Source: Mesobacillus persicus | GTDB taxonomy: Bacteria > Bacillota > Bacilli > Bacillales > Cytobacillaceae | Assembly: GCF_900109925.1 (NCBI RefSeq) | Contig: NZ_FOBW01000012.1 | Span: 1-64,000, forward strand | DNA length: 64,000 nt | Reading direction: 5' to 3' | In this document: positions 1 to 64,000 of the stretch, in pieces | Layout of the letters: every line of letters starts with the position of its first letter | Numbering within the stretch: the first letter of the stretch is position 1 | Program-made: the position numbers and the translations under genes | The notes under the pieces: model-generated | What the model was told of the DNA's origin: nothing | What the model saw: only the letters and a program-made list of their open reading frames with translations | Databases searched by the model: none

Positions 1-95
1 GCCTAAAAAACATCAAAGGCACAACTAGCTCATTCTCACTAGTTGTGCCTTTTTACATGCAAAACTTCCGATTGTCCGCTTTAAGAACCGTCCCC
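1..95. repeat. 95-bp direct repeat, copy 1 (terminator plus repeat half-unit)
   Basis: Positions 1-95 and 1007-1101 are nearly identical, with about four substitutions by eye. Each copy holds the terminator hairpin followed by the AAGAACCGTCCCC half-unit. Each lies at the 3' side of a minus-strand gene, so the two copies bracket the sigma factor gene and its upstream region. Confidence 0.9.
15..56. terminator. Bidirectional-looking terminator after the sigma factor gene
   Basis: A 14-bp stem (AAAGGCACAACTAG pairing with CTAGTTGTGCCTTT) with a short loop is flanked by T-rich sequence on both sides. It lies just past the 3' end of the minus-strand sigma factor gene. The same hairpin recurs at 1021-1062. 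Confidence 0.8.
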
Positions 96-566
96 AATTA
101 GTTTTTTCTTTGCTCCTGCTCGCCAGGCTTTGACGGCTGAGGGGCTGACGTGTTCAATTTCTGCTATTTCTTTGATGCTGAAGCCTTTTAGGCAGTAGTA
201 GAGAACCCATTTTGTTTGGTTTTCGGTGAGTTGATTGCTTTTACAGAAGGAGAGGAGAATGTCTTCCTCGAGCGGACATGTCGTCCAAGGATCTTCGATG
301 GCTCCCCAAAACTCTTCACTTGCTGGACATGTGTGGTCTTCATAGTTTTTGCTCTTCTTGAGTTCGGTAAGGATTTTTCCTTTGATGTAGGTGTAAGCAT
401 AGTTGAGAAACTGACCTTTTTCTGGGTCGAAGCGCTCATAGGCTTCCCAAAGTCCAATCTGGCCGATTTGGAAGTAATCATCCTTGTTTTTATAGATATT
501 TAATGAGCGAATAATGCTATAGATCATCGGTGTGTATTGTTCGGCGACTTGTTCGAAACTCTCCAT
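81..566 (-). CDS. Sigma-70 family RNA polymerase sigma factor
   Basis: 161 residues. The N-terminal half has region-2 features (DDYFQIGQIGLWEAYERFD, roughly residues 29-48), and the C-terminal half has a region-4 helix-turn-helix (GFSIKEIAEIEHVSPSAVKA, roughly 128-147). It should direct RNA polymerase to a small alternative regulon; the target cannot be told from sequence. It stands alone on the minus strand, with no anti-sigma gene visible next to it. The last residues (IGDGS) and the stop codon are encoded by a GGGGACGGTTCT repeat half-unit at 83-95, so the natural C-terminus has probably been replaced or extended by repeat sequence. Sigma family is clear; subgroup is not. Confidence 0.85.
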   Translation of the reverse strand: MESFEQVAEQYTPMIYSIIRSLNIYKNKDDYFQIGQIGLWEAYERFDPEKGQFLNYAYTYIKGKILTELKKSKNYEDHTCPASEEFWGAIEDPWTTCPLEEDILLSFCKSNQLTENQTKWVLYYCLKGFSIKEIAEIEHVSPSAVKAWRAGAKKKLIGDGS

Positions 567-1006
567 TTTGCTTTCCTTCAGAAAGCGCGCTTTGCTCTTG
601 TATTCCCGGGTACCTTAAAGATAGCTAGATAATGAGAATGGAGCGAATCTACCAAGTTCACTTTTTATCGAAAATAGGACCCTAAACGGCCATTTTTGCG
701 GTCAAATGTGATTTATAAGTGGCGATTTCACTATTTAAGCTGTTTTTAGGGTGAATTGTTTCCCCTGTATAGTACTTTGAGGTAGGAATTAGACATCTGA
801 AGTGGGGGGAGAGTGAGTCTAAGGGCTGTGTAGGGGACAGGGAAAGTATACTCAAACCAGTAAAAATCAGGGGATTCTAAACTATCAGGCCTAGGAAGAG
901 GATCAAAGGCGAAAAGAATAAATGAAACCGAAAGGGTGAATTTCCTAGACCAGGGGCCGCCACTTCATTCTTATCTGGCAATCACAAATTTTACGTTGGA
1001 TCTTCA

Positions 1007-1101
1007 GCCTAAAAAACATCAAAGGCACAACCAGCTCATTCTCGCTAGTTGTGCCTTTTTACATTCAAAACTTCCGATTGTCGGCTTTAAGAACCGTCCC
1101 C
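1007..1101. repeat. 95-bp direct repeat, copy 2
   Basis: Second copy of the block at 1-95, located downstream of the Gfo/Idh/MocA gene, which ends at 1190. It includes the same terminator hairpin (1021-1062) and the AAGAACCGTCCCC half-unit at 1089-1101. Confidence 0.9.
1021..1062. terminator. Terminator after the Gfo/Idh/MocA gene
   Basis: Near-identical copy of the 15-56 hairpin (AAAGGCACAACCAG stem against CTAGTTGTGCCTTTTT). It lies about 130 bp beyond the stop of the minus-strand oxidoreductase gene. Confidence 0.75.
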
Positions 1102-1189
1102 ATTGCTTACCCATTGCTTATTTAGGGCCTTGAGCTCTAGGAGAGCCCCTTGGCACCGTGGCCAAAAAGTCTGGGACAAGTGCCTAGTC

Positions 1190-2182
1190 CTATTGAATGA
1201 TAACTTTATCTCCCGTCTGAATGGCTTTGTAACATGCTTCGATGACTCGCATATTTTGAATCGATGAAGCGCCAGTCTGAACGGGTTGAAGGTCATTTAT
1301 AATAGCTTGTGAAAAATGTTCCACTTCCAATCGATAAATATCTCCGGGAATTCTTTCTTCACGGGTCATGCCATTATGATGGACCACTACATTGCCGATT
1401 CCACCATTAATATCCGGACGAAATGCGTAAGGTACTTTAATACTTCCTTTTGTTCCAACCACTTCATACTCATTGCGGCCAACCATGTCAAAACTGCAGT
1501 CAATCACAGCGGGAATTCCATTAGCCATCTCTAGATGCAAGAACGATGAAAGATCCACTCCCGTTTGGGAATCAATTTGCCCGATTCCTCTGACTTGAAC
1601 AGGCTCGGACTGGAGAACAGAACGAAGCACATGAAGTGAATAGCATCCTACATCATAAAGTGCGCCTCCGCCCATCTCCTTCTTCATGCGGATATCCCCT
1701 TCTCGGTCTTCTAGGAAGAAGGAGTGGCTAGATTTAAACAATTTAACCTCGCCGATTTCACCGGATTTAATGATTTCGCGCACGCGTTGATGTTGTGGAT
1801 GAAGCTGGTACATAAACGCTTCCATAAATTTCACGCCATGCTCCTCACAAGTTTGAACGATTTCTTCGGCTTCATGAGCTGACAGCGCAATTGGCTTCTC
1901 ACATAGGACATGCTTTCCTTTTTGCGCAGCCTTGAGAACCCATTCCTTATGTAAATGATTAGGAAGCGGAATGTATACCGCATCGATTTCAGCGTCATCT
2001 AATAATTCCTCGTAGCTTTCATACGCTTTGGCGATCTGAAGCTCTGCAGCAACATCATGTACTTTACTGCCTCGACTCGCAATCGCTACAACCTCAGCCT
2101 GGTCAGCTCTGAGAATCGCAGGAATCAACTGAGTTCTAGCAATATGTGCTGTACTTAAAATACCCCATTTTATTTTATCCAA
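1190..2182 (-). CDS. Gfo/Idh/MocA family NAD(P)-dependent oxidoreductase
   Basis: About 330 residues. The N-terminus is a Rossmann fold (KIKWGILSTAHIA) and the diagnostic EKP motif (HVLCEKPIAL) follows near residue 95. The C-terminal substrate-binding domain begins with GGGALYDVGCYSLH. Family members oxidise sugars, sugar alcohols or related cyclic polyols, and the adjacent sugar ABC transporter suggests a sugar substrate. I chose the TTG start at 2182 because AAGGAGGAGA sits 5 bp upstream. The reading frame stays open about 26 codons further, but that part is encoded by a GGGACAGG palindrome and is unlikely to be translated. The exact substrate cannot be assigned. Confidence 0.85.
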   Translation of the reverse strand: MDKIKWGILSTAHIARTQLIPAILRADQAEVVAIASRGSKVHDVAAELQIAKAYESYEELLDDAEIDAVYIPLPNHLHKEWVLKAAQKGKHVLCEKPIALSAHEAEEIVQTCEEHGVKFMEAFMYQLHPQHQRVREIIKSGEIGEVKLFKSSHSFFLEDREGDIRMKKEMGGGALYDVGCYSLHVLRSVLQSEPVQVRGIGQIDSQTGVDLSSFLHLEMANGIPAVIDCSFDMVGRNEYEVVGTKGSIKVPYAFRPDINGGIGNVVVHHNGMTREERIPGDIYRLEVEHFSQAIINDLQPVQTGASSIQNMRVIEACYKAIQTGDKVIIQ

Positions 2183-2205
2183 CGAAATCTCCTCCTTTTT
2201 TATAA

Positions 2206-2224
2206 GGGACAGGTTTACTGTCCC
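2206..2224. repeat. GGGACAGG-type palindrome
   Basis: GGGACAG and CTGTCCC form an inverted repeat with a short spacer, just upstream of the RBS of the oxidoreductase gene. Related copies lie at 2330, 10677, 12946, 14051 and 19701. Confidence 0.6.
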
Positions 2225-2329
2225 AGTTGTTTCAAAGAACGTAATACTACTAAAAGTCAATACTAACCCTGTCGGAAAGGACTGTAGGGGAGTGGAGTGC
2301 TATCAACACTTCTTTTTTAGCTGGGAAAA

Positions 2330-2341
2330 GGGACCTGTCCC
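2330..2341. repeat. GGGACAGG-type palindrome
   Basis: GGGACCTGTCCC, a compact palindrome ending on the last base of the sugar permease gene (stop at 2341-2343 on the minus strand). Confidence 0.55.
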
Positions 2342-3501
2342 TAAGACTTCTTCTTATTAATAATATCAAATGCTACGGCTGCGAGTAGGACTAGACCTTT
2401 GATTGCTTGTTGCCAGTCAATTCCTAGACCTAGAATGGACATCCCGTTGTTCATGACACCCATTACCAAACCACCGATCACGGCGCCAACTACTGTACCG
2501 ACACCACCGTAGGCAGAAGCACCTCCGATGAATACGGCTGCGATGGCGTCTAGCTCGAATAGGTTACCAGCTCTTGGAGTTGCTGCGTTTAGACGGGCAG
2601 CGAAGATTAAACCTGATAAAGCAGCTAAAACACCCATGTTTACGAAAACACCAAAGGTTACTTTTTTCGTTTGAACACCAGATAATGAGGCAGCTTTTAA
2701 ATTTCCACCAACAGCGTAAACATGACGACCAATAATGGTCTTTTTCATAACGAACGTATACGCGACAATAATCACAAATAAGATAACTAAAATGTTAGGA
2801 AGTCCTCTATAGGTTGCTAATACGTATGTGAACGTATTGACTACAGCAAAAATAGCAACTAACTTTGCATAAAACAACCCTTTAGAACCCACTTCGAAGT
2901 TATAGCGCAATTGGTTGTTTCGACCATTTATTTCTAGACCAATCAGGATAAGCGAAACGGCAACACCAATGACGATTGAAAAGATATGAATGTCTGTACC
3001 GCCGAATAAATCGGGTAGGAACCCATTGCTGAGTTTTTGGAATGACTCAGGATATGGAGCAATTGATTGACCTTGTAATACGACTAATGTTAAACCTCTA
3101 AATAATAACATCCCAGCAAGGGTTACGATAAATGCTGGTATTCCAACATAAGCAACCCAAAAACCTTGCCATGCCCCGATTAATGCGCCAGCAGCAAGAC
3201 AGATGATGACTGCAAGAACAGGATTCATCTGCATGTTAATCATTAAAATCGCTGAAATCGCTCCAATAAATGCAGCAACCGAACCTACGGATAAGTCAAT
3301 ATGACCGGTGATAATTACGAGCACCATTCCAACTGCTAGAATTAGAATGTAACTATTTTGTAGAATAAGGTTGGTAATGTTTAATGGCTTTAATAGCGTA
3401 CCGTCTGTTAAAACTTGAAACAATAAGGTAATTAACACTAAAGCAATGACCATACTAGATTGCTTTAGATTCTTTTTTAATAAAGTAGTAATTGAATTCA
3501 T
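2341..3501 (-). CDS. gguB: Sugar ABC transporter permease (GguB/MmsB/XylH family)
   Basis: 386 residues with about ten hydrophobic membrane segments. It carries the carbohydrate-uptake-2 permease signature around GHIDLSVGSVAAF, and the C-terminal half contains FIGGASAYGGVGTVVGAVIGG. The protein forms the membrane channel for a pentose or hexose imported by the ChvE-like binding protein. Its RBS (GGGGGT) overlaps the stop codon of the ATPase gene 6 bp upstream, so the two are translationally coupled. Order of transcription is binding protein, ATPase, permease. Family is firm; the sugar (xylose, arabinose, galactose or similar) is inferred only from homologous systems. Confidence 0.88.
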   Translation of the reverse strand: MNSITTLLKKNLKQSSMVIALVLITLLFQVLTDGTLLKPLNITNLILQNSYILILAVGMVLVIITGHIDLSVGSVAAFIGAISAILMINMQMNPVLAVIICLAAGALIGAWQGFWVAYVGIPAFIVTLAGMLLFRGLTLVVLQGQSIAPYPESFQKLSNGFLPDLFGGTDIHIFSIVIGVAVSLILIGLEINGRNNQLRYNFEVGSKGLFYAKLVAIFAVVNTFTYVLATYRGLPNILVILFVIIVAYTFVMKKTIIGRHVYAVGGNLKAASLSGVQTKKVTFGVFVNMGVLAALSGLIFAARLNAATPRAGNLFELDAIAAVFIGGASAYGGVGTVVGAVIGGLVMGVMNNGMSILGLGIDWQQAIKGLVLLAAVAFDIINKKKS

Positions 3502-3507
3502 TATGAG

Positions 3508-5037
3508 TTACCCCCTACTATTTGTCATATACTTCATGAGGACTTCTTGTGTTGCATCAGCTTTCTTCACTTCACCAGTAATCTCGCCTTCACTCATGAC
3601 GTAGACTCTGTCACACATGCCGATAATTTCTGGAAGTTCCGATGAAATAACGAGAATTCCTTTTCCTTGACTCGCTAACTCATTCATAATCGTATAAATT
3701 TCAAATTTTGCTCCAACGTCAATCCCTCTCGTAGGTTCATCTAGAATAAGAAGGTCTGGTTCCGAGAACATCCATTTACTAAGAACAACTTTTTGCTGAT
3801 TTCCTCCACTTAAATTCCCTACCTTTTGCGTAACGCTAGGGGTTTTAATATTCATTTTCGTACGATATTCTTCAGCAACGACGTACTCTTTGTTGTCATT
3901 GATGACATGGTTATTAGCGATCTTGTTTAAACTTGCGAGAGAGATATTTTCTTTTATATCATTCATTAAAATTAGCCCGTATTCTTTTCGGTCCTCGCTC
4001 ACATAGGCAATTCCTTCGTTAATCGCTTTCGTCACATTTGTTAGATTTAATGGTTTGCCATCTTTATAGACTTCACCCGTTGTCTTTTTGCCATAGGATT
4101 TACCAAAAATACTCATCGCAAGTTCCGTTCTTCCGGAACCCATTAATCCAGCAATCCCAACTATTTCTCCCTTTTTAATATGGAGATTGACGTCTTTAAC
4201 GATTTGTCGTTCATTTTGGACTGGGTGAAAAGTACTCCAATTTTTGACTTCAAAGAAGGTTTCGCCTATGTTTGGCTGTCTTTCTGGATAGCGGTTCGTT
4301 AAGCTCCGACCAACCATCCCATTAATAATCCGATCTTCAGTGATATCGGCGGTATCGATGGTTTCAATTGATTGTCCATCGCGGATAATGGTAACGGAAT
4401 TTGCTACTTTTTTAATTTCATTTAATTTATGTGAGATAATAATTGATGTCATCCCTTGACTTCGTAATTCCATCAATAGGTTTAAGAGATTTTCACTATC
4501 GTTTTCGTTTAGGGCTGCTGTTGGCTCATCTAAAATGAGCAGCTTTACATTTTTCGATAGAGCTTTCGCGATTTCAACTAGCTGCTGCTTCCCAACCCCG
4601 ATATCCTTAATTAACGTGTTTGGGGATTCCTGCAAGCCAACTTTGTTTAATAAATCTCTAGCTTTACTTACTGTTTCATTCCAGTTAATTACACCTTTTT
4701 TCGCTTGTTCATTCCCTAAAAAGATATTTTCAGCAATAGAAAGTTCAGGGATAAGCGCTAATTCCTGATGGATAATAACAATCCCTAAATCTTCACTTTG
4801 TTTAATATCCTTAAATTCACAAAGTTGTTCCTTAAAAAGAATATCCCCCTCATACGTTCCATAAGGGTAGACCCCACTTAGCACTTTCATTAATGTGGAT
4901 TTACCAGCACCGTTTTCCCCGCAGATTGCATGGATCTCAGCTTCAACAACTTTTAAATTAACGTTATCTAATGCCTTTACTCCGGGGAATTCTTTAGTGA
5001 TGCTTTTCATTTCTAAAATGATTGATTCCGATTTCAT
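3508..5037 (-). CDS. gguA: Sugar ABC transporter ATP-binding protein (GguA/MglA/XylG family)
   Basis: 509 residues with two fused ABC domains, as usual for carbohydrate-uptake-2 importers. Domain 1 has Walker [10 protein letters not shown] at residues 40-48 and a Walker [12 protein letters not shown]. Domain 2 has the degenerate P-loop GLMGSGRTE, then the signature LSGGNQQKV and [14 protein letters not shown]. It energises uptake through the adjacent permease. The start is supported by AAGGGTG seven bases upstream. A terminator hairpin separates it from the upstream binding-protein gene, so its expression is probably lower than that of the binding protein. Confidence 0.9.
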
Positions 5038-5289
5038 TTCGTCACACCCTTTGTCATATGAGAAATAGTAGTCTATATCGCAACTAGTAAGATTGAACGG
5101 TTACTAGTGGAAATTCATAATTTATGAATCCGTTACATTTGATAGGAATATATTTAAGTAATTTTAAAAAATAATGAATGATAGTAAAAAAGTGCGTCTT
5201 CTTACCTTGTTGGTTTTTCCGATTCTTTTCGAATGAAGTTAGCTTAATCGCATTTTTTTATAAAAGTGTGGCCGTTAAGAGTTCTTATT
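5038..5289. other. AT-rich leader between terminator and gguA
   Basis: A 250-bp AT-rich stretch between the terminator after the binding-protein gene and the ATPase gene. It contains no ORF with an RBS. Confidence 0.4.
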
Positions 5290-5328
5290 GAAAAAAAGGA
5301 GTAATAACCACCAGGTTAATTACTCCAT
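5290..5328 (-). terminator. Terminator or attenuator between binding protein and ATPase genes
   Basis: On the minus strand GGAGTAATTAAC pairs with GTTATTACTCC and is followed by seven T residues. It sits 25 bp past the binding-protein stop codon, inside what would otherwise be one transporter operon. Confidence 0.8.
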
Positions 5329-5352
5329 CTTATCCTTTTGTTCACGAACAAA

Positions 5353-6429
5353 TTATTGAAGCTGATCTTCTGTATAATATCCGCTGTCAATGATGACTTC
5401 TTTGTAGTTTTCAGCATCTACGTATACTGGCTCTAATAGGAAAGAAGGAACTACTTTTTTACCATTGTCGTAAGTTTCAGTGTCATTCACTTCAGCTTCT
5501 TCACCAGCAACAATCGCTTGAACCATTTCTACTACTTTTTCTGCTAATTTACGAGTGTCTTTGAATACTGTCATAGACTGATCGCCAGCGATGATTGCTT
5601 TCAATGATTGAAGCTCAGCATCTTGACCAGTGATATATGGCAGGTCAGTGTACCCAATGTTTTTAAGGGCAGAGATAATCCCAATAGCAAGTCCGTCATT
5701 TGGAGATAAAACAGCATCTACTTTATCATCTGTGTAGTATGTGCTTAAAAGGTTATCCATTCTTGCTTGTGCGTTTGCAGCACTCCAAGTCATAGTTGAA
5801 ACCTTATCCATGCCAACTTGGCCACTCTTAACAACTAATTTACCTTCGTCAATGTAAGGCTGTAATACAGACATTGCACCATCATAGAAGAAGTATGCAT
5901 TGTTATCATCTGGAGATCCGCCGAATAATTCGATGTTAAATGGACCTGCTTGGTTTTCTAAATCTAATGCTTCAACAAGGTAGTTCCCTTGTGTTACACC
6001 TACTTTGAAGTTATCAAATGTTGCATAGTAAGAAACGTGCTCAGAACCTTTGATTAAACGGTCGTAAGCGATTACAGGAATTTCAGAATCAGCAGCCATT
6101 TGAAGTACGTTTGTTAGCGCTTCTCCATCAATGGCAGCAATAACTAGAACTTCAACGCCTTTAGTAATCATATTTTCAATTTGAGACACTTGCGTTTCAA
6201 CAACATCTTCTGCATATTGTAAATCTACTTTATAATCCATTTTTTCTAGTTCTTTTACCATGTTGTCGCCGTCGTGAACCCATCTTTCAAGAGACTTAGA
6301 AGGCATTGATACACCGATGAATCCTGCTTCACCACTTCCACCATCTGTAGAAGCTTTGTCGCCTCCGCCACAAGCTGTTAAGACTGTAGCTATCAAAACT
6401 GCGATCAATAATAGACTTAGTTTCTTCAT
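5353..6429 (-). CDS. chvE: Sugar-binding lipoprotein of the ChvE/MmsA type
   Basis: 358 residues. A signal peptide with lipobox VLTAC is followed by a periplasmic-binding-protein fold. The start of the mature protein ([19 protein letters not shown]) and [20 protein letters not shown] closely resemble ChvE-type multiple-sugar-binding proteins. It captures a monosaccharide outside the cell and hands it to the GguA-GguB type transporter encoded downstream. I placed the start at MKKLSLLL (6429), after a GGGGGAAAG RBS; the frame extends 20 codons further without an RBS. A cre-like site at 6459-6472 lies between promoter region and start. Confidence 0.88.
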
Positions 6430-6458
6430 GTTCTTTCCCCCTATTTGTAGTTTTATGA

Positions 6459-6472
6459 TGAATGCGCTTACA
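6459..6472 (-). promoter_or_regulatory. Candidate CcpA (cre) site
   Basis: On the minus strand TGTAAGCGCATTCA matches the consensus TGWAANCGNTNWCA with one mismatch. It lies 30 bp upstream of the sugar-binding lipoprotein start, suggesting carbon catabolite repression of the transporter. Confidence 0.55.
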
Positions 6473-6640
6473 GTCTTAATTGTATGGTACATTGGTCTTA
6501 TATAAAATCTTAAACTATAGCAAATTAATATGTCTTTCTTAAAAATATTAGATTATAAAAATAGGAATTATCCTAACATTCGATCTTTTCTGGACTATTT
6601 TAAGTCAATAGCACTTTTTTAATTTGACCTTCGTGTTACA

Positions 6641-6670
6641 AAAAAAAGTTCTAGCCAAATGCTAGAACTT
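6641..6670 (-). terminator. Terminator after the response regulator gene
   Basis: On the minus strand AAGTTCTAGC pairs with GCTAGAACTT around a five-base loop and is followed by a run of T. It ends the three-gene sensing operon that begins at 10661. Confidence 0.85.
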
Positions 6671-6692
6671 GAACCTTTCTCCAAGAGAATAG

Positions 6693-8252
6693 TCAGTGAA
6701 TGGATTGCCGATAATCACTTGGTGAGATCCCCGTGTATTTTTTAAACACACGACTAAAGTAATTAGGGTCTTTATACCCAACATGATAACAGACTTCTTT
6801 TACACTTTTCTGTTTTGAACGAATGAGTTCTTTGGCTCGTTCAACCCTCATTTCTGTTAAATAATCGATGAAGGAACTTCCAGCACGCTCTTTAAATATT
6901 TTACTAAAATATTGAGGACTTAGATTTACGACCTCCGCCACATCTTCAAGGGTAAGGGCCTTGTCAAAGTGCTCCGCAATATACTCCTTTGCGATTGCCA
7001 TGATATCTTTGGATTGTGAGTAATACATCGAGTGGATGTGATTGGCAATATTCATTAGTTCATCTTGAAGTTTAAATACGCCGTTACTTTCTACTAGATT
7101 TCTGTTAACGGAAATCAAGATGCCTGAGTCCATAATTTGGCGGCTTAATAGGACCAAAAATTCAGAGGCCTTTTCTTCCATCTCTTTTGTATTTTTACAA
7201 TAGGCGACGAGGGAATCCATATACTTCTTATAATGCATCGGTACGTCATCTACGAGCCCCGAAGTAACCGCCTCCAATAATTTCTTCTCTAACTCGTAGG
7301 AATAGGTTCTCCCTTGATGATCTGCCTTTTCTGTGATTTGTTGATTATAGTAATGAACTTGGTAAGGACGTTGAATAGAAGAAAGTGCATAAAGGGCCTC
7401 ATGGTACGATTGTACAAATTTTTCCACCTCATCATATAAACGCCCAATTCCAATCGAAAACTGGAAGTCTGGAAAGGCCTGTCGTAGCTTAGAAATCATG
7501 TCCCTGCCACAAGTCATTGCCAACTCCTTGACTTTTGTTTTATTGTCCGTGTTTTTTTCATCTACCTGAATTAAGATAGGGATTCGATCCATCGTTTCCT
7601 CGCCAACAAAATGGTTGGGAAAATAAGCGCTCAACCCTTTTTGGACAAAAGAAATAACTTCTCCTGGCTCCTGTTGAATGGGGTTTTCATTCAGTTTCAT
7701 CCATTCAAAGACCATTACAAAGCTTTCTTTCTGGAATGTTCCTTCTAAATCTGACTCGATTAAATTTTGTTTCGTTGAGGCTTGCATGATCATAGAAGTG
7801 ATGACTCGGGACTGGACGATGGATAACGCACGCCGATAATTGTCCCTTAAAGTGAGTTCTTCTGTTCTTTTAGCCTTTTCCTGCTCGATTTCCTGTATCG
7901 TATTCCTTAAGGGCTCAATAATTTCTTCTCGGTTGTATGGTTTAAGAATGTAGTCACGCACACCAATCTTCATCAACTGACGAGCGTATTCGAATTTGTC
8001 AAACGCCGTTAACATAAAAATGTTTATGGACCCATTTGTCTTTTTAATTTCCTTTGCCGCTTCTACTCCATCAATTCCAGGCATTTTTATATCTAAAAAG
8101 ATGATGTCTGGGCGAAATTCCTCCGCTTTTAAGATTGCGGTCCGTCCGCTGTCTGCTTCATCGATTAAAACGGAGGGGAAGTTCTCTGTTATGATCATTT
8201 CTAGTCCTTTTCGTTCGATTGCTTCATCATCAACGATTAATATTCTATACAT
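6693..8252 (-). CDS. YesN-type response regulator with AraC DNA-binding domain
   Basis: 519 residues. The receiver domain is at residues 1-120 with acidic pocket DD at 8-9 and phospho-acceptor Asp54 in FLDIKMPG. A long linker with weak similarity to a divergent cyclase-like region follows. Two AraC helix-turn-helix motifs occupy roughly residues 415-519 (LTLEDVAEVVNLSPQYFSK and SVKEVCYHVGYKDPNYFSR). Phosphorylated by the kinase next to it, it should activate the sugar transporter operon immediately downstream on the same strand. Its ATG is 2 bp past the kinase stop codon. Confidence 0.9.
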   Translation of the reverse strand: MYRILIVDDEAIERKGLEMIITENFPSVLIDEADSGRTAILKAEEFRPDIIFLDIKMPGIDGVEAAKEIKKTNGSINIFMLTAFDKFEYARQLMKIGVRDYILKPYNREEIIEPLRNTIQEIEQEKAKRTEELTLRDNYRRALSIVQSRVITSMIMQASTKQNLIESDLEGTFQKESFVMVFEWMKLNENPIQQEPGEVISFVQKGLSAYFPNHFVGEETMDRIPILIQVDEKNTDNKTKVKELAMTCGRDMISKLRQAFPDFQFSIGIGRLYDEVEKFVQSYHEALYALSSIQRPYQVHYYNQQITEKADHQGRTYSYELEKKLLEAVTSGLVDDVPMHYKKYMDSLVAYCKNTKEMEEKASEFLVLLSRQIMDSGILISVNRNLVESNGVFKLQDELMNIANHIHSMYYSQSKDIMAIAKEYIAEHFDKALTLEDVAEVVNLSPQYFSKIFKERAGSSFIDYLTEMRVERAKELIRSKQKSVKEVCYHVGYKDPNYFSRVFKKYTGISPSDYRQSIH

Positions 8253-8254
8253 AG

Positions 8255-9706
8255 TCAGCCCTCCGATGTGAAGTTTTTAGGTAATATTAACTCTATGATG
8301 GTTCCTGTTCCAATCTCCGATTCAATCGAAATCCGTTCTTTTGATTGATAAAATAATTCCAGTCTCCTAAACACATTTTTGACCCCTAAACCCGTAGAAT
8401 GCCCAGTTGATCGGGACGTTGTCGTAGATTTATCTAAAAGCATATGAATGGTATCTCGATCCATCCCAATTCCATTATCACGGATTTTCAGAATGATGGA
8501 TTCCCCTTGGGAGTAACCTTCGATTTCAATCACTCCTTTTTGCTCATAAGGTTCAATCCCGTGTATAAATGCATTTTCTACTAAAGGCTGTAGGGTAAGA
8601 ATCGGTAGCTTTAGAGACAAACATTCATCGGAAACGTTTACAATGAAATCCACACGGTCCTGAAACCTTGTCTTTTGAATGTAAAAGTACTCTTGAACCA
8701 CACTAATTTCATCTGAGAGAGTGACAGGTTTGTCCATTGCCCCAAGATTGTATCTTAGTAATTTTGAAATCGAGTTAATAAGCCTATAAATTTGTTCGGA
8801 CCCATTGATTAGGGCATATTTTGAAATTGTGTTTAGTGTATTAAATAAGAAATGAGGGTTGATTTGACTTTGGAGACTTTTCAATTCCATTTCTTTTAAA
8901 AGTTTTTCTTGTTCCGATTGTTCCTTTAGTTGACGTACATTATGTTCTAAATCTGTGCGCATTTTATTAAAGGTTTTCGATAAAAAACCAATCTCGTCGT
9001 TCGATTCAGGAAGGGTTGGGCCATCCAACTTTCCCCTAGCTACTTCGCGGGAGGCCCGTGTTAGTTGGTAGATTGGACGAGTAATGTTATGACTGAACAA
9101 GTAAGTAATCAATAAGCCAAAAGACAACGCCGCAATGGTCATAAACACCAAGGTTACCTGCATATAGTCATTTCTTGTGTTAATGGCATCATAATAAGTC
9201 TGAAACATAGACAGGTCTTCATTTAACAGGGTTAAGGTCTGATCCTGAATGAAACCAATTAGCATGTAGGCTTCTTTTTGGTTCGAAGAATAAGCCTCGA
9301 TATCATCCTCTAAAAACGAATTCACTGCAGCATCGCTTTCCTCAATAAAGCTATCAATGATATTCTGGAAATTTTTCGTGTCGATAAAGTTGATTTCATT
9401 TTGAAAGTTTGTTTCTAACAATCTCTTTGCATTAATAAGGTCTTGGCGACTAGCCTGGTATTGGTCTAAATCGGCTGGAAGCTGCCTGATTAAGAAAGTT
9501 TCCATCGCTTCATACGTCTTTGCTGACTTTTGTGAAACATCGTTTAGCATAAAAAAACGTTCCTGAATAGTTGTATATTGCTGGATTGTCTGATTATTAT
9601 TGTAAATAACAAATAGGGAAAAGCTAATCATGATTAAAAATAAAATGATGAAAAAGACGATGAATTTCGTTCTGATGGGAATGGAAAAATTAGTCATTTT
9701 CAACAT
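8255..9706 (-). CDS. LytS/YesM-type sensor histidine kinase
   Basis: 483 residues. Transmembrane segments lie near residues 14-36 and 178-200 and flank an extracytoplasmic domain of about 140 residues. A HAMP linker follows, then a His_kinase core with phospho-acceptor His in INPHFLFNTLNTI. The ATPase domain carries PLVENAFIHGI and IRDNGIGM. It should transmit a signal from the membrane-anchored sugar-binding protein encoded upstream, whose last 17 bases it overlaps. The second in-frame ATG (9697) is an equally possible start because neither has a strong RBS. Confidence 0.9.
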   Translation of the reverse strand: MLKMTNFSIPIRTKFIVFFIILFLIMISFSLFVIYNNNQTIQQYTTIQERFFMLNDVSQKSAKTYEAMETFLIRQLPADLDQYQASRQDLINAKRLLETNFQNEINFIDTKNFQNIIDSFIEESDAAVNSFLEDDIEAYSSNQKEAYMLIGFIQDQTLTLLNEDLSMFQTYYDAINTRNDYMQVTLVFMTIAALSFGLLITYLFSHNITRPIYQLTRASREVARGKLDGPTLPESNDEIGFLSKTFNKMRTDLEHNVRQLKEQSEQEKLLKEMELKSLQSQINPHFLFNTLNTISKYALINGSEQIYRLINSISKLLRYNLGAMDKPVTLSDEISVVQEYFYIQKTRFQDRVDFIVNVSDECLSLKLPILTLQPLVENAFIHGIEPYEQKGVIEIEGYSQGESIILKIRDNGIGMDRDTIHMLLDKSTTTSRSTGHSTGLGVKNVFRRLELFYQSKERISIESEIGTGTIIELILPKNFTSEG

Positions 9707-10661
9707 CTTCTTTCGTTAAAATGCTTATGGGCGTATAGATATTCTTCTCAATCTCTTTCCCTTGAATAAGATCAATCAGTAAATTTACTCCTGTATAGCC
9801 CATTTGATAGGGTTCCTGTTTAAGTGCAGTATGAATTCCCCCTGTTTTTAATAAATCAAACGTTTCTTCAAATACATCAAATGCGTAAACTCGTACTTCT
9901 GAGGAAGGTTTAGCCTTTTTAATCCCCTCAACAATGCCAAAGCTGTCTAATGCACTTGTCCCAAACAGGATGGAAATGTCTGGGTGGCTCTTCAACATTT
10001 GATATGTTTTTTCAGCTCCTTGAATTTTGCTCATATTGGAACTCTCAATCGCGACAACTTCCATTCGATTATCAGTACTTATCGCATCAAGGAAGCCTTG
10101 TACTCTTTCTTCCAAATTGATATTAATTAAATTTCCGTTCAAAATCCCAACTTTTATTTTACCAGAGGTTTCATCAAGCACGGTTAACCCCATTTCATAA
10201 CCGGCCTGATAATTGTCCGTTCCCACATAAGTCCGCTCATCATTATTTTCTAAATCTGAATCAACAAAGATAACAGGAATCCCTTTTTCTTCCGCTTTAT
10301 TAATAACAGGCTCAAATTCCTGGGTAAGCCCTTGTGTTAATATCCCATCTACCTTCGAAGCGATCGCCATTTCGATTAGCTTAATATGATCATCAACATT
10401 TGTTTGTTCTGTCCCCCAGTATTCAATGGTAACACCGTTCTTCCCAGCACCCGCTTTTGCCCCCGCATAAAGGTCCTGCAAGTAAGGGCTTTCCAACTCT
10501 TGTATGATAAGAACAAAATGCATATCAGCCTGTCCCGCCATATCATTATTATTCATAGGTGTTTCTATATGAACGGTCTTCTTAAAAAAATAAAAAGAGA
10601 AAATCAAAGAAATACACAACACGGTGACAAATAACGCAAGAATAAAATAGTTTTGCTTCAT
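9690..10661 (-). CDS. Membrane-anchored sugar-binding sensor protein (XylFII-like)
   Basis: 323 residues. An N-terminal signal anchor (ILALFVTVLCISLIFSFYFF) without a lipobox is followed by an RbsB/XylF-type periplasmic-binding fold (SPYLQDLYAGAKAGA, DGILTQGL, VIFVDSDLENN, FDVFEETFDLLKTGGIHTALKQ). Because it is encoded with a histidine kinase and response regulator rather than a transporter, it is probably a sensor subunit. Clostridial XylFII-LytS-YesN systems have the same gene order and control a xylose ABC transporter. The start is supported by AAGGCGGA upstream. The ligand is inferred only. Confidence 0.8.
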   Translation of the reverse strand: MKQNYFILALFVTVLCISLIFSFYFFKKTVHIETPMNNNDMAGQADMHFVLIIQELESPYLQDLYAGAKAGAGKNGVTIEYWGTEQTNVDDHIKLIEMAIASKVDGILTQGLTQEFEPVINKAEEKGIPVIFVDSDLENNDERTYVGTDNYQAGYEMGLTVLDETSGKIKVGILNGNLININLEERVQGFLDAISTDNRMEVVAIESSNMSKIQGAEKTYQMLKSHPDISILFGTSALDSFGIVEGIKKAKPSSEVRVYAFDVFEETFDLLKTGGIHTALKQEPYQMGYTGVNLLIDLIQGKEIEKNIYTPISILTKEDVEND

Positions 10662-10676
10662 ACATGTCCGCCTTCA

Positions 10677-10695
10677 GGGACAGGTCCCTTGTCCC
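10677..10695. repeat. GGGACAGG-type palindrome
   Basis: GGGACAGGTCCCTTGTCCC, just upstream of the sensor operon's first RBS. Confidence 0.55.
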
Positions 10696-11021
10696 ATTTA
10701 TTTTATAGCACTTTTTGTTTATTTGCCGCTGCCGAACCTGCACCCGTTTCCCTAGGAAAAGAGGTTCATTATTCCTAAAGGGTCTCCAGATACGCTATTG
10801 CCAATGGACCCTTACTTAAAAGAGCGGTTTCATTTCTTTTTGTGACAATATTCATGACTATTGTCCTTCTACATATTTTTCTGCTTCTTTTAGTATAGAG
10901 GGGAGAGGCGGGAGGGACAAGGGGGCCTTATCGGGATGTTCAAGGGAATCGTGTACTCTTGCGCTAAAAATCGTGCTGGGGATCTAGCACTTTCTTTGGC
11001 TATTAGATTTTCACCAGTCTC
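10696..11021. other. Gene-free interval upstream of the sensor operon
   Basis: About 325 bp without a credible ORF. It should contain the promoter of the minus-strand three-component operon, but I could not pick out convincing -35/-10 boxes. Confidence 0.4.
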
Positions 11022-11141
11022 TTAACACTTAACACAAATTCTTCAACAATCATCCTTATTGGTATCTATGACATGGTTGGCTATTCTTTATATCGTCTGG
11101 AGCATTGCCTATTGCAACACAAGACCAGCGAATTAATGTCA
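11022..11141 (-). pseudogene. Decayed 3' fragment of a Cof-type HAD phosphatase gene
   Basis: About 115 bp align by eye with the 3' end of the intact minus-strand HAD phosphatase gene at 19735-20559. Shared blocks include TATTGGTATCT, GACATGGTTGGC and ACCAGCGAATT. An internal deletion and base changes destroy the frame. It looks like the relic of a paralogue or of a partial duplication. Confidence 0.75.
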
Positions 11142-11421
11142 TTGTAAAGTGCACCCTTTGGTATTTTCCTATGCTAATTTCGGAGAAGAAAATCAGATTC
11201 ATAACCTACAAATTATAATAAGCCAAGTCGATCATATGAATCATCCAAAATGGCTGGCCCAGACAGTGTGCAGTAGGTTGCAGTGTGCGCAGTCCTACCA
11301 GAGGGGGGGTTCCATAGACGTGGGCGTTTGTATCTGAGGAAATGTTGGGAAAGGGGACAAGCATCCCTTTGCTTCCTATGGTAGAATGGGTCTAATGTTC
11401 GAGGGTGTAAGATTTTCATGA

Positions 11422-11892
11422 AGTTTTGAACTTCTGAAAAGAAGAGCAGAGCGAAAAAAAGGCTTACCCGAAAACTTTAAGTTTTTATGCAATAAATACA
11501 TTACACAGAATTTTGTCCCCGTGGATTATGTGGTCAATGGATTAATAGCTGCTTTAGCCTATGCTAAGGAAAATACCATTTACCATCTTACGAATTCAAA
11601 TCCTCCCACAAATCAACTGGTTTTTGACTTAATAAAGGAGTCTCTTCATCTCACGAACCTTGAAATGGTTCCTACCGATTATCAAGGAGAGCTGACACTA
11701 GAAGAACAAAAGTTCAATGAACCGATCCGCATATTTTACAATCATTGTGAGCGATCCATCCAGTTCGATGATTCCAACACGAAGCAATTATTAAAAGACG
11801 CCCAATTAGAGCCCCTTGAGTTAACAAAGGATATTCTTAGGAAAATCATCATAAACAGCCTAAGGTCAACAGAGGGTATTCCTACTAGTTGA
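11422..11892 (+). pseudogene. 5'-truncated fragment of an NAD-dependent epimerase/thioester-reductase type SDR
   Basis: The open frame contains NFVPVDYVVNGLIAAL followed by NTIYHLTNSNPPT, which resembles the C-terminal part of extended SDR proteins such as thioester reductases or epimerases. The glycine-rich nucleotide-binding motif and catalytic Tyr-Lys that should precede it are missing. The frame opens after a TGA at 11419 with no start codon or RBS, and a GTG at 11521 has no Shine-Dalgarno. It appears to be a remnant. A terminator follows at 11928. Confidence 0.6.
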
Positions 11893-11927
11893 TGGATTGC
11901 TTCATTTAGGGAGCGTATAAGACAAAG

Positions 11928-11963
11928 GAAAAAGTCTTCATCGAATGGATGAAGACTTTTTCT
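11928..11963 (+). terminator. Terminator
   Basis: AAAAAGTCTTCATC pairs with GATGAAGACTTTTT, giving an almost perfect stem with T-runs on both sides. It follows the SDR remnant and may serve both strands. Confidence 0.85.
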
Positions 11964-12079
11964 ATGTTTTTATGAAGTTCAACGTTTCCCATCAATGATG
12001 ATTTTCAGGGTGGTGTTCCTTTATTTTTAGCTGGCAAGATTTTAGGTCTTTTTTCGGAAGGGCACTGTCTCGAAACCGG

Positions 12080-12901
12080 TTATTTCCTATTGTTAAGAAT
12101 TAATTGTTTAATTTCTTGAATATCCTTCCTTAGTTCTTGATTTTCCTTGTATAACCGTTCCATTTGTTCATCACGATTTTCTTCGTCTTCTTGTCCCAAA
12201 TAGCTTAATATGACGGCGACAACAAGGTTTAATATGACTAAGGATCCTATAATGATAAAACTAACAAAGTAGGCCCATGACCATGGGATTGCTTCCATAA
12301 CTGGCCTTGCAACCTGACTAGCCCATGATTCAAAGGTCACGACTTGCAACAAAGTGAAGAGAGAGGTATGAAAACTTCCAAAAAACTCATCAGGAAGGAC
12401 TTCACTAAAAAAGGTCGTTCCAATAATCGCATAAATGGAAAAAATCAGTACGGATAATCCTAAAATCCCTGTTAAGGCAGGTATAGATTTCATTAATGAG
12501 TCGATGATTTTTCTTAATGCAGGAATGGCTGGGATCATTCTTAACAATCGCAATACCCTTATTAATCTCAATACACTCACGAAAGGGGTGGTATAAAAGA
12601 TTAGGCTTGCAATGACAATCGTGAAATCAAAAACATTCCATCTATCAGAGAAGTAACCTTTAAACCCTAACCCAATTATTTTTAAAATTAGTTCCGCCAC
12701 GAAAATCCAGACAATCATTAAATCTAACATGAGTAATAGGCGATTGCCTGTAAAATAAGTTTCAGCGACAATAATGAACCCATTAAATAGGATAATAGCA
12801 ATTAAAACCTGCTGGAAATTCTTATGCACGACCAACTGGCGAATCTGATTTCTTAATGAACTTTTGTTTTGATTTTCATCGTTATTTAGATTAGATTCCA
12901 T
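12080..12901 (-). CDS. Bacterial voltage-gated sodium channel (NaChBac/NavBP family)
   Basis: About 273 residues in one six-helix domain. Helices S1-S3 precede an S4 voltage sensor with regularly spaced arginines (SVLRLIRVLRLLRMIP). The pore loop reads VVTFESWASQVARP, close to the NaChBac filter TLESWAS but with F in place of L. A coiled-coil C-terminus (DEQMERLYKENQELRKDIQEIKQLI) should form the tetramer neck. Such channels admit Na+ and serve motility and pH homeostasis in alkaliphilic bacilli. I favour ATG at 12901; an in-frame ATG at 12931 has no RBS. Confidence 0.9.
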   Translation of the reverse strand: MESNLNNDENQNKSSLRNQIRQLVVHKNFQQVLIAIILFNGFIIVAETYFTGNRLLLMLDLMIVWIFVAELILKIIGLGFKGYFSDRWNVFDFTIVIASLIFYTTPFVSVLRLIRVLRLLRMIPAIPALRKIIDSLMKSIPALTGILGLSVLIFSIYAIIGTTFFSEVLPDEFFGSFHTSLFTLLQVVTFESWASQVARPVMEAIPWSWAYFVSFIIIGSLVILNLVVAVILSYLGQEDEENRDEQMERLYKENQELRKDIQEIKQLILNNRK

Positions 12902-12945
12902 CTTTTGTAACTCACACTCCCTTTTCAACATTTATTTTTTAGCAA

Positions 12946-12972
12946 GGGACAAGGGGACGGGCCGTTTGTCCC
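12946..12972. repeat. GGGACAGG-type palindrome
   Basis: GGGACAA and TTGTCCC flank a G-rich loop between the sodium channel gene and the next repeat. It is a degenerate member of the GGGACAGG family. Confidence 0.45.
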
Positions 12973-13003
12973 GGAGTTTATGGGTTCAGGCTTGGGCGAA
13001 TCA

Positions 13004-13053
13004 GGGACGGTTCTCCTGCTTCCATCCTTGGATGGAAGCAAGAGAACCGTCCC
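13004..13053. repeat. REP-like palindrome, full
   Basis: GGGACGGTTCTCCTGCTTCC and its inverted copy enclose a small spacer. It begins 7 bp beyond the LCP gene stop codon. Confidence 0.9.
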
Positions 13054-13059
13054 TTTGCA

Positions 13060-13980
13060 TCATATTTCTAAATGTGTTTGCAGTTCTGATTGGATTCGGT
13101 TTTGCTCTTCGGTTGGTACCTGTAGGTAGTAAATGGAATTGATCTGTGTTCCACTGCCTTCTACTTTCAGTTGTTCGATGTCGTTTACAACATCTTTATA
13201 ATGTTTCTGAATTTCTAGGATTTCGTCAAAGGTTAGGTTTGTTTTAATATTTTTATCTAGGGCTGTGAAGATGTCTGCGTAATTTGTTAACGAGGAGATG
13301 CTTGCTCCTTCTTTCATTACAGCTTTGATGACTTGACGTTGGCGGAGCTGTCTTCCGAAGTCGCCTCTAGGGTCTTCATAGCGCATTCTAGAGTAATTTA
13401 GAGCTTTTTCTCCATCTAAGGTGATTTCCCCTTCAGGAAAGTGACTTCCGCCATAGGAGAATTCAAGGTCATTTGCGACCGTCACACCACCGACTGCATC
13501 AACGACATCTTTATAACCTTCCATATTAATTTGTAGGTAATAATCAATCGGAATGTCTAAGAAGTCTTCAACTGTGTCCATCGACATTTCGACGCCACCA
13601 AAAGCATAAGCATGGTTAATTTTATCTTTATAACCTTTGCCAATGATTTCTGTCCGGGTGTCGCGAGGGATGCTGACCATTTTTACTGAGTTGTTATTTG
13701 GATTGACTGTCGCGACAATCATTGTGTCCGAACGTCCACGGTCGCCTTCGCGTTCATCGACGCCAAGCATTAACATCGAAAAGGGCTCCTTCTCAACGAC
13801 TTCCACCTCTTCGACTCTCTTTTCCGACTTTTCCCGCTCAATAGGTTGATGGATTTTTTCAGTTGTTTGGGTGACGGATTGATAAAAGGAATAGGCGTAG
13901 GCACCGCCGCCAATTAATAGAAGAAGCATTGTTATTCCGAATATCCGTAATCCTATGCGTTTCTTCTTTTTTCTCACCAT
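13060..13980 (-). CDS. LCP (LytR-CpsA-Psr) family cell wall glycopolymer ligase
   Basis: 306 residues. A basic N-terminus (MVRKKKKRIG) and a single transmembrane helix near residues 10-32 are followed by the extracellular LCP catalytic domain. Visible signatures are MLMLGVDEREGDRGRSDTM, VKMVSIPRDTR, INHAYAFGG and the arginine-rich MRYEDPRGDFGRQLRQRQV. The family transfers teichoic acids or other polymers from lipid carrier to peptidoglycan. It appears monocistronic; GGAGG lies 12 bp upstream of the ATG. Confidence 0.92.
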   Translation of the reverse strand: MVRKKKKRIGLRIFGITMLLLLIGGGAYAYSFYQSVTQTTEKIHQPIEREKSEKRVEEVEVVEKEPFSMLMLGVDEREGDRGRSDTMIVATVNPNNNSVKMVSIPRDTRTEIIGKGYKDKINHAYAFGGVEMSMDTVEDFLDIPIDYYLQINMEGYKDVVDAVGGVTVANDLEFSYGGSHFPEGEITLDGEKALNYSRMRYEDPRGDFGRQLRQRQVIKAVMKEGASISSLTNYADIFTALDKNIKTNLTFDEILEIQKHYKDVVNDIEQLKVEGSGTQINSIYYLQVPTEEQNRIQSELQTHLEI

Positions 13981-14050
13981 ATAAAAAATGAACCTCCATG
14001 ATTAGACAAATTCTGCGTTCACTCTTTAAGGATAACAAATTTTGGGCCCT

Positions 14051-14070
14051 GGGGACAGGCATTCTGTCCG
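14051..14070. repeat. GGGACAGG-type palindrome
   Basis: GGGGACAGGCATTCTGTCCG, upstream of the LCP gene. Confidence 0.45.
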
Positions 14071-14171
14071 GAGTGGTTTAAGGGGGGAGCTAGGGAGAGT
14101 ATACCTGTGGATGTTGACAAGGGGGGAAGGATGTTTAGGTTTTGGTGAAACTAGGCTACCTCAAAATTAAT

Positions 14172-14218
14172 AAAGGAGAGGGGAATTTCCCGTATTAGCG
14201 GAAATTCCCTTCTCCTTT
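14172..14218 (-). terminator. Terminator after the siderophore transport operon
   Basis: A 19-bp near-perfect stem (AAAGGAGAGGGGAATTTCC against GGAAATTCCCTTCTCCTTT) lies 80 bp beyond the last permease gene. Confidence 0.8.
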
Positions 14219-14254
14219 CATTGGTGACGGCCTTTCCCGCTGTAATATGAACGT

Positions 14255-14297
14255 GGACGGTTTTCTTGCTTCCTTTAGGAAGCAAGAGAACCGTCCC
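14255..14297. repeat. REP-like palindrome touching a stop codon
   Basis: GGACGGTTTTCTTGCTTCC and its inverted copy. The last base overlaps the TAG stop (14297-14299) of the minus-strand permease gene. Confidence 0.9.
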
Positions 14298-15304
14298 TAC
14301 TTCTTCAACAATAAATACACAAAGTACGGTGCGCCGATGAGGGAGACCATGATGCCGGCGGGGACTCCGCTTGGTTCGATGATGTTTCGTCCGATGGTGT
14401 CTGCGAATAATAGTAACCAGCCGCCGAGTAAAATGGCGACGGGAATGAATAGTTGATTTCTAGGTCCTACCAAAGCTTTTGCAATATGTGGAGCCATGAG
14501 TCCGATAAAGGAAATTCCTCCTGTGACCGAGACGGCTGAAGCGGCTAGGGCAACGGCTGTTAATAGTAAGACTATCCGTTCTCTTTCTATGGAAACTCCA
14601 ACGCCAATCGCGACTGGTTCGCTTAGTCCTAATAGATTTAACCGGTTAGCTTTATACAACGTAAAAGGGATGAGGATGATTAACCAAGGTAATAGTGCCC
14701 AGATAAACGGCCAATCGTCTCCCCAAATATTCCCCGCTAACCATGTGGCGATGAAATCCACTTTTGTACGGTCGGCAGATGAAATCAGGACAATCATTGC
14801 TCCCGAAAGGGCCAAGGAGAATCCGACCCCGATGAGCACTAACCTTACTGGCTGCAGGCCTGTATTTTTATTATAAGCCAATAAATAAATGAAAATAGCA
14901 GTGAGAATCGCGCCTCCAAACGCAACGAGAGGAATCATATAGACAAAGGTTCCGACCTCGATTGGGAAAAACAAAAAGAATACGGCAATTGCGACACCTG
15001 CACCTGAGTTTATCCCGATAATGCCGGGATCCGCTAAATCGTTTCTAGTAATTCCTTGTAAAATCGCTCCCGATAAAGCAAGCGCCATACCAGCTAAAAG
15101 GGTAATAACAATTCGTGGCAAGCGGACAGAAAACAAAACAAATTCTTCTTTAAACGTCCCTTGACCTAAGAGAGTTGGAATGATTCTGTTGTACGATACA
15201 CTAGAATAGCCCATTCCCATGCTGATGATGATGGTAATTAAGATTAATAGTAGAGAGATTGAGACGATCATTCGCTGTTTTTTGATTAATCCTGGATGTA
15301 TCAT
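14297..15304 (-). CDS. Iron-siderophore ABC transporter permease (FecD/FhuG-like)
   Basis: 335 residues with about nine hydrophobic helices. FecCD signatures are visible: LPRIVITLLAGMALALSGAILQ and GGISFIGLMAPHIAKALVG. With the partner permease it forms the heterodimeric channel for a ferric siderophore. Its ATG overlaps the stop of the upstream permease by four bases (ATGA), indicating coupled translation. It is the last gene of a four-gene minus-strand operon running from the ATPase at 18294. Confidence 0.92.
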   Translation of the reverse strand: MIHPGLIKKQRMIVSISLLLILITIIISMGMGYSSVSYNRIIPTLLGQGTFKEEFVLFSVRLPRIVITLLAGMALALSGAILQGITRNDLADPGIIGINSGAGVAIAVFFLFFPIEVGTFVYMIPLVAFGGAILTAIFIYLLAYNKNTGLQPVRLVLIGVGFSLALSGAMIVLISSADRTKVDFIATWLAGNIWGDDWPFIWALLPWLIILIPFTLYKANRLNLLGLSEPVAIGVGVSIERERIVLLLTAVALAASAVSVTGGISFIGLMAPHIAKALVGPRNQLFIPVAILLGGWLLLFADTIGRNIIEPSGVPAGIMVSLIGAPYFVYLLLKK

Positions 15305-16311
15305 GAGAAGGCTTTTCCTCCTTTGCGAACAATAATCAGGAAGAAGGGCAAACCAAGTATTGCGACAATCGCGACGACGGGTGTTTCATAAGGTGCATTA
15401 AGGGTGCGACCCAGCGTGTCGGCAAATAACATAAATGTGGCACCAATAATTGCTGACATCGGTAAAATAAACCGGTAATCTGTTCCAACAATGGCGCGAA
15501 CGATATGTGGAATCATCAGACCAATAAAGGCCATGTTTCCAACGAGTGCCACCGATGCACCTGCTAGAATGATAATCACAACGAAAAGAACCGCTTTGAT
15601 TTGTGTGGTATTTTGACCTAATCCAACAGCGACTTCTTCGTTTAAGCTGAGAATCGTGAGTTGCCTTGATAGAAATATAGCAATCAAAATTCCGATGACG
15701 ATAAAGGGAACAATGACTTGGAGCTGACCCCACGTTGTGCCAATCATTCCGCCTGCCGTCCACATCGAGACATCTTTTGAAATTTTAAAATAAAGACCGA
15801 CAGCTTCAGCAATTGCATATAAAAAAGCGGAAATTGCGGCTCCGGCTAACACAATCCGAAGAGGGGAGAATCCGCCTCTTTTTACCGCACTAATTCCAAA
15901 AACGAGCGTTGCGCCAAGGGCGGCTCCGATAAAACAAGCAACCATTGTCATGAAGTAGTTCGCTGATGGGATAAAGGCAATCGTAATCGCCAAGGCGGCA
16001 TTGGCACCCGCAGTTAAACCAAGTAAGCCTGGGTCTGCAAGAGGGTTTCTTGTCATTCCTTGCATAATTGCACCAGAAACCGCAAGCGCGGCGCCGACCA
16101 TGATTGCTGCGATTTCCCGTGGTAAACGAATTTCACGGATGATTGAAATTTTATCGCCGGAAGCAGAAGAGGTAAGGGCTAGCCATACATCTTTCATCGT
16201 GATCTCTGCTGCACCAAAAACCATCGCGACGACAAACATGCCGACAAACAATAGAACAGCAAGGATTAGTTTCGGTATGAATTTGATGGATTGAAGGTTT
16301 TTAGTGTTCAT
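15301..16311 (-). CDS. Iron-siderophore ABC transporter permease (FecC/FhuB-like)
   Basis: About 336 residues and nine or more helices, with LPREIAAIMVGAALAVSGAIMQGMTRNPLADPGLLG and MAFIGLMIPHIVRAIVGTDYR as FecCD hallmarks. It pairs with the downstream permease. I start it at MNTKNLQSIKF (16311); the frame continues 70 codons upstream, but that part is encoded by a GC-rich palindromic repeat at 16397-16525 and lacks family similarity. The repeat separates this gene from the binding protein gene within the operon. Confidence 0.9.
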   Translation of the reverse strand: MNTKNLQSIKFIPKLILAVLLFVGMFVVAMVFGAAEITMKDVWLALTSSASGDKISIIREIRLPREIAAIMVGAALAVSGAIMQGMTRNPLADPGLLGLTAGANAALAITIAFIPSANYFMTMVACFIGAALGATLVFGISAVKRGGFSPLRIVLAGAAISAFLYAIAEAVGLYFKISKDVSMWTAGGMIGTTWGQLQVIVPFIVIGILIAIFLSRQLTILSLNEEVAVGLGQNTTQIKAVLFVVIIILAGASVALVGNMAFIGLMIPHIVRAIVGTDYRFILPMSAIIGATFMLFADTLGRTLNAPYETPVVAIVAILGLPFFLIIVRKGGKAFS

Positions 16312-16396
16312 TCGTCGCTCATCTTTTCTTTTGATGGAATAGGGAAGAGGAATCCTTGTGAAGGAATTCCTCTTTTTTTGTTGTGTTAACGTAGCT

Positions 16397-16525
16397 GTTG
16401 ATTTCCGCTCCAGGCACTCGCTTTCCGCGGGCGTGCCGGGGAGCCTCCTCGGCGCCAGAAGCGCCTGTGGGGTCTCCCCAGCCCCGTACTCCCGCAGGAG
16501 TCGAGTGCCTTCCGCTCCAATCAAC
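16397..16525. repeat. GC-rich palindromic intergenic element
   Basis: A roughly 130-bp block far richer in GC than its surroundings. The outer arms read TTGATTTCCGCTCC...GGCACTCG and CGAGTGCC...TTCCGCTCCAATCAA, with nested GC-rich inverted repeats between them. It interrupts the iron transport operon between binding-protein and permease genes. Similar blocks are common between genes in Bacillaceae. Confidence 0.8.
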
Positions 16526-16568
16526 GGTTAGCAAAAATCAAAACTGTCCTTTAACACAGCCAATTATT

Positions 16569-17498
16569 TTAGTTATTCAAAAATGACTCCTGAATAAATG
16601 CTAGTTGGTTTTCTAGTGTTACTGGGTCACTGAATGATGCGCCTTGGCCGTTCATTTCGAATACGCGGTTGTTTTTAACGGCTGGAATGTTCTTGTATGA
16701 TTCTGTTTCTTGGTAAGCAGTGTCTGCATCTGAGTATTTGCTTAGGATGATGTAATCTCCTGCGTATTCTGGAAGTACTTCAGCTGATAAAGTATAGTAA
16801 CCTGTTTCTAAAGCCATTTCTTTTACTTTCTCAGGCATTTTCAATTTCATCGCTTGATATACGATTTCTGTTCCACGTGCCCAGTTGTCGCCGAATACAT
16901 AAAGGTCTTTTCCGAAACTTTCAATAACAGAGACGGTGGCATCTTCACCAATTTTAGCGCGGATTTCGTCTCCAGCAGCTGCTGCACGTGCTTGGAAGTC
17001 TTCAACCCATGCTTTTGCTTCTTGTTCTTTGTTTAATAGTTTACCAATCTCGATGTGTTGCGTTAAATAATCGACTTTACCCCATGTGTAAGTAACCGTT
17101 GGAGCAATTTCGCTTAACTTATCGACATTTTTAATATTGGATAATCCAATGATTAAATCTGGCTCTAATTCGATGATTTTCTCTAAGTTTTCATCGGAAA
17201 CTTCTTCAACATCTTTTAACTCTTCAGCAAAGGTCGGGTTGTTTTTCGACCATACATCTACGCCAACGACATTGACGCCTAAATCTATAACATTACCAGT
17301 AAAACCAGATAATAGAATGACTCTTTGTGGATCCGCTGGAACTTCGATTGGACCTGTTTCAGATTCGTAGGTAATGAATTCAGGTGTTTCTTCCTTAGGC
17401 TCGGTGTTTTCAGGCTGGTCTGTTGCTGCTTCTTTTTGTCCACAAGCACTAATAATAAGAACTAGCAGTAGCATAAACGGGAGTAATAGTTTTTTCAT
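16569..17498 (-). CDS. Iron-siderophore binding lipoprotein
   Basis: 309 residues. Signal peptide MKKLLLPFMLLLVLIISAC ends in a lipobox cysteine, followed by a low-complexity linker (EAATDQPENTEPKEETPE). The type III binding-protein fold follows (DPQRVILLSGFTGNVIDLG, LEKIIELEPDLIIGL). It captures a ferric siderophore for the permease pair. The gene's first 50 bases overlap the ATPase gene in another frame. A Fur box upstream of the ATPase gene should control the whole operon. The ligand cannot be told. Confidence 0.9.
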   Translation of the reverse strand: MKKLLLPFMLLLVLIISACGQKEAATDQPENTEPKEETPEFITYESETGPIEVPADPQRVILLSGFTGNVIDLGVNVVGVDVWSKNNPTFAEELKDVEEVSDENLEKIIELEPDLIIGLSNIKNVDKLSEIAPTVTYTWGKVDYLTQHIEIGKLLNKEQEAKAWVEDFQARAAAAGDEIRAKIGEDATVSVIESFGKDLYVFGDNWARGTEIVYQAMKLKMPEKVKEMALETGYYTLSAEVLPEYAGDYIILSKYSDADTAYQETESYKNIPAVKNNRVFEMNGQGASFSDPVTLENQLAFIQESFLNN

Positions 17499-18294
17499 GT
17501 TGATTTTCTCCTTTTAGTAGGTTGTATGTGACACACATTGGTTTGCTTGTTCGCGGATCTCGTCCAATGACCGCATCGATTTGGAACACATCGCGGAGGA
17601 CTTTTGGGACGATGACCTCCTCACAGGCACCTGCTTTGACAATTTCCCCATCTTTTAAGGCGATAATATAGTCAGCGAAGCGAGCGGCTTGGTTTAAGTC
17701 ATGAAGAACCATAATGATGGTTCGATCTTGTTCGCGATTTAATTTCTGTAATAATTCTAAAACTTCAAGTTGGTGCGCCATATCTAGGTAGGTTGTCGGT
17801 TCATCAAGAAAAATAATTTCTGTTTCTTGGGCGAGGGCCATGGCTATCCAGACCCGTTGACGTTGACCACCTGATAAGGCATCGACAGGGCGAAATTTAA
17901 AGTCAATGGTGCCGGTGACTTCAAGGGCCCAATCAATCACTTCATAATCTTTTTTCGTTAATCTTCCAAAGCCTGTTTGGTAGGGAAAACGCCCATAGGA
18001 AACGAGCTCTCCGACCGTTAAACCGCTTGCACTTTCTGGCGTTTGAGGGAGGATGGCCATTTTATGAGCAAGGGTTTTCGTATGTACTTTGGAAATATCT
18101 TTTCCATCGAGCAGGACTGCGCCTGATTGTTGGGAAATAATACGAGTAATCGCCTTCAATAATGTGGATTTCCCGCAACCGTTGGATCCAATAATGGTTG
18201 TGATTTGTTTATCGGGAATCGCGACACTAAGGTTTTTGACAATTAACCGTTCACCATATCCAATGCTTAAGTCATCTGTATATAGGCGAACCAT
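17449..18294 (-). CDS. Iron-siderophore ABC transporter ATP-binding protein (FecE/YusV-like)
   Basis: 281 residues, a single ABC domain: Walker A GSNGCGKST near residue 36, signature LSGGQRQRV, and Walker B IIFLDEPTTYLD. It is the first gene of the operon, transcribed leftward from the Fur-boxed divergent promoter region. GGGAGGTC precedes the ATG. The last 16 codons overlap the binding protein gene. Confidence 0.92.
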   Translation of the reverse strand: MVRLYTDDLSIGYGERLIVKNLSVAIPDKQITTIIGSNGCGKSTLLKAITRIISQQSGAVLLDGKDISKVHTKTLAHKMAILPQTPESASGLTVGELVSYGRFPYQTGFGRLTKKDYEVIDWALEVTGTIDFKFRPVDALSGGQRQRVWIAMALAQETEIIFLDEPTTYLDMAHQLEVLELLQKLNREQDRTIIMVLHDLNQAARFADYIIALKDGEIVKAGACEEVIVPKVLRDVFQIDAVIGRDPRTSKPMCVTYNLLKGENQHEKTITPVYATASSYY

Positions 18295-18365
18295 CCTGAA
18301 TGACCTCCCTGTTAAAAGTTGAAAAAGAGTGCTTTGCAGTAAGTGATGATCATGACTGCAAGTTA

Positions 18366-18384
18366 GTGATAATGATTATCAATG
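18366..18384. promoter_or_regulatory. Fur box for the siderophore transport operon
   Basis: GTGATAATGATTATCAATG matches the inverted GATAAT...ATTATC Fur pattern. It lies 70 bp upstream of the ATPase gene start. Confidence 0.85.
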
Positions 18385-18604
18385 TCGTTTACGACTTAAA
18401 TATAAATGCCCAACATGGGTAATGTCAATGCAAATTTCAGATAAATAAAATTTTAAAAATGATGATTGGAGAGCTTAAAACTTCAAATCCTTGTCCCATG
18501 TACGTTTTGGGAACGATTTCAGTGTCATAAAGTAGCCACATTTTAGATTGAAAAGAATTTTATAAAAATTCGTATTGTCAATTGTGATGGAATCGATTAT
18601 TCTT

Positions 18605-18624
18605 ATTGATAATGATAATCAATT
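18605..18624. promoter_or_regulatory. Fur box for the ferredoxin-NADP reductase gene
   Basis: ATTGATAATGATAATCAATT is a near-perfect palindrome 20 bp upstream of the reductase ATG, overlapping the likely promoter or leader. Confidence 0.88.
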
Positions 18625-18644
18625 ACGATTAGGAGTGGACGGAG

Positions 18645-19682
18645 ATGGATCATCAGGAATTATTCGATGTAACAATCATTGGTGGAGGTCCAGCTGGGTT
18701 ATATTCTAGCTTTTACAGTGGCCTTAGAGAAATGAAAACAAAATTGATCGAATATCAGCCAAAATTAGGTGGGAAACTCCAAGTCTACCAAGAAAAAATG
18801 ATTTGGGACGTTGGCGGATTATCACCTATAACTGGAGCAAGGTTGATTGAGCAGTTGGTTGAGCAGGGATTAACCTTCAACCCAGAAGTGGTGTTGAATG
18901 AGAAAATAGAAACGATTACAAGAAATGAAGATGGATTCTTTGTGTTAGAAGCATCCTCAGGGAGGAAGCATTATTCGAAAACGGTGATTATCTCTGTCGG
19001 AAGTGGAATCTTGAAGCCTAAGAAACTAGAAATTGAGGGCGCAGAACGGTATGAAGTCACGAATATTCATTACACCGTTCAATCGCTGATGGATTTTAAA
19101 GATAAAACGGTGATCATCTCTGGCGGAGGAAATACGGCCGTCGATTGGGCCAATGAGTTGGAAGCGATTGCGAAACAGGTTTTTATCACTTATAGAAAAG
19201 AAACCCTTGCAGGTCATGAAGCGCAGGTGTCAAAGTTGGTGAACAGTTCCGTTGTTTGTCTTCCGCAAACAAAGATTACCAAGCTGTTAGCTAGCGAGAA
19301 TCATAAAAAAATTGACAGCGTGGAAGTAACTGACCAAGTCACAGGGGAAGTTTCCTGCATTGAGATTGATGATGTCATTGTCAATCATGGCTATGATCAA
19401 GATGCTGGTTTGCTGAAAAATGGTGGATTGGATATCAAGATGGTGGATGATTTTTATATCGCTGGAAATTCGACTAGTGAATCTTCGATTGAAGGGATCT
19501 ATGCGGCAGGGGATATTGTCAATTATGAAGGAAAAGTAAATTTAATCGCCGGTTGCTTTCAAGATGCGGCCAATGCTGTTAACAAAGCCAAACAATATAT
19601 CCAACCTACTGCCAACAAATTTGCTATGGTTTCATCACATAATAAAGTTCTTCAACAGCGTGGCAGGGTGATGGCAAAGTAG
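18645..19682 (+). CDS. Ferredoxin-NADP(+) reductase (YumC/YcgT family)
   Basis: 345 residues. The FAD-binding motif GGGPAGLYSSFYSG is at residues 14-27, and the NADPH-binding motif ISGGGNTAVDW is in the middle. The C-terminal FAD contact is AAGDIVNYEGKVNLIAG. It belongs to the thioredoxin-reductase-like FNR group lacking the CxxC pair. It passes electrons from NADPH to ferredoxin or flavodoxin. The Fur box and divergent siderophore operon suggest a role in reducing imported iron, like YcgT. AGGAGTGGACGG gives a clear RBS. Confidence 0.88.
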   Translation: MDHQELFDVTIIGGGPAGLYSSFYSGLREMKTKLIEYQPKLGGKLQVYQEKMIWDVGGLSPITGARLIEQLVEQGLTFNPEVVLNEKIETITRNEDGFFVLEASSGRKHYSKTVIISVGSGILKPKKLEIEGAERYEVTNIHYTVQSLMDFKDKTVIISGGGNTAVDWANELEAIAKQVFITYRKETLAGHEAQVSKLVNSSVVCLPQTKITKLLASENHKKIDSVEVTDQVTGEVSCIEIDDVIVNHGYDQDAGLLKNGGLDIKMVDDFYIAGNSTSESSIEGIYAAGDIVNYEGKVNLIAGCFQDAANAVNKAKQYIQPTANKFAMVSSHNKVLQQRGRVMAK

Positions 19683-19694
19683 GGGAGAAATGGG

Positions 19695-19730
19695 GAACTA
19701 GGGACAGTGATTATGAACTGTCCCTAGTTC
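19695..19730. terminator. Bidirectional terminator between convergent genes
   Basis: GAACTAGGGACAG pairs with CTGTCCCTAGTTC. It lies between the reductase and HAD phosphatase 3' ends and contains a GGGACAG/CTGTCCC core, so a GGGACAGG-family repeat seems to serve as the terminator. Confidence 0.75.
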
Positions 19731-19734
19731 TTTC

Positions 19735-20559
19735 CTATTTATTTACTAATAAATCTCGTAACACAAATTCCTCTACAACCTTGGCAACGCCGTCGTTCAT
19801 ATTGGTATCTGTGACATGGTTGGCGATTGCCTTGATATCCTCTGGTGCATTGCCCATGGCAACGCCTAGGCCAGCGAATTCAATCATCTCTTGGTCGTTA
19901 TAGCTATCGCCAATCGCAATTACTTCTTCGCGTTTGATTCCACATTCTTGGATTAAGTGGTTTAGACTCGTTCCTTTTGTTACGCCCTTTTCCGTGAATT
20001 CAAGGAAGAACGGTTTGGAACGCATCACACTAAACTCCTCCGCTAATTCCGCTTGGAGCTTTGCCTCAACGATTTTCATTTTATCAGGTTCGCCAACCAT
20101 TAACGCTTTTACGACTTCTTCTTTTACTCCATCAACGAAGTTATTTACTAGTTTAATAGGTAACTTTGTGAGTTGGGATTCGATCCTTGTATAGGGGTTA
20201 TCTACTTCGGTGATGATTTCGTTACCCACGTACGTATGAATATCCACATCTTCACGCTGGCTTAACTCGTAAAGCTTCCTAACGGCCGTTAGCGGCAATG
20301 TACTGCTAAACAATTCCTCTTTTGATTCATAGTTTATGATTTTCCCTCCATTAAATGAAAGGATAAAACTTCCGTATTTGGCTAAGGATAGCTCGTCCGC
20401 AATAGGGAGCATTCCAAACGTTGGACGACCAGAAGCAAGTACGACTTTTACTCCTTGTTCTTGCGCCTTCATCAAGGCTTCTTTCGTACGAGCCGAAATC
20501 GAGTGATCATCACGAAGCAAGGTATCATCTAAATCTAAAACAATCATTTTATATGACAT
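19735..20559 (-). CDS. Cof-type HAD-IIB family phosphatase
   Basis: 274 residues. Motif I is LDLDDTLL (catalytic Asp pair), motif II is in VVLASGRPTFGM, and motif IV is GDSYNDQEMIEFAGLGVAMGNA. The cap insertion identifies subclass IIB. Such enzymes dephosphorylate sugar phosphates, FMN or other small phosphates; the substrate is unknown. A decayed partial copy of its 3' end is found at 11022-11141. Confidence 0.9.
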   Translation of the reverse strand: MSYKMIVLDLDDTLLRDDHSISARTKEALMKAQEQGVKVVLASGRPTFGMLPIADELSLAKYGSFILSFNGGKIINYESKEELFSSTLPLTAVRKLYELSQREDVDIHTYVGNEIITEVDNPYTRIESQLTKLPIKLVNNFVDGVKEEVVKALMVGEPDKMKIVEAKLQAELAEEFSVMRSKPFFLEFTEKGVTKGTSLNHLIQECGIKREEVIAIGDSYNDQEMIEFAGLGVAMGNAPEDIKAIANHVTDTNMNDGVAKVVEEFVLRDLLVNK

Positions 20560-20660
20560 GTAATGTTAACTCCTTCTAGTTGTAACATGTTTTTTATTTT
20601 ACTATAAAGGGAGAGATTATAGGGCAGATACTTTGTCCCAGTTTTTGGGGGAGTTGGTTA

Positions 20661-20888
20661 ATGATGATCGAGTGTCCTTTTTGTGATGGGCAAGGGATTG
20701 TTTGTCGGGCTGAGGTTAAAAAAATAGCTCTCACCATTTATATTTGTGATGAATGCGATACGGTTTGGTTGGATGGGCGTACCATTAAAGAGGAAAGTTG
20801 TCAGCCTTTTGATGAGTTTATGAACCATCGTGGGCTACAGACTCTGTGGAGTGAGCTCGTACGGATTGATAGGATTTGGCGTAAATAA
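20661..20888 (+). CDS. Small zinc-ribbon-like protein of unknown function
   Basis: 75 residues. Two CxxC pairs (IECPFCDGQG and YICDECDTVW) could bind one zinc ion. The preceding GGGGGAG supplies an RBS. No enzymatic motif is visible, and the C-terminal half has no recognisable family. Confidence 0.65.
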   Translation: MMIECPFCDGQGIVCRAEVKKIALTIYICDECDTVWLDGRTIKEESCQPFDEFMNHRGLQTLWSELVRIDRIWRK

Positions 20889-20917
20889 TAGTGAAGTTTT
20901 AGGGGAGGGGTGGTCAC

Positions 20918-20946
20918 GGAAGCATAGGAACCGTCCCTTTGCTTCG
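20918..20946. repeat. REP-like unit (reverse)
   Basis: GGAAGCATAGGAACCGTCCC followed by TTTGCTTC. A single unit with diverged core between the zinc-ribbon gene and the surface protein gene. Confidence 0.75.
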
Positions 20947-21034
20947 ACCAAGGTCCTACTATTTTACTAAAATATAGTAATATAGTATTATATAAATCGC
21001 ACTGTAAAATTTTAGACCTATTGGGAGGAAGCCT

Positions 21035-23650
21035 ATGAGACTAGTAAATGTGATTTTTTCTTTGGTATTGATTTTTCAACTGTTTATTCCCGTAAATGTT
21101 GAAGTAATAGCTGAAACCACAGACGAAAGTGATCGTTCTAATTTCACAGTTGTGGATTCAATGATAAAAGAGCGGGGCAGAGAGATAGAAGCAAAATGGC
21201 TAATTGAGGGTGAGGAGCCAGAACGTCAATATTTCTCTATAGTGGTAAATGGTGTGGAAAGTGACATGGTATATGAACGTACTGAGGTTCAACCGGATGA
21301 TGAATCTAAATGGTGGTATATATATACCTTTCCAAAGGAAGAGAATGTCCTTGAATATGATGTGGTCATAAGTAATGAAAAAAGCGATATGGAGGAAATA
21401 CACCTTCACTACGCTCCAGCCATTCTTACATTTGCAGATGAAAATCTGGAAATGGAAGTACGAAATGAACTAGGCATTTTTGATCGGGGACTAACTGAGA
21501 GTGATTTACACGGGTTAACGAATCTGATTATTACCGAAAATGGGGAAGTAATCGCTGCACCCGATGAAAGTGATAAATCTTTTACAGTTCTGGATTACAC
21601 GATAGTAGAGGGATACTGGGATATAGAAGTAAAATGGCTGATTGAAGGTGATGAAGAGGGAGCCCAGCATTTTTCTATAGTAGTAAATGATGTGGAAAGT
21701 GGTTTGGTATTCGAACGAACTGAAGTTCAACCATATATCGATTCTAAGTGGGTATATACATATAGCTTTCCAAAGGAAGACGGTATTCAAGAATATGATG
21801 TGGTCATAGGGAACGAAAGAACGGAGATGGAGGAAATCCACCTTCACCACACAATTGGAGAAGAGACAAAGGATCTCCTTTTACCTGAAGATAGTAAAGT
21901 TAAAGAGGATACTCGTATATCAATAATCAAGGATGAAGGCTTAGAATCAAATATTCGCAGCGCAATAAACAAACGTGACGGAGAGCTTAGGCCGAGTGAT
22001 CTAGAGGGGTTAACTGAGCTCTCACTTCGTAATAGAGGGGTCACTGATTTATCAGGAATCGAATATGCAACCAATTTAAAGAAACTAGATTTAGGATATA
22101 CCAACATTGAAAGTTTGGAACCATTAACTAAATTGCCGAATCTTTTTGAACTTGATTTGATGTATAGTGGCTTAAAGGATATTACCGAACTTAGCAACAT
22201 AAAAAGCCTTAAATCACTAAATTTAAGGGACAATCTTATTGAAAATGCAGACCTTTTAAAAGATTTACAGGAGCTTGAAGAGCTAAATTTAAAAATGAAT
22301 TATGTTACCGATATTCAATTTTTAACCTCTTTGCCTAACCTTAAAAAGGTTAATCTAAATGACCTCCCTCTAGATCGTAGAGAAGATTCATCTGCAATGA
22401 AAACGATTCAGCAGCTGCATGAAAACAATGTAATGGTTGTAGAGGAACTCCCATGGCTTGTTACGATGGCTGTAGATAGAATATCCGATACAGAGCTCGA
22501 GATTAGTTGGGAAGGGCACGAAGAGTATTACTTTAATAACTATTGGGTTTATGTGGATGGCGAAGAGGTAGCGGCTTTTGATGGGAATACAACGGCCTTT
22601 ACGATTGAGAATCTATTGCCGTCAACCATATACCATATCGAAGTTAAAGGCTTTGCTGATTTAAATAGCATGGATTTTTCTGATGAAACAATTGTATCAA
22701 CACTGGATAACCAGCAGGTTGAAAAACCTGTAGAAAATGTTGAGGAAATTATTAAGAAATCTGTCGTTTCTCAACCAAAAGTAGAAAATGGGGAAGCTAT
22801 AGTTGCCGATAGTGATATTGAGAAAGTTGAAATTGGGGACATACTCGTTTTGGATTTAGGTGTGGAAGAAGCGGTCGTTACCTTTACAAAGGAACAAGTT
22901 GCCGTCTTAAAGGAAAAGGATGCTTCCCTGAATATTAAAAACACCAAGGTAGAGCTAAACATTCCATTATCTAATCTACCGGATGGGAAAACAATTTCGA
23001 CAGACGTGGTAAAATTAGACCCAATTCAAGAGGCAGTAAGTGATGTATACGACTTTACCATCTATGCGGATGGAGAATCGGTTCATCAATTTGATGAACC
23101 TATTACATTAGTCTTTCATGTCGACGGAAGCAAGGTTGAGAACACTGATAATCTGAAAGTCTTTTATTATAATGTAGAGACCAAGGTGTGGGAGCTTGTT
23201 CCGGGAGCTGTTTATAGTGATGGAAAAGTAATTGCTGAGACAGACCATTTTAGCATTTTTACTGTATTTGAAGTAGAAGATAATGAAATCACTGCAGAAG
23301 AGCCTCATAAGGTTTCTAATGAATCTCCTAGTGAAAATGTTGATTCGGCTGATGTAATTGAAGAAACAGGAACTGATTCACAAGTAGAGGTAGAGGAAGA
23401 AACAGGAACTGAAACACAAATAGAGGTAGAAACAGAGACTAATCCAGAAATGGAACCAGTTCTAAATAATGCCCAGCAAGAATTGAATAAGGTGACGTCT
23501 AAGAATGAAAAGGTCAAATCCAGTGAAGACCATGAAGGTTTTAATTTACCTAATACTTCCACCTCACTTTATAATAGTCTAGTATTTGGTGCTATCCTAC
23601 TAGTCTTAGGAATGTCAGTACTAATTATTCAACGAAGAAAGATGATGTAA
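21035..23650 (+). CDS. Sortase-anchored LRR surface protein
   Basis: 871 residues with a signal peptide (residues 1-29). A roughly 95-residue module appears twice, at about 32-130 and 181-272; both contain KWLIEG...FSIVVN...ERTEVQP...EYDVVI...MEEIHLH. Internalin-like leucine-rich repeats follow (about 320-450), then a fibronectin-III-like domain (about 480-560), a beta-rich region and an acidic Glu/Thr-rich spacer. The C-terminus carries LPNTS, a hydrophobic helix and the positive tail QRRKMM, a sortase signal. The serine in LPNTS resembles the LPDTS substrates of Bacillus YhcS-type sortase. It probably mediates contact or adhesion. GGGAGG precedes the ATG. Confidence 0.85.
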   Translation: MRLVNVIFSLVLIFQLFIPVNVEVIAETTDESDRSNFTVVDSMIKERGREIEAKWLIEGEEPERQYFSIVVNGVESDMVYERTEVQPDDESKWWYIYTFPKEENVLEYDVVISNEKSDMEEIHLHYAPAILTFADENLEMEVRNELGIFDRGLTESDLHGLTNLIITENGEVIAAPDESDKSFTVLDYTIVEGYWDIEVKWLIEGDEEGAQHFSIVVNDVESGLVFERTEVQPYIDSKWVYTYSFPKEDGIQEYDVVIGNERTEMEEIHLHHTIGEETKDLLLPEDSKVKEDTRISIIKDEGLESNIRSAINKRDGELRPSDLEGLTELSLRNRGVTDLSGIEYATNLKKLDLGYTNIESLEPLTKLPNLFELDLMYSGLKDITELSNIKSLKSLNLRDNLIENADLLKDLQELEELNLKMNYVTDIQFLTSLPNLKKVNLNDLPLDRREDSSAMKTIQQLHENNVMVVEELPWLVTMAVDRISDTELEISWEGHEEYYFNNYWVYVDGEEVAAFDGNTTAFTIENLLPSTIYHIEVKGFADLNSMDFSDETIVSTLDNQQVEKPVENVEEIIKKSVVSQPKVENGEAIVADSDIEKVEIGDILVLDLGVEEAVVTFTKEQVAVLKEKDASLNIKNTKVELNIPLSNLPDGKTISTDVVKLDPIQEAVSDVYDFTIYADGESVHQFDEPITLVFHVDGSKVENTDNLKVFYYNVETKVWELVPGAVYSDGKVIAETDHFSIFTVFEVEDNEITAEEPHKVSNESPSENVDSADVIEETGTDSQVEVEEETGTETQIEVETETNPEMEPVLNNAQQELNKVTSKNEKVKSSEDHEGFNLPNTSTSLYNSLVFGAILLVLGMSVLIIQRRKMM

Positions 23651-23840
23651 GTAAACGAGGTCTTTATCATGTTACAATCGACTTATAAATAAACATCATT
23701 TTTTATTTGGTTTATTAGGGTTTCCTCGTTGGTTTTCGTTGAAAACCTAAGGATCCAAAAGCCGTCACTCCGTCCATGCAACTTATTTGCTGTGGGCCTA
23801 TCACCTGAAACCATATTTAGTTTTAGGTAATATATATGAA

Positions 23841-23880
23841 AGAGAAGGGGAATCTACCATTGGAGATTCTCCTTTTCTAT
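23841..23880 (+). terminator. Terminator downstream of the surface protein gene
   Basis: AGAGAAGGGGAATCT pairs with AGATTCTCCTTTTCT, followed by a weak T-rich tail, 190 bp after the stop codon. Confidence 0.6.
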
Positions 23881-23980
23881 TTGGGGGAGGCAAAGTGCCA
23901 AAACCATCATCTAGTAATAAATTTAAATAGTTTTAAAGGGACGTGAACGGCGCTGGGATGGGATTTTTAATTCTTCAGAA

Positions 23981-24001
23981 GGAAGCAGAAGAACCGTCCC
24001 C
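23981..24001. repeat. REP-like half-unit (reverse)
   Basis: GGAAGCAGAAGAACCGTCCC in an otherwise empty intergenic stretch. Confidence 0.85.
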
Positions 24002-24065
24002 ATGTTTAGTAGCTAGGAAAAAAGGTTAGAGTCTAATATACACGATGAAAGGAGAGTTGATAGTA

Positions 24066-24191
24066 ATGGACAAGCAGATGAATCTTGTACTTGGTACTGT
24101 TGTTGGAGCGGCCGTTGGGGCTACTGTGCCTTACTCACGACTTCTCCCAAATCAGCATTATGAGCAAATGTCCGTAGTAAGTAGGTCATGA
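24066..24191 (+). CDS. Small hydrophobic protein, possible truncated gene
   Basis: 41 residues, MDKQMNLVLGTVVGAAVGA followed by a short polar tail. GAAAGGAGAG lies at good distance before the ATG. The Gly/Ala-rich start resembles the membrane anchor of YtxH-like proteins, but the rest is missing, so it may be a genuine small membrane protein or the 5' remnant of a longer gene. Confidence 0.45.
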   Translation: MDKQMNLVLGTVVGAAVGATVPYSRLLPNQHYEQMSVVSRS

Positions 24192-24291
24192 TGTTAAATT
24201 AAGTTGGCTGATAAAAAAGAGATTGCAAGCTGCCGGAAGGAAAACTTGAAGAAAGAAACCTTAAACGAGTCAACCGAAAGGATGGTCGATT

Positions 24292-24579
24292 ATGCATAAC
24301 GCAACAGTTACTGCCGGATTTCAAGTATTGCCAGATGGGAAGGATATGAATACAGATGGAATGATCCCAGAGGTGATTGAAGTCGTCAAAGACTCAGGTC
24401 TGAAATATGAGATTGGTCCGATGGAAACAGTCGTTGAAGGGAATTTACATGAAGTCTTCGAGTTAATAGAGAAGGCACAACGGGTGGGGATAAACACCGG
24501 TGCCGATGAATGTATAACGAATATAAAAATACATTATAAACCGAATGGTGTCGCTATAGAAGATAAAGTGGTTACGTAA
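24292..24579 (+). CDS. MTH1187/YqgV family thiamine-binding protein
   Basis: 95 residues covering the whole DUF77 fold (ATVTAGFQVLP, GPMETVVEGNLHEVFELIEKA). Family proteins bind thiamine or precursors in the cytoplasm as tetramers. GAAAGGATGG precedes the ATG. No thiamine transport or biosynthesis gene is adjacent and no TPP riboswitch is seen, so its role here is open. Confidence 0.85.
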   Translation: MHNATVTAGFQVLPDGKDMNTDGMIPEVIEVVKDSGLKYEIGPMETVVEGNLHEVFELIEKAQRVGINTGADECITNIKIHYKPNGVAIEDKVVT

Positions 24580-24667
24580 CTCAATTATTTGGTAGCAGTC
24601 TTTGGACAATACACTAGGCTAGGTTAGATTGCAAAATGACGGAATTTGTCATTTAGAACAACAGAAG

Positions 24668-24700
24668 TGAAGGTCTATCATTTATGATGGTAGGCCTTCT
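24668..24700 (+). terminator. Terminator after the thiamine-binding protein gene
   Basis: GAAGGTCTATCA pairs with TGATGG...GGCCTTC, followed by a T-rich tract. Confidence 0.7.
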
Positions 24701-24794
24701 GTTTTCTTCTGGAAGCAACTGGTGTGGTTTTTTACCGTGAATTTTGTTTAATCACTAGAAGTTTCGTTTAATAGAAAACTAGGGAGGGATAACA

Positions 24795-25265
24795 ATGAAA
24801 AAAATACTATTCTTTTTTATAACAATCGTTTTCCTTGCTATTGCTGGTTGTAGTCAAGAAGTGGGACAACAAGCAGATGAGCTTGGGGCAGAAATTGAAG
24901 AAACCGGTGAGGTAATTGAAGCAGAAACAGAACAAGTGGTTGAAAATATGAATCAAGAAATTGATCAAACCGTTGAAGATTTCGATCAGGTGATTGTAGC
25001 TGAAGGAGAGGAAGCGGTTATTGAGAGAGATATCCTGTTTCCTGTCAATGAAGAAGCCTATGATCAACTTTTTGCTTATCTAGAGCAACCTGAATATACA
25101 AAAATTGAAGATATGAGAGAAGCAGATAAAGTCATGTATGTTGAGAAGGATACGAAAGTAGATGTACTTGATGTCGACGTCATTAAATCTAAGGTAAGTA
25201 TCCAATCCAATGGGCAAGAGGGGTATATCCCAACGGAGTTTCTTGAACAAGTATCTAGCTCATAA
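24795..25265 (+). CDS. Lipoprotein with acidic repeat region and SH3-like C-terminus
   Basis: 156 residues. The signal peptide ends in lipobox LAIAGC. An acidic heptad-like stretch (DELGAEIEETGEVIEAETEQ) follows, probably helical. The C-terminal 60 residues (KVMYVEKDTKVDVLDVDVIKSKVSIQ...GYIPTEFLEQV) resemble a bacterial SH3 domain. AGGGAGGG provides the RBS. Likely attached to the outer face of the membrane; no specific function recognised. Confidence 0.75.
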   Translation: MKKILFFFITIVFLAIAGCSQEVGQQADELGAEIEETGEVIEAETEQVVENMNQEIDQTVEDFDQVIVAEGEEAVIERDILFPVNEEAYDQLFAYLEQPEYTKIEDMREADKVMYVEKDTKVDVLDVDVIKSKVSIQSNGQEGYIPTEFLEQVSSS

Positions 25266-25267
25266 AA

Positions 25268-25300
25268 GCTAGAGGGCAGTGCTGTTCCAGTAGCCCTTTT
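25268..25300 (+). terminator. Weak terminator hairpin
   Basis: AGGGC...TGCTG and CAGTAGCCCT can pair, followed by TTTT, between the lipoprotein and DUF305 genes. Confidence 0.45.
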
Positions 25301-25329
25301 AGCATGAATGTAGTTATGAGGTGATTTTT

Positions 25330-25812
25330 ATGAAGAATTATATTCGGTTTGGGATGATGATTCTCACCTCAACACTTGTGATGTTGGGGCTGATGTATTT
25401 AAATACGTACCAAATCGATCATGTGTTTTTTAGTGAGACAAGGGTCTATATGGCAATTATGATGGGGGCAACGATGGCGGTTGTCATGCTGGCCTTTATG
25501 CGGAAAATGTATACCAACCGAAAGGCTAATATCGCCATTTTTGCCGGCAGTGCCGTCGTTTTTGCACTTTCGCTGTTTTTAGTACGAAGTCAAACAACCG
25601 TTGAGGACACGGCGTGGATGAAAGCGATGATTCCGCATCACTCGATTGCGATTTTAACTAGTGAAAGCGCGGAAATCACCGATCCACGTGTCCGTGAATT
25701 GGCTAACTCAATTATTGAGACACAGCGGGAAGAGATTAAAGAGATGAAGGCATTGATTGAAGACCTTGAAGAGGAGCAGGGGAATGGTCTTGCTTCGTTT
25801 GGGGTTGATTGA
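25330..25812 (+). CDS. DUF305-domain membrane protein
   Basis: About 160 residues with three N-terminal transmembrane helices. The hallmark MIPHHSIAILTSE motif and a helix rich in Glu/Lys follow. DUF305 proteins are ferritin-like four-helix proteins, sometimes linked to copper or metal handling. GAGGTG lies 6 bp before the ATG at 25330; an in-frame GTG three codons earlier overlaps the RBS. Confidence 0.85.
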   Translation: MKNYIRFGMMILTSTLVMLGLMYLNTYQIDHVFFSETRVYMAIMMGATMAVVMLAFMRKMYTNRKANIAIFAGSAVVFALSLFLVRSQTTVEDTAWMKAMIPHHSIAILTSESAEITDPRVRELANSIIETQREEIKEMKALIEDLEEEQGNGLASFGVD

Positions 25813-26035
25813 AGAAATCCTCAAGACTCTGACTTGAAAAGGGATGAGATATAAGTTGGATATGCATATGCATTGAATGTGAATGCTACTGGTGTAAAAC
25901 GGAAATACTCGTCTATCCAATTCATTATAAAACTAGTTTTCTAGGATGAGTTGACGTTGAAAGAGAGTTCCAACCTTTCTACGTTTAGAGACATAGGATC
26001 CGGGTAGACAAATAATAGATTCCATTTTTTCAACT

Positions 26036-26809
26036 ATGAAAAGGAGGAAGATAGTTATTTTTAATAATGGTAAAGATGTAAAGAAATACGATATTCATGC
26101 GACAGATGGAAATATTGGAACGGTGAATGATATATTAATAGACGATCAAAAATGGACAGTTCGGTATCTAGTCGTTGATACGATGAAGTGGTTGCCAGGC
26201 AAGAAAGTCCTGATTTCACCAATGTCGATAAAAAAAGTCGATTATGAAGAGTGGAAATTTGAGCTTAATTTAACGAAAGAAGAGATTAAGAACAGTCCTG
26301 ACTTGGATGCAGATCAACCGGTTTCTAGGCAGTATGAACTCCAATTTGGCAATTACTATGGTTATGCTCCATATTGGGGGCCGGCGGGGCTTGGAAATTG
26401 GGGGCTATATGCAACCCCAGGTGAATTGGTCCAAAATACTAACCCAAATGTCGGTGTTCCGGTTGAAGCTGGTGAGGAGTCTCATTTACGAAGTTTCAAA
26501 GAGGTGACCGGGTATGACATTCACGCCATAGACGGAAGAATCGGTCATGTCGAGGATTTCATTATCTGTGATCGAACATGGACGGTTCGTTACATCATCG
26601 TTGATACCAAAAATTTATGGCCCGGAAAACATGTTATCCTTTCCCCAGACTGGATAACCGACATCCTTTGGACCGATCGAGCCGTAACGATGGACTTAAC
26701 AAAAGAGCAAATTAAAAATGGCCCCGAATACATGCCAATGCAAGACATTACAGCAGAATACGAAAGACTGCTGTTCGAGAAGTACGACAAGCCTAAGTAT
26801 TGGGAATAG
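26036..26809 (+). CDS. Double PRC-barrel domain protein
   Basis: Up to 257 residues with two PRC-barrel domains, each containing YDIHATDG or YDIHAIDG, then WTVRYLVVD or WTVRYIIVD. A Tyr/Gly/Trp-rich linker (about residues 103-125) separates them. PRC-barrels bind RNA, proteins or membrane components, and this type is found in stress-linked bacilli. The only ATG (26036) is not preceded by an RBS: a perfect AAAGGAGG lies inside codons 2-4. An ATT at 26057 is 9 bp after it and may be the true start. The protein would then begin at FNNGKDVKKYDI. Confidence 0.8.
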   Translation: MKRRKIVIFNNGKDVKKYDIHATDGNIGTVNDILIDDQKWTVRYLVVDTMKWLPGKKVLISPMSIKKVDYEEWKFELNLTKEEIKNSPDLDADQPVSRQYELQFGNYYGYAPYWGPAGLGNWGLYATPGELVQNTNPNVGVPVEAGEESHLRSFKEVTGYDIHAIDGRIGHVEDFIICDRTWTVRYIIVDTKNLWPGKHVILSPDWITDILWTDRAVTMDLTKEQIKNGPEYMPMQDITAEYERLLFEKYDKPKYWE

Positions 26810-26880
26810 CGGTTCTACCGCTTTCTCCGGGCATAGGCTCCGAGCAAAGGCCCAAGTATAGGCCCCGAGCAAATGGCCAA

Positions 26881-26905
26881 GCATAGGGACGGTTCTGCTG
26901 CTTCC
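26881..26905. repeat. REP-like half-unit (forward)
   Basis: GCATAGGGACGGTTCTGCTG followed by CTTCC and a TATTCTAGTATAG tail that recurs at 31648 and 33271. Confidence 0.85.
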
Positions 26906-27079
26906 TATTCTAGTATAGGTTAAGATAGTGAAGGAAAGGGACTAGTGTTGGTTCTACTTTTGGATTTGGTCGGATTTCGATTGTTCTATCAAGTTGAGTT
27001 TGATTAAACGTTTGATTAATAAGAGGTGGAAGAAATAAGGAAAAGTATTGTGCAAAAATGATGGTGGTCTCTTGTGTGA

Positions 27080-27108
27080 GGAAGCAGAAGAACCGTCCCT
27101 CTGCTTCC
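27080..27108. repeat. REP-like unit (reverse)
   Basis: GGAAGCAGAAGAACCGTCCC then TCTGCTTCC; the full unit with both short arms is visible. Confidence 0.85.
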
Positions 27109-27189
27109 TCCTATCTACATAAGAGTTTAGTATTCTTAGGACAAGAAGAAGATGAGGTGTTGAAACGAACACTTGGTAGGTCTTCATTA

Positions 27190-27386
27190 CCTAATTAACA
27201 ATTAGTTTTTATATATTCAGGGTCGGAAAACCCTGTCTTCCGAAAAATCGGTAATAATGGGACCTTCGATTTTTGCGACCGCTAACTGGCGGAAGCACTT
27301 AAGCACTAACGATTAGGAATAATGTGTAAGCTTTGAAACAAACCTCTTATTTGGTAAGCTGGCCACTTGGCCAGCTTATTTTTTTG
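27190..27386 (+). ncRNA. Possible structured RNA ending in a terminator
   Basis: About 160 bp with several local hairpins (GGGTCGGAAAACCC; CTTCCG...CGG; GACCGCTAACTGGCGG) lead into a strong terminator at 27354-27386. No ORF with an RBS precedes the terminator. It could be a small RNA or the relic of a lost gene; no known riboswitch class was recognised. Confidence 0.35.
27354..27386 (+). terminator. Strong orphan terminator
   Basis: AAGCTGGCC pairs perfectly with GGCCAGCTT and is followed by ATTTTTTTT. No coding gene lies upstream on this strand for more than 500 bp. Confidence 0.9.
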
Positions 27387-27455
27387 GGTACATTCAATGG
27401 CCTCATGGTGCCTAGGGGTCGAGCGAAGGGGGGATGCTAAGCTTGAGTAACTCTA

Positions 27456-27476
27456 GGAAGCAGGAGAACCGTCCCC
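27456..27476. repeat. REP-like half-unit (reverse)
   Basis: GGAAGCAGGAGAACCGTCCC, ten bases before a TATAAT box at 27487-27492 that probably serves the next gene. Confidence 0.85.
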
Positions 27477-27527
27477 ATGCTTTTGCTATAATAAAGACAA
27501 AGAGTTTTGGAAGGTGGGGAATGCAGG

Positions 27528-28679
27528 GTGTTGCAGCCGTTATCTAAGAGCGAAGTCCATCAACTGATGTCTTTATTGGATCCTGAACAGCGTGAGTTTA
27601 TTGAAAAGTACAGTAAACAAAGCAAGAAAAGTAAATGGATTGAGGCGATTGCTCGGCGCAAGGGGATTGTCATCACCGAGGAAACTGCTTATGAAGAGAT
27701 CGAGCCATTAATTGATGATTGGGTCCTTGTGGATGTGCTAGACAGCGGGTTTGGAAATAGGGATTACCGTTGTGAATGTGGACGGGCCCTGCGTTATCAG
27801 TACCGAGTTTTACATAAAAGAGAAGAAAAAGTATATGGGTATGGTGTGTCGTGTTTTGAACATCATACCAATCTTGCACCCAACCTAATCAAAGATATCT
27901 TAAAAGGATTTCACTCCGTCGACTTAGAACGGGATGAAATTTTGATTAAATACTTTCAGGGTGACTTTTGGAATCTTAAGCCATTTCTTCATATCGAAAC
28001 CATTCCATATGAGATTTTGGAGCAGGACAGGCTAGATCTACCCTTAACCGATAATCAACGGATAAAAGTTTTACGTCTTAAGAAGGTCTATGAGCAAGAA
28101 CAACTTTTGGAACGTGTGCTTAGCAAAATGGACTCCTATCAAAAGGAAGTCTTTCAGGCTTTAGGGAGTACCGATCAACATGAAATCATCCAAAAGCTTT
28201 CCAATGATAAAGAGAATACGTTTACCGAGCTCCCTTCAGGGTTTATAGATAAAGAAGTCATTCTATTTTACTCTGCAGGCTTGCCTTTGTTGGAGCGACA
28301 TTATGAAAGGATTCGAGAGTATCGGTGGGAACAATATAAAGTAAAGAGAAGATCTATCATTGACGACGGAAATCAGAGTTCCTGGGCTTCATCTGGTGGG
28401 TCAACTTTAAAGACTGGTAGGATGGTTGTACCATCCAGGCCGATTGCCCCACCTGCGAAGATAGATTATCAGACGATAATTGATCGGCATCTAGAGACGC
28501 TTAAATCGGTAAGGTCCAATGAAGACAAGCTCTCTGAAGGACTTATGCGGGATTGGAAAACAATCGAGGAGCAAATCCGAGGGTTGAAGGCTGGGAAGGA
28601 AATGGACTATTCTAGCTTTAAATTGAATCTTACTAATATCTGTTATGCCTTGCATATTGCACTTGATGAGTTTTTATGA
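27528..28679 (+). CDS. Unrecognised protein with a zinc-ribbon-like Cys cluster
   Basis: About 383 residues. Residues near 85-120 hold YRCECGRALRYQY and VSCFEHH, a possible CxC...C zinc site. A Leu/Lys/Glu-rich, probably helical region follows, and the C-terminal 80 residues also look helical. It somewhat resembles uncharacterised Bacillus proteins of the DUF3895 type, but I am not certain. I place the start at GTG 27528, 8 bp after GGAAGGTGGGG; a TTG at 27507 in the same frame has no RBS. Confidence 0.65.
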   Translation: MLQPLSKSEVHQLMSLLDPEQREFIEKYSKQSKKSKWIEAIARRKGIVITEETAYEEIEPLIDDWVLVDVLDSGFGNRDYRCECGRALRYQYRVLHKREEKVYGYGVSCFEHHTNLAPNLIKDILKGFHSVDLERDEILIKYFQGDFWNLKPFLHIETIPYEILEQDRLDLPLTDNQRIKVLRLKKVYEQEQLLERVLSKMDSYQKEVFQALGSTDQHEIIQKLSNDKENTFTELPSGFIDKEVILFYSAGLPLLERHYERIREYRWEQYKVKRRSIIDDGNQSSWASSGGSTLKTGRMVVPSRPIAPPAKIDYQTIIDRHLETLKSVRSNEDKLSEGLMRDWKTIEEQIRGLKAGKEMDYSSFKLNLTNICYALHIALDEFL

Positions 28680-28705
28680 AGCATGGGGACGGTTCTAGTG
28701 CTTCC
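28678..28705. repeat. REP-like unit overlapping a stop codon (forward)
   Basis: GAAGCATGGGGACGGTTCT then AGTGCTTCC. Its first two bases are part of the TGA stop of the preceding gene. Confidence 0.88.
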
Positions 28706-28715
28706 ATTGTGAAAA

Positions 28716-28775
28716 CCCCTCTGCCTCTAACTAGCATCCATTTGGATAGCTACCTAGAGACAGAGGGGCTTTTTT
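28716..28775 (+). terminator. Terminator
   Basis: CCCCTCTGCCTCTAACTAGC pairs with GCTACCTAGAGACAGAGGGG around a small loop, followed by CTTTTTT. A long stem with one bulge. Confidence 0.88.
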
Positions 28776-29170
28776 CTATCTATACTCATATATTCTATAT
28801 CGGAGATGAAGTTTAAATTGGCGGGGAAAACATTGAATATAAGCAGAGTGATAATAAAATGATCAGTACTTTTTTCATAGGATCCTCCCGGATACTAAAT
28901 CGTTTTATATCATTCTAACATAGCAGGCACCTAGGTGCGGTTGGTAACTAATTGTAAATTGCGTCGAGTTGTCGCTAAATATTTTCATAATAGTTAACAT
29001 GAGAGTCACCTTATTACCAACGCCCGTCTTTTGGTATATTTATAATCAATGTGGAAAGACTATAAAATTAAGAATATATCCTTTTTCAGTATGAGGTAGA
29101 GAAATGGAAAATCGGTACAATTGAGGAAACCCCTATTAATGAAGCGTGTTGTAGGAAAGGAAGGAAAAAC
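28776..29170. other. Gene-free AT-rich interval
   Basis: Nearly 400 bp without an ORF bearing an RBS. It probably contains the promoter of the UPF0158 gene; no structure stands out. Confidence 0.4.
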
Positions 29171-29662
29171 ATGAGTAAAACGATAGCAAACCTAGCGGAT
29201 ATTATAGATGGCATGGAAACAGCCATGGATGGTTGGAGCCATTTCTTAAGTCTCAAGACTGGTGAGGTTATTTTTATTCAAGAAGGAGAGCTAAATAAGG
29301 CGGAGGAAGTAGAGTCTTATGAAGATCTAGAAAAATGGGAGCAAGAAGATTTGGAGATAGCGTTTGATGTAGTTGAAAACTTTGAAGACTATCTTGAGCT
29401 GCCCTCAAGCTATGATATTAATGAGTATGAATTTATGCGGGATTTTTGTTTTTTAGTTGAAGATGAGCGAGCTAAAAATGACCTGTTGAATGCGATTCAG
29501 GGAAGAGGTGCCTTTCGACGGTTTAAAGATAGGGTAGCCTGGCTGGGGATGTTGGATGAATGGTATCAGTATCGGAATGGTCGATATCGAGAAATCGCAA
29601 TCGAGTGGTGTGAGGAGAATGGGGTTGAGTATAGGGAAGGAAGGGTGGTACAAGGCGAATAA
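29171..29662 (+). CDS. UPF0158 family protein
   Basis: 163 residues, very acidic in the first half (WEQEDLEIAFDVVENFEDYLELP). The conserved family core is FCFLVEDERAKNDLLNAIQGRGAFRRFKD followed by a Trp/Tyr-rich tail ending IAIEWCEENGVEY. Function of the family is unknown. GGAAGGAAAAAC precedes the ATG. It stands alone. Confidence 0.88.
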   Translation: MSKTIANLADIIDGMETAMDGWSHFLSLKTGEVIFIQEGELNKAEEVESYEDLEKWEQEDLEIAFDVVENFEDYLELPSSYDINEYEFMRDFCFLVEDERAKNDLLNAIQGRGAFRRFKDRVAWLGMLDEWYQYRNGRYREIAIEWCEENGVEYREGRVVQGE

Positions 29663-29759
29663 AATGGATGGGTAGCGGGCTAGTCTCTATTTCTCCAGAT
29701 TGAACTTGGAAGAGATGCGGCTAGTCCATGCTCACTGATTAGCTATTGGTGAGATAATT

Positions 29760-29797
29760 AAAAAAGGGCCTTTCACTTATCCTAGTGAAAGGCCCTA
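29760..29797 (-). terminator. Terminator after the OppA-like gene
   Basis: GGGCCTTTCACT pairs with AGTGAAAGGCCC, followed on the minus strand by TTTTT. Confidence 0.88.
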
Positions 29798-29812
29798 GCT
29801 TTGAGGCTTTTT

Positions 29813-31483
29813 TTATTCAGCTACGTTCGCCCATTTATATTCGTATGTTGCACCGAATGGGTTTACAAATACTCCGTCGACTCTTGGAGAAACCAATTGT
29901 GCTCTTGATGCTTGGTAAACTGGTGCGATTACGGCATCATCGAGTAGGATTTTCTCTGCTTCTAAGAAGTTGTTGTAACGTGCTACGTTGTCTTGTGCAA
30001 GAACTGAAGCTGTGTCAAATACTAGTTTGTCATAATCTGGGTTAGAGTATCCAGTCCAGTTGTTCCCGCTATCTGTTGTAAATAGATTCATGAATGTGAA
30101 TGGATCTAGGAAGTCAGGGCCCCATCTTGTTAATTGAAGTTCATATTCCATGCTATCGTCTAGGTCAAGACGTTGCTTTTTCGGAACTTGTTTGATGTTA
30201 ACCGTTAAGCCTTCTAAGTTCGTTGAAAGCTGGTTTGCTACGTATTGAACGAGTGTTTTTGTTGTTTCATCGTCATCTGCAAGGAACTCAAGTTCCACTG
30301 CATCTGTGCCTAACTCTTCAAGGCCTTTAGCCCAGAATTCTTTTGCTGCTTCAAGGTCATAAGCGCTAAGGTCACCACTTACAGCACGGAAGTCTTCACC
30401 TGTTTCAGGCATTGGTGTAAAGTCTGCTGGAACAAGGCCGTTTGCAGCAATTGATCCGTTGTTTAAAATTTCGCCTACTAAAGCATCTTTATCGAATGCG
30501 CGGCTGATCGCAGCACGAATATTTTTATTTGCTAAAGCATCAGATGATTCTTGGTTAAACTTCAAGAAATAAACGAATGTATCAGCTGATACTAGGTAAT
30601 CTTCATCAGTAGAATACTGGTCTACAAGGTCAGAAGTTAAGTCAATACGATCAACTGTGCCTTCTTCATATAAACGTAGAGCGGTTTGTGGGTCTTTTAC
30701 AACTTGGAAAGATAATTTATCCATTGCAACTGTTTCTGCATCCCAATAATCCGCGTTCTTCACAAGCTCCCAAGAGTTGCCTGTGCTATCCCAGTTTTCA
30801 ATTGTGTAAGGTCCGTTTGCAACTAGGTTTTCTGAACCGATTGCAAATTGGTCACCTTGTTCTTCAACAAACTTTTGGTTTAATGGTAAGAATGTTCCAA
30901 ATGTAGTTAATGTTTCAAAGTATGGTGTTGGGTTTTCTAATTCTACAACTAATGTGTAGTCGCCATCTGCTTTTACTCCTAGTTCTTCAACAGGAAGTTC
31001 GCCTTTGCTTACAGCTCCAGCGTTTTTAATCACGCCACTCATCATATATGGACCATATTCTGATCCTACGTCTGGATTAACAGCACGCTGCCATGCATAG
31101 ACAAAGTCATGAGCTGTTACAGGGTCACCATTTGACCAAACAGCGTCTTCACGTAATGTGAAAGTCCAAGTTAGAGCATCATCACTTACGCTGTGCTCAG
31201 TCGCAATCCCTGGAGACGGTTGTGTTTTTTCATCTAAGCGGTATAAACCTTCCATTGTTGCAGCTAAGTAGACGAATGAAGATTCATCTGTAGCGAGTGA
31301 TGGATCCATAGAAGGAATCGCTTCTGGGTTTGTAAAGTTAAGAACCTTTTCCCCCGATGCAGCCTCTTCTTTTGTTCCATCATCTGTAGCCGGCGTATCC
31401 GCAGGCTCATCACCGGAACATGCAGCTAATAAACTTAGCAGCATTCCAAATGTTAAAACTAAAAACCAATTCTTAAGTTTCAA
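29813..31483 (-). CDS. Oligopeptide-binding lipoprotein (OppA/DppE family)
   Basis: 556 residues. The signal peptide ends in lipobox LLAAC, followed by an SBP_bac_5 domain. Family features include EAIPSMDPSLATDESSF, LREDAVWSNGDPVTAHDFVYAWQRAVNP and NIRAAISRAFDKDALV. It captures extracellular peptides for an Opp/Dpp importer, but no permease or ATPase genes are adjacent, so it must work with a transporter encoded elsewhere. Confidence 0.92.
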   Translation of the reverse strand: MKLKNWFLVLTFGMLLSLLAACSGDEPADTPATDDGTKEEAASGEKVLNFTNPEAIPSMDPSLATDESSFVYLAATMEGLYRLDEKTQPSPGIATEHSVSDDALTWTFTLREDAVWSNGDPVTAHDFVYAWQRAVNPDVGSEYGPYMMSGVIKNAGAVSKGELPVEELGVKADGDYTLVVELENPTPYFETLTTFGTFLPLNQKFVEEQGDQFAIGSENLVANGPYTIENWDSTGNSWELVKNADYWDAETVAMDKLSFQVVKDPQTALRLYEEGTVDRIDLTSDLVDQYSTDEDYLVSADTFVYFLKFNQESSDALANKNIRAAISRAFDKDALVGEILNNGSIAANGLVPADFTPMPETGEDFRAVSGDLSAYDLEAAKEFWAKGLEELGTDAVELEFLADDDETTKTLVQYVANQLSTNLEGLTVNIKQVPKKQRLDLDDSMEYELQLTRWGPDFLDPFTFMNLFTTDSGNNWTGYSNPDYDKLVFDTASVLAQDNVARYNNFLEAEKILLDDAVIAPVYQASRAQLVSPRVDGVFVNPFGATYEYKWANVAE

Positions 31484-31626
31484 TTCCTTTTCCCCCTATT
31501 AATTTTTTCTAATTCTGAATATTATCCCTATATAGAATTCTCAAAAACTATAAACCTGATTATACTCACTAGCCAGCACATTTGTAAAGTGATTTGTTAG
31601 GTGATTTCAAATTTTTTGATAGTTTC

Positions 31627-31647
31627 GGGGACGGTTCTCCTGCTTCC
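31627..31647. repeat. REP-like half-unit (forward)
   Basis: GGGGACGGTTCTCCTGCTTC(C) followed by the TATTGTAAAATAG tail. Confidence 0.88.
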
Positions 31648-32084
31648 TATTGTAAAATAGCAAAACGATTTGGATAACTAACTAGATTTACTTGATTTTA
31701 TGCTGAGGGTTTCGGCGGATGTAATCAAACATCTTTAAGGAACATCAAACCCATATTCAAAATATGAGGGGGGAGAAGAAAATAGAATCTAAAAATTTAT
31801 CACATAATATATGAAGAACTTTGTCGACAGATACTAGTCTAACTGGTTCATTAATGGTGCTATAATGTAAGGTCGATAATTAGGCAATGTCGAATGGAAT
31901 GGGTAGTCCATATACTATTAACTCAGGTGGCCAGACGGTATTCTATTGGTCCTTATTGAAGAAACTTCTTACTCTGAGATGGGCAGGAGGGTGTAATTCT
32001 TCTTAGTTAATACGGTGTAATAGCGAATATTTATGGGGGAGGGGAATAAGCTTAGGCGCTTATGGGGGGAGATTCAGATTCCCA

Positions 32085-32105
32085 GGAAGCGCGAGAACCG
32101 TCCCC
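32085..32105. repeat. REP-like half-unit (reverse)
   Basis: GGAAGCGCGAGAACCGTCCC, immediately before the terminator of the siderophore-binding protein gene. Confidence 0.85.
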
Positions 32106-32109
32106 ATAA

Positions 32110-32147
32110 AAAAAGGCCGTGACAAAGGGGGGAGTCACGGCCTTTTA
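32110..32147 (-). terminator. Terminator of the siderophore-binding protein gene
   Basis: AAAAGGCCGTGAC pairs perfectly with GTCACGGCCTTTT and continues into T residues on the minus strand, 7 bp after the stop codon. Confidence 0.92.
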
Positions 32148-32153
32148 CTCTAA

Positions 32154-33116
32154 TTATTGAATTGCAGCTTCGATTTCTTTTACCATTTCCGCCACTGATG
32201 TAAGTCCGCCACCGGATAGGTACCAGAAGTCAGCGTTTAGGTAAACGACATTGTCGTTTTTAACAGCACTAATGTTTTCAACTAGCTTGTTTTCAACAAT
32301 TGACTTCGCAGATGATTGTCCGCCTTCTACAACTGAACCACGGTCAACGATAAATAAGTAATCTGGATCTTTCTCAACTAGATATTCAAATGAAATATTT
32401 TGTCCGTGAGTTGATACTTCGATTTTTTCATCTACTGGTTTTACTCCAAAGACATCGTGAAGGATTCCAAATCTTGATCCAGGACCATAGGCACTGATGT
32501 TTCCTTCATTTGCTAAAACAATAAGACCATTTTTGCCGCTCGCAGTTGCTTTTTCATTCAAGCCAGTAATTGCTTCTTCAACTTTAGCAATCTCAGTTTC
32601 TACTTCTGCTTCCTTACCAAAGATTTCTCCAAGTAGGTTTGCATTTTCTTTGTAAGAATCCATGTACTTAGTTGTGTCAAGTCCCATGAAAATAGTTGGA
32701 GCGATTTCGCTGAACTCTTCATATGAGTCTTGCTGTCTACCAGAAATAATGATTAGATCTGGTGCCATTTCATTGATTGTTTCAAAGTCAGGCTCTTTCA
32801 GTCCGCCAGCATTGACATATTTCTCATCATTAAACTTTTCAAGATAACCTGGTAACGATTGTTTTGGAAGACCCACAACTTCAACACCAAGCTTATCTAA
32901 TGAATCAAGAACACCATAATCAAAAACAACAACCTTTTGTGGATTTTTCTCAATTGTCGTTTCCCCTAATTGGTGAGTAATCGTTAATGTTTCCGGTTCT
33001 TTCGCTGTTTCTTTCTCAGTCTCACTAGCATTGCTTGCTGAGTCTGTTGTACCACACGCAGTAGCGAAGAGCGCCACTATTAGGATAAGTAGGATTGCTT
33101 GCCATTTTCTTTTCAA
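32154..33116 (-). CDS. Iron-siderophore binding lipoprotein (YclQ/FatB-like)
   Basis: 320 residues. Signal peptide with lipobox FATAC, then a type III binding-protein fold (KNPQKVVVFDYGVLDSLDKLGVEVVGLP, EMAPDLIIISGRQQDSYEEF, GPGSRFGILHDVFGVKPVD). It resembles YclQ-type petrobactin or catecholate binders. The start is TTG at 33116, placed 6 bp after GAGGTG; the longer frame upstream runs through the Fur box and is not credible. It is an orphan binding protein, perhaps sharing permeases with another system. Confidence 0.88.
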   Translation of the reverse strand: MKRKWQAILLILIVALFATACGTTDSASNASETEKETAKEPETLTITHQLGETTIEKNPQKVVVFDYGVLDSLDKLGVEVVGLPKQSLPGYLEKFNDEKYVNAGGLKEPDFETINEMAPDLIIISGRQQDSYEEFSEIAPTIFMGLDTTKYMDSYKENANLLGEIFGKEAEVETEIAKVEEAITGLNEKATASGKNGLIVLANEGNISAYGPGSRFGILHDVFGVKPVDEKIEVSTHGQNISFEYLVEKDPDYLFIVDRGSVVEGGQSSAKSIVENKLVENISAVKNDNVVYLNADFWYLSGGGLTSVAEMVKEIEAAIQ

Positions 33117-33160
33117 TGTTTTCACCTCATGAATGTTATTTAATAACTTAATAACTAAAT

Positions 33161-33179
33161 GATAATGATTTTCAGTATC
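33161..33179. promoter_or_regulatory. Fur box for the orphan siderophore-binding protein
   Basis: GATAATGATTTTCAGTATC, a 19-bp match to the Fur pattern, 45 bp upstream of the TTG start. Confidence 0.78.
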
Positions 33180-33249
33180 ATCTGTCAACAATATTTTAGA
33201 AAAATCTCATTTTAAATTTTGAAAGTTAACAATTAAGACACATTATCTT

Positions 33250-33270
33250 GGGGACGGTTCTCTTGCTTCC
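33250..33270. repeat. REP-like half-unit (forward)
   Basis: GGGGACGGTTCTCTTGCTTC(C) with the TATTTTAATATAG tail. Confidence 0.88.
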
Positions 33271-33380
33271 TATTTTAATATAGAGGGTAACTGGTGGAAG
33301 AAAAGGTCAAATCGGTGGCTTAACTTAAGGGGCTGGTTGGTTGATACGTTGCCATAAATTTTGGTATTAACAAGTTGTGA

Positions 33381-33409
33381 GGAAGCAGAAGAACCGTCCC
33401 CTCGCTTCC
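33381..33409. repeat. REP-like unit (reverse)
   Basis: GGAAGCAGAAGAACCGTCCC followed by CTCGCTTCC, opposite in orientation to the unit 110 bp earlier. Confidence 0.87.
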
Positions 33410-33575
33410 ATTTTTTTGTAGCTTATTAATTTCGATTGACAAGAACCTGAGGGGGGGATTATTATGAGGTTCATAAACTAAATATCTGGTGAGATTTATC
33501 TCCGTTTCTTATAAAGTTTCCAGATTACTAGCTTGTTTTTTGTTGATATTAGTTCATATGAAAAGGGTGATTTAA

Positions 33576-33770
33576 ATGGGAAAAACATCTTGTAGGTACG
33601 TAGTTAATGCTTTAGGTAAAGGCGGGCAAACCTATTTAACCCAATGTCATGATAAACATGAACTAAAAAGTTGGATCAGCCAACACGAACATGATCTAGT
33701 AATGGAGGAACTAAAAATTATTGATAAGAAAAAGCATCCGTTATTAAAGCTTTTTTCAATGAAATTTTAA
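33576..33770 (+). CDS. Small protein of unknown function
   Basis: 64 residues, basic. It starts MGKTSCRYVVNALGKGGQTY and ends in a hydrophobic-basic tail (LLKLFSMKF). AAAGGGTGA precedes the ATG at good spacing, and a terminator follows directly, so it is probably a real monocistronic gene. No family recognised. Confidence 0.7.
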   Translation: MGKTSCRYVVNALGKGGQTYLTQCHDKHELKSWISQHEHDLVMEELKIIDKKKHPLLKLFSMKF

Positions 33771-33776
33771 ACTAGT

Positions 33777-33813
33777 TAAAACGAGTCATTCCTTTTGGAG
33801 TGACTCGTTTTTA
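33777..33813 (+). terminator. Terminator of the small-protein gene
   Basis: AAACGAGTCA pairs with TGACTCGTTT, followed by TTA. Confidence 0.85.
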
Positions 33814-33819
33814 GTTCGT

Positions 33820-33840
33820 GGGGACGGTTCTCCTGCTTCC
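33820..33840. repeat. REP-like half-unit (forward)
   Basis: GGGGACGGTTCTCCTGCTTC(C), right after the preceding terminator. Confidence 0.88.
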
Positions 33841-34101
33841 TATGATGATGTGGTATGATAGGGATGTTTATAAAAGGCTGTTTTCGCATCTATTGTTGGT
33901 GAAATTCTGAGGCCGATTTTAACGTAAGAAAAGCAATTCTGTCTGTTACAATGGAAATTTGTAAGCTCTTTTCTAATAATTGGTGGCTATTTTATGGGTA
34001 TAGATAACTAAATACCCTAGACAGGTAGTAATCAGCTTAATAAAATGCAATAAAATTAGAGTAAAGCGTGTTATAAAATCAATGTTATGAGGTTGAAGCT
34101 G

Positions 34102-35103
34102 ATGAGTAGTACGATTTCGGATATTGCTAAGATTGCGGGTGTGGCAAAGAGTACGGTTTCGCGGTATTTGAATGGCGGCTCAGTTGGGGATAAGACGAGG
34201 AAGAAGATTGAACAGGCCATCAAGGAAGCGAAATATACGCCCAACCCGTTTGCACAGAGCTTGAAAGCTAAGAAAACAAATATTATTGGCACGATTGTCC
34301 CGCGCCTTGATTCGTATGCTTCCTCACAAACCTTAATCGGCATTGATGAGCAATTAAAGCGATTGAATTATCAGATGCTGATTTCCAATACGAGTCAAAG
34401 TTTAGAACGCGAAATTGAAAGCATTTATAGCTTCGCCAATCAAAAGATGGCGGGGATTATTTTATTGGCAACGGAGATAACGGAGCAACATATCGAGGCT
34501 TTTGAAGCAGTTAAGGTGCCGGTCCTATTGATTGGCCAGGAGCATCCTGAAATTCATAGTGTGATCCATGATGATTTCCATGCGGGCTATGCGATGGGGC
34601 ATTATATTCTTGAGAAAGGCTACCGCGACATTGCCTATTTGGGCGTGACGGAGAGGGATATTGCCGTAGGGGTGAAGCGGAAGCATGGGTTCAAGAAAGC
34701 GATGGAAGAGGTTCAGCAGGATTGTCATGTTCACTATTATGAGACTGAGTTTAACATTCCAGCTGCGCAAGCTAAGGCGCGTGAGATTATCCATGATCAC
34801 CAGCCGCCGATTTTTGTCTGTGCAACGGATAATATCGCTCTGGGGGTTCTGAAAGCTGCCTATGCTGAGGGATTGTCGATTCCAAAGGATCTAGCCGTCA
34901 CGGGGTTTGGAGGCTACGAGGTCACGGAAATCATTCATCCCAGCTTAACGACCGCGAAGTTTTTTTACCAGGAAGCTGGTGAAACAGCCGCAAAGCATAT
35001 CGTAGAGCTTGTGAATGAACGCTCGGTAGAAAAATTAACCATCTCTAAATTTAAAATTATCGAGCGAGAAAGCGTTGACATAAATTTAAAACATGGCATA
35101 TAA
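34102..35103 (+). CDS. scrR: LacI-family sucrose operon repressor
   Basis: About 333 residues. The N-terminal LacI helix-turn-helix reads TISDIAKIAGVAKSTVSRYLNGG, and a periplasmic-binding-protein-like sensor domain follows (NIIGTIVPRLDSYASS, VPVLLIGQEHPEIHS, VTGFGGYEVTEIIHPSLTT). It should repress the downstream sucrose genes through the three GGAACCGGTTCC-type operators and be released by a sugar phosphate. Start 34102 lies 9 bp after GAGG; an ATG at 34087 has no RBS. The scr promoter is embedded in its last codons. Confidence 0.9.
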   Translation: MSSTISDIAKIAGVAKSTVSRYLNGGSVGDKTRKKIEQAIKEAKYTPNPFAQSLKAKKTNIIGTIVPRLDSYASSQTLIGIDEQLKRLNYQMLISNTSQSLEREIESIYSFANQKMAGIILLATEITEQHIEAFEAVKVPVLLIGQEHPEIHSVIHDDFHAGYAMGHYILEKGYRDIAYLGVTERDIAVGVKRKHGFKKAMEEVQQDCHVHYYETEFNIPAAQAKAREIIHDHQPPIFVCATDNIALGVLKAAYAEGLSIPKDLAVTGFGGYEVTEIIHPSLTTAKFFYQEAGETAAKHIVELVNERSVEKLTISKFKIIERESVDINLKHGI

Positions 35104-35104
35104 T
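35075..35104 (+). promoter_or_regulatory. SigA-type promoter of the scr genes inside the 3' end of scrR
   Basis: TTGACA at 35075-35080 and TATAAT at 35099-35104 are perfect consensus hexamers, 18 bp apart. The first operator follows at 35114. Confidence 0.88.
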
Positions 35105-35113
35105 ACAGGTAAC

Positions 35114-35125
35114 GAAACCGGTTCC
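35114..35125. promoter_or_regulatory. ScrR operator 1
   Basis: GAAACCGGTTCC, a near-perfect 12-bp palindrome just downstream of the -10 box, at the transcription start region. Confidence 0.85.
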
Positions 35126-35192
35126 AATTGAGGTGAATACTTTCAATTGATATCGGTTTCTCTATAACCGAGATATTTTTTTAGATAAAAGT

Positions 35193-35204
35193 GGAACCGG
35201 TTCC
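35193..35204. promoter_or_regulatory. ScrR operator 2
   Basis: GGAACCGGTTCC, a perfect palindrome followed directly by TATAAT, which might be a second -10 box. Confidence 0.88.
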
Positions 35205-35236
35205 TATAATGTGGGTTTTATTTTTTACTCGCTGTT

Positions 35237-35248
35237 GGAACCGGTTCC
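35237..35248. promoter_or_regulatory. ScrR operator 3
   Basis: GGAACCGGTTCC, a perfect palindrome 44 bp after operator 2, about four helical turns, which would allow cooperative binding. Confidence 0.87.
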
Positions 35249-35290
35249 GCAAAAACTAGAAACTGGATGTGGGGCAGGGCTTTTTAAGAA

Positions 35291-35311
35291 GGAAGCAAAA
35301 GAACCGTCCCC
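35291..35311. repeat. REP-like half-unit in the scrA leader (reverse)
   Basis: GGAAGCAAAAGAACCGTCCC between operator 3 and the scrA RBS, so it should be part of the scr mRNA leader. Confidence 0.87.
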
Positions 35312-35329
35312 AGTTAGAGGAGGATCATA

Positions 35330-36784
35330 ATGGATCATAAAAAGATTGCGCAGGAGTTGTTGGTGGCGCTTGGTGGTCAGGAGAATGTTGCGGCTGCGGC
35401 GCATTGTGCGACTCGTTTGCGGCTTGTATTGAATGATGAAAGTATTGTGGATAAAGCAACGCTTGATAGTATGGATGTTGTGAAAGGGACCTTTTCGACA
35501 GGTGGTCAGTTTCAGGTGATTCTTGGTTCAGGAACGGTGAATGAGGTTTACAAGCATTTTGCCGAGCTCTCTGGTCAAACCGAAATGTCGACGAGCGACG
35601 TTAAGGATGCGGCTTCGAAGAAATTGAACCCGCTTCAACGCTTTGTAAAAATGCTATCGGATATTTTCGTACCTATCATTCCAGCGATTGTTGCCGGCGG
35701 TTTGTTAATGGGGATCAATAATATCCTTACCGCTCCAGATTTATTTATTGAAGGAAAGTCATTGGTTGATGCCAACCCTGAAATGGCGGATCTAGCGGCG
35801 CTGATAAATACATTTGCCAATGCTGCCTTTGTATTTTTACCGATACTAATTGGTTTTTCAGCCACGAAACGGTTTGGAGGAAATCCATTCCTTGGCGCGA
35901 CACTCGGGATGTTGATGGTTCACCCAGATTTATTGAATGGCTACAACTACGCGGCTGCGGTGCTTGATGATTCTGTACCAGTATGGAACATTTTTGGCTA
36001 TGAAATTGAAAAGGTAGGCTATCAAGGGTCTGTGCTTCCTGTCCTTGTCGCGTCTTACATTCTAGCAAATATTGAAACTTTCTTGCGTAAAAAGGTCCCA
36101 TCTGCCTTAGATAACCTTTTAACACCGCTCTTTTCAATTTTTATCACAGGTCTTCTAACATTTACATTTGTCGGTCCATTAACACGTTCAGCAGGTGATT
36201 TACTGACGAGTGGAATCGTTTGGATGTATGACACAACTGGCGCCGTCGGTGGTTTGATTTTTGGTTTGGCTTATGCGCCAATCGTTATCACCGGGATGCA
36301 CCATAGCTTCATTGCTGTTGAAACTCAGCTCCTTGCTGATCTCGCCAAGACGGGCGGATCGTTCATCTTCGTTATTGCCGCGATGTCGAATATCGCTCAG
36401 GGAGCTGCGACACTTGCTGTTTTAAAAACAACAAAGGATGCAAAGGTAAAAGGAACGGCTTCTGCTGCTGGAATCTCCGCCTTATTAGGGATTACCGAAC
36501 CAGCGATGTTTGGTGTGAACTTGAAGTTGCGCTATCCATTCATCGGGGCCATCATTGGTTCCGGCGTCGGTTCTGCGTTTGTCACATTCTTCAAGGTAAA
36601 AGCAACCGCCCTAGGTGCAGCAGGTCTTCCAGGAATTATCTCGATTCGTCCAGATACAATTGTTTCATATATTATCGGGATGGCCATTGCTTTTGCGGTA
36701 GCCTTTGTGGTCACGATTATTTTAGCTAAAAGAGATGCAAAAAAAGCGATGAAACAATCAGCGTCAGAACAGGCAGCCGCGTAA
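35330..36784 (+). CDS. scrA: Sucrose-specific PTS enzyme IIBC
   Basis: 484 residues. The N-terminal IIB domain has its phosphorylated cysteine in AAAHCATRLRL (about residue 26). A IIC membrane domain of about ten helices follows, with GITEPAMFGVNLKLRYPF near the C-terminus. It imports sucrose and phosphorylates it to sucrose-6-phosphate. There is no IIA domain, so a glucose-type IIA from elsewhere must supply the phosphate. AGAGGAGG precedes the ATG. Confidence 0.92.
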   Translation: MDHKKIAQELLVALGGQENVAAAAHCATRLRLVLNDESIVDKATLDSMDVVKGTFSTGGQFQVILGSGTVNEVYKHFAELSGQTEMSTSDVKDAASKKLNPLQRFVKMLSDIFVPIIPAIVAGGLLMGINNILTAPDLFIEGKSLVDANPEMADLAALINTFANAAFVFLPILIGFSATKRFGGNPFLGATLGMLMVHPDLLNGYNYAAAVLDDSVPVWNIFGYEIEKVGYQGSVLPVLVASYILANIETFLRKKVPSALDNLLTPLFSIFITGLLTFTFVGPLTRSAGDLLTSGIVWMYDTTGAVGGLIFGLAYAPIVITGMHHSFIAVETQLLADLAKTGGSFIFVIAAMSNIAQGAATLAVLKTTKDAKVKGTASAAGISALLGITEPAMFGVNLKLRYPFIGAIIGSGVGSAFVTFFKVKATALGAAGLPGIISIRPDTIVSYIIGMAIAFAVAFVVTIILAKRDAKKAMKQSASEQAAA

Positions 36785-36829
36785 AAGGCTGTTTCCCAAA
36801 AGTCTGAAACAAAGTTTAAGGTTATAAAG

Positions 36830-36858
36830 AAGAGGAGAATCTTAGGGTTCTCCTTGAT
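36830..36858 (+). terminator. Weak hairpin between scrA and scrB
   Basis: AGGAGAATC pairs with GGTTCTCCT, with a short T-rich tail. It may reduce read-through or protect the upstream mRNA. Confidence 0.45.
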
Positions 36859-36920
36859 TTATTTAGCATTAGCTAAGGCGTCTAATGGCCCTTTTGCTTT
36901 TCAAATAGGAGTGAGACAGC

Positions 36921-38399
36921 ATGGAATGGACAAAAGAGCAACGATACAGGAGCATGGATGATGTTACAGACGAGGAGATTCAGGGTTTAGCCCGATTGGT
37001 AGACCAATGTCCGTGGCGTCAGACTTTTCATATTCAGCCGGTGACGGGGCTTTTAAATGACCCAAATGGTTTTGCTTATTTTAACGGAGAATATCATTTG
37101 TTTTATCAGTGGTTTCCGCTTGGACCGGTCCATGGGTTAAAGCACTGGTATCATACGAAGTCCAAGGATCTTGTGCATTGGGAAAACGTTGGCCTTGCGA
37201 TTGAGCCGTCGAATGAGTTCGACAGCCATGGGGCTTATTCTGGCAGTGCGATCGAGCATAATGGCAAGTTGTTTCTCCTATATACGGGAAATACTCGTGA
37301 TGAAAATTGGAATCGGCACCCGTACCAGTGTTTAGCGGTGATGGATGAAGATGGAAAGGTGACGAAATTGGATGCGCCGGTGATTGCAAATGTTCCTGAG
37401 GGCTATACCGAGCATTTTCGTGACCCTAAGGTTTGGAAGGCTGGGGATGAGTTTTATACAGTGATTGGTGCTCAAAGAGAGAATGAGACGGGGTGCGTGG
37501 TTTTCTATCGTTCGCACAATTTAAGAGATTGGCAGTTTGCTGGTGAAATGAAGACTGAGCTTGGCGAAGACTTCGGTTATATGTGGGAGTGCCCAGACTA
37601 TTTTGAGCTCGATGGTCAAGGGGTGTTTGTTTTTTCACCGCAAGGGTTGGAACCTGAAGGTGATTTTTATCAAAATATTTATCAATCTGGTTATGTTGTT
37701 GGTCGCTCGCTAGATTTAGAGACTGGTGAACTCTCTCATGGGGCTTTTCATGAGTTGGATCGTGGCTTTGATTTTTATGCACCGCAAACGACGGTAGATG
37801 CTCAGGGACGCCGGATTTTAGTCGGTTGGATGGGCTTGCCGGAGATTGATTATCCGACTGATAAAAATGGCTGGGCCCATTGTTTGACGTTGCCCCGCGA
37901 GTTATCTGTGCGTGACGGAAAATTGATTCAAGAGCCGGTTGCTGAGCTAGAGTTGCTTCGTGGTGAAAAGGTCGAGGGCAGTGGCGTTCTGGCGAATGAT
38001 TATCTTCCACTTGAAGGCTTTGAAGGGGAAGTGTATGAACTGAACGTTGAATTCTCTGGAAGCAGTGCCGCTGAGTTTGGCGTGGAGCTACGAGTTGGTG
38101 AGGGCGAAAAGACGGTGATTAAATATGATGCCGTTGCGAAGAAAGTCGTGTTTGACCGTACCCATTCTGGGCAAGCTTTTGCTGAGGAGTATGGAACCGT
38201 ACGTAAGTGTAGCTTAGAAGCTGAGACGATTTCGTTCCGCATCTTTGTTGACGCCTCTTCCGTTGAAGTGTTTGTCAACGATGGCGAGGAAGTTTTTACA
38301 GGAAGGATTTTTCCTGGTAAAAATAGTACAGGAATTCGCATATTTGCTCATGGTGGCGAAACAAATGTGAAAGCTGTTAAGTGGGACATGGAGAAATAG
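36921..38399 (+). CDS. scrB: Sucrose-6-phosphate hydrolase (GH32)
   Basis: 492 residues. GH32 motifs are the nucleophile region LLNDPNGFAYFNGEYHLFYQ, the transition-state stabiliser FRDPKVW and the acid/base MWECPDYFEL. The C-terminal beta-sandwich ends in VDASSVEVFVNDG. It splits sucrose-6-phosphate to glucose-6-phosphate and fructose in the cytoplasm. It has no signal peptide. AATAGGAGTGAG gives the RBS. Confidence 0.93.
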   Translation: MEWTKEQRYRSMDDVTDEEIQGLARLVDQCPWRQTFHIQPVTGLLNDPNGFAYFNGEYHLFYQWFPLGPVHGLKHWYHTKSKDLVHWENVGLAIEPSNEFDSHGAYSGSAIEHNGKLFLLYTGNTRDENWNRHPYQCLAVMDEDGKVTKLDAPVIANVPEGYTEHFRDPKVWKAGDEFYTVIGAQRENETGCVVFYRSHNLRDWQFAGEMKTELGEDFGYMWECPDYFELDGQGVFVFSPQGLEPEGDFYQNIYQSGYVVGRSLDLETGELSHGAFHELDRGFDFYAPQTTVDAQGRRILVGWMGLPEIDYPTDKNGWAHCLTLPRELSVRDGKLIQEPVAELELLRGEKVEGSGVLANDYLPLEGFEGEVYELNVEFSGSSAAEFGVELRVGEGEKTVIKYDAVAKKVVFDRTHSGQAFAEEYGTVRKCSLEAETISFRIFVDASSVEVFVNDGEEVFTGRIFPGKNSTGIRIFAHGGETNVKAVKWDMEK

Positions 38400-38481
38400 G
38401 GCTAGCTGAGTTTAGCTGCCCTTTCCGGTTAAGATAGGGGTCGCTCCCCTCGTCCGGATATCAAGATGTGAGGTGTTAGAA

Positions 38482-39447
38482 ATGGGAAAACTGTTTTCAA
38501 TTGGTGAGGTATTGATTGATTTTATCCCTCATGAAAAAGGGGTGGCCTTAAAGGACGTAGTCTCGTTTGAGCGAGCTCCGGGTGGGGCGCCGGCCAATGT
38601 GGCTGCTGCGGTTGCCAAGTACGGTCAGAAATCGGCGATGATATCTAAATTAGGGAAAGATGCGTTCGGTGACTTCTTAGTTGAGAAACTTGAAGAGGCT
38701 GGTGTGGAGACGGATAAAATCTACCGCACGGAGGAAGCGAATACGGCCTTAGCCTTTGTCTCGTTGAAGGAAAATGGAGAGCGAGACTTTTCCTTTTATC
38801 GCAACCCATCGGCAGATTTGCTTTTAGACGAGGAAGAAGTTCATTCTGCGTGGTTTGAAGCAGGGGATCTTCTCCACTTTTGCTCAGTCGATTTAGTTGA
38901 GAGCCCGATGAAGCAGGCGCATAAAAAAGCGATTGCGGCTGTGTCGGAGGCAGGAGGGCTTGTTTCGTTTGATCCTAACGTTCGTCTGCCATTATGGAAG
39001 CGAGCGGAGGACTGCCGTTCTGCGATTTTGGAATTTTTACCGTTAGCGGATATTGTAAAGGTGTCTGATGAAGAGCTTGAATTTATCACTGGGATAAAAG
39101 ATGAGGGGAAAGCGATTCAATCATTGTTTGTTGGGAAAGTGAAGGCGGTTGTCTACACGAAAGGCGCTGACGGCGCAGATTTATACCTGAAGGGGGATAA
39201 GTTCGAGTCTAGTGGCTTTTCTGTTGAACCCGTTGACACGACCGGTGCAGGCGATGCATTCATCGGCGGGTTGTTGTATCAATTGCTAGAATTACAGGCA
39301 AACCCAGGCAACGTCGAGGAAGTACTGCAGAATCATCAAGCAAACATCCTCCAGTTCGCTAACGCCAGCGGAGCCCTCACCACAACAGGAAAAGGAGCCA
39401 TATCCGCCCTACCAACCCTAGAGCAAATTCGTGCATTGATTGGGTGA
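38482..39447 (+). CDS. scrK: Fructokinase (PfkB family)
   Basis: 321 residues. The N-terminal PfkB motif is GGAPANVAAAVAKYG and the C-terminal catalytic motif is DTTGAGDAFIGGLLYQL. It phosphorylates the fructose released by ScrB, completing the pathway. The start at 38482 is 6 bp after GAGGTG; a GTG at 38473 overlaps the RBS. Confidence 0.92.
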   Translation: MGKLFSIGEVLIDFIPHEKGVALKDVVSFERAPGGAPANVAAAVAKYGQKSAMISKLGKDAFGDFLVEKLEEAGVETDKIYRTEEANTALAFVSLKENGERDFSFYRNPSADLLLDEEEVHSAWFEAGDLLHFCSVDLVESPMKQAHKKAIAAVSEAGGLVSFDPNVRLPLWKRAEDCRSAILEFLPLADIVKVSDEELEFITGIKDEGKAIQSLFVGKVKAVVYTKGADGADLYLKGDKFESSGFSVEPVDTTGAGDAFIGGLLYQLLELQANPGNVEEVLQNHQANILQFANASGALTTTGKGAISALPTLEQIRALIG

Positions 39448-39452
39448 TGATT

Positions 39453-39498
39453 GGGGACGGTTCTCTTGCTTCCTTCTAGGAAGCAGAGGAACCGTCCC
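39453..39498. repeat. REP-like palindrome between convergent genes
   Basis: GGGGACGGTTCTCTTGCTTC(C) and its inverted copy fill the space between the scrK stop and the FrnE-like stop, 5 bp from each. No other terminator is visible here. Confidence 0.92.
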
Positions 39499-39503
39499 TA
39501 CTT

Positions 39504-40208
39504 TTATTTCTTAGGAATTTCGCAGCCGTCATCGTCACAGACGGCGTTGTCTTGTCCGTTAAGGACGGTGACTTCGTCTGCTTCTGCGATGACTTTTTGT
39601 AGTGCTTCTACGAATACTTCGGTAGGTTGTGCACCTGTAAGGGCGTATTTATTATTGAAGAGATAGAACGGAACGCCGGTAACGCGATACTGCTTCGCTA
39701 GCTCTTCATCCGCACGGACTTCATCCGTCATCGCATCACTTGCAAGCATTGCAGTTACAGCTTCACGCTCTAATCCAACTTCTACTGCCAACTCTGTTAA
39801 TGTCTCATGGTCGCCAATATGTTTGGATTCTGTGAAGTACGCTTGTAGAATTCGTTCGGTCATCTCGATCATTAACCCTTTGGTTTTCGCGAACATCGTC
39901 AAACGGTGGGCGTCAAAAGTATTGGTTAAGATGAGGGTATCCATCTGATAATCTAACCCAACTTCTTTTGCCATACGCACCATGTTTTGGGTGTTAGCTT
40001 TCGCCTGTTCGATACTCATCCCATACTTTTGAGCTAAGGCTTCATACATGTTTTTGTTCACGTTTTTCGGCGTGTTCGGGTCCAATTCGAAGCAACGATA
40101 AGTAACCTCGAAAGGGTGATCTATTTTCTTAAGGGCGTCCTCCAGACGCCTCTTGCCAATATAGCAAAATGGTCAAGCAAAATCAGTCCACATTTCAATT
40201 TGCAACAT
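39504..40208 (-). CDS. FrnE/DsbA-like oxidoreductase with in-frame TGA at the active site (candidate selenoprotein)
   Basis: 234 residues if TGA is read through. From ATG 40208, preceded by GGAGGGAACAGATC, the frame reads MLQIEMWTDFA, then TGA (40173-40175), then PFCYIGKRRLEDALKK...CFELDPNTPK, and continues to a TAA at 39504. FrnE-family proteins have CPFC at precisely this place, so the TGA replaces the first catalytic cysteine (codon 12) and would give a Sec-Pro-Phe-Cys redox centre. The rest of the gene is intact, with the second family motif TGVPFYLFNNKYALTGAQP near the C-terminus. The hairpin at 40131-40154 could be a SECIS element. The protein would act as a thiol or selenol disulfide oxidoreductase in the cytoplasm. 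A nonsense mutation is the competing explanation, leaving at most a 193-residue product without active site. Confidence 0.75.
40131..40154 (-). promoter_or_regulatory. Candidate bacterial SECIS hairpin
   Basis: In the mRNA, GGCGUC and GACGCC form a 6-bp GC-rich stem with loop UGGAG; a bulged A and an AAG/CUU pairing extend it below. The loop begins 28 nt after the UGA and has G as its second base. This fits the general bacterial SECIS pattern (loop about 16-37 nt after UGA, G among the first loop bases). Confidence 0.55.
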
Positions 40209-40280
40209 GATCTGTTCCCTCCAATCAATTAATCACCTCTAGTATATCTATTATTCCCTTGTTTCACTAATAATTGGTTT

Positions 40281-40301
40281 GGGGACGGTTCTTCTGCTTC
40301 C
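40281..40301. repeat. REP-like half-unit (forward)
   Basis: GGGGACGGTTCTTCTGCTTC(C) upstream of both the FrnE-like and the RAYT gene. Confidence 0.88.
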
Positions 40302-40618
40302 TCAATTGGGGATATTTGGATTGCCGAATAACTCAGGGGCCATGGAGGTAATTTGCACCGGAAAGGTTGTACTTCTATAGAGGGAAAATGTCGCCTCCAG
40401 CTTGGATAAGTTTCTTGATGAACTTAAGAGGATTTTGTATGATGTTGTCGAATGTTTATATCTGTAACACTTCTATTATCTCTTCTACAATCCTACAGTG
40501 TGTTTTATCTCCTAGTTAAAAATCTATCATTTCAAGGTGTGTCCAAATTCAAATTTTCAATTTCAATTCAAAAAGAGTAAGCGTAGGCGAAGGTTTTTTT
40601 ACTTCTGTCTTTGTACGC
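40302..40618. other. Gene-free interval upstream of the RAYT gene
   Basis: About 315 bp, bracketed by a forward and a reverse REP-like half-unit. No ORF with an RBS. Confidence 0.4.
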
Positions 40619-40647
40619 GGAAGCAAAAGAACCGTCCCCATGCTTCC
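40619..40647. repeat. REP-like unit directly before the RAYT gene (reverse)
   Basis: GGAAGCAAAAGAACCGTCCC followed by CATGCTTCC. The unit ends next to GGGGAG, the RBS of the transposase gene, so the element forms its mRNA leader. Confidence 0.9.
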
Positions 40648-40662
40648 GGGGAGTGATGTTTG

Positions 40663-41445
40663 ATGGCTCGTGGGCCTAGGGTGAAAAGTGAGAGTGGAAT
40701 TTATCATGTTATTTGGAAAGGGGCGAATAGGCAGGAATTGTTTCATGATGAAGAAGACAGTGTTGTGTTTTTCAACTTTATCGCAAAGTATAAGGTTCGA
40801 GCGGAGTTGAAGGTTTTTGCTTGGTGTTTTATGAGTAATCATGTACATCTCTTATTAAAAGAAGGCAATGAAGACTTAGCAGTGACTTTGAAACGGTTGG
40901 GTGTTAGCTATGTCTTGTATTATAACCGGAAATATGACACAACCGGGCATCTCTTTCAAGATCGCTATCGAAGTAGGGCAGTCGAGGATGTTGGCTACTT
41001 ACTAAGAGTCATCCGCTATATACACCAAAATCCAGTAAAAGCAGGTCTAATCAACCGGGTTGATGACTGGAAATGGAGTAGCTGTCAGGATTATTACGAC
41101 TTTAAAAATGGACTTCGAAAATTGGTTGATCGGGATTTCGTTTACGAGCTGTTTTCAGATCAGCCAACCGTTGCTAAGGAAAAGTTTAAAGAATTTAATG
41201 AGCTGGCACCATCTAATCAAGATGATTCATTCCTCGATGAAGGGGTCAAGAAGAGGTTAACAGATGATGAGGCGCGGATAGAGATAAAGAATGTTTTAGG
41301 TTTGGTTGAGATAGCTCAAGTCAAGGGCTTACCGCGTCTACAAAGGGATGAAGCGTTACGTAAAATTAAAAAGATAAAAGGAGTGACGCAACGTCAGGCT
41401 TCGAGAATTGTAGGTGTTTCAGTTAATCTTATTTATAAAGCTTAG
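40663..41445 (+). CDS. REP-associated tyrosine transposase (RAYT, Y1_Tnp family)
   Basis: About 260 residues. The N-terminal IS200-like Y1 transposase domain shows SGIYHVIWKGANRQELFHDEED, the HUH metal-binding motif in FMSNHVHLLLKEG, and the helix YLLRVIRYIHQNPVKAGL with the candidate catalytic tyrosine. A C-terminal extension of about 90 residues ends in a helix-turn-helix-like segment (GVTQRQASRIVGVSVNLIY). RAYTs act on single-stranded palindromic REP sequences and are usually immobile single-copy genes. Here the gene lies between REP-like units at 40281, 40619 and 41625, which argues that it handles this family. The start at 40663 follows GGGGAG by 9 bp. Confidence 0.9.
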   Translation: MARGPRVKSESGIYHVIWKGANRQELFHDEEDSVVFFNFIAKYKVRAELKVFAWCFMSNHVHLLLKEGNEDLAVTLKRLGVSYVLYYNRKYDTTGHLFQDRYRSRAVEDVGYLLRVIRYIHQNPVKAGLINRVDDWKWSSCQDYYDFKNGLRKLVDRDFVYELFSDQPTVAKEKFKEFNELAPSNQDDSFLDEGVKKRLTDDEARIEIKNVLGLVEIAQVKGLPRLQRDEALRKIKKIKGVTQRQASRIVGVSVNLIYKA

Positions 41446-41624
41446 GAACGGGGATTTTCTACGTCCTTTTTTTAAAAATGTTCGCTCACTATTACACGAG
41501 ACTATGGCTATGGCCAGACCGAAATCATCTAATTTGGGCCATCCCTTCGATCCGTAGGCTAACTCCCGGTATACTATGTCTATCAACTACGGTTGAAACA
41601 AGGTGCCGATGTCGAAGATGAATA

Positions 41625-41670
41625 GGGACGGTTCTTTTGCTTCCAATTTGGAAGCAAAAGAACCGTCCCC
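41625..41670. repeat. REP-like palindrome, full
   Basis: GGGACGGTTCTTTTGCTTCC and its inverted copy, between the RAYT gene and the DUF368 gene. Confidence 0.92.
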
Positions 41671-41731
41671 ATGCTCCAACATTTGTGGTAATCTAATGAA
41701 AGATTGATTTCGTAGTGAAAGGATTGAGCGT

Positions 41732-42547
41732 GTGTTTGAGTGGCGAAATATTTATAAAGGCATGATGATTGGTGCGAGTGATGTTGTTCCGGGTGTTAGC
41801 GGTGGAACTATCGCATTATTAGTAGGGATTTATGAAAGGTTAATTGAAGCAATAAACGGTGTGTTAACGAAGGAATGGAAAAAGCATGTTACCTTCTTAA
41901 TTCCTGTGGGATTAGGCGTGGGTATCGCGATTTTATCATTAAGCCATCTATTGAGCTGGCTGCTTGAAGTCTTCCCCCAACCGACCTTCTTCTTTTTTCT
42001 TGGATTGATTTTTGCGATTATCCCAACTTTGTTGGTTGAGGCTGATTATAAAAAAACCTTTGGCGCTAGACAGTATGTATTGTTACTAATCGCTACAATA
42101 GCTGTGGCTGCGACGGGTCTTGTAGGGGACGAGCAAGGGGTGGTCATGACCAATTTGGCTTTGAGTGATTATCTGTTTCTGTTTTTTGCGGGCTGGTTAG
42201 CGAGCTCAGCAATGATTTTGCCAGGAATAAGTGGCTCGATGGTGCTTTTATTATTGGGAGCTTATGTGACCGTGATTGAAGCGATTAAATCCTTGAATTT
42301 CTCGATAATTCTTGTTGTCGGCTTGGGAGTCGCCATTGGTCTGTTATTAACCAGTAAACTGATTCGTTATTTATTTTCTCATTACCGGGCTTCGACTTAT
42401 GCGATTGTGACAGGCTTTGTTGTCGGTTCGATTTTTGTCGTTTACCCTGGTTGGCCTGCTGACGTTCTGCTTATGACGATTAGCGTTCTTGCGTTCATCT
42501 GCGGTTTTGCAGCTGCTTATTTGCTTGGGAAGGTAGAGAGGGAATAA
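41732..42547 (+). CDS. DUF368 family membrane protein (probable undecaprenyl phosphate translocase, PopT-like)
   Basis: 271 residues, about eight transmembrane helices. The family signature near the N-terminus is GASDVVPGVSGGTIALLVGIYERLI, echoed by a second half motif SSAMILPGISGSMVLLLLGAY, showing the internal duplication. DUF368 proteins have been shown in other bacteria to recycle undecaprenyl phosphate across the membrane for wall synthesis. Start is GTG, with AAAGGATTGAG before it. A terminator follows, so it is monocistronic. Confidence 0.88.
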   Translation: MFEWRNIYKGMMIGASDVVPGVSGGTIALLVGIYERLIEAINGVLTKEWKKHVTFLIPVGLGVGIAILSLSHLLSWLLEVFPQPTFFFFLGLIFAIIPTLLVEADYKKTFGARQYVLLLIATIAVAATGLVGDEQGVVMTNLALSDYLFLFFAGWLASSAMILPGISGSMVLLLLGAYVTVIEAIKSLNFSIILVVGLGVAIGLLLTSKLIRYLFSHYRASTYAIVTGFVVGSIFVVYPGWPADVLLMTISVLAFICGFAAAYLLGKVERE

Positions 42548-42576
42548 GAAGCTAGCCTTTCATAAAATAAAATTCG

Positions 42577-42615
42577 AAGGTCTTTCACTTTCTAAAGTGG
42601 AAAGGCCTTTTTTTA
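42577..42615 (+). terminator. Terminator of the DUF368 gene
   Basis: AGGTCTTTCACTT pairs with AAGTGGAAAGGCCT, followed by TTTTTTT. Confidence 0.9.
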
Positions 42616-42734
42616 TGCGATAAGAAGCATCTTGTGTTTACCCCGGTCAATGAAGATTTTCCATCAAAAAGGTTCCTCTCCAGATAGCAGAATACGCTCT
42701 AATTGAATATTTAATTCAATGAATTTAGATTTTT

Positions 42735-42762
42735 TGAAACTTTATAATGTTATAATCGTATA
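42735..42762 (+). promoter_or_regulatory. SigW-type promoter for flotillin
   Basis: TGAAAC at 42735-42740, exactly 16 bp, then CGTATA at 42757-42762. This is the SigW (ECF) consensus. Flotillin operons in Bacillus subtilis are SigW-controlled, so context agrees. Confidence 0.85.
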
Positions 42763-42788
42763 AGAATATATAACTAGTTATAGATGCA

Positions 42789-42824
42789 GGGACGGTTCTT
42801 TTGGGAAGCAAAAGAACCGTCCCC
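42789..42824. repeat. REP-like palindrome in the flotillin leader
   Basis: GGGACGGTTCTTTT fused almost directly to GGAAGCAAAAGAACCGTCCC, a shortened palindrome lacking one TGCTTCC arm. It lies between the SigW promoter and the RBS. Confidence 0.88.
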
Positions 42825-42847
42825 AAACTTCGAGGGGGGAAGAGCGA

Positions 42848-44335
42848 GTGTTTGAATTTGTTGGTGTGCTTATGATTTTGATTCCGATTTTGGTGATTGC
42901 GGCTCTTGGGGGTGTTGGTTACTTCTTTTGGGTGAGGTTTCGGTACCGGACAGCGAAATCGAATGAAGCTTTGATTATTACAGGCCCTAAGTTAGGGGAC
43001 CCTGAGAAAGATACGAATATTTTTACTGATTCAGAAGGCCGTTCGATGAAGATTATTAGAGGGGGCGGTTATCTCCTCAAACGTTTTCAAACTTCAACGC
43101 CTGTTAACCTTACATCTTTTCAGTTAAAGCTAGCAACACCTAGAGTGTACACAAATGGCGGCGTGCCGATTGTGGCTGATGCTGTTGCGATGGTAAAAGT
43201 AGCGGACACCCTCAACGGAATCGCTAACTACGCCGAGCAATTTTTAGGTAAAAAGCAAGAGGAGATTGAATCTGAAATTATTGAAGTGCTTGGAAGTAAT
43301 CTGCGTGCGATTCTTTCAAAGATGACGGTAGAGGACATTAATAGTGATCGCGAGAAATTCAATCATGATGTCTCGGAAATCGCCCAAAAACAATTAGACT
43401 TAATGGGGTTCAAAATTACCTCGCTCGGTTTGACGGACATTCGTGATGCTGATGAGGAGAATGGATACTTAGAAAACTTAGGGCGACCAAGAATCGCTGA
43501 GGTTCGCAAGCAAGCGGAAATCGCTGAGGCGAACAGTGAACGAGAAACTCGTATCCACCGAGCGAAAAATGAGCAAGAAGCAAAAGAAGAAGAATATAAG
43601 CGTCAAATTTCTGTCGCTGAATCGAAAAAAGAAAAAGATCTACAAGACGCTGCTTTTAAAGAAGAAACAGAACGTGCTCGTGCGAAATCAGAGCAATCTT
43701 ATGAGTTAGAGAGAGCCAAATTATCGAAGGAAGTAAAAGAAGAAGAACTACGCCTTAAATTCCTCGAGCGTGAACGCGCCGTTAAGCTGGAGGAAGAGGA
43801 AAGTAAGGTTCGTAAAACAAAAGCGGACGCTGAATACTATGAAACCACACGTAAAGCGGAAGCCGAAGCCCGTAAAGCTCAAATTGATGGGGAAGCGAAG
43901 GCGAAAATCCGCAGAGAAGAAGGTTCCGCAGAAGCAGACGTTATTCGCGAACGCGGGAAAGCGGAAGCCGAGGCTCGTAAGCTTTTAGCGGAAGCAATGG
44001 AAAAACACGGTGACGTCATTATCACAGAAAAACTAATTGAAATGCTGCCAATCTTCGCTGAAAAGATTGCTCAGCCACTTAACAATATCGACTCTGTGAA
44101 AATTATAGATTCCGGAAACGGCCAAGGCATCCCATCTTTCGGGAAAAGCATCACAAAAACAATGGTCGATATGCAAGAACCTTTGAAAGAAATGACTGGG
44201 ATTGATGTCGCAGAGTTAATGAAGTCCTATGCATCAAGGTCAAATGGAAACAGCAATCACGTGACCATTACAGACAGAACGCAGAATGGCAACGCAGACC
44301 CTGAAGTAATAATAGAAGATGAAACCCAAAAGTAA
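42848..44335 (+). CDS. floT: Flotillin (FloT/YuaG family)
   Basis: 495 residues. A single N-terminal membrane segment (about residues 5-27) precedes an SPFH/band-7 domain. A long Ala/Glu/Arg/Lys-rich coiled coil (about 205-390, EVRKQAEIAEANSERETRIH onward) and a C-terminal domain with IIDSGNGQGIPSFGKSI follow. Flotillin organises functional membrane microdomains and affects fluidity and wall synthesis. No NfeD-like partner gene is adjacent, unlike the B. subtilis yuaFGI operon. Start is GTG after GAGGGGGG. Confidence 0.93.
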   Translation: MFEFVGVLMILIPILVIAALGGVGYFFWVRFRYRTAKSNEALIITGPKLGDPEKDTNIFTDSEGRSMKIIRGGGYLLKRFQTSTPVNLTSFQLKLATPRVYTNGGVPIVADAVAMVKVADTLNGIANYAEQFLGKKQEEIESEIIEVLGSNLRAILSKMTVEDINSDREKFNHDVSEIAQKQLDLMGFKITSLGLTDIRDADEENGYLENLGRPRIAEVRKQAEIAEANSERETRIHRAKNEQEAKEEEYKRQISVAESKKEKDLQDAAFKEETERARAKSEQSYELERAKLSKEVKEEELRLKFLERERAVKLEEEESKVRKTKADAEYYETTRKAEAEARKAQIDGEAKAKIRREEGSAEADVIRERGKAEAEARKLLAEAMEKHGDVIITEKLIEMLPIFAEKIAQPLNNIDSVKIIDSGNGQGIPSFGKSITKTMVDMQEPLKEMTGIDVAELMKSYASRSNGNSNHVTITDRTQNGNADPEVIIEDETQK

Positions 44336-44344
44336 AGAATAGCA

Positions 44345-44418
44345 GGAAGCAAGGGGACGGTTCTCTTGCTTCTTTTTTTTGTAATTGCATTCCAATTAGG
44401 AAGCAAGAGAACCGTCCC
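44345..44418. repeat. REP-like pair acting as flotillin terminator
   Basis: The first unit, with arms GGAAGCAA and TTGCTTC, is followed directly by TTTTTTTT, so the repeat has the form of an intrinsic terminator 10 bp after the flotillin stop. A second, inverted unit ends at 44418. Confidence 0.88.
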
Positions 44419-44519
44419 TATGCATCATTGGCAAAATAATCCACATGTTTTACTATTTTCTTTTTAGTATAATGAACGTAAATGACGAACAGAAGTTTAA
44501 CCGTTAGGGCTCTGTTATT

Positions 44520-44608
44520 TGTTTGAAAAAAGGCAAATCTATCGAAAGGTGGAGACGCAAAGTTACAGGTCTAAGGTATTTTACTAGGACGGCTGGGCTA
44601 CCAAATGG
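44520..44608 (+). promoter_or_regulatory. Cyclic di-GMP-I (GEMM) riboswitch
   Basis: The order AGGCAAA, TATCGAAAGGTGG, GACGCAAAG, AGGTCTAAGG and then GGGCTACC matches the GEMM-I consensus, including the GNRA (GAAA) tetraloop and the invariant GACGCAAAG. It ends about 70 bp before the start of the surface protein gene. No terminator is evident, so it may act on ribosome access. Confidence 0.88.
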
Positions 44609-44680
44609 GGAATGGAGAATAACTCAAAAGTTTGCTAGAGTTGATTCTATTCTTCCTATTTATAATGGGGGGATTTTTTT

Positions 44681-46159
44681 ATGTCAAAAAAGCACTTTAT
44701 CTTTAACAAAAATGTTCGCAATGTTCTTGCGACAAGTGTTGTAGTTGCTGCTATTGCATTTTCGTTTGGAACGGGATCGGCGTATGCGGATGAGCATGAG
44801 CATGAAACAGTGACGGATACTCAAGTAGAGCAAGTTGAAACCGTTCAACTTGATGAAACCACTGACACAACGACAGAGTCAACGGATGAATCATCAAGTC
44901 AGGATGAAGAAACAACGGAAAGCACGGATGAATCAACTGATGTTGATCCAGAAGCGGAAGTAGTTGAAGAAGATCCTCCTTCCTTATTGCCTGATGACTT
45001 CTTTTACTTCGCGAAAAAGCTAATGGAGAATGTTCAATTGGCTTTAACGTTTGATGAAGTGAAAGAGGCTGAGTTGCTTGCTTCATTTGCTGAGGAACGG
45101 ATTAAAGAAGCTGAAGCGTTACTTGCTCTAGGGGAAGAAGAGTTGGCCAATGAAATTCTTCAGGAAGCGATTGAACAACAAGAATTAGCTTTAGCAAAAT
45201 ATGAGCAAGGTCTACCTGCTGAGGAAGAAGATGCGAGTGCAGGTGACTCTGCCTTAGAAGAGGTTCCTGTTGATTCAATCCGTGCGGAGCTGGAAGCGAA
45301 ATTCTCTGCCAATATTCTGGCGTTACAAGCGGCTCTTGATAAGGTAGAAAGTCCGCAGGCAAAAGCGGCGCTTGAAAAAAATATCGTTAAAGCGCAAGAG
45401 AAATTAGAAAAGAAACTAAATAAAAAATTGGCCAAGCTTGAGGAAAAAGAGCAAGAGGCAGAAGAGAAGCTAGCTGAATTAGAAGCAAAGTTAGCAGCTG
45501 GTGAAATCAGTGAAGAGAAATATAACGAAGAGCTTGCTGAACTAAATGAAGAGTTAGCAGAAGAACAAGCAGAACTTCTTGAAGACCTCAATGAAGAGGT
45601 GGATGAAGTTGTAGAAGAGGCGCTTGAAGATGCAAACGACGTTGATGAAGATGAAGATCGTGTCGATGCAGTAGCTACTAAAAAAGACGAAGGCAGTAAA
45701 GCAGAAGAAAAAAGGCTAGAAGCTGTGCAGAAACAAGAGGAAGCTACTAAAAAGGATGAGAAAAAACAGCAAGAAGCCTTAAAGAAGCAAGAAGAAGAAG
45801 CACAGAAGCTTGCTGAACAAGAAAGTAAAGAAGCGAAAAAACTTGGAGAGCAAGCGAGAGAAGAAGCTAAAAAAGCAGAAGAGCAACAGCGTGAAGCATT
45901 GAAGAAACAAGAAGAGGCCCGTAAAAAAGCAGAAGACCAACAGCGTGAAGCATTGAAGAAACAAGAAGAGGCCCGTAAAAAAGCAGAAGAGCAACAGCGT
46001 GAAGCATTGAAGAAACAAGAAGAGGCCCGTAAAAAAGCAGAAGAGCAACAGCGTGAAGGTTTAAAGAAACAAGAAGAGACTCGTAAAACAGCCGAAGAAC
46101 AAAAACAAGAAGCAGCGAAAAAGCAGGAAGAACAGAAAAAGGATAAAGCTGAAAATTGA
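44681..46159 (+). CDS. Secreted, highly charged repeat protein with DUF5667-like domain
   Basis: 492 residues. A signal peptide (about 1-36, cleaved after AYA) is followed by an acidic Thr/Ser/Glu stretch. A DUF5667-like segment comes next (SLLPDDFFYFAKKLMENVQLALTFDEVKEAELLASFAEERI, about 100-140). Long predicted coiled coils follow, and the end is four 16-residue repeats of QQREALKKQEEARKKA. No LPxTG or membrane anchor is seen, so it is likely secreted or wall-bound by charge. The c-di-GMP riboswitch in its leader suggests a matrix or adhesion role. Confidence 0.82.
   Translation: MSKKHFIFNKNVRNVLATSVVVAAIAFSFGTGSAYADEHEHETVTDTQVEQVETVQLDETTDTTTESTDESSSQDEETTESTDESTDVDPEAEVVEEDPPSLLPDDFFYFAKKLMENVQLALTFDEVKEAELLASFAEERIKEAEALLALGEEELANEILQEAIEQQELALAKYEQGLPAEEEDASAGDSALEEVPVDSIRAELEAKFSANILALQAALDKVESPQAKAALEKNIVKAQEKLEKKLNKKLAKLEEKEQEAEEKLAELEAKLAAGEISEEKYNEELAELNEELAEEQAELLEDLNEEVDEVVEEALEDANDVDEDEDRVDAVATKKDEGSKAEEKRLEAVQKQEEATKKDEKKQQEALKKQEEEAQKLAEQESKEAKKLGEQAREEAKKAEEQQREALKKQEEARKKAEDQQREALKKQEEARKKAEEQQREALKKQEEARKKAEEQQREGLKKQEETRKTAEEQKQEAAKKQEEQKKDKAEN
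45877..46084 (+). repeat. 48-bp tandem coding repeats
   Basis: Four nearly identical 48-bp units encode the QQREALKKQEEARKKA repeats at the C-terminus of the secreted protein. Near-identity at DNA level implies recent expansion and possible length variation. Confidence 0.9.
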
Positions 46160-46171
46160 GGAAATAGTTAG

Positions 46172-46202
46172 GGTCTATCACTTTTGTGATGGACCTTTTT
46201 AG
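46172..46202 (+). terminator. Terminator of the repeat-protein gene
   Basis: GGTCTATCAC pairs with GTGATGGACC, followed by TTTTT. Confidence 0.88.
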
Positions 46203-46348
46203 GTTTTGAAAGTAGAGGGTTAGTCCAATCTAAGGATAAAAAGAGTGTGGATTGCAAAATTATTTTAAAGGAAAGAATGATAAAGGCAACGTTAATTACA
46301 ATATCTTTCTACGAGTGTACATACTATATCTGTAAGGAGCGTGTTTTT

Positions 46349-46924
46349 ATGAAAAAAAGTTATTTAGGCCTCGGAATTATAGCGGCGATCATCATTGCTG
46401 TATTGGTTATGTTTGTCCCTAGCTATAATAATTTCGTTAGTTTAGAGGAAAATGTCGACAAATCCTATGCGCAGATTGAAAATCAGTTGCAAAGGCGGCT
46501 AGATTTGATTCCCAACCTTGTTAATACAGTAAAAGGTTACGCGGCTCACGAAGAAGAAGTGCTGACAGCGATTGCGGATGCACGCGCTAGGCTTGCAGGT
46601 GCTGGATCGCCTGAAGAGGAAGCCACGGCCAACGCAGAACTTTCAGGTGCGTTAAGTCGATTGCTAGTTGTTGTTGAGAATTATCCAGATTTAAAAGCAA
46701 ATCAGCAGTTTGCTCAACTAATGGATGAATTAGCGGGCACGGAAAACAGAATTTCGGTGGCGCGAAAGGATTATAACGACCAAGTAGCGGAATACAACAG
46801 CAGGGTCAAACGTTTTCCAGGTGTAATTGTCGCCAATATTACTGGATTTAATGAAAAGGAATATTTCGAAGCAGATGAAAGGGCGCAGCAAGCACCAGAG
46901 GTTGACTTTGGGGGCACTGACTAA
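46349..46924 (+). CDS. lemA: LemA family protein
   Basis: 191 residues. One N-terminal transmembrane helix (LGIIAAIIIAVLVMFV), then the helical LemA domain with YNNFVSLEENVDKSYAQIENQLQRRLDLIPNLVNTVKGYA and the C-terminal FNEKEYFEADERAQQAPEVDF. The role is unclear, though genomes often pair it with TPM-domain proteins, as here. Start 46349 follows AAGGAGCG; the longer frame upstream lacks an RBS. Its TAA shares one base with the next ATG. Confidence 0.92.
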   Translation: MKKSYLGLGIIAAIIIAVLVMFVPSYNNFVSLEENVDKSYAQIENQLQRRLDLIPNLVNTVKGYAAHEEEVLTAIADARARLAGAGSPEEEATANAELSGALSRLLVVVENYPDLKANQQFAQLMDELAGTENRISVARKDYNDQVAEYNSRVKRFPGVIVANITGFNEKEYFEADERAQQAPEVDFGGTD

Positions 46925-47697
46925 TGACTGTGAAACGGGTTTTCAGCATAGTTTTGGTGGTTTACACCTTGTTCCTTTTTGTGGGGACATCGGCATCACA
47001 TGCTGAAATTCCAGCTCCTGTTGGGGATATTTATGTCCAGGATTTTGCTGGTGTTTTAACCGAGCAGGAGAAGATGGAAGTTAGGAGTTTTGGAAGATGG
47101 ATTGAGGACCAAACGACCGCACAAATTGCGGTGTTAACGGTGGATTCCATTGGAGAGACGACGGTTGAGGAATATGCGAATGAAGCCTTTCGCCAATATG
47201 GGATTGGGGGTACCGAGGAAGATAACGGGGTTTTACTGCTCATTGGGATGAACCCTTCGCCAGGGATGGACGTTAGACCTTTGCGAATTGAAGTGGGTTA
47301 TGGTTTAGAAGGACGGCTGCCGGATGGCAAAGTAGGTAGGATTCTTGATGAAATTACGATTCCTTACTTGCAGAATGATCAGGTTAATACCGCGATTATT
47401 GAAACCTATAAAGTACTAGCCAATGAGGTTTTGGCTGAATATGGGATTGAAGAAGGCCAACAGCAGGTCGAACAACCTTATCAGCAGACAACGGTGGATG
47501 AGGGATTCGGAATTCCACTATGGTTATTAATACCGATTATCGTGATTGTCGTGGTTTTAGATTTTAAGTATTTTGGAGGTTTTCTTACTCATCTGCTACT
47601 TACCATCTTGTCTCGTGGAAGAGGTGGTGGGGGTGGCGGCCCTCGCGGAGGCGGAGGAGGATCTTCAGGTGGCGGTGGCGCAAGCCGGGGTTGGTGA
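46924..47697 (+). CDS. TPM-domain membrane protein (YgcG family)
   Basis: 257 residues. A signal peptide is followed by a TPM phosphatase-like domain (VQDFAGVLTEQEKMEVRSF, TTAQIAVLTVDSIGETTVEEYANEAF, EDNGVLLLIG, VGYGLEGRLPDGKVGRILDE). One transmembrane helix (about residues 193-214) and a glycine-rich cytoplasmic tail (RGGGGGGPRGGGGG) follow. It starts within the stop codon of lemA (TAATG), so translation is coupled. It probably forms a membrane complex with LemA. Confidence 0.9.
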   Translation: MTVKRVFSIVLVVYTLFLFVGTSASHAEIPAPVGDIYVQDFAGVLTEQEKMEVRSFGRWIEDQTTAQIAVLTVDSIGETTVEEYANEAFRQYGIGGTEEDNGVLLLIGMNPSPGMDVRPLRIEVGYGLEGRLPDGKVGRILDEITIPYLQNDQVNTAIIETYKVLANEVLAEYGIEEGQQQVEQPYQQTTVDEGFGIPLWLLIPIIVIVVVLDFKYFGGFLTHLLLTILSRGRGGGGGGPRGGGGGSSGGGGASRGW

Positions 47698-47804
47698 CGG
47701 GGAATCTTACCTGCCCTTATAAGTTTAATTCGGCCAAATCAAGCTATAGGACAGATTTGTTGAAATAAACGAACGAGTTTGATGTGTAAAATGAACAAGT
47801 TCCG

Positions 47805-47926
47805 ATACCATATACAGTATGTGCAACAAAACACCACCTGATATGAATTTTATTTAACTTTAAATCCAGAAAATAAGTCGGTTCTTGCTAAAAACCTAAT
47901 GACTATACTAGTAAAGGACATTATTG
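47805..47926 (+). repeat. Promoter-like direct repeat, copy A
   Basis: Shares GAATTTTATT, CTTTAAAT and the identical CTAATGACTATACTAGTAAA with copy B. The TATACT could be a -10 box. Confidence 0.7.
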
Positions 47927-48094
47927 GGGGGTATTTTTCTATATGCTTGGCCATTAAGCCACGATTTAAAGGGAAATTCATTTAGAAATACCCCCTATTT
48001 GAAGGTGATTTTCTACTAAGGACTTTTTTATTCCCTGTAATGGACATTATATTCCCGGTTAGACAAGGTTTATTCCTAGTACAGGGAATAAATA

Positions 48095-48217
48095 CCATAC
48101 GCCGTACCGTATCATTGAAAACGAACATTAATCGGCGGCGAATTTTATTCACCTTAAATTCAAAAATCAGCGTCCTTTTCGCTTTAAAGCCCTAATGACT
48201 ATACTAGTAAAGGCACT
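48095..48217 (+). repeat. Promoter-like direct repeat, copy B
   Basis: Second copy, ending 77 bp before the 48-residue gene at 48294, for which it probably provides the promoter. Confidence 0.7.
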
Positions 48218-48293
48218 AACTAAGCCCCTTTCGCTATGTATATGGGTCCCCTCGAAGGGAAATCTAATCTCATCAAATTGAAAGGAGACTCCT

Positions 48294-48440
48294 ATGACCA
48301 ATTTGGACAAAGATTTTCCGGTTGCAAACCTAGATGAAAGTCAGCTTGAACAGATTGAATCGCTCGAAAGCGAGCTTCGTAAGCAAACAAATGAAAATAT
48401 CGTGTTAATTGCTTATGATGAAAAAAATGAAAGAAAATAA
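48294..48440 (+). CDS. Small acidic protein, 48 residues
   Basis: It begins MTNLDKDFPVANLDESQLEQ, then a helical stretch (IESLESELRKQTNENIVLIAY). GAAAGGAGACTCCT is an excellent RBS, and a terminator follows 15 bp after the stop, so it is very likely expressed. It has no recognised domain; the size and amphipathic helix would fit a small regulator. Confidence 0.75.
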   Translation: MTNLDKDFPVANLDESQLEQIESLESELRKQTNENIVLIAYDEKNERK

Positions 48441-48454
48441 AACGCAAGTATAAA

Positions 48455-48488
48455 AGCGCTCCTCGTCCCATCGAGAAGCGCTGATTTT
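48455..48488 (+). terminator. Terminator of the 48-residue gene
   Basis: AGCGCTCCTCG pairs with CGAGAAGCGCT with one mismatch, followed by a T-rich tail. Confidence 0.82.
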
Positions 48489-48603
48489 ATGCAGCAGGCG
48501 ACTGCATGAATATTAGGTAATATTTTTATATGAAATTTTATAAAGAGCGTTAAACTGTGCCAATCTATCTGATTATCCCTCCTTTCTTAGTTGAATTTAA
48601 TTC

Positions 48604-48888
48604 TTAATCACCCGGACCTATAAAGGATAAATTCGACGGAGAACATGACCTCACTTTTCTCTTCACGTCCTCGATTTGTATTCGGATTAAGCTTGAAACT
48701 CTGTCTCGCTGTTTGCCTATTAAGGAGCCGGCTTGTTCAAGCTTCCTAGACTCACTTTTCACCTTTTCCATTGTTTTGACCATCGTCATTACTTTCACTT
48801 TCATCACTTGGATAATCTTTCGGACTTCGATTCCTTTGGAAGTGTTGGATCCTGCAGGAACTTTTGGCTGTAGCATAATTAACATCAT
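48604..48888 (-). CDS. Doubtful small ORF
   Basis: 94 residues, basic, with a helical middle (KVMTMVKTMEKVKSESRKLE) and the tail SCSPSNLSFIGPGD. GGAAAGGTAG precedes the ATG pair. No family is recognised. A plus-strand frame overlaps it, but without an RBS. It could be a small coat-like or unknown protein, or not a gene. Confidence 0.3.
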   Translation of the reverse strand: MMLIMLQPKVPAGSNTSKGIEVRKIIQVMKVKVMTMVKTMEKVKSESRKLEQAGSLIGKQRDRVSSLIRIQIEDVKRKVRSCSPSNLSFIGPGD

Positions 48889-49249
48889 ACAATCACTACC
48901 TTTCCGAAAAGATGCTAGGGTTTTTGTTTCCCTGTGCTTAGTAATTCCAGATATCAGGTGGCAATTCCTTTTAAAAGATGCACCCTTTTCATCGTCATTT
49001 TCCTGTTAAAACTGGCGTTTCTCTAGCTTTACTGAGTAATTTTGAGGAAATCCACTATCAAATCAGGTGGGATGCTGCAATAAGTTGCTGGAATTTATCG
49101 TTCACTTTGGGGACGGTTCTTTCTGCTTCCGCCAAGGAGCGGAAGCGAAAGAACCGTCCCCATGCTTCCTTTTAAGTGGTAAAATGATAATAATTAGTTG
49201 AACTATGCCTGGTGGGTATTGGCAAATCTTTTAGTGGGGGGAAAGGAGC
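48889..49249. other. Gene-poor interval with a REP-like palindrome
   Basis: No supported ORF. A possible -10 (TAAAAT at about 49181) for the following gene comes shortly after the palindrome. Confidence 0.4.
49109..49169. repeat. REP-like palindrome, full with outer arm
   Basis: GGGGACGGTTCTTTCTGCTTCC-type unit, spacer, then GGAAGCGAAAGAACCGTCCC and CATGCTTCC. Confidence 0.92.
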
Positions 49250-49759
49250 ATGGTTGGCGTAAAGTCGGTAAAACTTGATGGCGAGAGTATCTATGTTTTT
49301 AATAGTGCTATTTATCTTTTTGAATCCGCTTCCTCTTGCTCTTTAGAGTTGGGTCTTATCGTTAGTGAAGTCGCTTTTAAGAAATATAAGGATATGGAGA
49401 GTCTAATCGTAGAGATTGAATTGGATGATGGTAGGATTCTCAGTTCGTTTATGTACCTCAGAACGTTGCCAGGTAGACTGCCGCAAATTAATTTATTCTG
49501 TGAATTAGATGAAACGGAGAATTACGAAGGGTTTCATAGCGTAAGCGAAAATGATTCTGTATTTCCGAATATTGAAGAAGGCATAACGCTAGAGGACATT
49601 AGGAAAGTAGAAATGCCAAATGAAAAGGCCACATTAAAATTAACCTTGCCGATTGATCAAGTAGAATGGTTGAAAAATCAAAAGGCCAGTGATTTAAATT
49701 CTATTTTTAAGGACCTAATCTATGTTTATATGAACAAACAAGCAAGGGAAGAACACTAA
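49250..49759 (+). CDS. Unrecognised acidic protein
   Basis: 169 residues. The first half is beta-rich (VKSVKLDGESIYVFNSAIYLFESAS) and the C-terminal third is helical (PIDQVEWLKNQKASDLNSIFKDLIYVYMNK). It has no signal peptide or membrane helix. GGGGGAAAGGAGC gives an excellent RBS, so it is probably a real cytoplasmic protein. No family is recognised. Confidence 0.7.
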   Translation: MVGVKSVKLDGESIYVFNSAIYLFESASSCSLELGLIVSEVAFKKYKDMESLIVEIELDDGRILSSFMYLRTLPGRLPQINLFCELDETENYEGFHSVSENDSVFPNIEEGITLEDIRKVEMPNEKATLKLTLPIDQVEWLKNQKASDLNSIFKDLIYVYMNKQAREEH

Positions 49760-49817
49760 CCTTTAGCCTCGGAAGCTAGGCTTAAATAACTAATCTAAAA
49801 GACTTGGAGTGTTTAGG

Positions 49818-50573
49818 ATGAACTTATTCAATCTAGAAGGAAATGTAGCTTTAGTAACAGGTGGGAATCGAGGACTAGGTGGTGCAATGGCCTATGGACT
49901 GGCTGAGGCTGGTGCTGATATTGCGATTGTTCAACGGTCCAGTGAAGAAACAGAAGTGGTCGAGCGCATTAGAAGCTTGGGCAGAAAATGTGAAGTGTTT
50001 TCATTTGATTTGTCCGAAACTAGTAAAATAAAAGACCTAGTTGCGGCTGTAGTCGATCAGTTTGGCAAGATTGATATTTTAGTCAATAACGCAGGTGTTC
50101 AAAAGCGTTCCCCAGCGGTTGAGTTTTCTGAAGAAGACTGGGATTTTGTGAATGATGTTAATTCTAAGGCCGTGTTCTTCCTGTGCCAACAGGTTGGGAA
50201 GCGGATGATTGAACAAGGCAAGGGGAAGATTATCAACCTGGCCTCGCTTCTATCTTTTCAAGGAGGAATTACCGTTCCAGCCTATGCTGCTTCAAAAGGA
50301 GCAGTTGCGCAATTCACTAAATCCCTTTCGAATGAATGGGCATCTAAAAATATTAATGTTAATGCCATCGCACCAGGATATATGGCTACCGACATGAATA
50401 CGGCTCTCCTAAACAACGAAACACGCAATCGTCAAATTTTAGAAAGAATCCCTGCAGGTCGTTGGGGACAGCCAGATGACATGGTCGGTGCCGTCATCTT
50501 CCTCGCCTCCAATGCTTCCAATTACATCAACGGAGAAACAATTACCATTGACGGCGGCTGGATGGGCAGATAA
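49818..50573 (+). CDS. Short-chain dehydrogenase (KduD-like)
   Basis: 251 residues. Nucleotide motif TGGNRGLGGAMA, NNAGV, catalytic Ser in NLASLLS, and YAASKG (Tyr-x3-Lys). The C-terminal INGETITIDGGWMGR is typical. It resembles 2-deoxy-D-gluconate 3-dehydrogenase and gluconate 5-dehydrogenase, so a sugar acid is a likely substrate; that is a family-level inference. Start 49818 is 8 bp after GGAG; a GTG at 49809 lies too close to it. Confidence 0.88.
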   Translation: MNLFNLEGNVALVTGGNRGLGGAMAYGLAEAGADIAIVQRSSEETEVVERIRSLGRKCEVFSFDLSETSKIKDLVAAVVDQFGKIDILVNNAGVQKRSPAVEFSEEDWDFVNDVNSKAVFFLCQQVGKRMIEQGKGKIINLASLLSFQGGITVPAYAASKGAVAQFTKSLSNEWASKNINVNAIAPGYMATDMNTALLNNETRNRQILERIPAGRWGQPDDMVGAVIFLASNASNYINGETITIDGGWMGR

Positions 50574-50608
50574 GGGACGGTTCTTTTGCTTCCATACTTG
50601 GCGGAAGT
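50574..50608. repeat. REP-like unit directly after a stop codon
   Basis: GGGACGGTTCTTTTGCTTCC begins on the base after the SDR stop TAA, with a degenerate CGGAAG second arm. Confidence 0.88.
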
Positions 50609-50731
50609 GAGAGTTTCTACATCGGGAATCTCCTTTTCAGCAGTTTGTCGAATAGTTTTCCTATGTTTCAACCTCCTAGTTTTTTATAATGAAAGAGTAT
50701 TCAGAAAACAAGATCCTGAGGAGGAGAATAA

Positions 50732-51034
50732 TTGGCAAAATTTATCGTTATGTACGAAGAGCCGAAAGATAAGGATGGGTTTGAGAAGTATTATAATGAG
50801 GTACATATTCCGATGGTGGAAAAAATACCGAATGTACAAGGAGCGAATGTTCATCACGTCTTGAAGACGTTGAACAAAGAGGAACCTTTGTATTTGATCG
50901 CTGAGCTTGTATTTGAGAGTCCAGAGGTATTGATGCAATCCCTTGCAACACCAGAGTTCCAAGCTGTTCAAGCAGATGTTAAGAACATAATGGAATATTT
51001 AAACAAGCCACCAGTTGTGGCGCTTGTTGATTAA
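50732..51034 (+). CDS. EthD-like small protein
   Basis: 100 residues, a single dimeric alpha/beta-barrel type domain with the family pattern MYEEPKDKDGFEKYYNEVHIPMVEKIPNV. The TTG start follows GAGGAGGAG by 5 bp. EthD-like proteins serve in diverse degradation pathways as accessory proteins or lyases; function here is unknown. A terminator follows. Confidence 0.85.
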   Translation: MAKFIVMYEEPKDKDGFEKYYNEVHIPMVEKIPNVQGANVHHVLKTLNKEEPLYLIAELVFESPEVLMQSLATPEFQAVQADVKNIMEYLNKPPVVALVD

Positions 51035-51045
51035 GGAATGTTAGG

Positions 51046-51073
51046 AGAAGTGTTTATGCACTTCTCTTTTTTT
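51046..51073 (+). terminator. Terminator of the EthD-like gene
   Basis: AGAAGTG pairs with CACTTCT, followed by eight T. Confidence 0.9.
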
Positions 51074-51380
51074 TGGCCCTTTTTTCAAAACAAATTATCC
51101 CCAAACAATACGATTCTTTTATGGGGAATGAGCGAGCGTGCAACAAGATTTAAAAGCAGAAACTAGTTATTCCTGCGTTAAAATAAGCTTTAAGATTTTA
51201 GCCACAAATCCTTTATGTGGTCATTTAATGAACAAATCAGTAGAATCCGCAGGTCAATAATTGATAGAGGGTACCGCTGGGCTCTGGACTTAAGAAGCAG
51301 AAGAACCGTCCCCTTGCTTCCTGTGACAAGTGTCACAGTGTTGGAAAATTCTTCATTTTTTGTTCATTGTACGGGGGTTT
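51074..51380. other. Gene-free interval upstream of feo
   Basis: About 300 bp, without a supported ORF, containing a REP-like unit at 51294 and running up to the feo Fur box. Confidence 0.4.
51294..51321. repeat. REP-like unit (reverse)
   Basis: GAAGCAGAAGAACCGTCCCC then TTGCTTCC, upstream of the feo Fur box. Confidence 0.87.
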
Positions 51381-51382
51381 TA

Positions 51383-51401
51383 ATAATGATAATCTTTATC
51401 A
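51383..51401. promoter_or_regulatory. Fur box upstream of feoA
   Basis: ATAATGATAATCTTTATCA matches the Fur pattern about 55 bp before feoA. Confidence 0.8.
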
Positions 51402-51453
51402 CATAGAGATGTTCGTGTGGTGTGACCAGACTATAAAAGTAGGTGGGACTGTA

Positions 51454-51669
51454 ATGGTGTTATCAAAGGTAAAAATCGGTCAGACCGTTGTTGTTAAAGG
51501 GATTGAGGGGAAGGATAAGATGAAGAAGTTTCTTTTTTCATTAGGGTGTTATGAAGGGGAAGAAATTACTTTGATCTCTGTTCTAGCTGGGAATTATGTC
51601 GTGAATATTAAAGATAGTCGTTATGCGATTGATGCGAAGATGGCCAAATCAATCATGATTGAAGCGTAG
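51454..51669 (+). CDS. feoA: FeoA ferrous iron transport protein
   Basis: 71 residues, an SH3-like FeoA domain (SKVKIGQTVVVKGIEGKDKMKKFLFSLGCYEGEEITLI...DSRYAIDAKMAKSIMI). It assists FeoB in Fe2+ import at the membrane's inner face. The ATG at 51454 follows AGGTGG; the frame extends 29 codons further through the Fur box region and is not coding there. Confidence 0.9.
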   Translation: MVLSKVKIGQTVVVKGIEGKDKMKKFLFSLGCYEGEEITLISVLAGNYVVNIKDSRYAIDAKMAKSIMIEA

Positions 51670-51740
51670 GTTTCTAAACATATTTATACTAGTCTGCCCT
51701 AATATGCTAAGCGATTTAGCATATTACTATTTTGTCTAAT

Positions 51741-51759
51741 ATTGATAATGATTCTCAAT
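51741..51759. promoter_or_regulatory. Second Fur box, between feoA and feoB
   Basis: ATTGATAATGATTCTCAAT, 30 bp before feoB. It suggests an additional Fur-controlled promoter for feoB alone. Confidence 0.78.
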
Positions 51760-51788
51760 AAACTTAATATAACTAAGGAGCTATGAAG

Positions 51789-53744
51789 ATGAAAATTGCT
51801 TTAGCAGGCAACCCGAATTCAGGGAAAACAACATTGTTTAATAGGTTGACAGGAAAATCGGAGTCGGTAGGCAACTGGTCTGGTGTGACGGTCTCTGTAA
51901 AACAAGCTGACTTGAAGAAGAAGTATCAACCGATGGACAGGGCGATTCAAATCGTCGATCTACCAGGTGCTTACTCGATTTCTCCGTTTACAAGTGAGGA
52001 AGCAATCACTAGAGACTTTATCCTCGATGATGCGCCGGATGTCATAATTAATCTTGTTGATGGTGCGAATGTCAGTCGAAGCCTATATTTCACGACTCAG
52101 CTTCTAGAGTTGGGAATTCCCGTGGTCGTTGCCCTCAACAAAAGTGATATTTTAGCTAAAAGAGGAGACAAGCTCGACCTAGCTGCATTAAGCAAAGAGT
52201 TAAACTGCCCGGTTGTTCCGATTGCAGCCGCACTGGAGGAGGGGTTAGCTGAGTTAATTGCTGTAGCGGTTAAACTTATTGACCAAGAGAGTCGTCAGGT
52301 TACTCCTCAGTTTTTAAAGGATGATGTAGTAGATGAAGGTCTCACCAGACAAAGGGTTGTGACAGAAATTTTAAAGAAGTGCCAAGTGAAGAAAAACGTT
52401 GCGAGCACGATTACCTTAACTGACAAGGTCGATCGAATCGTCGCACATAAGTGGTTAGGTTTGCCGATCTTTTTTGGAATTATGTGGGCTATTTTCTCAT
52501 TTTCAATTGAAGGTCTTGGTGGATATCTATCGGGTTACTTAAATGATACTGTCTTTGGAGAAATCGTCCCGAATGCGGCGAATGGTTTTTTTGAGGCGTT
52601 AGGTGTTAGCCCAATCCTTCAAGCACTGATTGTTGAAGGGGCGATTGGCGGTGTGGGGGCAGTGATTGGCTTTTTACCCTTGATCATGGTGTTGTTTTTT
52701 TGTTTGTCCCTACTCGAGGATTCTGGCTATATGGCGAGAGTGGCGATCGTCATGGATCGCTTTTTTAAAAAAATCGGGCTGTCGGGCAAGTCGATTATTC
52801 CGATGATTGTTGGTTCGGGTTGTGCAATTCCCGGTGTTATGGCGACGAGAACGATTGAAGATATTAATGAGAAGCGAATGACGACGATCCTAACGCCGTT
52901 TGTCCCATGCGGGGCGAAACTGCCGATCATCGCGCTGTTTGCAGCGGTGTTTTTCCCGACGAGCACATGGGTTGGACCGAGTATGTATATTCTAGCAATT
53001 ATCATGATTTTACTCGGTGGCCTAATATTAAAGAAGATTTTCGTTTGGGAGAACAGCTCTCATTTTATTATGGAGCTTCCAGAATATAAGATTCCTAGCT
53101 TTAAAAATGCGATTATCCAGATGTTCGATAAAGCAAAAGCATTTATTTATAAGGCGACAACCATCATTCTCGTGTGTAATACGTTTGTCTGGTTTGCGTC
53201 TTCGTATAGTTGGGGATTGAAGCCGGTGGAGGATCAGAGCTTAAGTATTCTCGCGTCGTTAGGGACGGTGATTGCGCCGATTTTGATTCCGCTTGGATTT
53301 ATCGGCTGGCAGCTCGCCGCCGCTGCGGTCACAGGTTTTATTGCAAAGGAAAATGTCGTGGCGACGTTCGCTGTTCTCCTAGCGGTTGCTTCTGAAGACG
53401 CTCTGCATATGCCGGGCGGTGTGATTACTGAGTTTTTCACGCCGGTGACAGCGTTAGCTTATCTTGTGTTCAACCTATTTACGCCGCCTTGCTTTGCTGC
53501 AATTGGGGCGATGAACTCGGAAATGGGTTCGAAAAAATGGTTGTTCAAGGGGCTAGCTTTCCAATTTGGGGTGGGTTACACGTTAGCAATGTTGGTTACG
53601 CAAGTCGGTTCACTGTTGGTTTACGGAACTCCAGCGATTGGATTCATCCCGGCCATCGCCATTTCGATTAGTTTGGTTCTAGTTCTTGTTGTTATTATTC
53701 GGAGAGCAGACTTCAAAAGAGCTCAATTAGGAGTTGAAATGTAA
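51789..53744 (+). CDS. feoB: FeoB ferrous iron transporter
   Basis: 651 residues. The N-terminal G domain has GNPNSGKTTLFNRLTG (G1), DLPGAYS (G3) and NKSD (G4). Membrane gate domains with about ten helices follow, including GSGCAIPGVMATRTI and ITPFVPCGAKLP-like cysteine motifs. It imports Fe2+. I use the second ATG, 8 bp after AAGGAG; the first ATG (51783) is only 2 bp from it. Its stop shares a base with the start of the small Cys-rich gene. Confidence 0.94.
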   Translation: MKIALAGNPNSGKTTLFNRLTGKSESVGNWSGVTVSVKQADLKKKYQPMDRAIQIVDLPGAYSISPFTSEEAITRDFILDDAPDVIINLVDGANVSRSLYFTTQLLELGIPVVVALNKSDILAKRGDKLDLAALSKELNCPVVPIAAALEEGLAELIAVAVKLIDQESRQVTPQFLKDDVVDEGLTRQRVVTEILKKCQVKKNVASTITLTDKVDRIVAHKWLGLPIFFGIMWAIFSFSIEGLGGYLSGYLNDTVFGEIVPNAANGFFEALGVSPILQALIVEGAIGGVGAVIGFLPLIMVLFFCLSLLEDSGYMARVAIVMDRFFKKIGLSGKSIIPMIVGSGCAIPGVMATRTIEDINEKRMTTILTPFVPCGAKLPIIALFAAVFFPTSTWVGPSMYILAIIMILLGGLILKKIFVWENSSHFIMELPEYKIPSFKNAIIQMFDKAKAFIYKATTIILVCNTFVWFASSYSWGLKPVEDQSLSILASLGTVIAPILIPLGFIGWQLAAAAVTGFIAKENVVATFAVLLAVASEDALHMPGGVITEFFTPVTALAYLVFNLFTPPCFAAIGAMNSEMGSKKWLFKGLAFQFGVGYTLAMLVTQVGSLLVYGTPAIGFIPAIAISISLVLVLVVIIRRADFKRAQLGVEM

Positions 53745-53887
53745 TGGTTGCAACGATTGTCGTTGGGTTAGCCTTTGCCATGATCTTGCTATTTGCTGTT
53801 AAAAAAGTATATTCAGACGCCAAAAACCAAAAATGCAGTTGCAGCAGCGCCTGCTCCCCTCAAACAAAATGTAGTTTGAAAGAATAA
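53744..53887 (+). CDS. FeoB-associated Cys-rich membrane protein
   Basis: 47 residues: one membrane helix (TIVVGLAFAMILLFAVKKVY), then a tail with four cysteines (CSCSSACSPQTKC). The start overlaps the feoB stop by one base (TAATG). This small partner is widespread after feoB in Firmicutes; it may tune FeoB or bind iron, but its role is not established. Confidence 0.88.
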   Translation: MVATIVVGLAFAMILLFAVKKVYSDAKNQKCSCSSACSPQTKCSLKE

Positions 53888-53892
53888 TGCAT

Positions 53893-53938
53893 GGGGACGG
53901 TTCTTCTGCTTCCTTTTAGGAAGCAGAAGAACCGTCCC
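53893..53938. repeat. REP-like palindrome after the feo operon
   Basis: GGGGACGGTTCTTCTGCTTC(C) and its inverted copy, starting 6 bp after the stop codon. No other feo terminator is visible. Confidence 0.93.
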
Positions 53939-54269
53939 TATATCTTGCCCCCTAAATCCATCAGACATTTCGATTCCACGACCTGAAAGTCTTATTCTGA
54001 AATAATAATATCCCACAACGAGTTTTGAGTTTACTTTTAGAAATAGTCATTAACCCCTCAACCTATCAAGCATAATTCATACAAACGTTTGATTAAATAC
54101 TTATTTGTTTACGGAAAAAGCTTTCGTAGACAAATCATTCTTTGCTCTATTAATTGTCACTATTACCTCACAAAAGCTGGTAGTTTATTCGTTTATAATG
54201 AGAGTGGGAAGTACATTTTTATCTATATTTGTGAATTACTTAACAAACTGAGTGGAGGAGGACATCGTC
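53939..54269. other. Promoter region of the FAD/FMN oxidoreductase gene
   Basis: About 330 bp, AT-rich. It contains a 10-bp perfect palindrome CAAACGTTTG at about 54082, a possible operator; a similar AAACGTTTGATTAA occurs near 27005. Confidence 0.45.
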
Positions 54270-56246
54270 TTGAATTACCCTCGTTTATTTGAAGAAGGCA
54301 GAATTGGTAAGTTAACGTTGAAGAATCGACTCGTCATGCCTGGAATGGGCACGAATCTAGTAGGACCTGATGGGGAGGTTACCGATCACCAAATTGCCTA
54401 TTATGAAGAGCGGGCCAAAGGTGGAACGGGATTGATTATTGTAGAGTTTACGACGATTGACAATGAATTGGGGAAAGGATTATTGAATCAGTTAAGGATT
54501 GACGAAGATCGGTTTATTCCAGGAATCCAACGATTAGCAAATGCAGTGAAAAAATACGGTGCGAAGATTTTTGTGCAAATTCATCATGCAGGAAGACAAT
54601 CCAATTCTGGCTTAATCGGTGGAAAGCAAATTGTTGCGCCGAGTCCAGTAACCTGTAAAGCCGTCGGAGAAGAACCTCGTGAATTAACGACGGTAGAAGT
54701 GAAAGAGCTAGTGAATAAATTTATCATGGGTGCGGTACGGTGTAAAACCGCTGGTGTTGATGGGGTTGAAGTCCATGGTGCGCATGGCTATTTAATCAAC
54801 CAGTTTCTGAGCCCTAATTCTAATAGGCGGAATGATGAGTATGGTGGAAGCTTTGAAAATCGGATGCGATTTTTAAAAGAAATCGTCCTAGGGATAAAAG
54901 AAAAATGCGGCCAAGATTTCCCTGTAACCGTCCGGCTTAGTGTCGACGAGTTTGAAGATGGTGGAATCGATATAGAACAAAGTAAGGAAATGAGCCGATA
55001 TTTAGAGGAAATCGGAGTGGACGCGATCCATGCATCGGCGGGTACCTATCATTCAATGGATAAAATCATCGAATCGCCCATGTTTGAACAAGGCTGGAGA
55101 GTTTACCTTGCGGAGGAAATGAAAACAGTAGTCGATATTCCTGTCATCACTGTTGGGGTTATCCGGGACCCAGCATTTGCAGAAAAGATTTTAGCAGACG
55201 GCCGCGCCGATTTTATTGCCATGGGCCGGTCACACATTGCCGATCCTGAGTGGGCAAAGAAGGCAATCGAAGGACGTGAACAGGAAATTAGGAAGTGCAT
55301 TAACTGCCTTCATTGTATTAAAACTGTCATGAATCTATCTCATCTTCAGTGTTCGGTGAACGTCAGAGCAGGTCGGGAACTAGAGTTTACAGAATTTAGG
55401 CAGACAGAAGAAAAGCGCCACGTGACCATCGTCGGTGGGGGTCCAGGCGGAATGGAAACCGCGCGAGTTCTTTCATTAAAAGGGTATGACGTCACGATCT
55501 TTGAGAAGGACAGTAAACTTGGTGGCCAGTTGAACCTTGTGACCGCCCCAGTTTCAAAAGAAAAAATGAACTGGATGATTGACTATCACTCGAATGAAAT
55601 GAAGCGACTTAATGTGGATGTGCGCCTCAATACAGTTGCGACGATTGATGAGGTGAAAGCATTAAACCCTTATGCAGTATTTTTAGCAACGGGGGCGAAA
55701 CCAATCGTTCCAGACCTAGCGGGAAATGATCTGGCAAATGTATGGGATTATGAAGATGTTTATCTAAAGCGTAAGGAGTTCGTGGGTCAAAAAGTGATTG
55801 TCGTGGGAAGTGGCATGGTCTGTTATAGTGTAACGAGTCAGCTTGCGAAGGCCGGGAATGACGTGACTTTGATCGATGTCCCAACAGAGACAGGCAGCAA
55901 GGTAACTGCGCCAACGAAAGCGATGCTATACAAGCGGATGAAAAATGCCGGAGTCGAGATTGTCACTGATAAAAATGTTGCCGAAGTTCGTCCCAATTCA
56001 GTTGTGGTCGAGGATGAATTGGGAATATCATCCGAGCTAGCGGTCGATCATGTGGTCTTCGCGATGGGAACAGAGTCCTACAACCCATTGGAAGCGTCCT
56101 ATCGCGAACACTTCGACAACGTCTTTGTCATCGGGGATGCCATCAACCCTGGTTCGATAACCAATGCAATTAGGGACGGATTTGAGAAGGCTTATGTAAT
56201 TGAGGACCTTGTAGTAAAAAAAGTCGCAGCGTCGATAGGGGTATAG
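54270..56246 (+). CDS. Old-yellow-enzyme/2,4-dienoyl-CoA-reductase-like FMN-FeS-FAD oxidoreductase
   Basis: 658 residues. The N-terminal FMN TIM barrel has HHAGRQ and EVHGAHGYLINQFLSP. The 4Fe-4S cysteines are in CINCLHCIKTVMNLSHLQCSVN (about residues 340-361). The C-terminal FAD/NAD(P) domains carry GGGPGGMETARVLSLKGYDV and VVGSGMVCYSVTSQLAKAG. The layout matches bacterial FadH, trimethylamine dehydrogenase and related ene or bile acid reductases; the substrate is unknown. The TTG start at 54270 lies 8 bp after GGAGGAGG. Confidence 0.88.
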   Translation: MNYPRLFEEGRIGKLTLKNRLVMPGMGTNLVGPDGEVTDHQIAYYEERAKGGTGLIIVEFTTIDNELGKGLLNQLRIDEDRFIPGIQRLANAVKKYGAKIFVQIHHAGRQSNSGLIGGKQIVAPSPVTCKAVGEEPRELTTVEVKELVNKFIMGAVRCKTAGVDGVEVHGAHGYLINQFLSPNSNRRNDEYGGSFENRMRFLKEIVLGIKEKCGQDFPVTVRLSVDEFEDGGIDIEQSKEMSRYLEEIGVDAIHASAGTYHSMDKIIESPMFEQGWRVYLAEEMKTVVDIPVITVGVIRDPAFAEKILADGRADFIAMGRSHIADPEWAKKAIEGREQEIRKCINCLHCIKTVMNLSHLQCSVNVRAGRELEFTEFRQTEEKRHVTIVGGGPGGMETARVLSLKGYDVTIFEKDSKLGGQLNLVTAPVSKEKMNWMIDYHSNEMKRLNVDVRLNTVATIDEVKALNPYAVFLATGAKPIVPDLAGNDLANVWDYEDVYLKRKEFVGQKVIVVGSGMVCYSVTSQLAKAGNDVTLIDVPTETGSKVTAPTKAMLYKRMKNAGVEIVTDKNVAEVRPNSVVVEDELGISSELAVDHVVFAMGTESYNPLEASYREHFDNVFVIGDAINPGSITNAIRDGFEKAYVIEDLVVKKVAASIGV

Positions 56247-56251
56247 AGCAT

Positions 56252-56298
56252 GGGGACGGTTCTTCTGCTTCCTAAATGGAAGCAGAAGAACCGTCCCC
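56252..56298. repeat. REP-like palindrome after the oxidoreductase gene
   Basis: GGGGACGGTTCTTCTGCTTC(C) and its inverted copy. The preceding AGCA of the outer arm touches the TAG stop codon. Confidence 0.93.
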
Positions 56299-56382
56299 TG
56301 TTTGCATGTAACGTTTAGAAACCGTTTGCGACTAATATAATGATTAGTAGTTGAAAGTATCACCATAAATGGGGTGGGAGTT

Positions 56383-56847
56383 ATGCGAAGGGTTTGGATG
56401 GTGTTGTTGTTAGGAGTGTTGTTACTGGCTGGTTGTGGAACAGGTGATAAGCCGGTGTTTAACGGTGAGGATAAGGGGACGAATGGTGAGGGGAGTGGAA
56501 TTGTGGCTGGTGAGATGCTTCCTAGCTTAATGGAGAAAAGTGCCTTAGTTTTTCAGTACGAAGTGAAGAATCAAACGGAGGAGGAAGTGACTCTTGAGTT
56601 TACGAGCTCACAGCGGTTTGATTACTCGGTTGAAACCAAAGATGGGGAAGAAGTTTTTCTGTTTTCGAGCGTTGCCTCTTTTTTACAGGTGTTAGGAGAA
56701 GAGACAGTGAAACAGGGAGAGGCTTTGTCCTATGAGATCAAGCTTCACGACTTAGAGCTTAAACCGGGAGAATATGTTCTGAAAGCTTGGATGACGCCAC
56801 AAGATGGCCCGATGTTTGAAGTGACGAAGGAATTTACAGTGGAATGA
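56383..56847 (+). CDS. Lipoprotein with BsuPI-like domain
   Basis: 154 residues. Lipobox LLLAGC at about residue 19, a Gly/Asn-rich linker, then an immunoglobulin-like BsuPI domain (ALVFQYEVKNQTEEEVTLEFTSSQRFDYSVETKDGEEVF, ending PGEYVLKAWMTPQDGP). BsuPI is a proteinase inhibitor fold; in lipoproteins the function is unproven. ATG 56383 follows GGGGTGGGAG. Confidence 0.85.
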   Translation: MRRVWMVLLLGVLLLAGCGTGDKPVFNGEDKGTNGEGSGIVAGEMLPSLMEKSALVFQYEVKNQTEEEVTLEFTSSQRFDYSVETKDGEEVFLFSSVASFLQVLGEETVKQGEALSYEIKLHDLELKPGEYVLKAWMTPQDGPMFEVTKEFTVE

Positions 56848-56854
56848 TAGAACC

Positions 56855-56892
56855 TAGCGGAAGCGCCATATCCGGTGTTTTCGCTATTTTTT
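56855..56892 (+). terminator. Terminator
   Basis: AGCGGAAGCGCC pairs with GGTGTTTTCGCT (some G-U pairs), followed by ATTTTTTT. Confidence 0.82.
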
Positions 56893-57051
56893 TACGGGTA
56901 AAATAATAGAAAAGGCACCGTGTTTATGCGGACCTGTCGAAAAGCTAATGAATGAGCCAATCTGCTAGTTTTAGCTAGGAAATAGATACTAGTAATTGGA
57001 ATATTATGCTATTCTAAAAGTAGTTTCGATCCTTTAAAGGAGAGTGTTTCG

Positions 57052-57204
57052 ATGGCAAGAAAAATTCGAAGTGATTGCACAGTAGGGACGTTAGAAAAGA
57101 AGTTAGGTCTACCACCTGGCACGATTCGAAATGCTGATGGAAGAGATACGAGAAGTGATAAAAAAGTTGGCACGATACGCAAAGAGGCAGAGAAGAACAG
57201 CTAA
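57052..57204 (+). CDS. Small basic protein, 50 residues
   Basis: MARKIRSDCTVGTLEKKLGL then PPGTIRNADGRDTRSDKKVG. The VGTLEKK and VGTIRKE segments form a faint internal repeat. AAAGGAGAG precedes the ATG, and the next gene follows after 15 bp, so the two are probably co-transcribed. Family not recognised. Confidence 0.68.
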   Translation: MARKIRSDCTVGTLEKKLGLPPGTIRNADGRDTRSDKKVGTIRKEAEKNS

Positions 57205-57219
57205 AAAGGAGGCAATGAT

Positions 57220-57657
57220 ATGTTAGATAAAGAAGACTTCTACCAAAGTTTTCGGACAAGAATGCATGCGTGGATTAAGAGTGATGATGGAAAAGTGCAT
57301 AAGTTCGCGGACATCTTGTTATTTGGACCGGATTTGTTCCACTTGTTGTGCAAGCTATCCTTGGACGAAAGAGTTCCGGCTGGTCACAAAGCAAAACTAG
57401 TTGGTGCGATTGCCTATTTTGTTTCTCCAGTCGATCTGATGCCTGAAATTATCTTGGGACCAGTAGGATATGCCGATGATATAGCTGTTGCGGCGTTTGT
57501 TTTAAATAATATGATCAATGATGTGGATCCTGAAATCGTCCGGAGTTACTGGGCTGGGGATGAAGATGTGTTGAAGGTGATTAAGCAAATCGTTGAAGTG
57601 GCAGATAAGATGGTAGGAAGCGGGCTTTGGAGTAAGTTGAAGGGGAAGTTCTCGTAA
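57220..57657 (+). CDS. YkvA family (DUF1232) membrane protein
   Basis: 145 residues. The DUF1232 core is KAKLVGAIAYFVSPVDLMPEIILGPVGYADDIAVAAFVLN (about residues 60-99), with one likely membrane helix. AAAAAGGAGG precedes the ATG. Function of the family is unknown. A terminator follows. Confidence 0.88.
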   Translation: MLDKEDFYQSFRTRMHAWIKSDDGKVHKFADILLFGPDLFHLLCKLSLDERVPAGHKAKLVGAIAYFVSPVDLMPEIILGPVGYADDIAVAAFVLNNMINDVDPEIVRSYWAGDEDVLKVIKQIVEVADKMVGSGLWSKLKGKFS

Positions 57658-57688
57658 ACGTTGCTCGTGTTGCAATATAGTATGTAAG

Positions 57689-57722
57689 TGGACGGTACCG
57701 CTTGGGGAAACCGTCCTTTTTG
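57689..57722 (+). terminator. Terminator of the ykvA-like operon
   Basis: GGACGGT pairs with ACCGTCC, followed by TTTTTG. Confidence 0.8.
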
Positions 57723-57783
57723 TTGTTAAGGAATTTATAAAAGTTTAAGGGTGTGGATAATTGTGTTCGTTCTCTGTATCCAG

Positions 57784-58020
57784 TTCCAGCGCCTAGCCCC
57801 TCGGGTCATAAGTCTGTCTAGCTGCGGCTCCTAGGGACACGAAGACATAAGCCACTCCCTTTCAGAAGGTAAAAAGCACCTTCTTACAGGCCGCGTCTTA
57901 TGCTTGTCGTCCCTGTGCAGTCGCCTCCGCTTTTGGTACAATCCGTCAAGAAGGTTAAAAAACAACCTTATTGACGGCTCGTCTAGACTCACGGGGCTGA
58001 TCAAGGCGCTTGCGCTTTTG
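57784..58020. repeat. Large palindromic intergenic element
   Basis: About 240 bp, GC-rich. The outer arms are AGCGCCTAGCCCC...GTCTAG and CTAGACTCACGGGGCT...AAGGCGCT. Nested hairpins such as AGAAGGT/ACCTTCT and TCAAGAAGGTT/AACCTTATTGA lie inside. It fills the space up to the stop codon of the LysM-deacetylase gene. Blocks of this kind recur in Bacillaceae genomes. Confidence 0.8.
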
Positions 58021-58024
58021 TTCT

Positions 58025-59086
58025 TTACTTTAAAATCTCGCCAACCGTCACTAATTGATATCCTTTCGATTTTAGTTTCGGGATGACCTTGTCGACTGCG
58101 GCGGGTGTGTTGACTCCACCGATGTGCATGAGGACGATATCCCCATTGCTTGCGTTGGATTCAATCCTTGTTGCAATTACATCTTCTTCAGGCTGTCGCC
58201 AATCGATTGTGTCAGTGGTCCAATGAATGCTATAAGGATAACCGGCCATGCCGACAGCTTTAAGTGCTTGTGCGTTAGACGCTCCGTATGGGAAGCGGAA
58301 GTACGGACGAGGGTCTATGCCCATTTGTTGGCGGATGGCCTGTTCTGTTTTCTTTAATTCTTCTAAAATAGTTTTCTCACCAATTTTTGTAAAGTCTGGA
58401 TGACTATAAGAGTGATTTGCGACCTCGTGACCATCAGCGATGATTCGTTTTGCATGGGCAGGGAATTTTTCCACCCACTTTCCGGTTAAAAAGAAGGTAC
58501 AAGCTACTTGATGTTTTTTCAGTACATCTAAAATCCCAATTCCAGCAATATCTGACCCAGCATCAAAGGTTAACGCAATTTGTTTCCGCTGGAGGTTGCC
58601 GTGACTGATTAGTTTAGAAGGTCCTGTCTGATCTGTTTTCACCTGTAAAACTTGCCCTGGATAGATGGTGTCAGTGGTCAAACCGTTCAATTGCTTGAGT
58701 TGGTCGACTGTTGTATTGAACATTTTTGAAATTCCCCAGAGTGTATCGCCCTTCACGACGGTGTAAGTTGTGTCTTGAGGAGTGTCAATCTTCGCCACGG
58801 TTAAAACTTGTCCCGGATAAATCACGTCAGAGTCTAAATTGTTCAGTTGTTTTAGTTGGTCGACCGTAACATTGAATTTTTTCGCAATCCCCCAAAGTGT
58901 ATCTCCTTTTACAACCGTATATTGAGAATCCTGATCGCCGACCTTTAACACTTGGCCTGGGAGAATGGTATCAGAGGTTAAATTATTTTCTTGCTTAATA
59001 TACTCCACCGTCACACTAAACTTTCTAGAAATGCTCCAAAGAGTATCCCCCTTCACCACCGTATATAGAATTTCATCAGCTGCCAT
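58025..59086 (-). CDS. Three-LysM polysaccharide deacetylase
   Basis: 353 residues. LysM domains at about 7-50, 55-99 and 106-150, each with YTVVKGDTLW and LPGQVL or YPGQVL. A NodB/CE4 domain follows, with ALTFDAGSD (metal and base Asp), ANHSYSHPDF (His pair) and RFPYGASNAQ. TFDAGSD replaces the usual TFDDG. It should deacetylate peptidoglycan or chitin-like polymers. No signal peptide is seen; the protein begins MAADEILYTVV, so export may be non-classical or sporulation-linked (mother-cell protein). Confidence 0.9.
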   Translation of the reverse strand: MAADEILYTVVKGDTLWSISRKFSVTVEYIKQENNLTSDTILPGQVLKVGDQDSQYTVVKGDTLWGIAKKFNVTVDQLKQLNNLDSDVIYPGQVLTVAKIDTPQDTTYTVVKGDTLWGISKMFNTTVDQLKQLNGLTTDTIYPGQVLQVKTDQTGPSKLISHGNLQRKQIALTFDAGSDIAGIGILDVLKKHQVACTFFLTGKWVEKFPAHAKRIIADGHEVANHSYSHPDFTKIGEKTILEELKKTEQAIRQQMGIDPRPYFRFPYGASNAQALKAVGMAGYPYSIHWTTDTIDWRQPEEDVIATRIESNASNGDIVLMHIGGVNTPAAVDKVIPKLKSKGYQLVTVGEILK

Positions 59087-59159
59087 ATTAGTTCACCTCA
59101 CTTTCCTATTGTTCATATCCTATGGCTTGTCATCGGATGAGGGAACGGCACTTAACCAT

Positions 59160-59206
59160 GGGGACGGTTCTCTTGCTTCCATTTAGGAAGCAGAAGAACC
59201 GTCCCC
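59160..59206. repeat. REP-like palindrome, full
   Basis: GGGGACGGTTCTCTTGCTTC(C) and inverted GGAAGCAGAAGAACCGTCCC. The two arms differ at two positions. Confidence 0.93.
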
Positions 59207-59303
59207 ATGAAAAGAAGCGTGTTTTAGTAGCAATTTCTCTTTTTTTTTTGGCGGATTGGAGGAAGAATATTAGATCATAGCCAAAATTGTTCTCATTTAT
59301 AGT

Positions 59304-59354
59304 AAAAAACCACCCTAGTAGAGGGGCGTTCGTCCTCTACTAGGGTGGTTTTTT
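59304..59354. terminator. Orphan perfect terminator
   Basis: AAAAAACCACCCTAGTAGAG pairs perfectly with CTCTACTAGGGTGGTTTTTT. It is between divergent genes and follows no ORF on either strand. Confidence 0.85.
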
Positions 59355-59438
59355 AGTTATGCATCGATTATTGAGGATTATGGATTGATTATCGAAAGTT
59401 ATGCATCGATTATTTCAAGTTATGCAACGATTCTCGGA
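59355..59438 (+). repeat. Four tandem 20-22 bp units
   Basis: Consensus AGTTATGCATCGATTATT; units start at 59355, 59377, 59397 and 59418, with a partial fifth. Unit 2 is the most diverged. Confidence 0.75.
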
Positions 59439-59501
59439 AGTTATTGAAATATTGGTGACGGATTTGTGACAAGCCCCATCTTTCTCACCACAATAAACCA
59501 T

Positions 59502-59549
59502 GGGGACGGTTCTCTTGCTTCCTAATCAGGAAGCAGAAGAACCGTCCCC
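59502..59549. repeat. REP-like palindrome upstream of the TetR gene
   Basis: GGGGACGGTTCTCTTGCTTC(C) and its inverted copy, ending 11 bp before the -35 box of the TetR promoter. Confidence 0.93.
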
Positions 59550-59559
59550 AAGGTTAAAG

Positions 59560-59588
59560 TTGAAAGAGTACCGTCTGGATGGTATAGT
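59560..59588 (+). promoter_or_regulatory. Autoregulated promoter of the TetR gene
   Basis: TTGAAA, 17 bp, TATAGT. The operator ACCGTCTGGATGGT (59570-59583) lies between the two boxes. Confidence 0.8.
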
Positions 59589-59621
59589 AATTGATATTAA
59601 TGTTAAAAAAAGGAGAATGGA

Positions 59622-60170
59622 ATGGGCAGAAACTCTAGGAAAGTAGATATACTTCATGCTGCTTCTAAGATTGTTAGTGAAAGAGGAATCTTTAATTTAA
59701 CGTTAGAGGCTACAGCAGAAGAGGCTGGGATTAGCAAAGGTGGACTTCTCTATCATTACCCTTCTAAGGAAGCTTTAGTCAAAGGGATGGTCGACCATTT
59801 AGCAAGTAATTATCGAGAGAAAATCGAGAATAATGCGAAAGCTGATCCTAAGGATGTAGGAAAATGGACACGGGCGTATGTAGATGTAACGTTTAAGAAC
59901 ACGTATGAAAATAAAGATATGAACTCCGGTCTGCTTGCAGCAAAAGCCGTTAATGCTGATTTACTTAACCCTATACGTGATTTGTACACCGAGTGGCAGC
60001 GAGATATTGAAAATGATGGCATTGATCCTGTAAAAGCTACAATCATCCGATTAGCGACGGATGGGATTTGGTTAGCAGAACTTTTTGATATCTATCATAT
60101 TGGAGAAGAAAAGAAAGAAATTATTTATGCAAGATTAAAAGAGTGGATTGATGAACAAAAACCAGAATAA
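59622..60170 (+). CDS. TetR family regulator of the carnitine cluster
   Basis: 182 residues. The N-terminal TetR helix-turn-helix is LTLEATAEEAGISKGGLLYHYPSKEALVKG, and the C-terminal ligand domain resembles TetR_C groups with WLAELFD. AAAAGGAG precedes the ATG. Matching 14-bp palindromes ACCGTCCGGATGGT in its own promoter and twice before the next gene indicate that it represses itself and the catabolic operon. Inducer (carnitine or a pathway intermediate) is an inference. Confidence 0.88.
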   Translation: MGRNSRKVDILHAASKIVSERGIFNLTLEATAEEAGISKGGLLYHYPSKEALVKGMVDHLASNYREKIENNAKADPKDVGKWTRAYVDVTFKNTYENKDMNSGLLAAKAVNADLLNPIRDLYTEWQRDIENDGIDPVKATIIRLATDGIWLAELFDIYHIGEEKKEIIYARLKEWIDEQKPE

Positions 60171-60315
60171 GCACACCAAAATTAGGATTGATTAATGATT
60201 TTTACCTTTTTTAAAATTTTCTAAGTACAGACAAATGTATTGAAATAACAGGCATGCCCCCCTATTTATCTACTTGAAACACGACAACTGCACTGTTTTC
60301 TTTTGTGGTTATCCC

Positions 60316-60345
60316 TTGCAAACATAACCGTCCGGATGGTATAGT
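60316..60345 (+). promoter_or_regulatory. Promoter of the carnitine operon
   Basis: TTGCAA, 18 bp, TATAGT, with operator ACCGTCCGGATGGT at 60327-60340 overlapping the -10 box. Confidence 0.8.
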
Positions 60346-60364
60346 AATAATCATATTGAACTTA

Positions 60365-60378
60365 ACCGTCCGGATGGT
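60365..60378. promoter_or_regulatory. Second TetR operator of the carnitine operon
   Basis: ACCGTCCGGATGGT again, 38 bp centre to centre from the first, downstream of the transcription start region. Confidence 0.82.
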
Positions 60379-60414
60379 ACATAAAATACTGTGTTTGAAG
60401 AAAGGGGAATGAAC

Positions 60415-61308
60415 ATGAGCAAAGTACTATTAACAGCAGCTGTCACAGGTGCGGGAGATACCGCCTCTAAAAGTCAGCATGTCCCAGTAACTCCGAAAGA
60501 AATCGCAGAAGCGGCAATCGAATCTGCCAAGGCTGGAGCAACAGTCGCACATATTCACGCTAGAGACCCAAAAACAGGTGGAATTAGTCATAATATCGAC
60601 CATTACCGTGAAATTGTTGATCGAATTCGTGACTCTGAAACGGATGTCATTATCAATATTACATCTGGTGGGGGCGGCGACTTTATTCCAAGTTTAAGCA
60701 CACCAGCTGCCGGTGGGGATGGAACCGATATGCAAACCCCTAAAGAGCGTCATCAACCAGTTGGGGAATTACTCCCGGAGATGTGTACACTTGACTGCGG
60801 ATCCGTCAATTTTGGAGATATGGTGTATATGAGTCCAACAGATTGGCTACGAGAGCAAGCTAAGCTTATTCAACAAGCAGGGGTGAAGCCTGAGCTTGAA
60901 TGCTTTGATACTGGACATCTTCGTTTTGCCAAGCAGTTGATTAATGAAGGCTTAATTGACGGCGATCCTATGTTTCAATTTTGTTTGGGAATCCCATGGG
61001 GAGCAGAGGCCGATGTCGAGACAATCCTCTATATGAAAAATCGCCTTCCAGAAAATGCTCACTGGTCCGCATTTGGAATTGGTCGTATGCAATTACCAAT
61101 CGTCGCTCAGGCCGCTATGCTTGGTGGGAATGTAAGAGTGGGTTTGGAGGACAATTTATATCTATCAAAAGGTGTGATGGCACGGAACGATCAGCTAGTT
61201 GAAAAAGCTATCAACCTATTAGATTCGAACGGAATTGGGGTTTTAACTCCACAGGAAGCTCGTGAAAAATTCGGCTTAATCAACCACAGCAAAGGGGAGA
61301 GACGATGA
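60415..61308 (+). CDS. BKACE family beta-keto acid cleavage enzyme (probable 3-dehydrocarnitine cleavage)
   Basis: 297 residues. Zinc site VAHIHARDPKTGG near residue 40, IINITSGGGGDF, and GDMVYMSP are BKACE signatures. Next to carnitine dehydrogenase, the likely reaction is 3-dehydrocarnitine plus acetyl-CoA giving betainyl-CoA and acetoacetate (CdhC activity). I use ATG 60415, 7 bp after AAAGGGG. Its stop overlaps the dehydrogenase start by four bases. Confidence 0.85.
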   Translation: MSKVLLTAAVTGAGDTASKSQHVPVTPKEIAEAAIESAKAGATVAHIHARDPKTGGISHNIDHYREIVDRIRDSETDVIINITSGGGGDFIPSLSTPAAGGDGTDMQTPKERHQPVGELLPEMCTLDCGSVNFGDMVYMSPTDWLREQAKLIQQAGVKPELECFDTGHLRFAKQLINEGLIDGDPMFQFCLGIPWGAEADVETILYMKNRLPENAHWSAFGIGRMQLPIVAQAAMLGGNVRVGLEDNLYLSKGVMARNDQLVEKAINLLDSNGIGVLTPQEAREKFGLINHSKGERR

Positions 61309-62273
61309 ATCATATGATAAAAGAAAGTAAAAAGCTTGCGGTAATCGGGACAGGAGTCATCGGTAATGGCTGGATTGCTAGATTTTTAGCAAAAGGTCAT
61401 GACGTGGTTGCTTTCGACCCTGCACCAGGAGCGGAAGAACGCACTCGTGAAATGTTGAAAAAAGCCTGGCCATCTTTAGAGCAAACAGGACTTGCCGATG
61501 GTGCATCTACCGAGCGTTTAACCTTTGTTGACACACTCGAAGAAGCAGTTGTCGACGCTTATCTGATTCAAGAAAATGTGCCTGAGCGTTTAGAATTGAA
61601 GCAAAACGTATTAGCATCCATCGACCAGTATGCGAACCCGAATGCATTAATCGGTTCAAGCACTTCTGGGATTATGCCTACTACGCTTCAAGAAGGACTG
61701 AAACACCCTGAACGAGTGTTTGTCGCCCATCCCTTCAACCCCGTTTATCTTTTACCGCTTGTGGAACTTGTTGCCGGGCAAGCAAAAGATGCGAAAGTGA
61801 TGGATGAAGCACGCACTTTCTATGAATCTATTGAAATGAAGCCATTAGTGATTCAAAAGGAAATCGAGGGCCATGTAGCCGATCGTCTAATGGAAGCGCT
61901 TTGGCGTGAAGCACTTCACCTAGTGAATGATGGAATTGCAACAACTGAAGAAGTGGATGCAGCGATCATCTACGGAGCAGGATTACGTTGGGCACAAATG
62001 GGACCTTTCTTAACCTTCCATCTAGCTGGTGGAGATCAAGGGATGCGCCACATGCTTGAACAGTTTGGACCGGCGCTTAAACTTCCATGGACAAAGTTAG
62101 TAGCACCAGAATTAACAGATGATTTGAAAGAAAAAGTCATTTCCGGCTGCGAAACACATGCGGGCGAGACAACCATTTCCGAGCTCGAACAGAAACGAAA
62201 TGAATTTTTAGTTAAATTATTAGATTTAGTGGAAGACTACTGGCCTGAATCTAAGAGTCTAATAAAAAATTAA
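61305..62273 (+). CDS. L-carnitine dehydrogenase
   Basis: 322 residues. An NAD-binding motif VIGTGVIGNGWIARFLAKGHDV and the 3-hydroxyacyl-CoA-dehydrogenase-type core SSTSGIMPTTLQ, AHPFNPVYLLPLVELV and EGHVADRLMEALWREALHLV. The combination with BKACE and thioesterase genes identifies it as carnitine 3-dehydrogenase (CdhA type), which oxidises carnitine to 3-dehydrocarnitine. GGGGAGAG precedes the ATG. Confidence 0.88.
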   Translation: MNHMIKESKKLAVIGTGVIGNGWIARFLAKGHDVVAFDPAPGAEERTREMLKKAWPSLEQTGLADGASTERLTFVDTLEEAVVDAYLIQENVPERLELKQNVLASIDQYANPNALIGSSTSGIMPTTLQEGLKHPERVFVAHPFNPVYLLPLVELVAGQAKDAKVMDEARTFYESIEMKPLVIQKEIEGHVADRLMEALWREALHLVNDGIATTEEVDAAIIYGAGLRWAQMGPFLTFHLAGGDQGMRHMLEQFGPALKLPWTKLVAPELTDDLKEKVISGCETHAGETTISELEQKRNEFLVKLLDLVEDYWPESKSLIKN

Positions 62274-62295
62274 TTCGGGACCGGAGGGAATGGAA

Positions 62296-62757
62296 ATGTT
62301 TCACTATCAAGACGAGGTTCGTGGTGAGTGGGTTGACTATAATGGCCACATGAACGATGCCGCTTACGCAAATGTGTTTAGCTTAGCGGTCGATTCTTTC
62401 ATGGACTATATCGGCTTAGATGAGAATGCGCGAGAAAAGTATGCCTATACGATTTTTACGTTAGAAACGCATATCGTCTACTTGCAGGAAGCGCATAAGG
62501 GCGAGCCATTGAGTGTGACCGTACAGCTACTTGATGTCGATGCCAAACGTTTGCATGTGTTTTTTACAATGAAAAATAAAGCGGAGAATGTGATTGCGAC
62601 GAGTGAGCAGATGTTGATGGGGATGGATTCAGCTCAAGGTAAGTCAGCTCCATTTCCAGGCGAAATCGCTCCTAAAATAGAAGAAATTTGGAACGCTCAT
62701 CAACAGCTTGAAACTCCTAAACTAGCTGGACGAAAAATTGGTATTAAGCGATCGTAG
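62296..62757 (+). CDS. Hotdog-fold thioesterase (probable betainyl-CoA thioesterase)
   Basis: 153 residues with the 4HBT motif DYNGHMNDAAYANVFSLAVD near the N-terminus. In known carnitine clusters this enzyme (CdhB) releases glycine betaine from betainyl-CoA. The second ATG (62296) fits GGAGGG best; the first is only 1 bp from it. It lies 22 bp after the dehydrogenase stop. Confidence 0.85.
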   Translation: MFHYQDEVRGEWVDYNGHMNDAAYANVFSLAVDSFMDYIGLDENAREKYAYTIFTLETHIVYLQEAHKGEPLSVTVQLLDVDAKRLHVFFTMKNKAENVIATSEQMLMGMDSAQGKSAPFPGEIAPKIEEIWNAHQQLETPKLAGRKIGIKRS

Positions 62758-62785
62758 GAGCTAAAAAAAGAAGAGGGGAATGTGT

Positions 62786-64000
62786 ATGAATAAGATTGAA
62801 GTAAAAAATCTGACGAAAATTTTCGGCCCTCACCCTCAACAAGGTCTAAAAAGGTTGAAAAGTGGGGAACAAAAAGCTGAAATTCTTGATAAAACAGGAA
62901 TGACAGTTGGGGTAAACCAAGCATCATTTTCGGTGAAACCAGGAGAAATCTTCGTGATTATGGGGTTGTCTGGTAGCGGGAAGTCTACATTGATTCGTCT
63001 TGTTAACAGATTAATCGAACCTACTGATGGCGAAATCCTCATTGATGGCGATGATATTACGAAAATGGATAATAAGACCCTGATTGAAACGAGACGGAAA
63101 AAGTTAGGGATGGTCTTCCAGAAATTCGGCCTGCTGCCCCACCGGACAATTTTATCAAATGTCGCCTATGGATTAGAGATTCAAGGAATCAAAAAAGAAG
63201 AACGAGAAGCAAAAGCGATGAAAACGATTGAGGATGTTGGTTTAAAAGGCTATGAAGCTAGTTATCCTAAAGAGCTTAGTGGCGGGATGCAGCAACGTGT
63301 TGGCCTGGCTCGTGCACTTGCAAACGATCCTGATATTTTATTAATGGATGAAGCGTTCAGTGCATTGGACCCGATTATCCGCAAAGAAATGCAGGATGAG
63401 TTGCTGAAGCTTCAAAACAAGTTAGGGAAGACTGTTCTATTTATTACTCATGATTTAGACGAGGCGTTAAAGCTTGGTGACCGAATCGCGATCATGAAAG
63501 ACGGAAAGATTGTTCAAATTGGTACAGCTGAAGAGATTTTAGAAAATCCAGCAGACGAGTATGTGTCTAAATTTGTTAAAGACGTGGATCGTTCTAAGGT
63601 TCTAGAAGCCTCCCATGTCATGAAAAAGCCTGAAGTACTGATGACCTATAAAGATGGTCCACGAGTGGCAATCCGTAAGATGGAGGAAGCCGGAGCTTCA
63701 AGTATCTTTGTTGTTGATAAGGATAAAAACTACAAAGGCTTATTAACGATTGATAATGCCATAAAGGCATATAAAGAGAATTTGCCAATGGTCGATGTAT
63801 TAACAGAAGATGTTTACTGGACTGCTCCTGAAACGCCACTAAATGATTTGATTGGTATAGCTGCTGTTACGAAATACCCTATTACCGTCATTGAGGATGG
63901 GAAGCTATTAGGGATTATCTCGCGGGTATCAATTCTGTCAGGTTTGGTATTAGGAAAAGAAGTAGATGTTGAGATGCATAATGAAGTAGCTGAAAAAAAA
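62786..64000 (+). CDS. Glycine betaine/carnitine ABC transporter ATPase (OpuAA/ProV type), cut by window end
   Basis: 405 codons are visible without a stop. The ABC domain has GLSGSGKSTLIRLVNR (Walker A), LSGGMQQRVGLARAL and ILLMDEAFSALDP. A family-typical insert after KIFGPHPQQGL precedes the core. Two CBS domains follow (from about residue 275; VLMTYKDGPRVAIRKMEEAGASSIFVVD), which usually sense ionic strength. GAAGAGGGG gives the RBS. Its position after the carnitine enzymes suggests that it imports carnitine; permease and binding protein genes probably continue beyond the window. Confidence 0.88.
   Translation, partial: MNKIEVKNLTKIFGPHPQQGLKRLKSGEQKAEILDKTGMTVGVNQASFSVKPGEIFVIMGLSGSGKSTLIRLVNRLIEPTDGEILIDGDDITKMDNKTLIETRRKKLGMVFQKFGLLPHRTILSNVAYGLEIQGIKKEEREAKAMKTIEDVGLKGYEASYPKELSGGMQQRVGLARALANDPDILLMDEAFSALDPIIRKEMQDELLKLQNKLGKTVLFITHDLDEALKLGDRIAIMKDGKIVQIGTAEEILENPADEYVSKFVKDVDRSKVLEASHVMKKPEVLMTYKDGPRVAIRKMEEAGASSIFVVDKDKNYKGLLTIDNAIKAYKENLPMVDVLTEDVYWTAPETPLNDLIGIAAVTKYPITVIEDGKLLGIISRVSILSGLVLGKEVDVEMHNEVAEKK

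Follow-up and report, generated by a model that had tools for sequence, protein, structure and literature searches.

A predicted selenocysteine-containing FrnE protein of the DsbA family in Mesobacillus persicus and its relatives among the Bacillales

DsbA-like selenoproteins have been in print since 2005, when a Sargasso Sea study presented UXXC-containing members of COG2761 (PMC1088965), and the first-pass annotation of the DNA considered here was right to say that such proteins have been described. A later survey listed four of them (PMC1794560), a survey of 2016 listed 45 in 41 organisms (PMC5029168), and the family is included in two reviews (PMC9312934, PMC13188914). In the available text of these reviews the name FrnE does not occur, and Bacillus is named only for selenite reductase. 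A 2006 survey counts three selenoproteins in Bacillales, with their names lying outside the available passage, and the tables of that survey and of the 2016 one may already include Bacillales members. Among the papers listed in an open-licence library on FrnE, selenoproteins, bacilli and genome annotation, we found nothing on the protein described below.

FrnE proteins are predicted cytoplasmic thiol oxidoreductases (PMC8945050, section 2.4). The FrnE protein of D. radiodurans, DR0659, is assigned to COG2761 (PMC1978522); it is a proposed disulfide reductase whose active site is regenerated by a C-terminal CX4C motif, and the mutant shows sensitivity to both cadmium and diamide (PMC8945050, section 2.4). 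In Listeria, the DsbA-family protein Lmo1059, which has a CPFC motif, is a strong GSSG reductase (PMC10715225).

The locus of this study lies in a window of 64,000 nucleotides, the whole stretch analysed (M. persicus contig NZ_FOBW01000012.1, positions 1 to 64,000 of the forward strand). In the current NCBI taxonomy Mesobacillus belongs to the order Caryophanales; we keep the name Bacillales in its older sense. A frnE-type gene occupies 39504..40208 on the minus strand. As the first-pass annotation had stated, translation from 40208 to 39504 meets one internal stop only, a TGA at 40175-40173, and the ATG at 40208 is preceded, 8 nt upstream, by a good ribosome-binding site, GGAGGG (40217..40222, minus strand). 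The frame opens with MLQIEMWTDFA, resumes after the TGA with PFCYIGKRRLE and ends with CDDDGCEIPKK and a stop codon. The TGA (40173..40175, minus strand) is codon 12 and stands, as had also been claimed, at the first cysteine of the FrnE CPFC motif; translated as selenocysteine (Sec), it gives an active site Sec12-Pro-Phe-Cys15 (UPFC at residues 12-15) in a predicted protein of 234 residues. The ORF list for the locus holds just a TTG-started ORF of 193 residues (39504-40085), the headless product that had been foreseen, and a plain table-11 ORF call would shorten the gene to it. Judged from sequence, the gene very probably encodes a selenoprotein, a predicted thiol oxidoreductase that belongs to the DsbA family and within it to the FrnE branch.

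With Cys substituted at the TGA, the window protein matches the Pfam family DSBA (PF01323) at 2.3e-45. Its best solved relative is a D. radiodurans FrnE chain, 5cnw (residues 2-233, E 7.3e-49), the order being 5cnw and 5cp1, both named FrnE, and then 3gl5, a putative DsbA oxidoreductase; the CPWC of D. radiodurans FrnE aligns with U12-P-F-C15 of the window protein. Only 11 residues precede the active site, which leaves no room for a signal peptide. Because none of the NCBIfam models reaches its cut-off with this protein, its enzymatic role rests on the FrnE homologues, and by that homology the best reading of the product is a cytoplasmic selenol-disulfide reductase. A C-terminal CX4C motif is present as CDDDGC (39522..39539, minus strand; C224-X4-C229), with its role taken from D. 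radiodurans FrnE (PMC8945050, in the part available), and homologues suggest that it probably recycles the window enzyme. The motif is a feature of many FrnE members, not of all. Among the named loci treated below, it is absent from the Planococcus, Planomicrobium and Aquibacillus copies and from some others; the copies of these three genera end before CX4C, and recycling there must therefore differ. Gene neighbours offered no clue to function, the commonest neighbour family occurring in just 11 of the 80 named loci, so that frnE stands alone.

The genome possesses the machinery for Sec insertion. Its tRNA-Sec scores 63.5 bits (gathering score 47) and is called by ARAGORN as tRNA-SeC with anticodon tca, and SelB (366.9 bits, cut-off 242.25), SelA (576.2 bits, cut-off 267.9) and SelD (395.3 bits, cut-off 125) are likewise over their cut-offs. 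From these four components it is concluded that the genome decodes UGA as Sec. Among 14 control genomes, tRNA-Sec was over cut-off in five, SelB in two, SelA in one and SelD in two; only over-cut-off matches were counted, as the searches for tRNA-Sec and SelB also give weak signal in control genomes. The SelD gene itself has an in-frame TGA, and a hairpin, AGUCC-UGA-GGACU, follows its UGA (seen without a chance control).

In a sample of 201 genomes, consisting of the organism's own and 200 relatives, SelA was over cut-off in 141. This count is at odds with the earlier remark on the rarity of selenoproteins in Bacillaceae: among the sampled bacilli, Sec machinery is common rather than rare. A match to the protein was found in 188 of the 201 genomes, and in 78 (own included), all of them read directly, codon 12 of the best match is TGA, with cysteine in other homologues. 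With the own genome counted, the best matches (E 6e-86 or better) come from 79 genomes, namely these 78 and one with TGT (G061), and the TGA-type matches outrank all Cys types but that one. SelA is present in 77 of the 78, the lone exception being a genome that is 81% complete (G084). When G152, a genome with TGA at the active-site codon of a Cys-type gene, is added, SelA is found in 78 of 79 active-site-TGA genomes versus 63 of 122 others (Fisher p 2.9e-15, a value that is only a guide because the genomes are related).

A scan of named genomes, whose species overlap with the 201-genome set, kept 80 of 111 confirmed loci, and the active-site codon is TGA in 79 and TGT in one. These loci come from Mesobacillus, Neobacillus, Cytobacillus, Fictibacillus, Robertmurraya, Peribacillus, Rossellomorea, Planomicrobium, Planococcus, Aquibacillus and other genera. 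There are 119 distinct TGA-containing coding sequences, with frames open on both sides of the TGA. The amino acids of codons 4-11, before the TGA, are kept in 117-119 of the 119 genes by silently variable codons, and those of codons 13-19 are nearly invariant. These patterns bear on the possibility that the UGA is a true stop, in which case an 11-residue leader peptide would be followed by a restart at the TTG at 40085. The 193-residue ORF in the ORF list would be the product of such a restart, but this protein would be without the UPFC site, and the amino acids on both sides of the TGA are nearly invariant across the 119 genes, with many codons silently variable. We regard the stop-and-restart explanation as very improbable; a minor product of restart could still be made.

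A SECIS-like hairpin lies within the coding region at 40134..40150 (minus strand), seen on folding and supported by its conservation in Sec versus Cys sequences. Its 6-bp stem, GGCGUC/GACGCC, is formed by 40150-40145 pairing with 40139-40134 around the loop UGGAG (40144-40140); when the U of UGA is numbered 1, nt 26-31 pair with nt 37-42. The first-pass annotation had placed the start of the hairpin 28 nt downstream of the UGA, a distance that holds for the loop, whereas the stem begins after 22 intervening nucleotides. The distance rule for bacterial SECIS elements is 16-37 nt. The window hairpin, with its conserved structure and its loop UGGAG 28 nt after the UGA, fits the description of such elements, which have a small apical loop containing G (PMC1088965, in the part available).

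It is the conservation of the hairpin across relatives, not its folding energy, that exceeds chance. The 68-nt stretch of the window taken alone has an ordinary folding energy (z -1.17; equalled by 30 of 200 shuffles). Comparisons were made among 85 distinct Sec sequences (from 157 rows) and 29 distinct Cys sequences (from 30 rows), the counts omitting L070 (the G152 gene) and the Cys loci L099, L109 and L243-L253, of which the last series is in the tree described below. Stem cells are paired in 97.5% of cases in the Sec set versus 39% in the Cys set, and sliding the pairing partner in the Sec sequences, as a control, gave 18-65%. Five or all six of the stem pairs are retained by 84 of 85 Sec sequences versus one of 29 Cys sequences, and the loop begins with UGGA (UGGAN) in all 85 Sec sequences. 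The hairpin is thus kept with TGA and mostly missing from Cys homologues. Median folding energies for nt 21-46 are -9.4 kcal/mol for Sec and -2.7 kcal/mol for Cys, with at least one Cys sequence folding as strongly as Sec ones (-11.9 kcal/mol). Silent sites within the hairpin are frozen in the Sec genes: Leu22 is CTG in 119 of 119 genes (16% of Leu codons elsewhere in the same genes), Arg21 is CGT in 95 of 95 (34% elsewhere) and Gly18 is GGC in 117 of 118 (27% elsewhere). In Cys homologues the Leu22 codon is TTA in 18 of 29.

Covariation was scored in an alignment of 22 rows, in which 97.7% of stem cells pair and the covariation score is 0.277, neither value being equalled in 500 shuffles. A compensatory change from G-C to A-U occurs in five of the 22 rows (10 of 500 shuffles as high), and one of the six stem pairs is altered on both sides. 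The two measures least inflated by relatedness, the count of double-change pairs and the count of further pair types, were not above shuffles in this alignment (468 and 461 of 500 as high, respectively). The case for the hairpin therefore rests more on the contrast between TGA and Cys genes and on the codon freeze than on pair covariation.

Low-level readthrough of UGA occurs in bacilli, and the codon might accordingly be read by another residue, such as a near-cognate Trp, rather than by Sec. Against this explanation, the codon is solely TGA, TGT or TGC in all 110 loci fetched from the 201-genome set and in the 80 named loci, TGA-type frnE tracks SelA, and the presence of the hairpin tracks TGA; we give it hardly any chance. 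Still less probable is that an ordinary Cys-type frnE has been misread in sequencing or has lately acquired a nonsense mutation. Such an origin would suit a single internal stop at a position where Cys homologues have Cys, but the TGA recurs in 78 genomes, in 79 of 80 named loci and in 119 distinct coding sequences, its flanking frames are open and the hairpin is conserved with it; the same TGA in so many assemblies excludes sequencing error. A pseudogene was set aside together with these alternatives. The reading proposed in the first-pass annotation, a Sec-Pro-Phe-Cys oxidoreductase, is supported by the Sec machinery, the recurrent TGA and the conserved hairpin, and every genome-based test that could have refuted it came out in its favour.

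The Sec-type genes form a coherent group. In a tree of 96 rows, made by quick search with residue 12 masked and with SH-aLRT support only, 56 Sec rows and one Cys row group together with support of 100, and there are three Sec/Cys label changes overall. The Cys row (L043, from G061) sits inside the Sec clade beside L030 (support 94) and has the codon TGT; its hairpin has decayed, yet G061 keeps SelA. This reads as a Sec-to-Cys reversion with loss of the hairpin. The third label change is L070, a TGA within the Cys clade in a SelA-positive genome (G152), with a weak hairpin whose 8-nt loop has no early G; it may represent a separate gain of Sec or else an error. At L068 and L069, matches that each contain one TGA by count, the active-site codon is TGT. 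Some genomes contain both kinds of FrnE, G025 and G044 among them, each with one listed match with TGA and one without. In a scan of the phylum, 31 of 299 genomes gave a match; outside the order, matches of at least 39% identity covering the active site had no TGA, which was seen only in remote matches (26-33% identity; scored by presence, not position). A plasmid search returned 845 records, all below 60% identity. We conclude that the Sec-FrnE proteins of Bacillales are a large branch with its own frozen SECIS, probably of single origin. The group, with its Sec clade, Cys clade and Sec-to-Cys reverter, lends itself naturally to asking what a disulfide reductase of the cytoplasm would need selenium for.

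Since the Sec machinery, the UGA and the hairpin are all present and conserved together, a scheme for the window gene can be proposed. Guided by the downstream hairpin, SelB would deliver Sec-tRNA(Sec) at the codon-12 UGA. Sec12 would be the attacking residue and Cys15 the resolving residue of the predicted cytoplasmic thiol oxidoreductase. By homology, disulfide reduction during oxidative or metal stress is the enzyme's probable task, and its return to the reduced form is probably the work of the Cys224-X4-Cys229 pair, as in the proposal for D. radiodurans FrnE. Under selenium shortage, ribosomes would be expected to halt at the UGA, leaving the cell without the enzyme.

Other genes with an in-frame TGA were observed in the same genome. 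A second DsbA-like gene lies outside the window (L192, 1501-2097; G000:C23:322744 onwards, plus strand), matches PF01323 at 8e-29 and is about 29% identical to the first; its TGA falls at U-P-F-C, with a different hairpin, GCGGA-GUU-UCCGC (without a chance control). Of the 28 loci of this family that were read, out of 30 fetched and with the own genome included, 11 have TGA and 17 have Cys, and inspection by eye shows a GCGGA/UCCG-type hairpin in all of the former and none of the latter. A formate dehydrogenase alpha subunit (FdhA) gene, over cut-off, also has an in-frame TGA (L254; G000:C24:54196-56217), followed by a hairpin, GUCGCC-GGUCU-GGCGAC (without a chance control), and a further Fdh-like match with TGA is at G000:C33:114955-115707.

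It is conceivable, and in our view rather doubtful, that Sec-FrnE is a main reason why Bacillales keep the Sec machinery. In a subset of 81 genomes, 29 have Sec-FrnE, and 22 of these also have an FdhA match that holds a TGA (scored by presence, not position). The other seven (G002, G014, G023, G042, G123, G124 and G139) have no TGA-bearing FdhA at E 1e-150; among the matches listed, the second DsbA-like gene with TGA occurs in G139 only and in none of the other six. If the idea were true, a stress-linked cytoplasmic selenol-disulfide reductase, perhaps together with SelD, would be the sole Sec client found in those six genomes, where FdhA and the second DsbA-like family were examined.

The surroundings of frnE contain repeats. 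The sequence GGGACGGTTC occurs in 39 copies in the window (0.09 expected by chance), for example at 39454-39498 and 40282-40291, many of them in nearby inverted pairs, as in a REP-like palindrome family; one palindrome lies just 3′ of frnE, with arms at 39454-39474 and 39478-39498. A Y1_Tnp (IS200-like) transposase gene at 40660-41445 (plus strand) adjoins the palindromes, and is possibly the REP-associated transposase (RAYT) that spreads them.

Finally, we return to the described systems. The DsbA-like selenoproteins of COG2761/PF01323 in print, assigned in the available text to marine metagenomes, Deltaproteobacteria, Clostridia and Asgard archaea, have the same DsbA fold as the window protein, with Sec first in UxxC and a SECIS downstream; the link to them is through COG2761/PF01323 and the UxxC motif. 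D. radiodurans FrnE (DR_0659; 5cnw) has its Cys-Pro-aromatic-Cys motif at the same position and shares the C-terminal CX4C, but its motif is Cys-Pro-Trp-Cys, with cysteine where the window protein has selenocysteine. Listeria Lmo1059 (PMC10715225), likened here by its description in the available text, is of the DsbA family like the window protein but is a Cys enzyme. The Cys-type FrnE proteins of Bacillales, with CPFC, are about 48-56% identical to the window protein among the matches listed, fall outside the Sec clade and have TGT or TGC as the Cys codon; the hairpin is missing in 28 of the 29 distinct Cys sequences, which include the TGT row inside the Sec clade. Because UXXC selenoproteins of COG2761 have long been known, the window protein is not a new kind of selenoprotein; it belongs to a branch that is new and widespread but of a kind already known.
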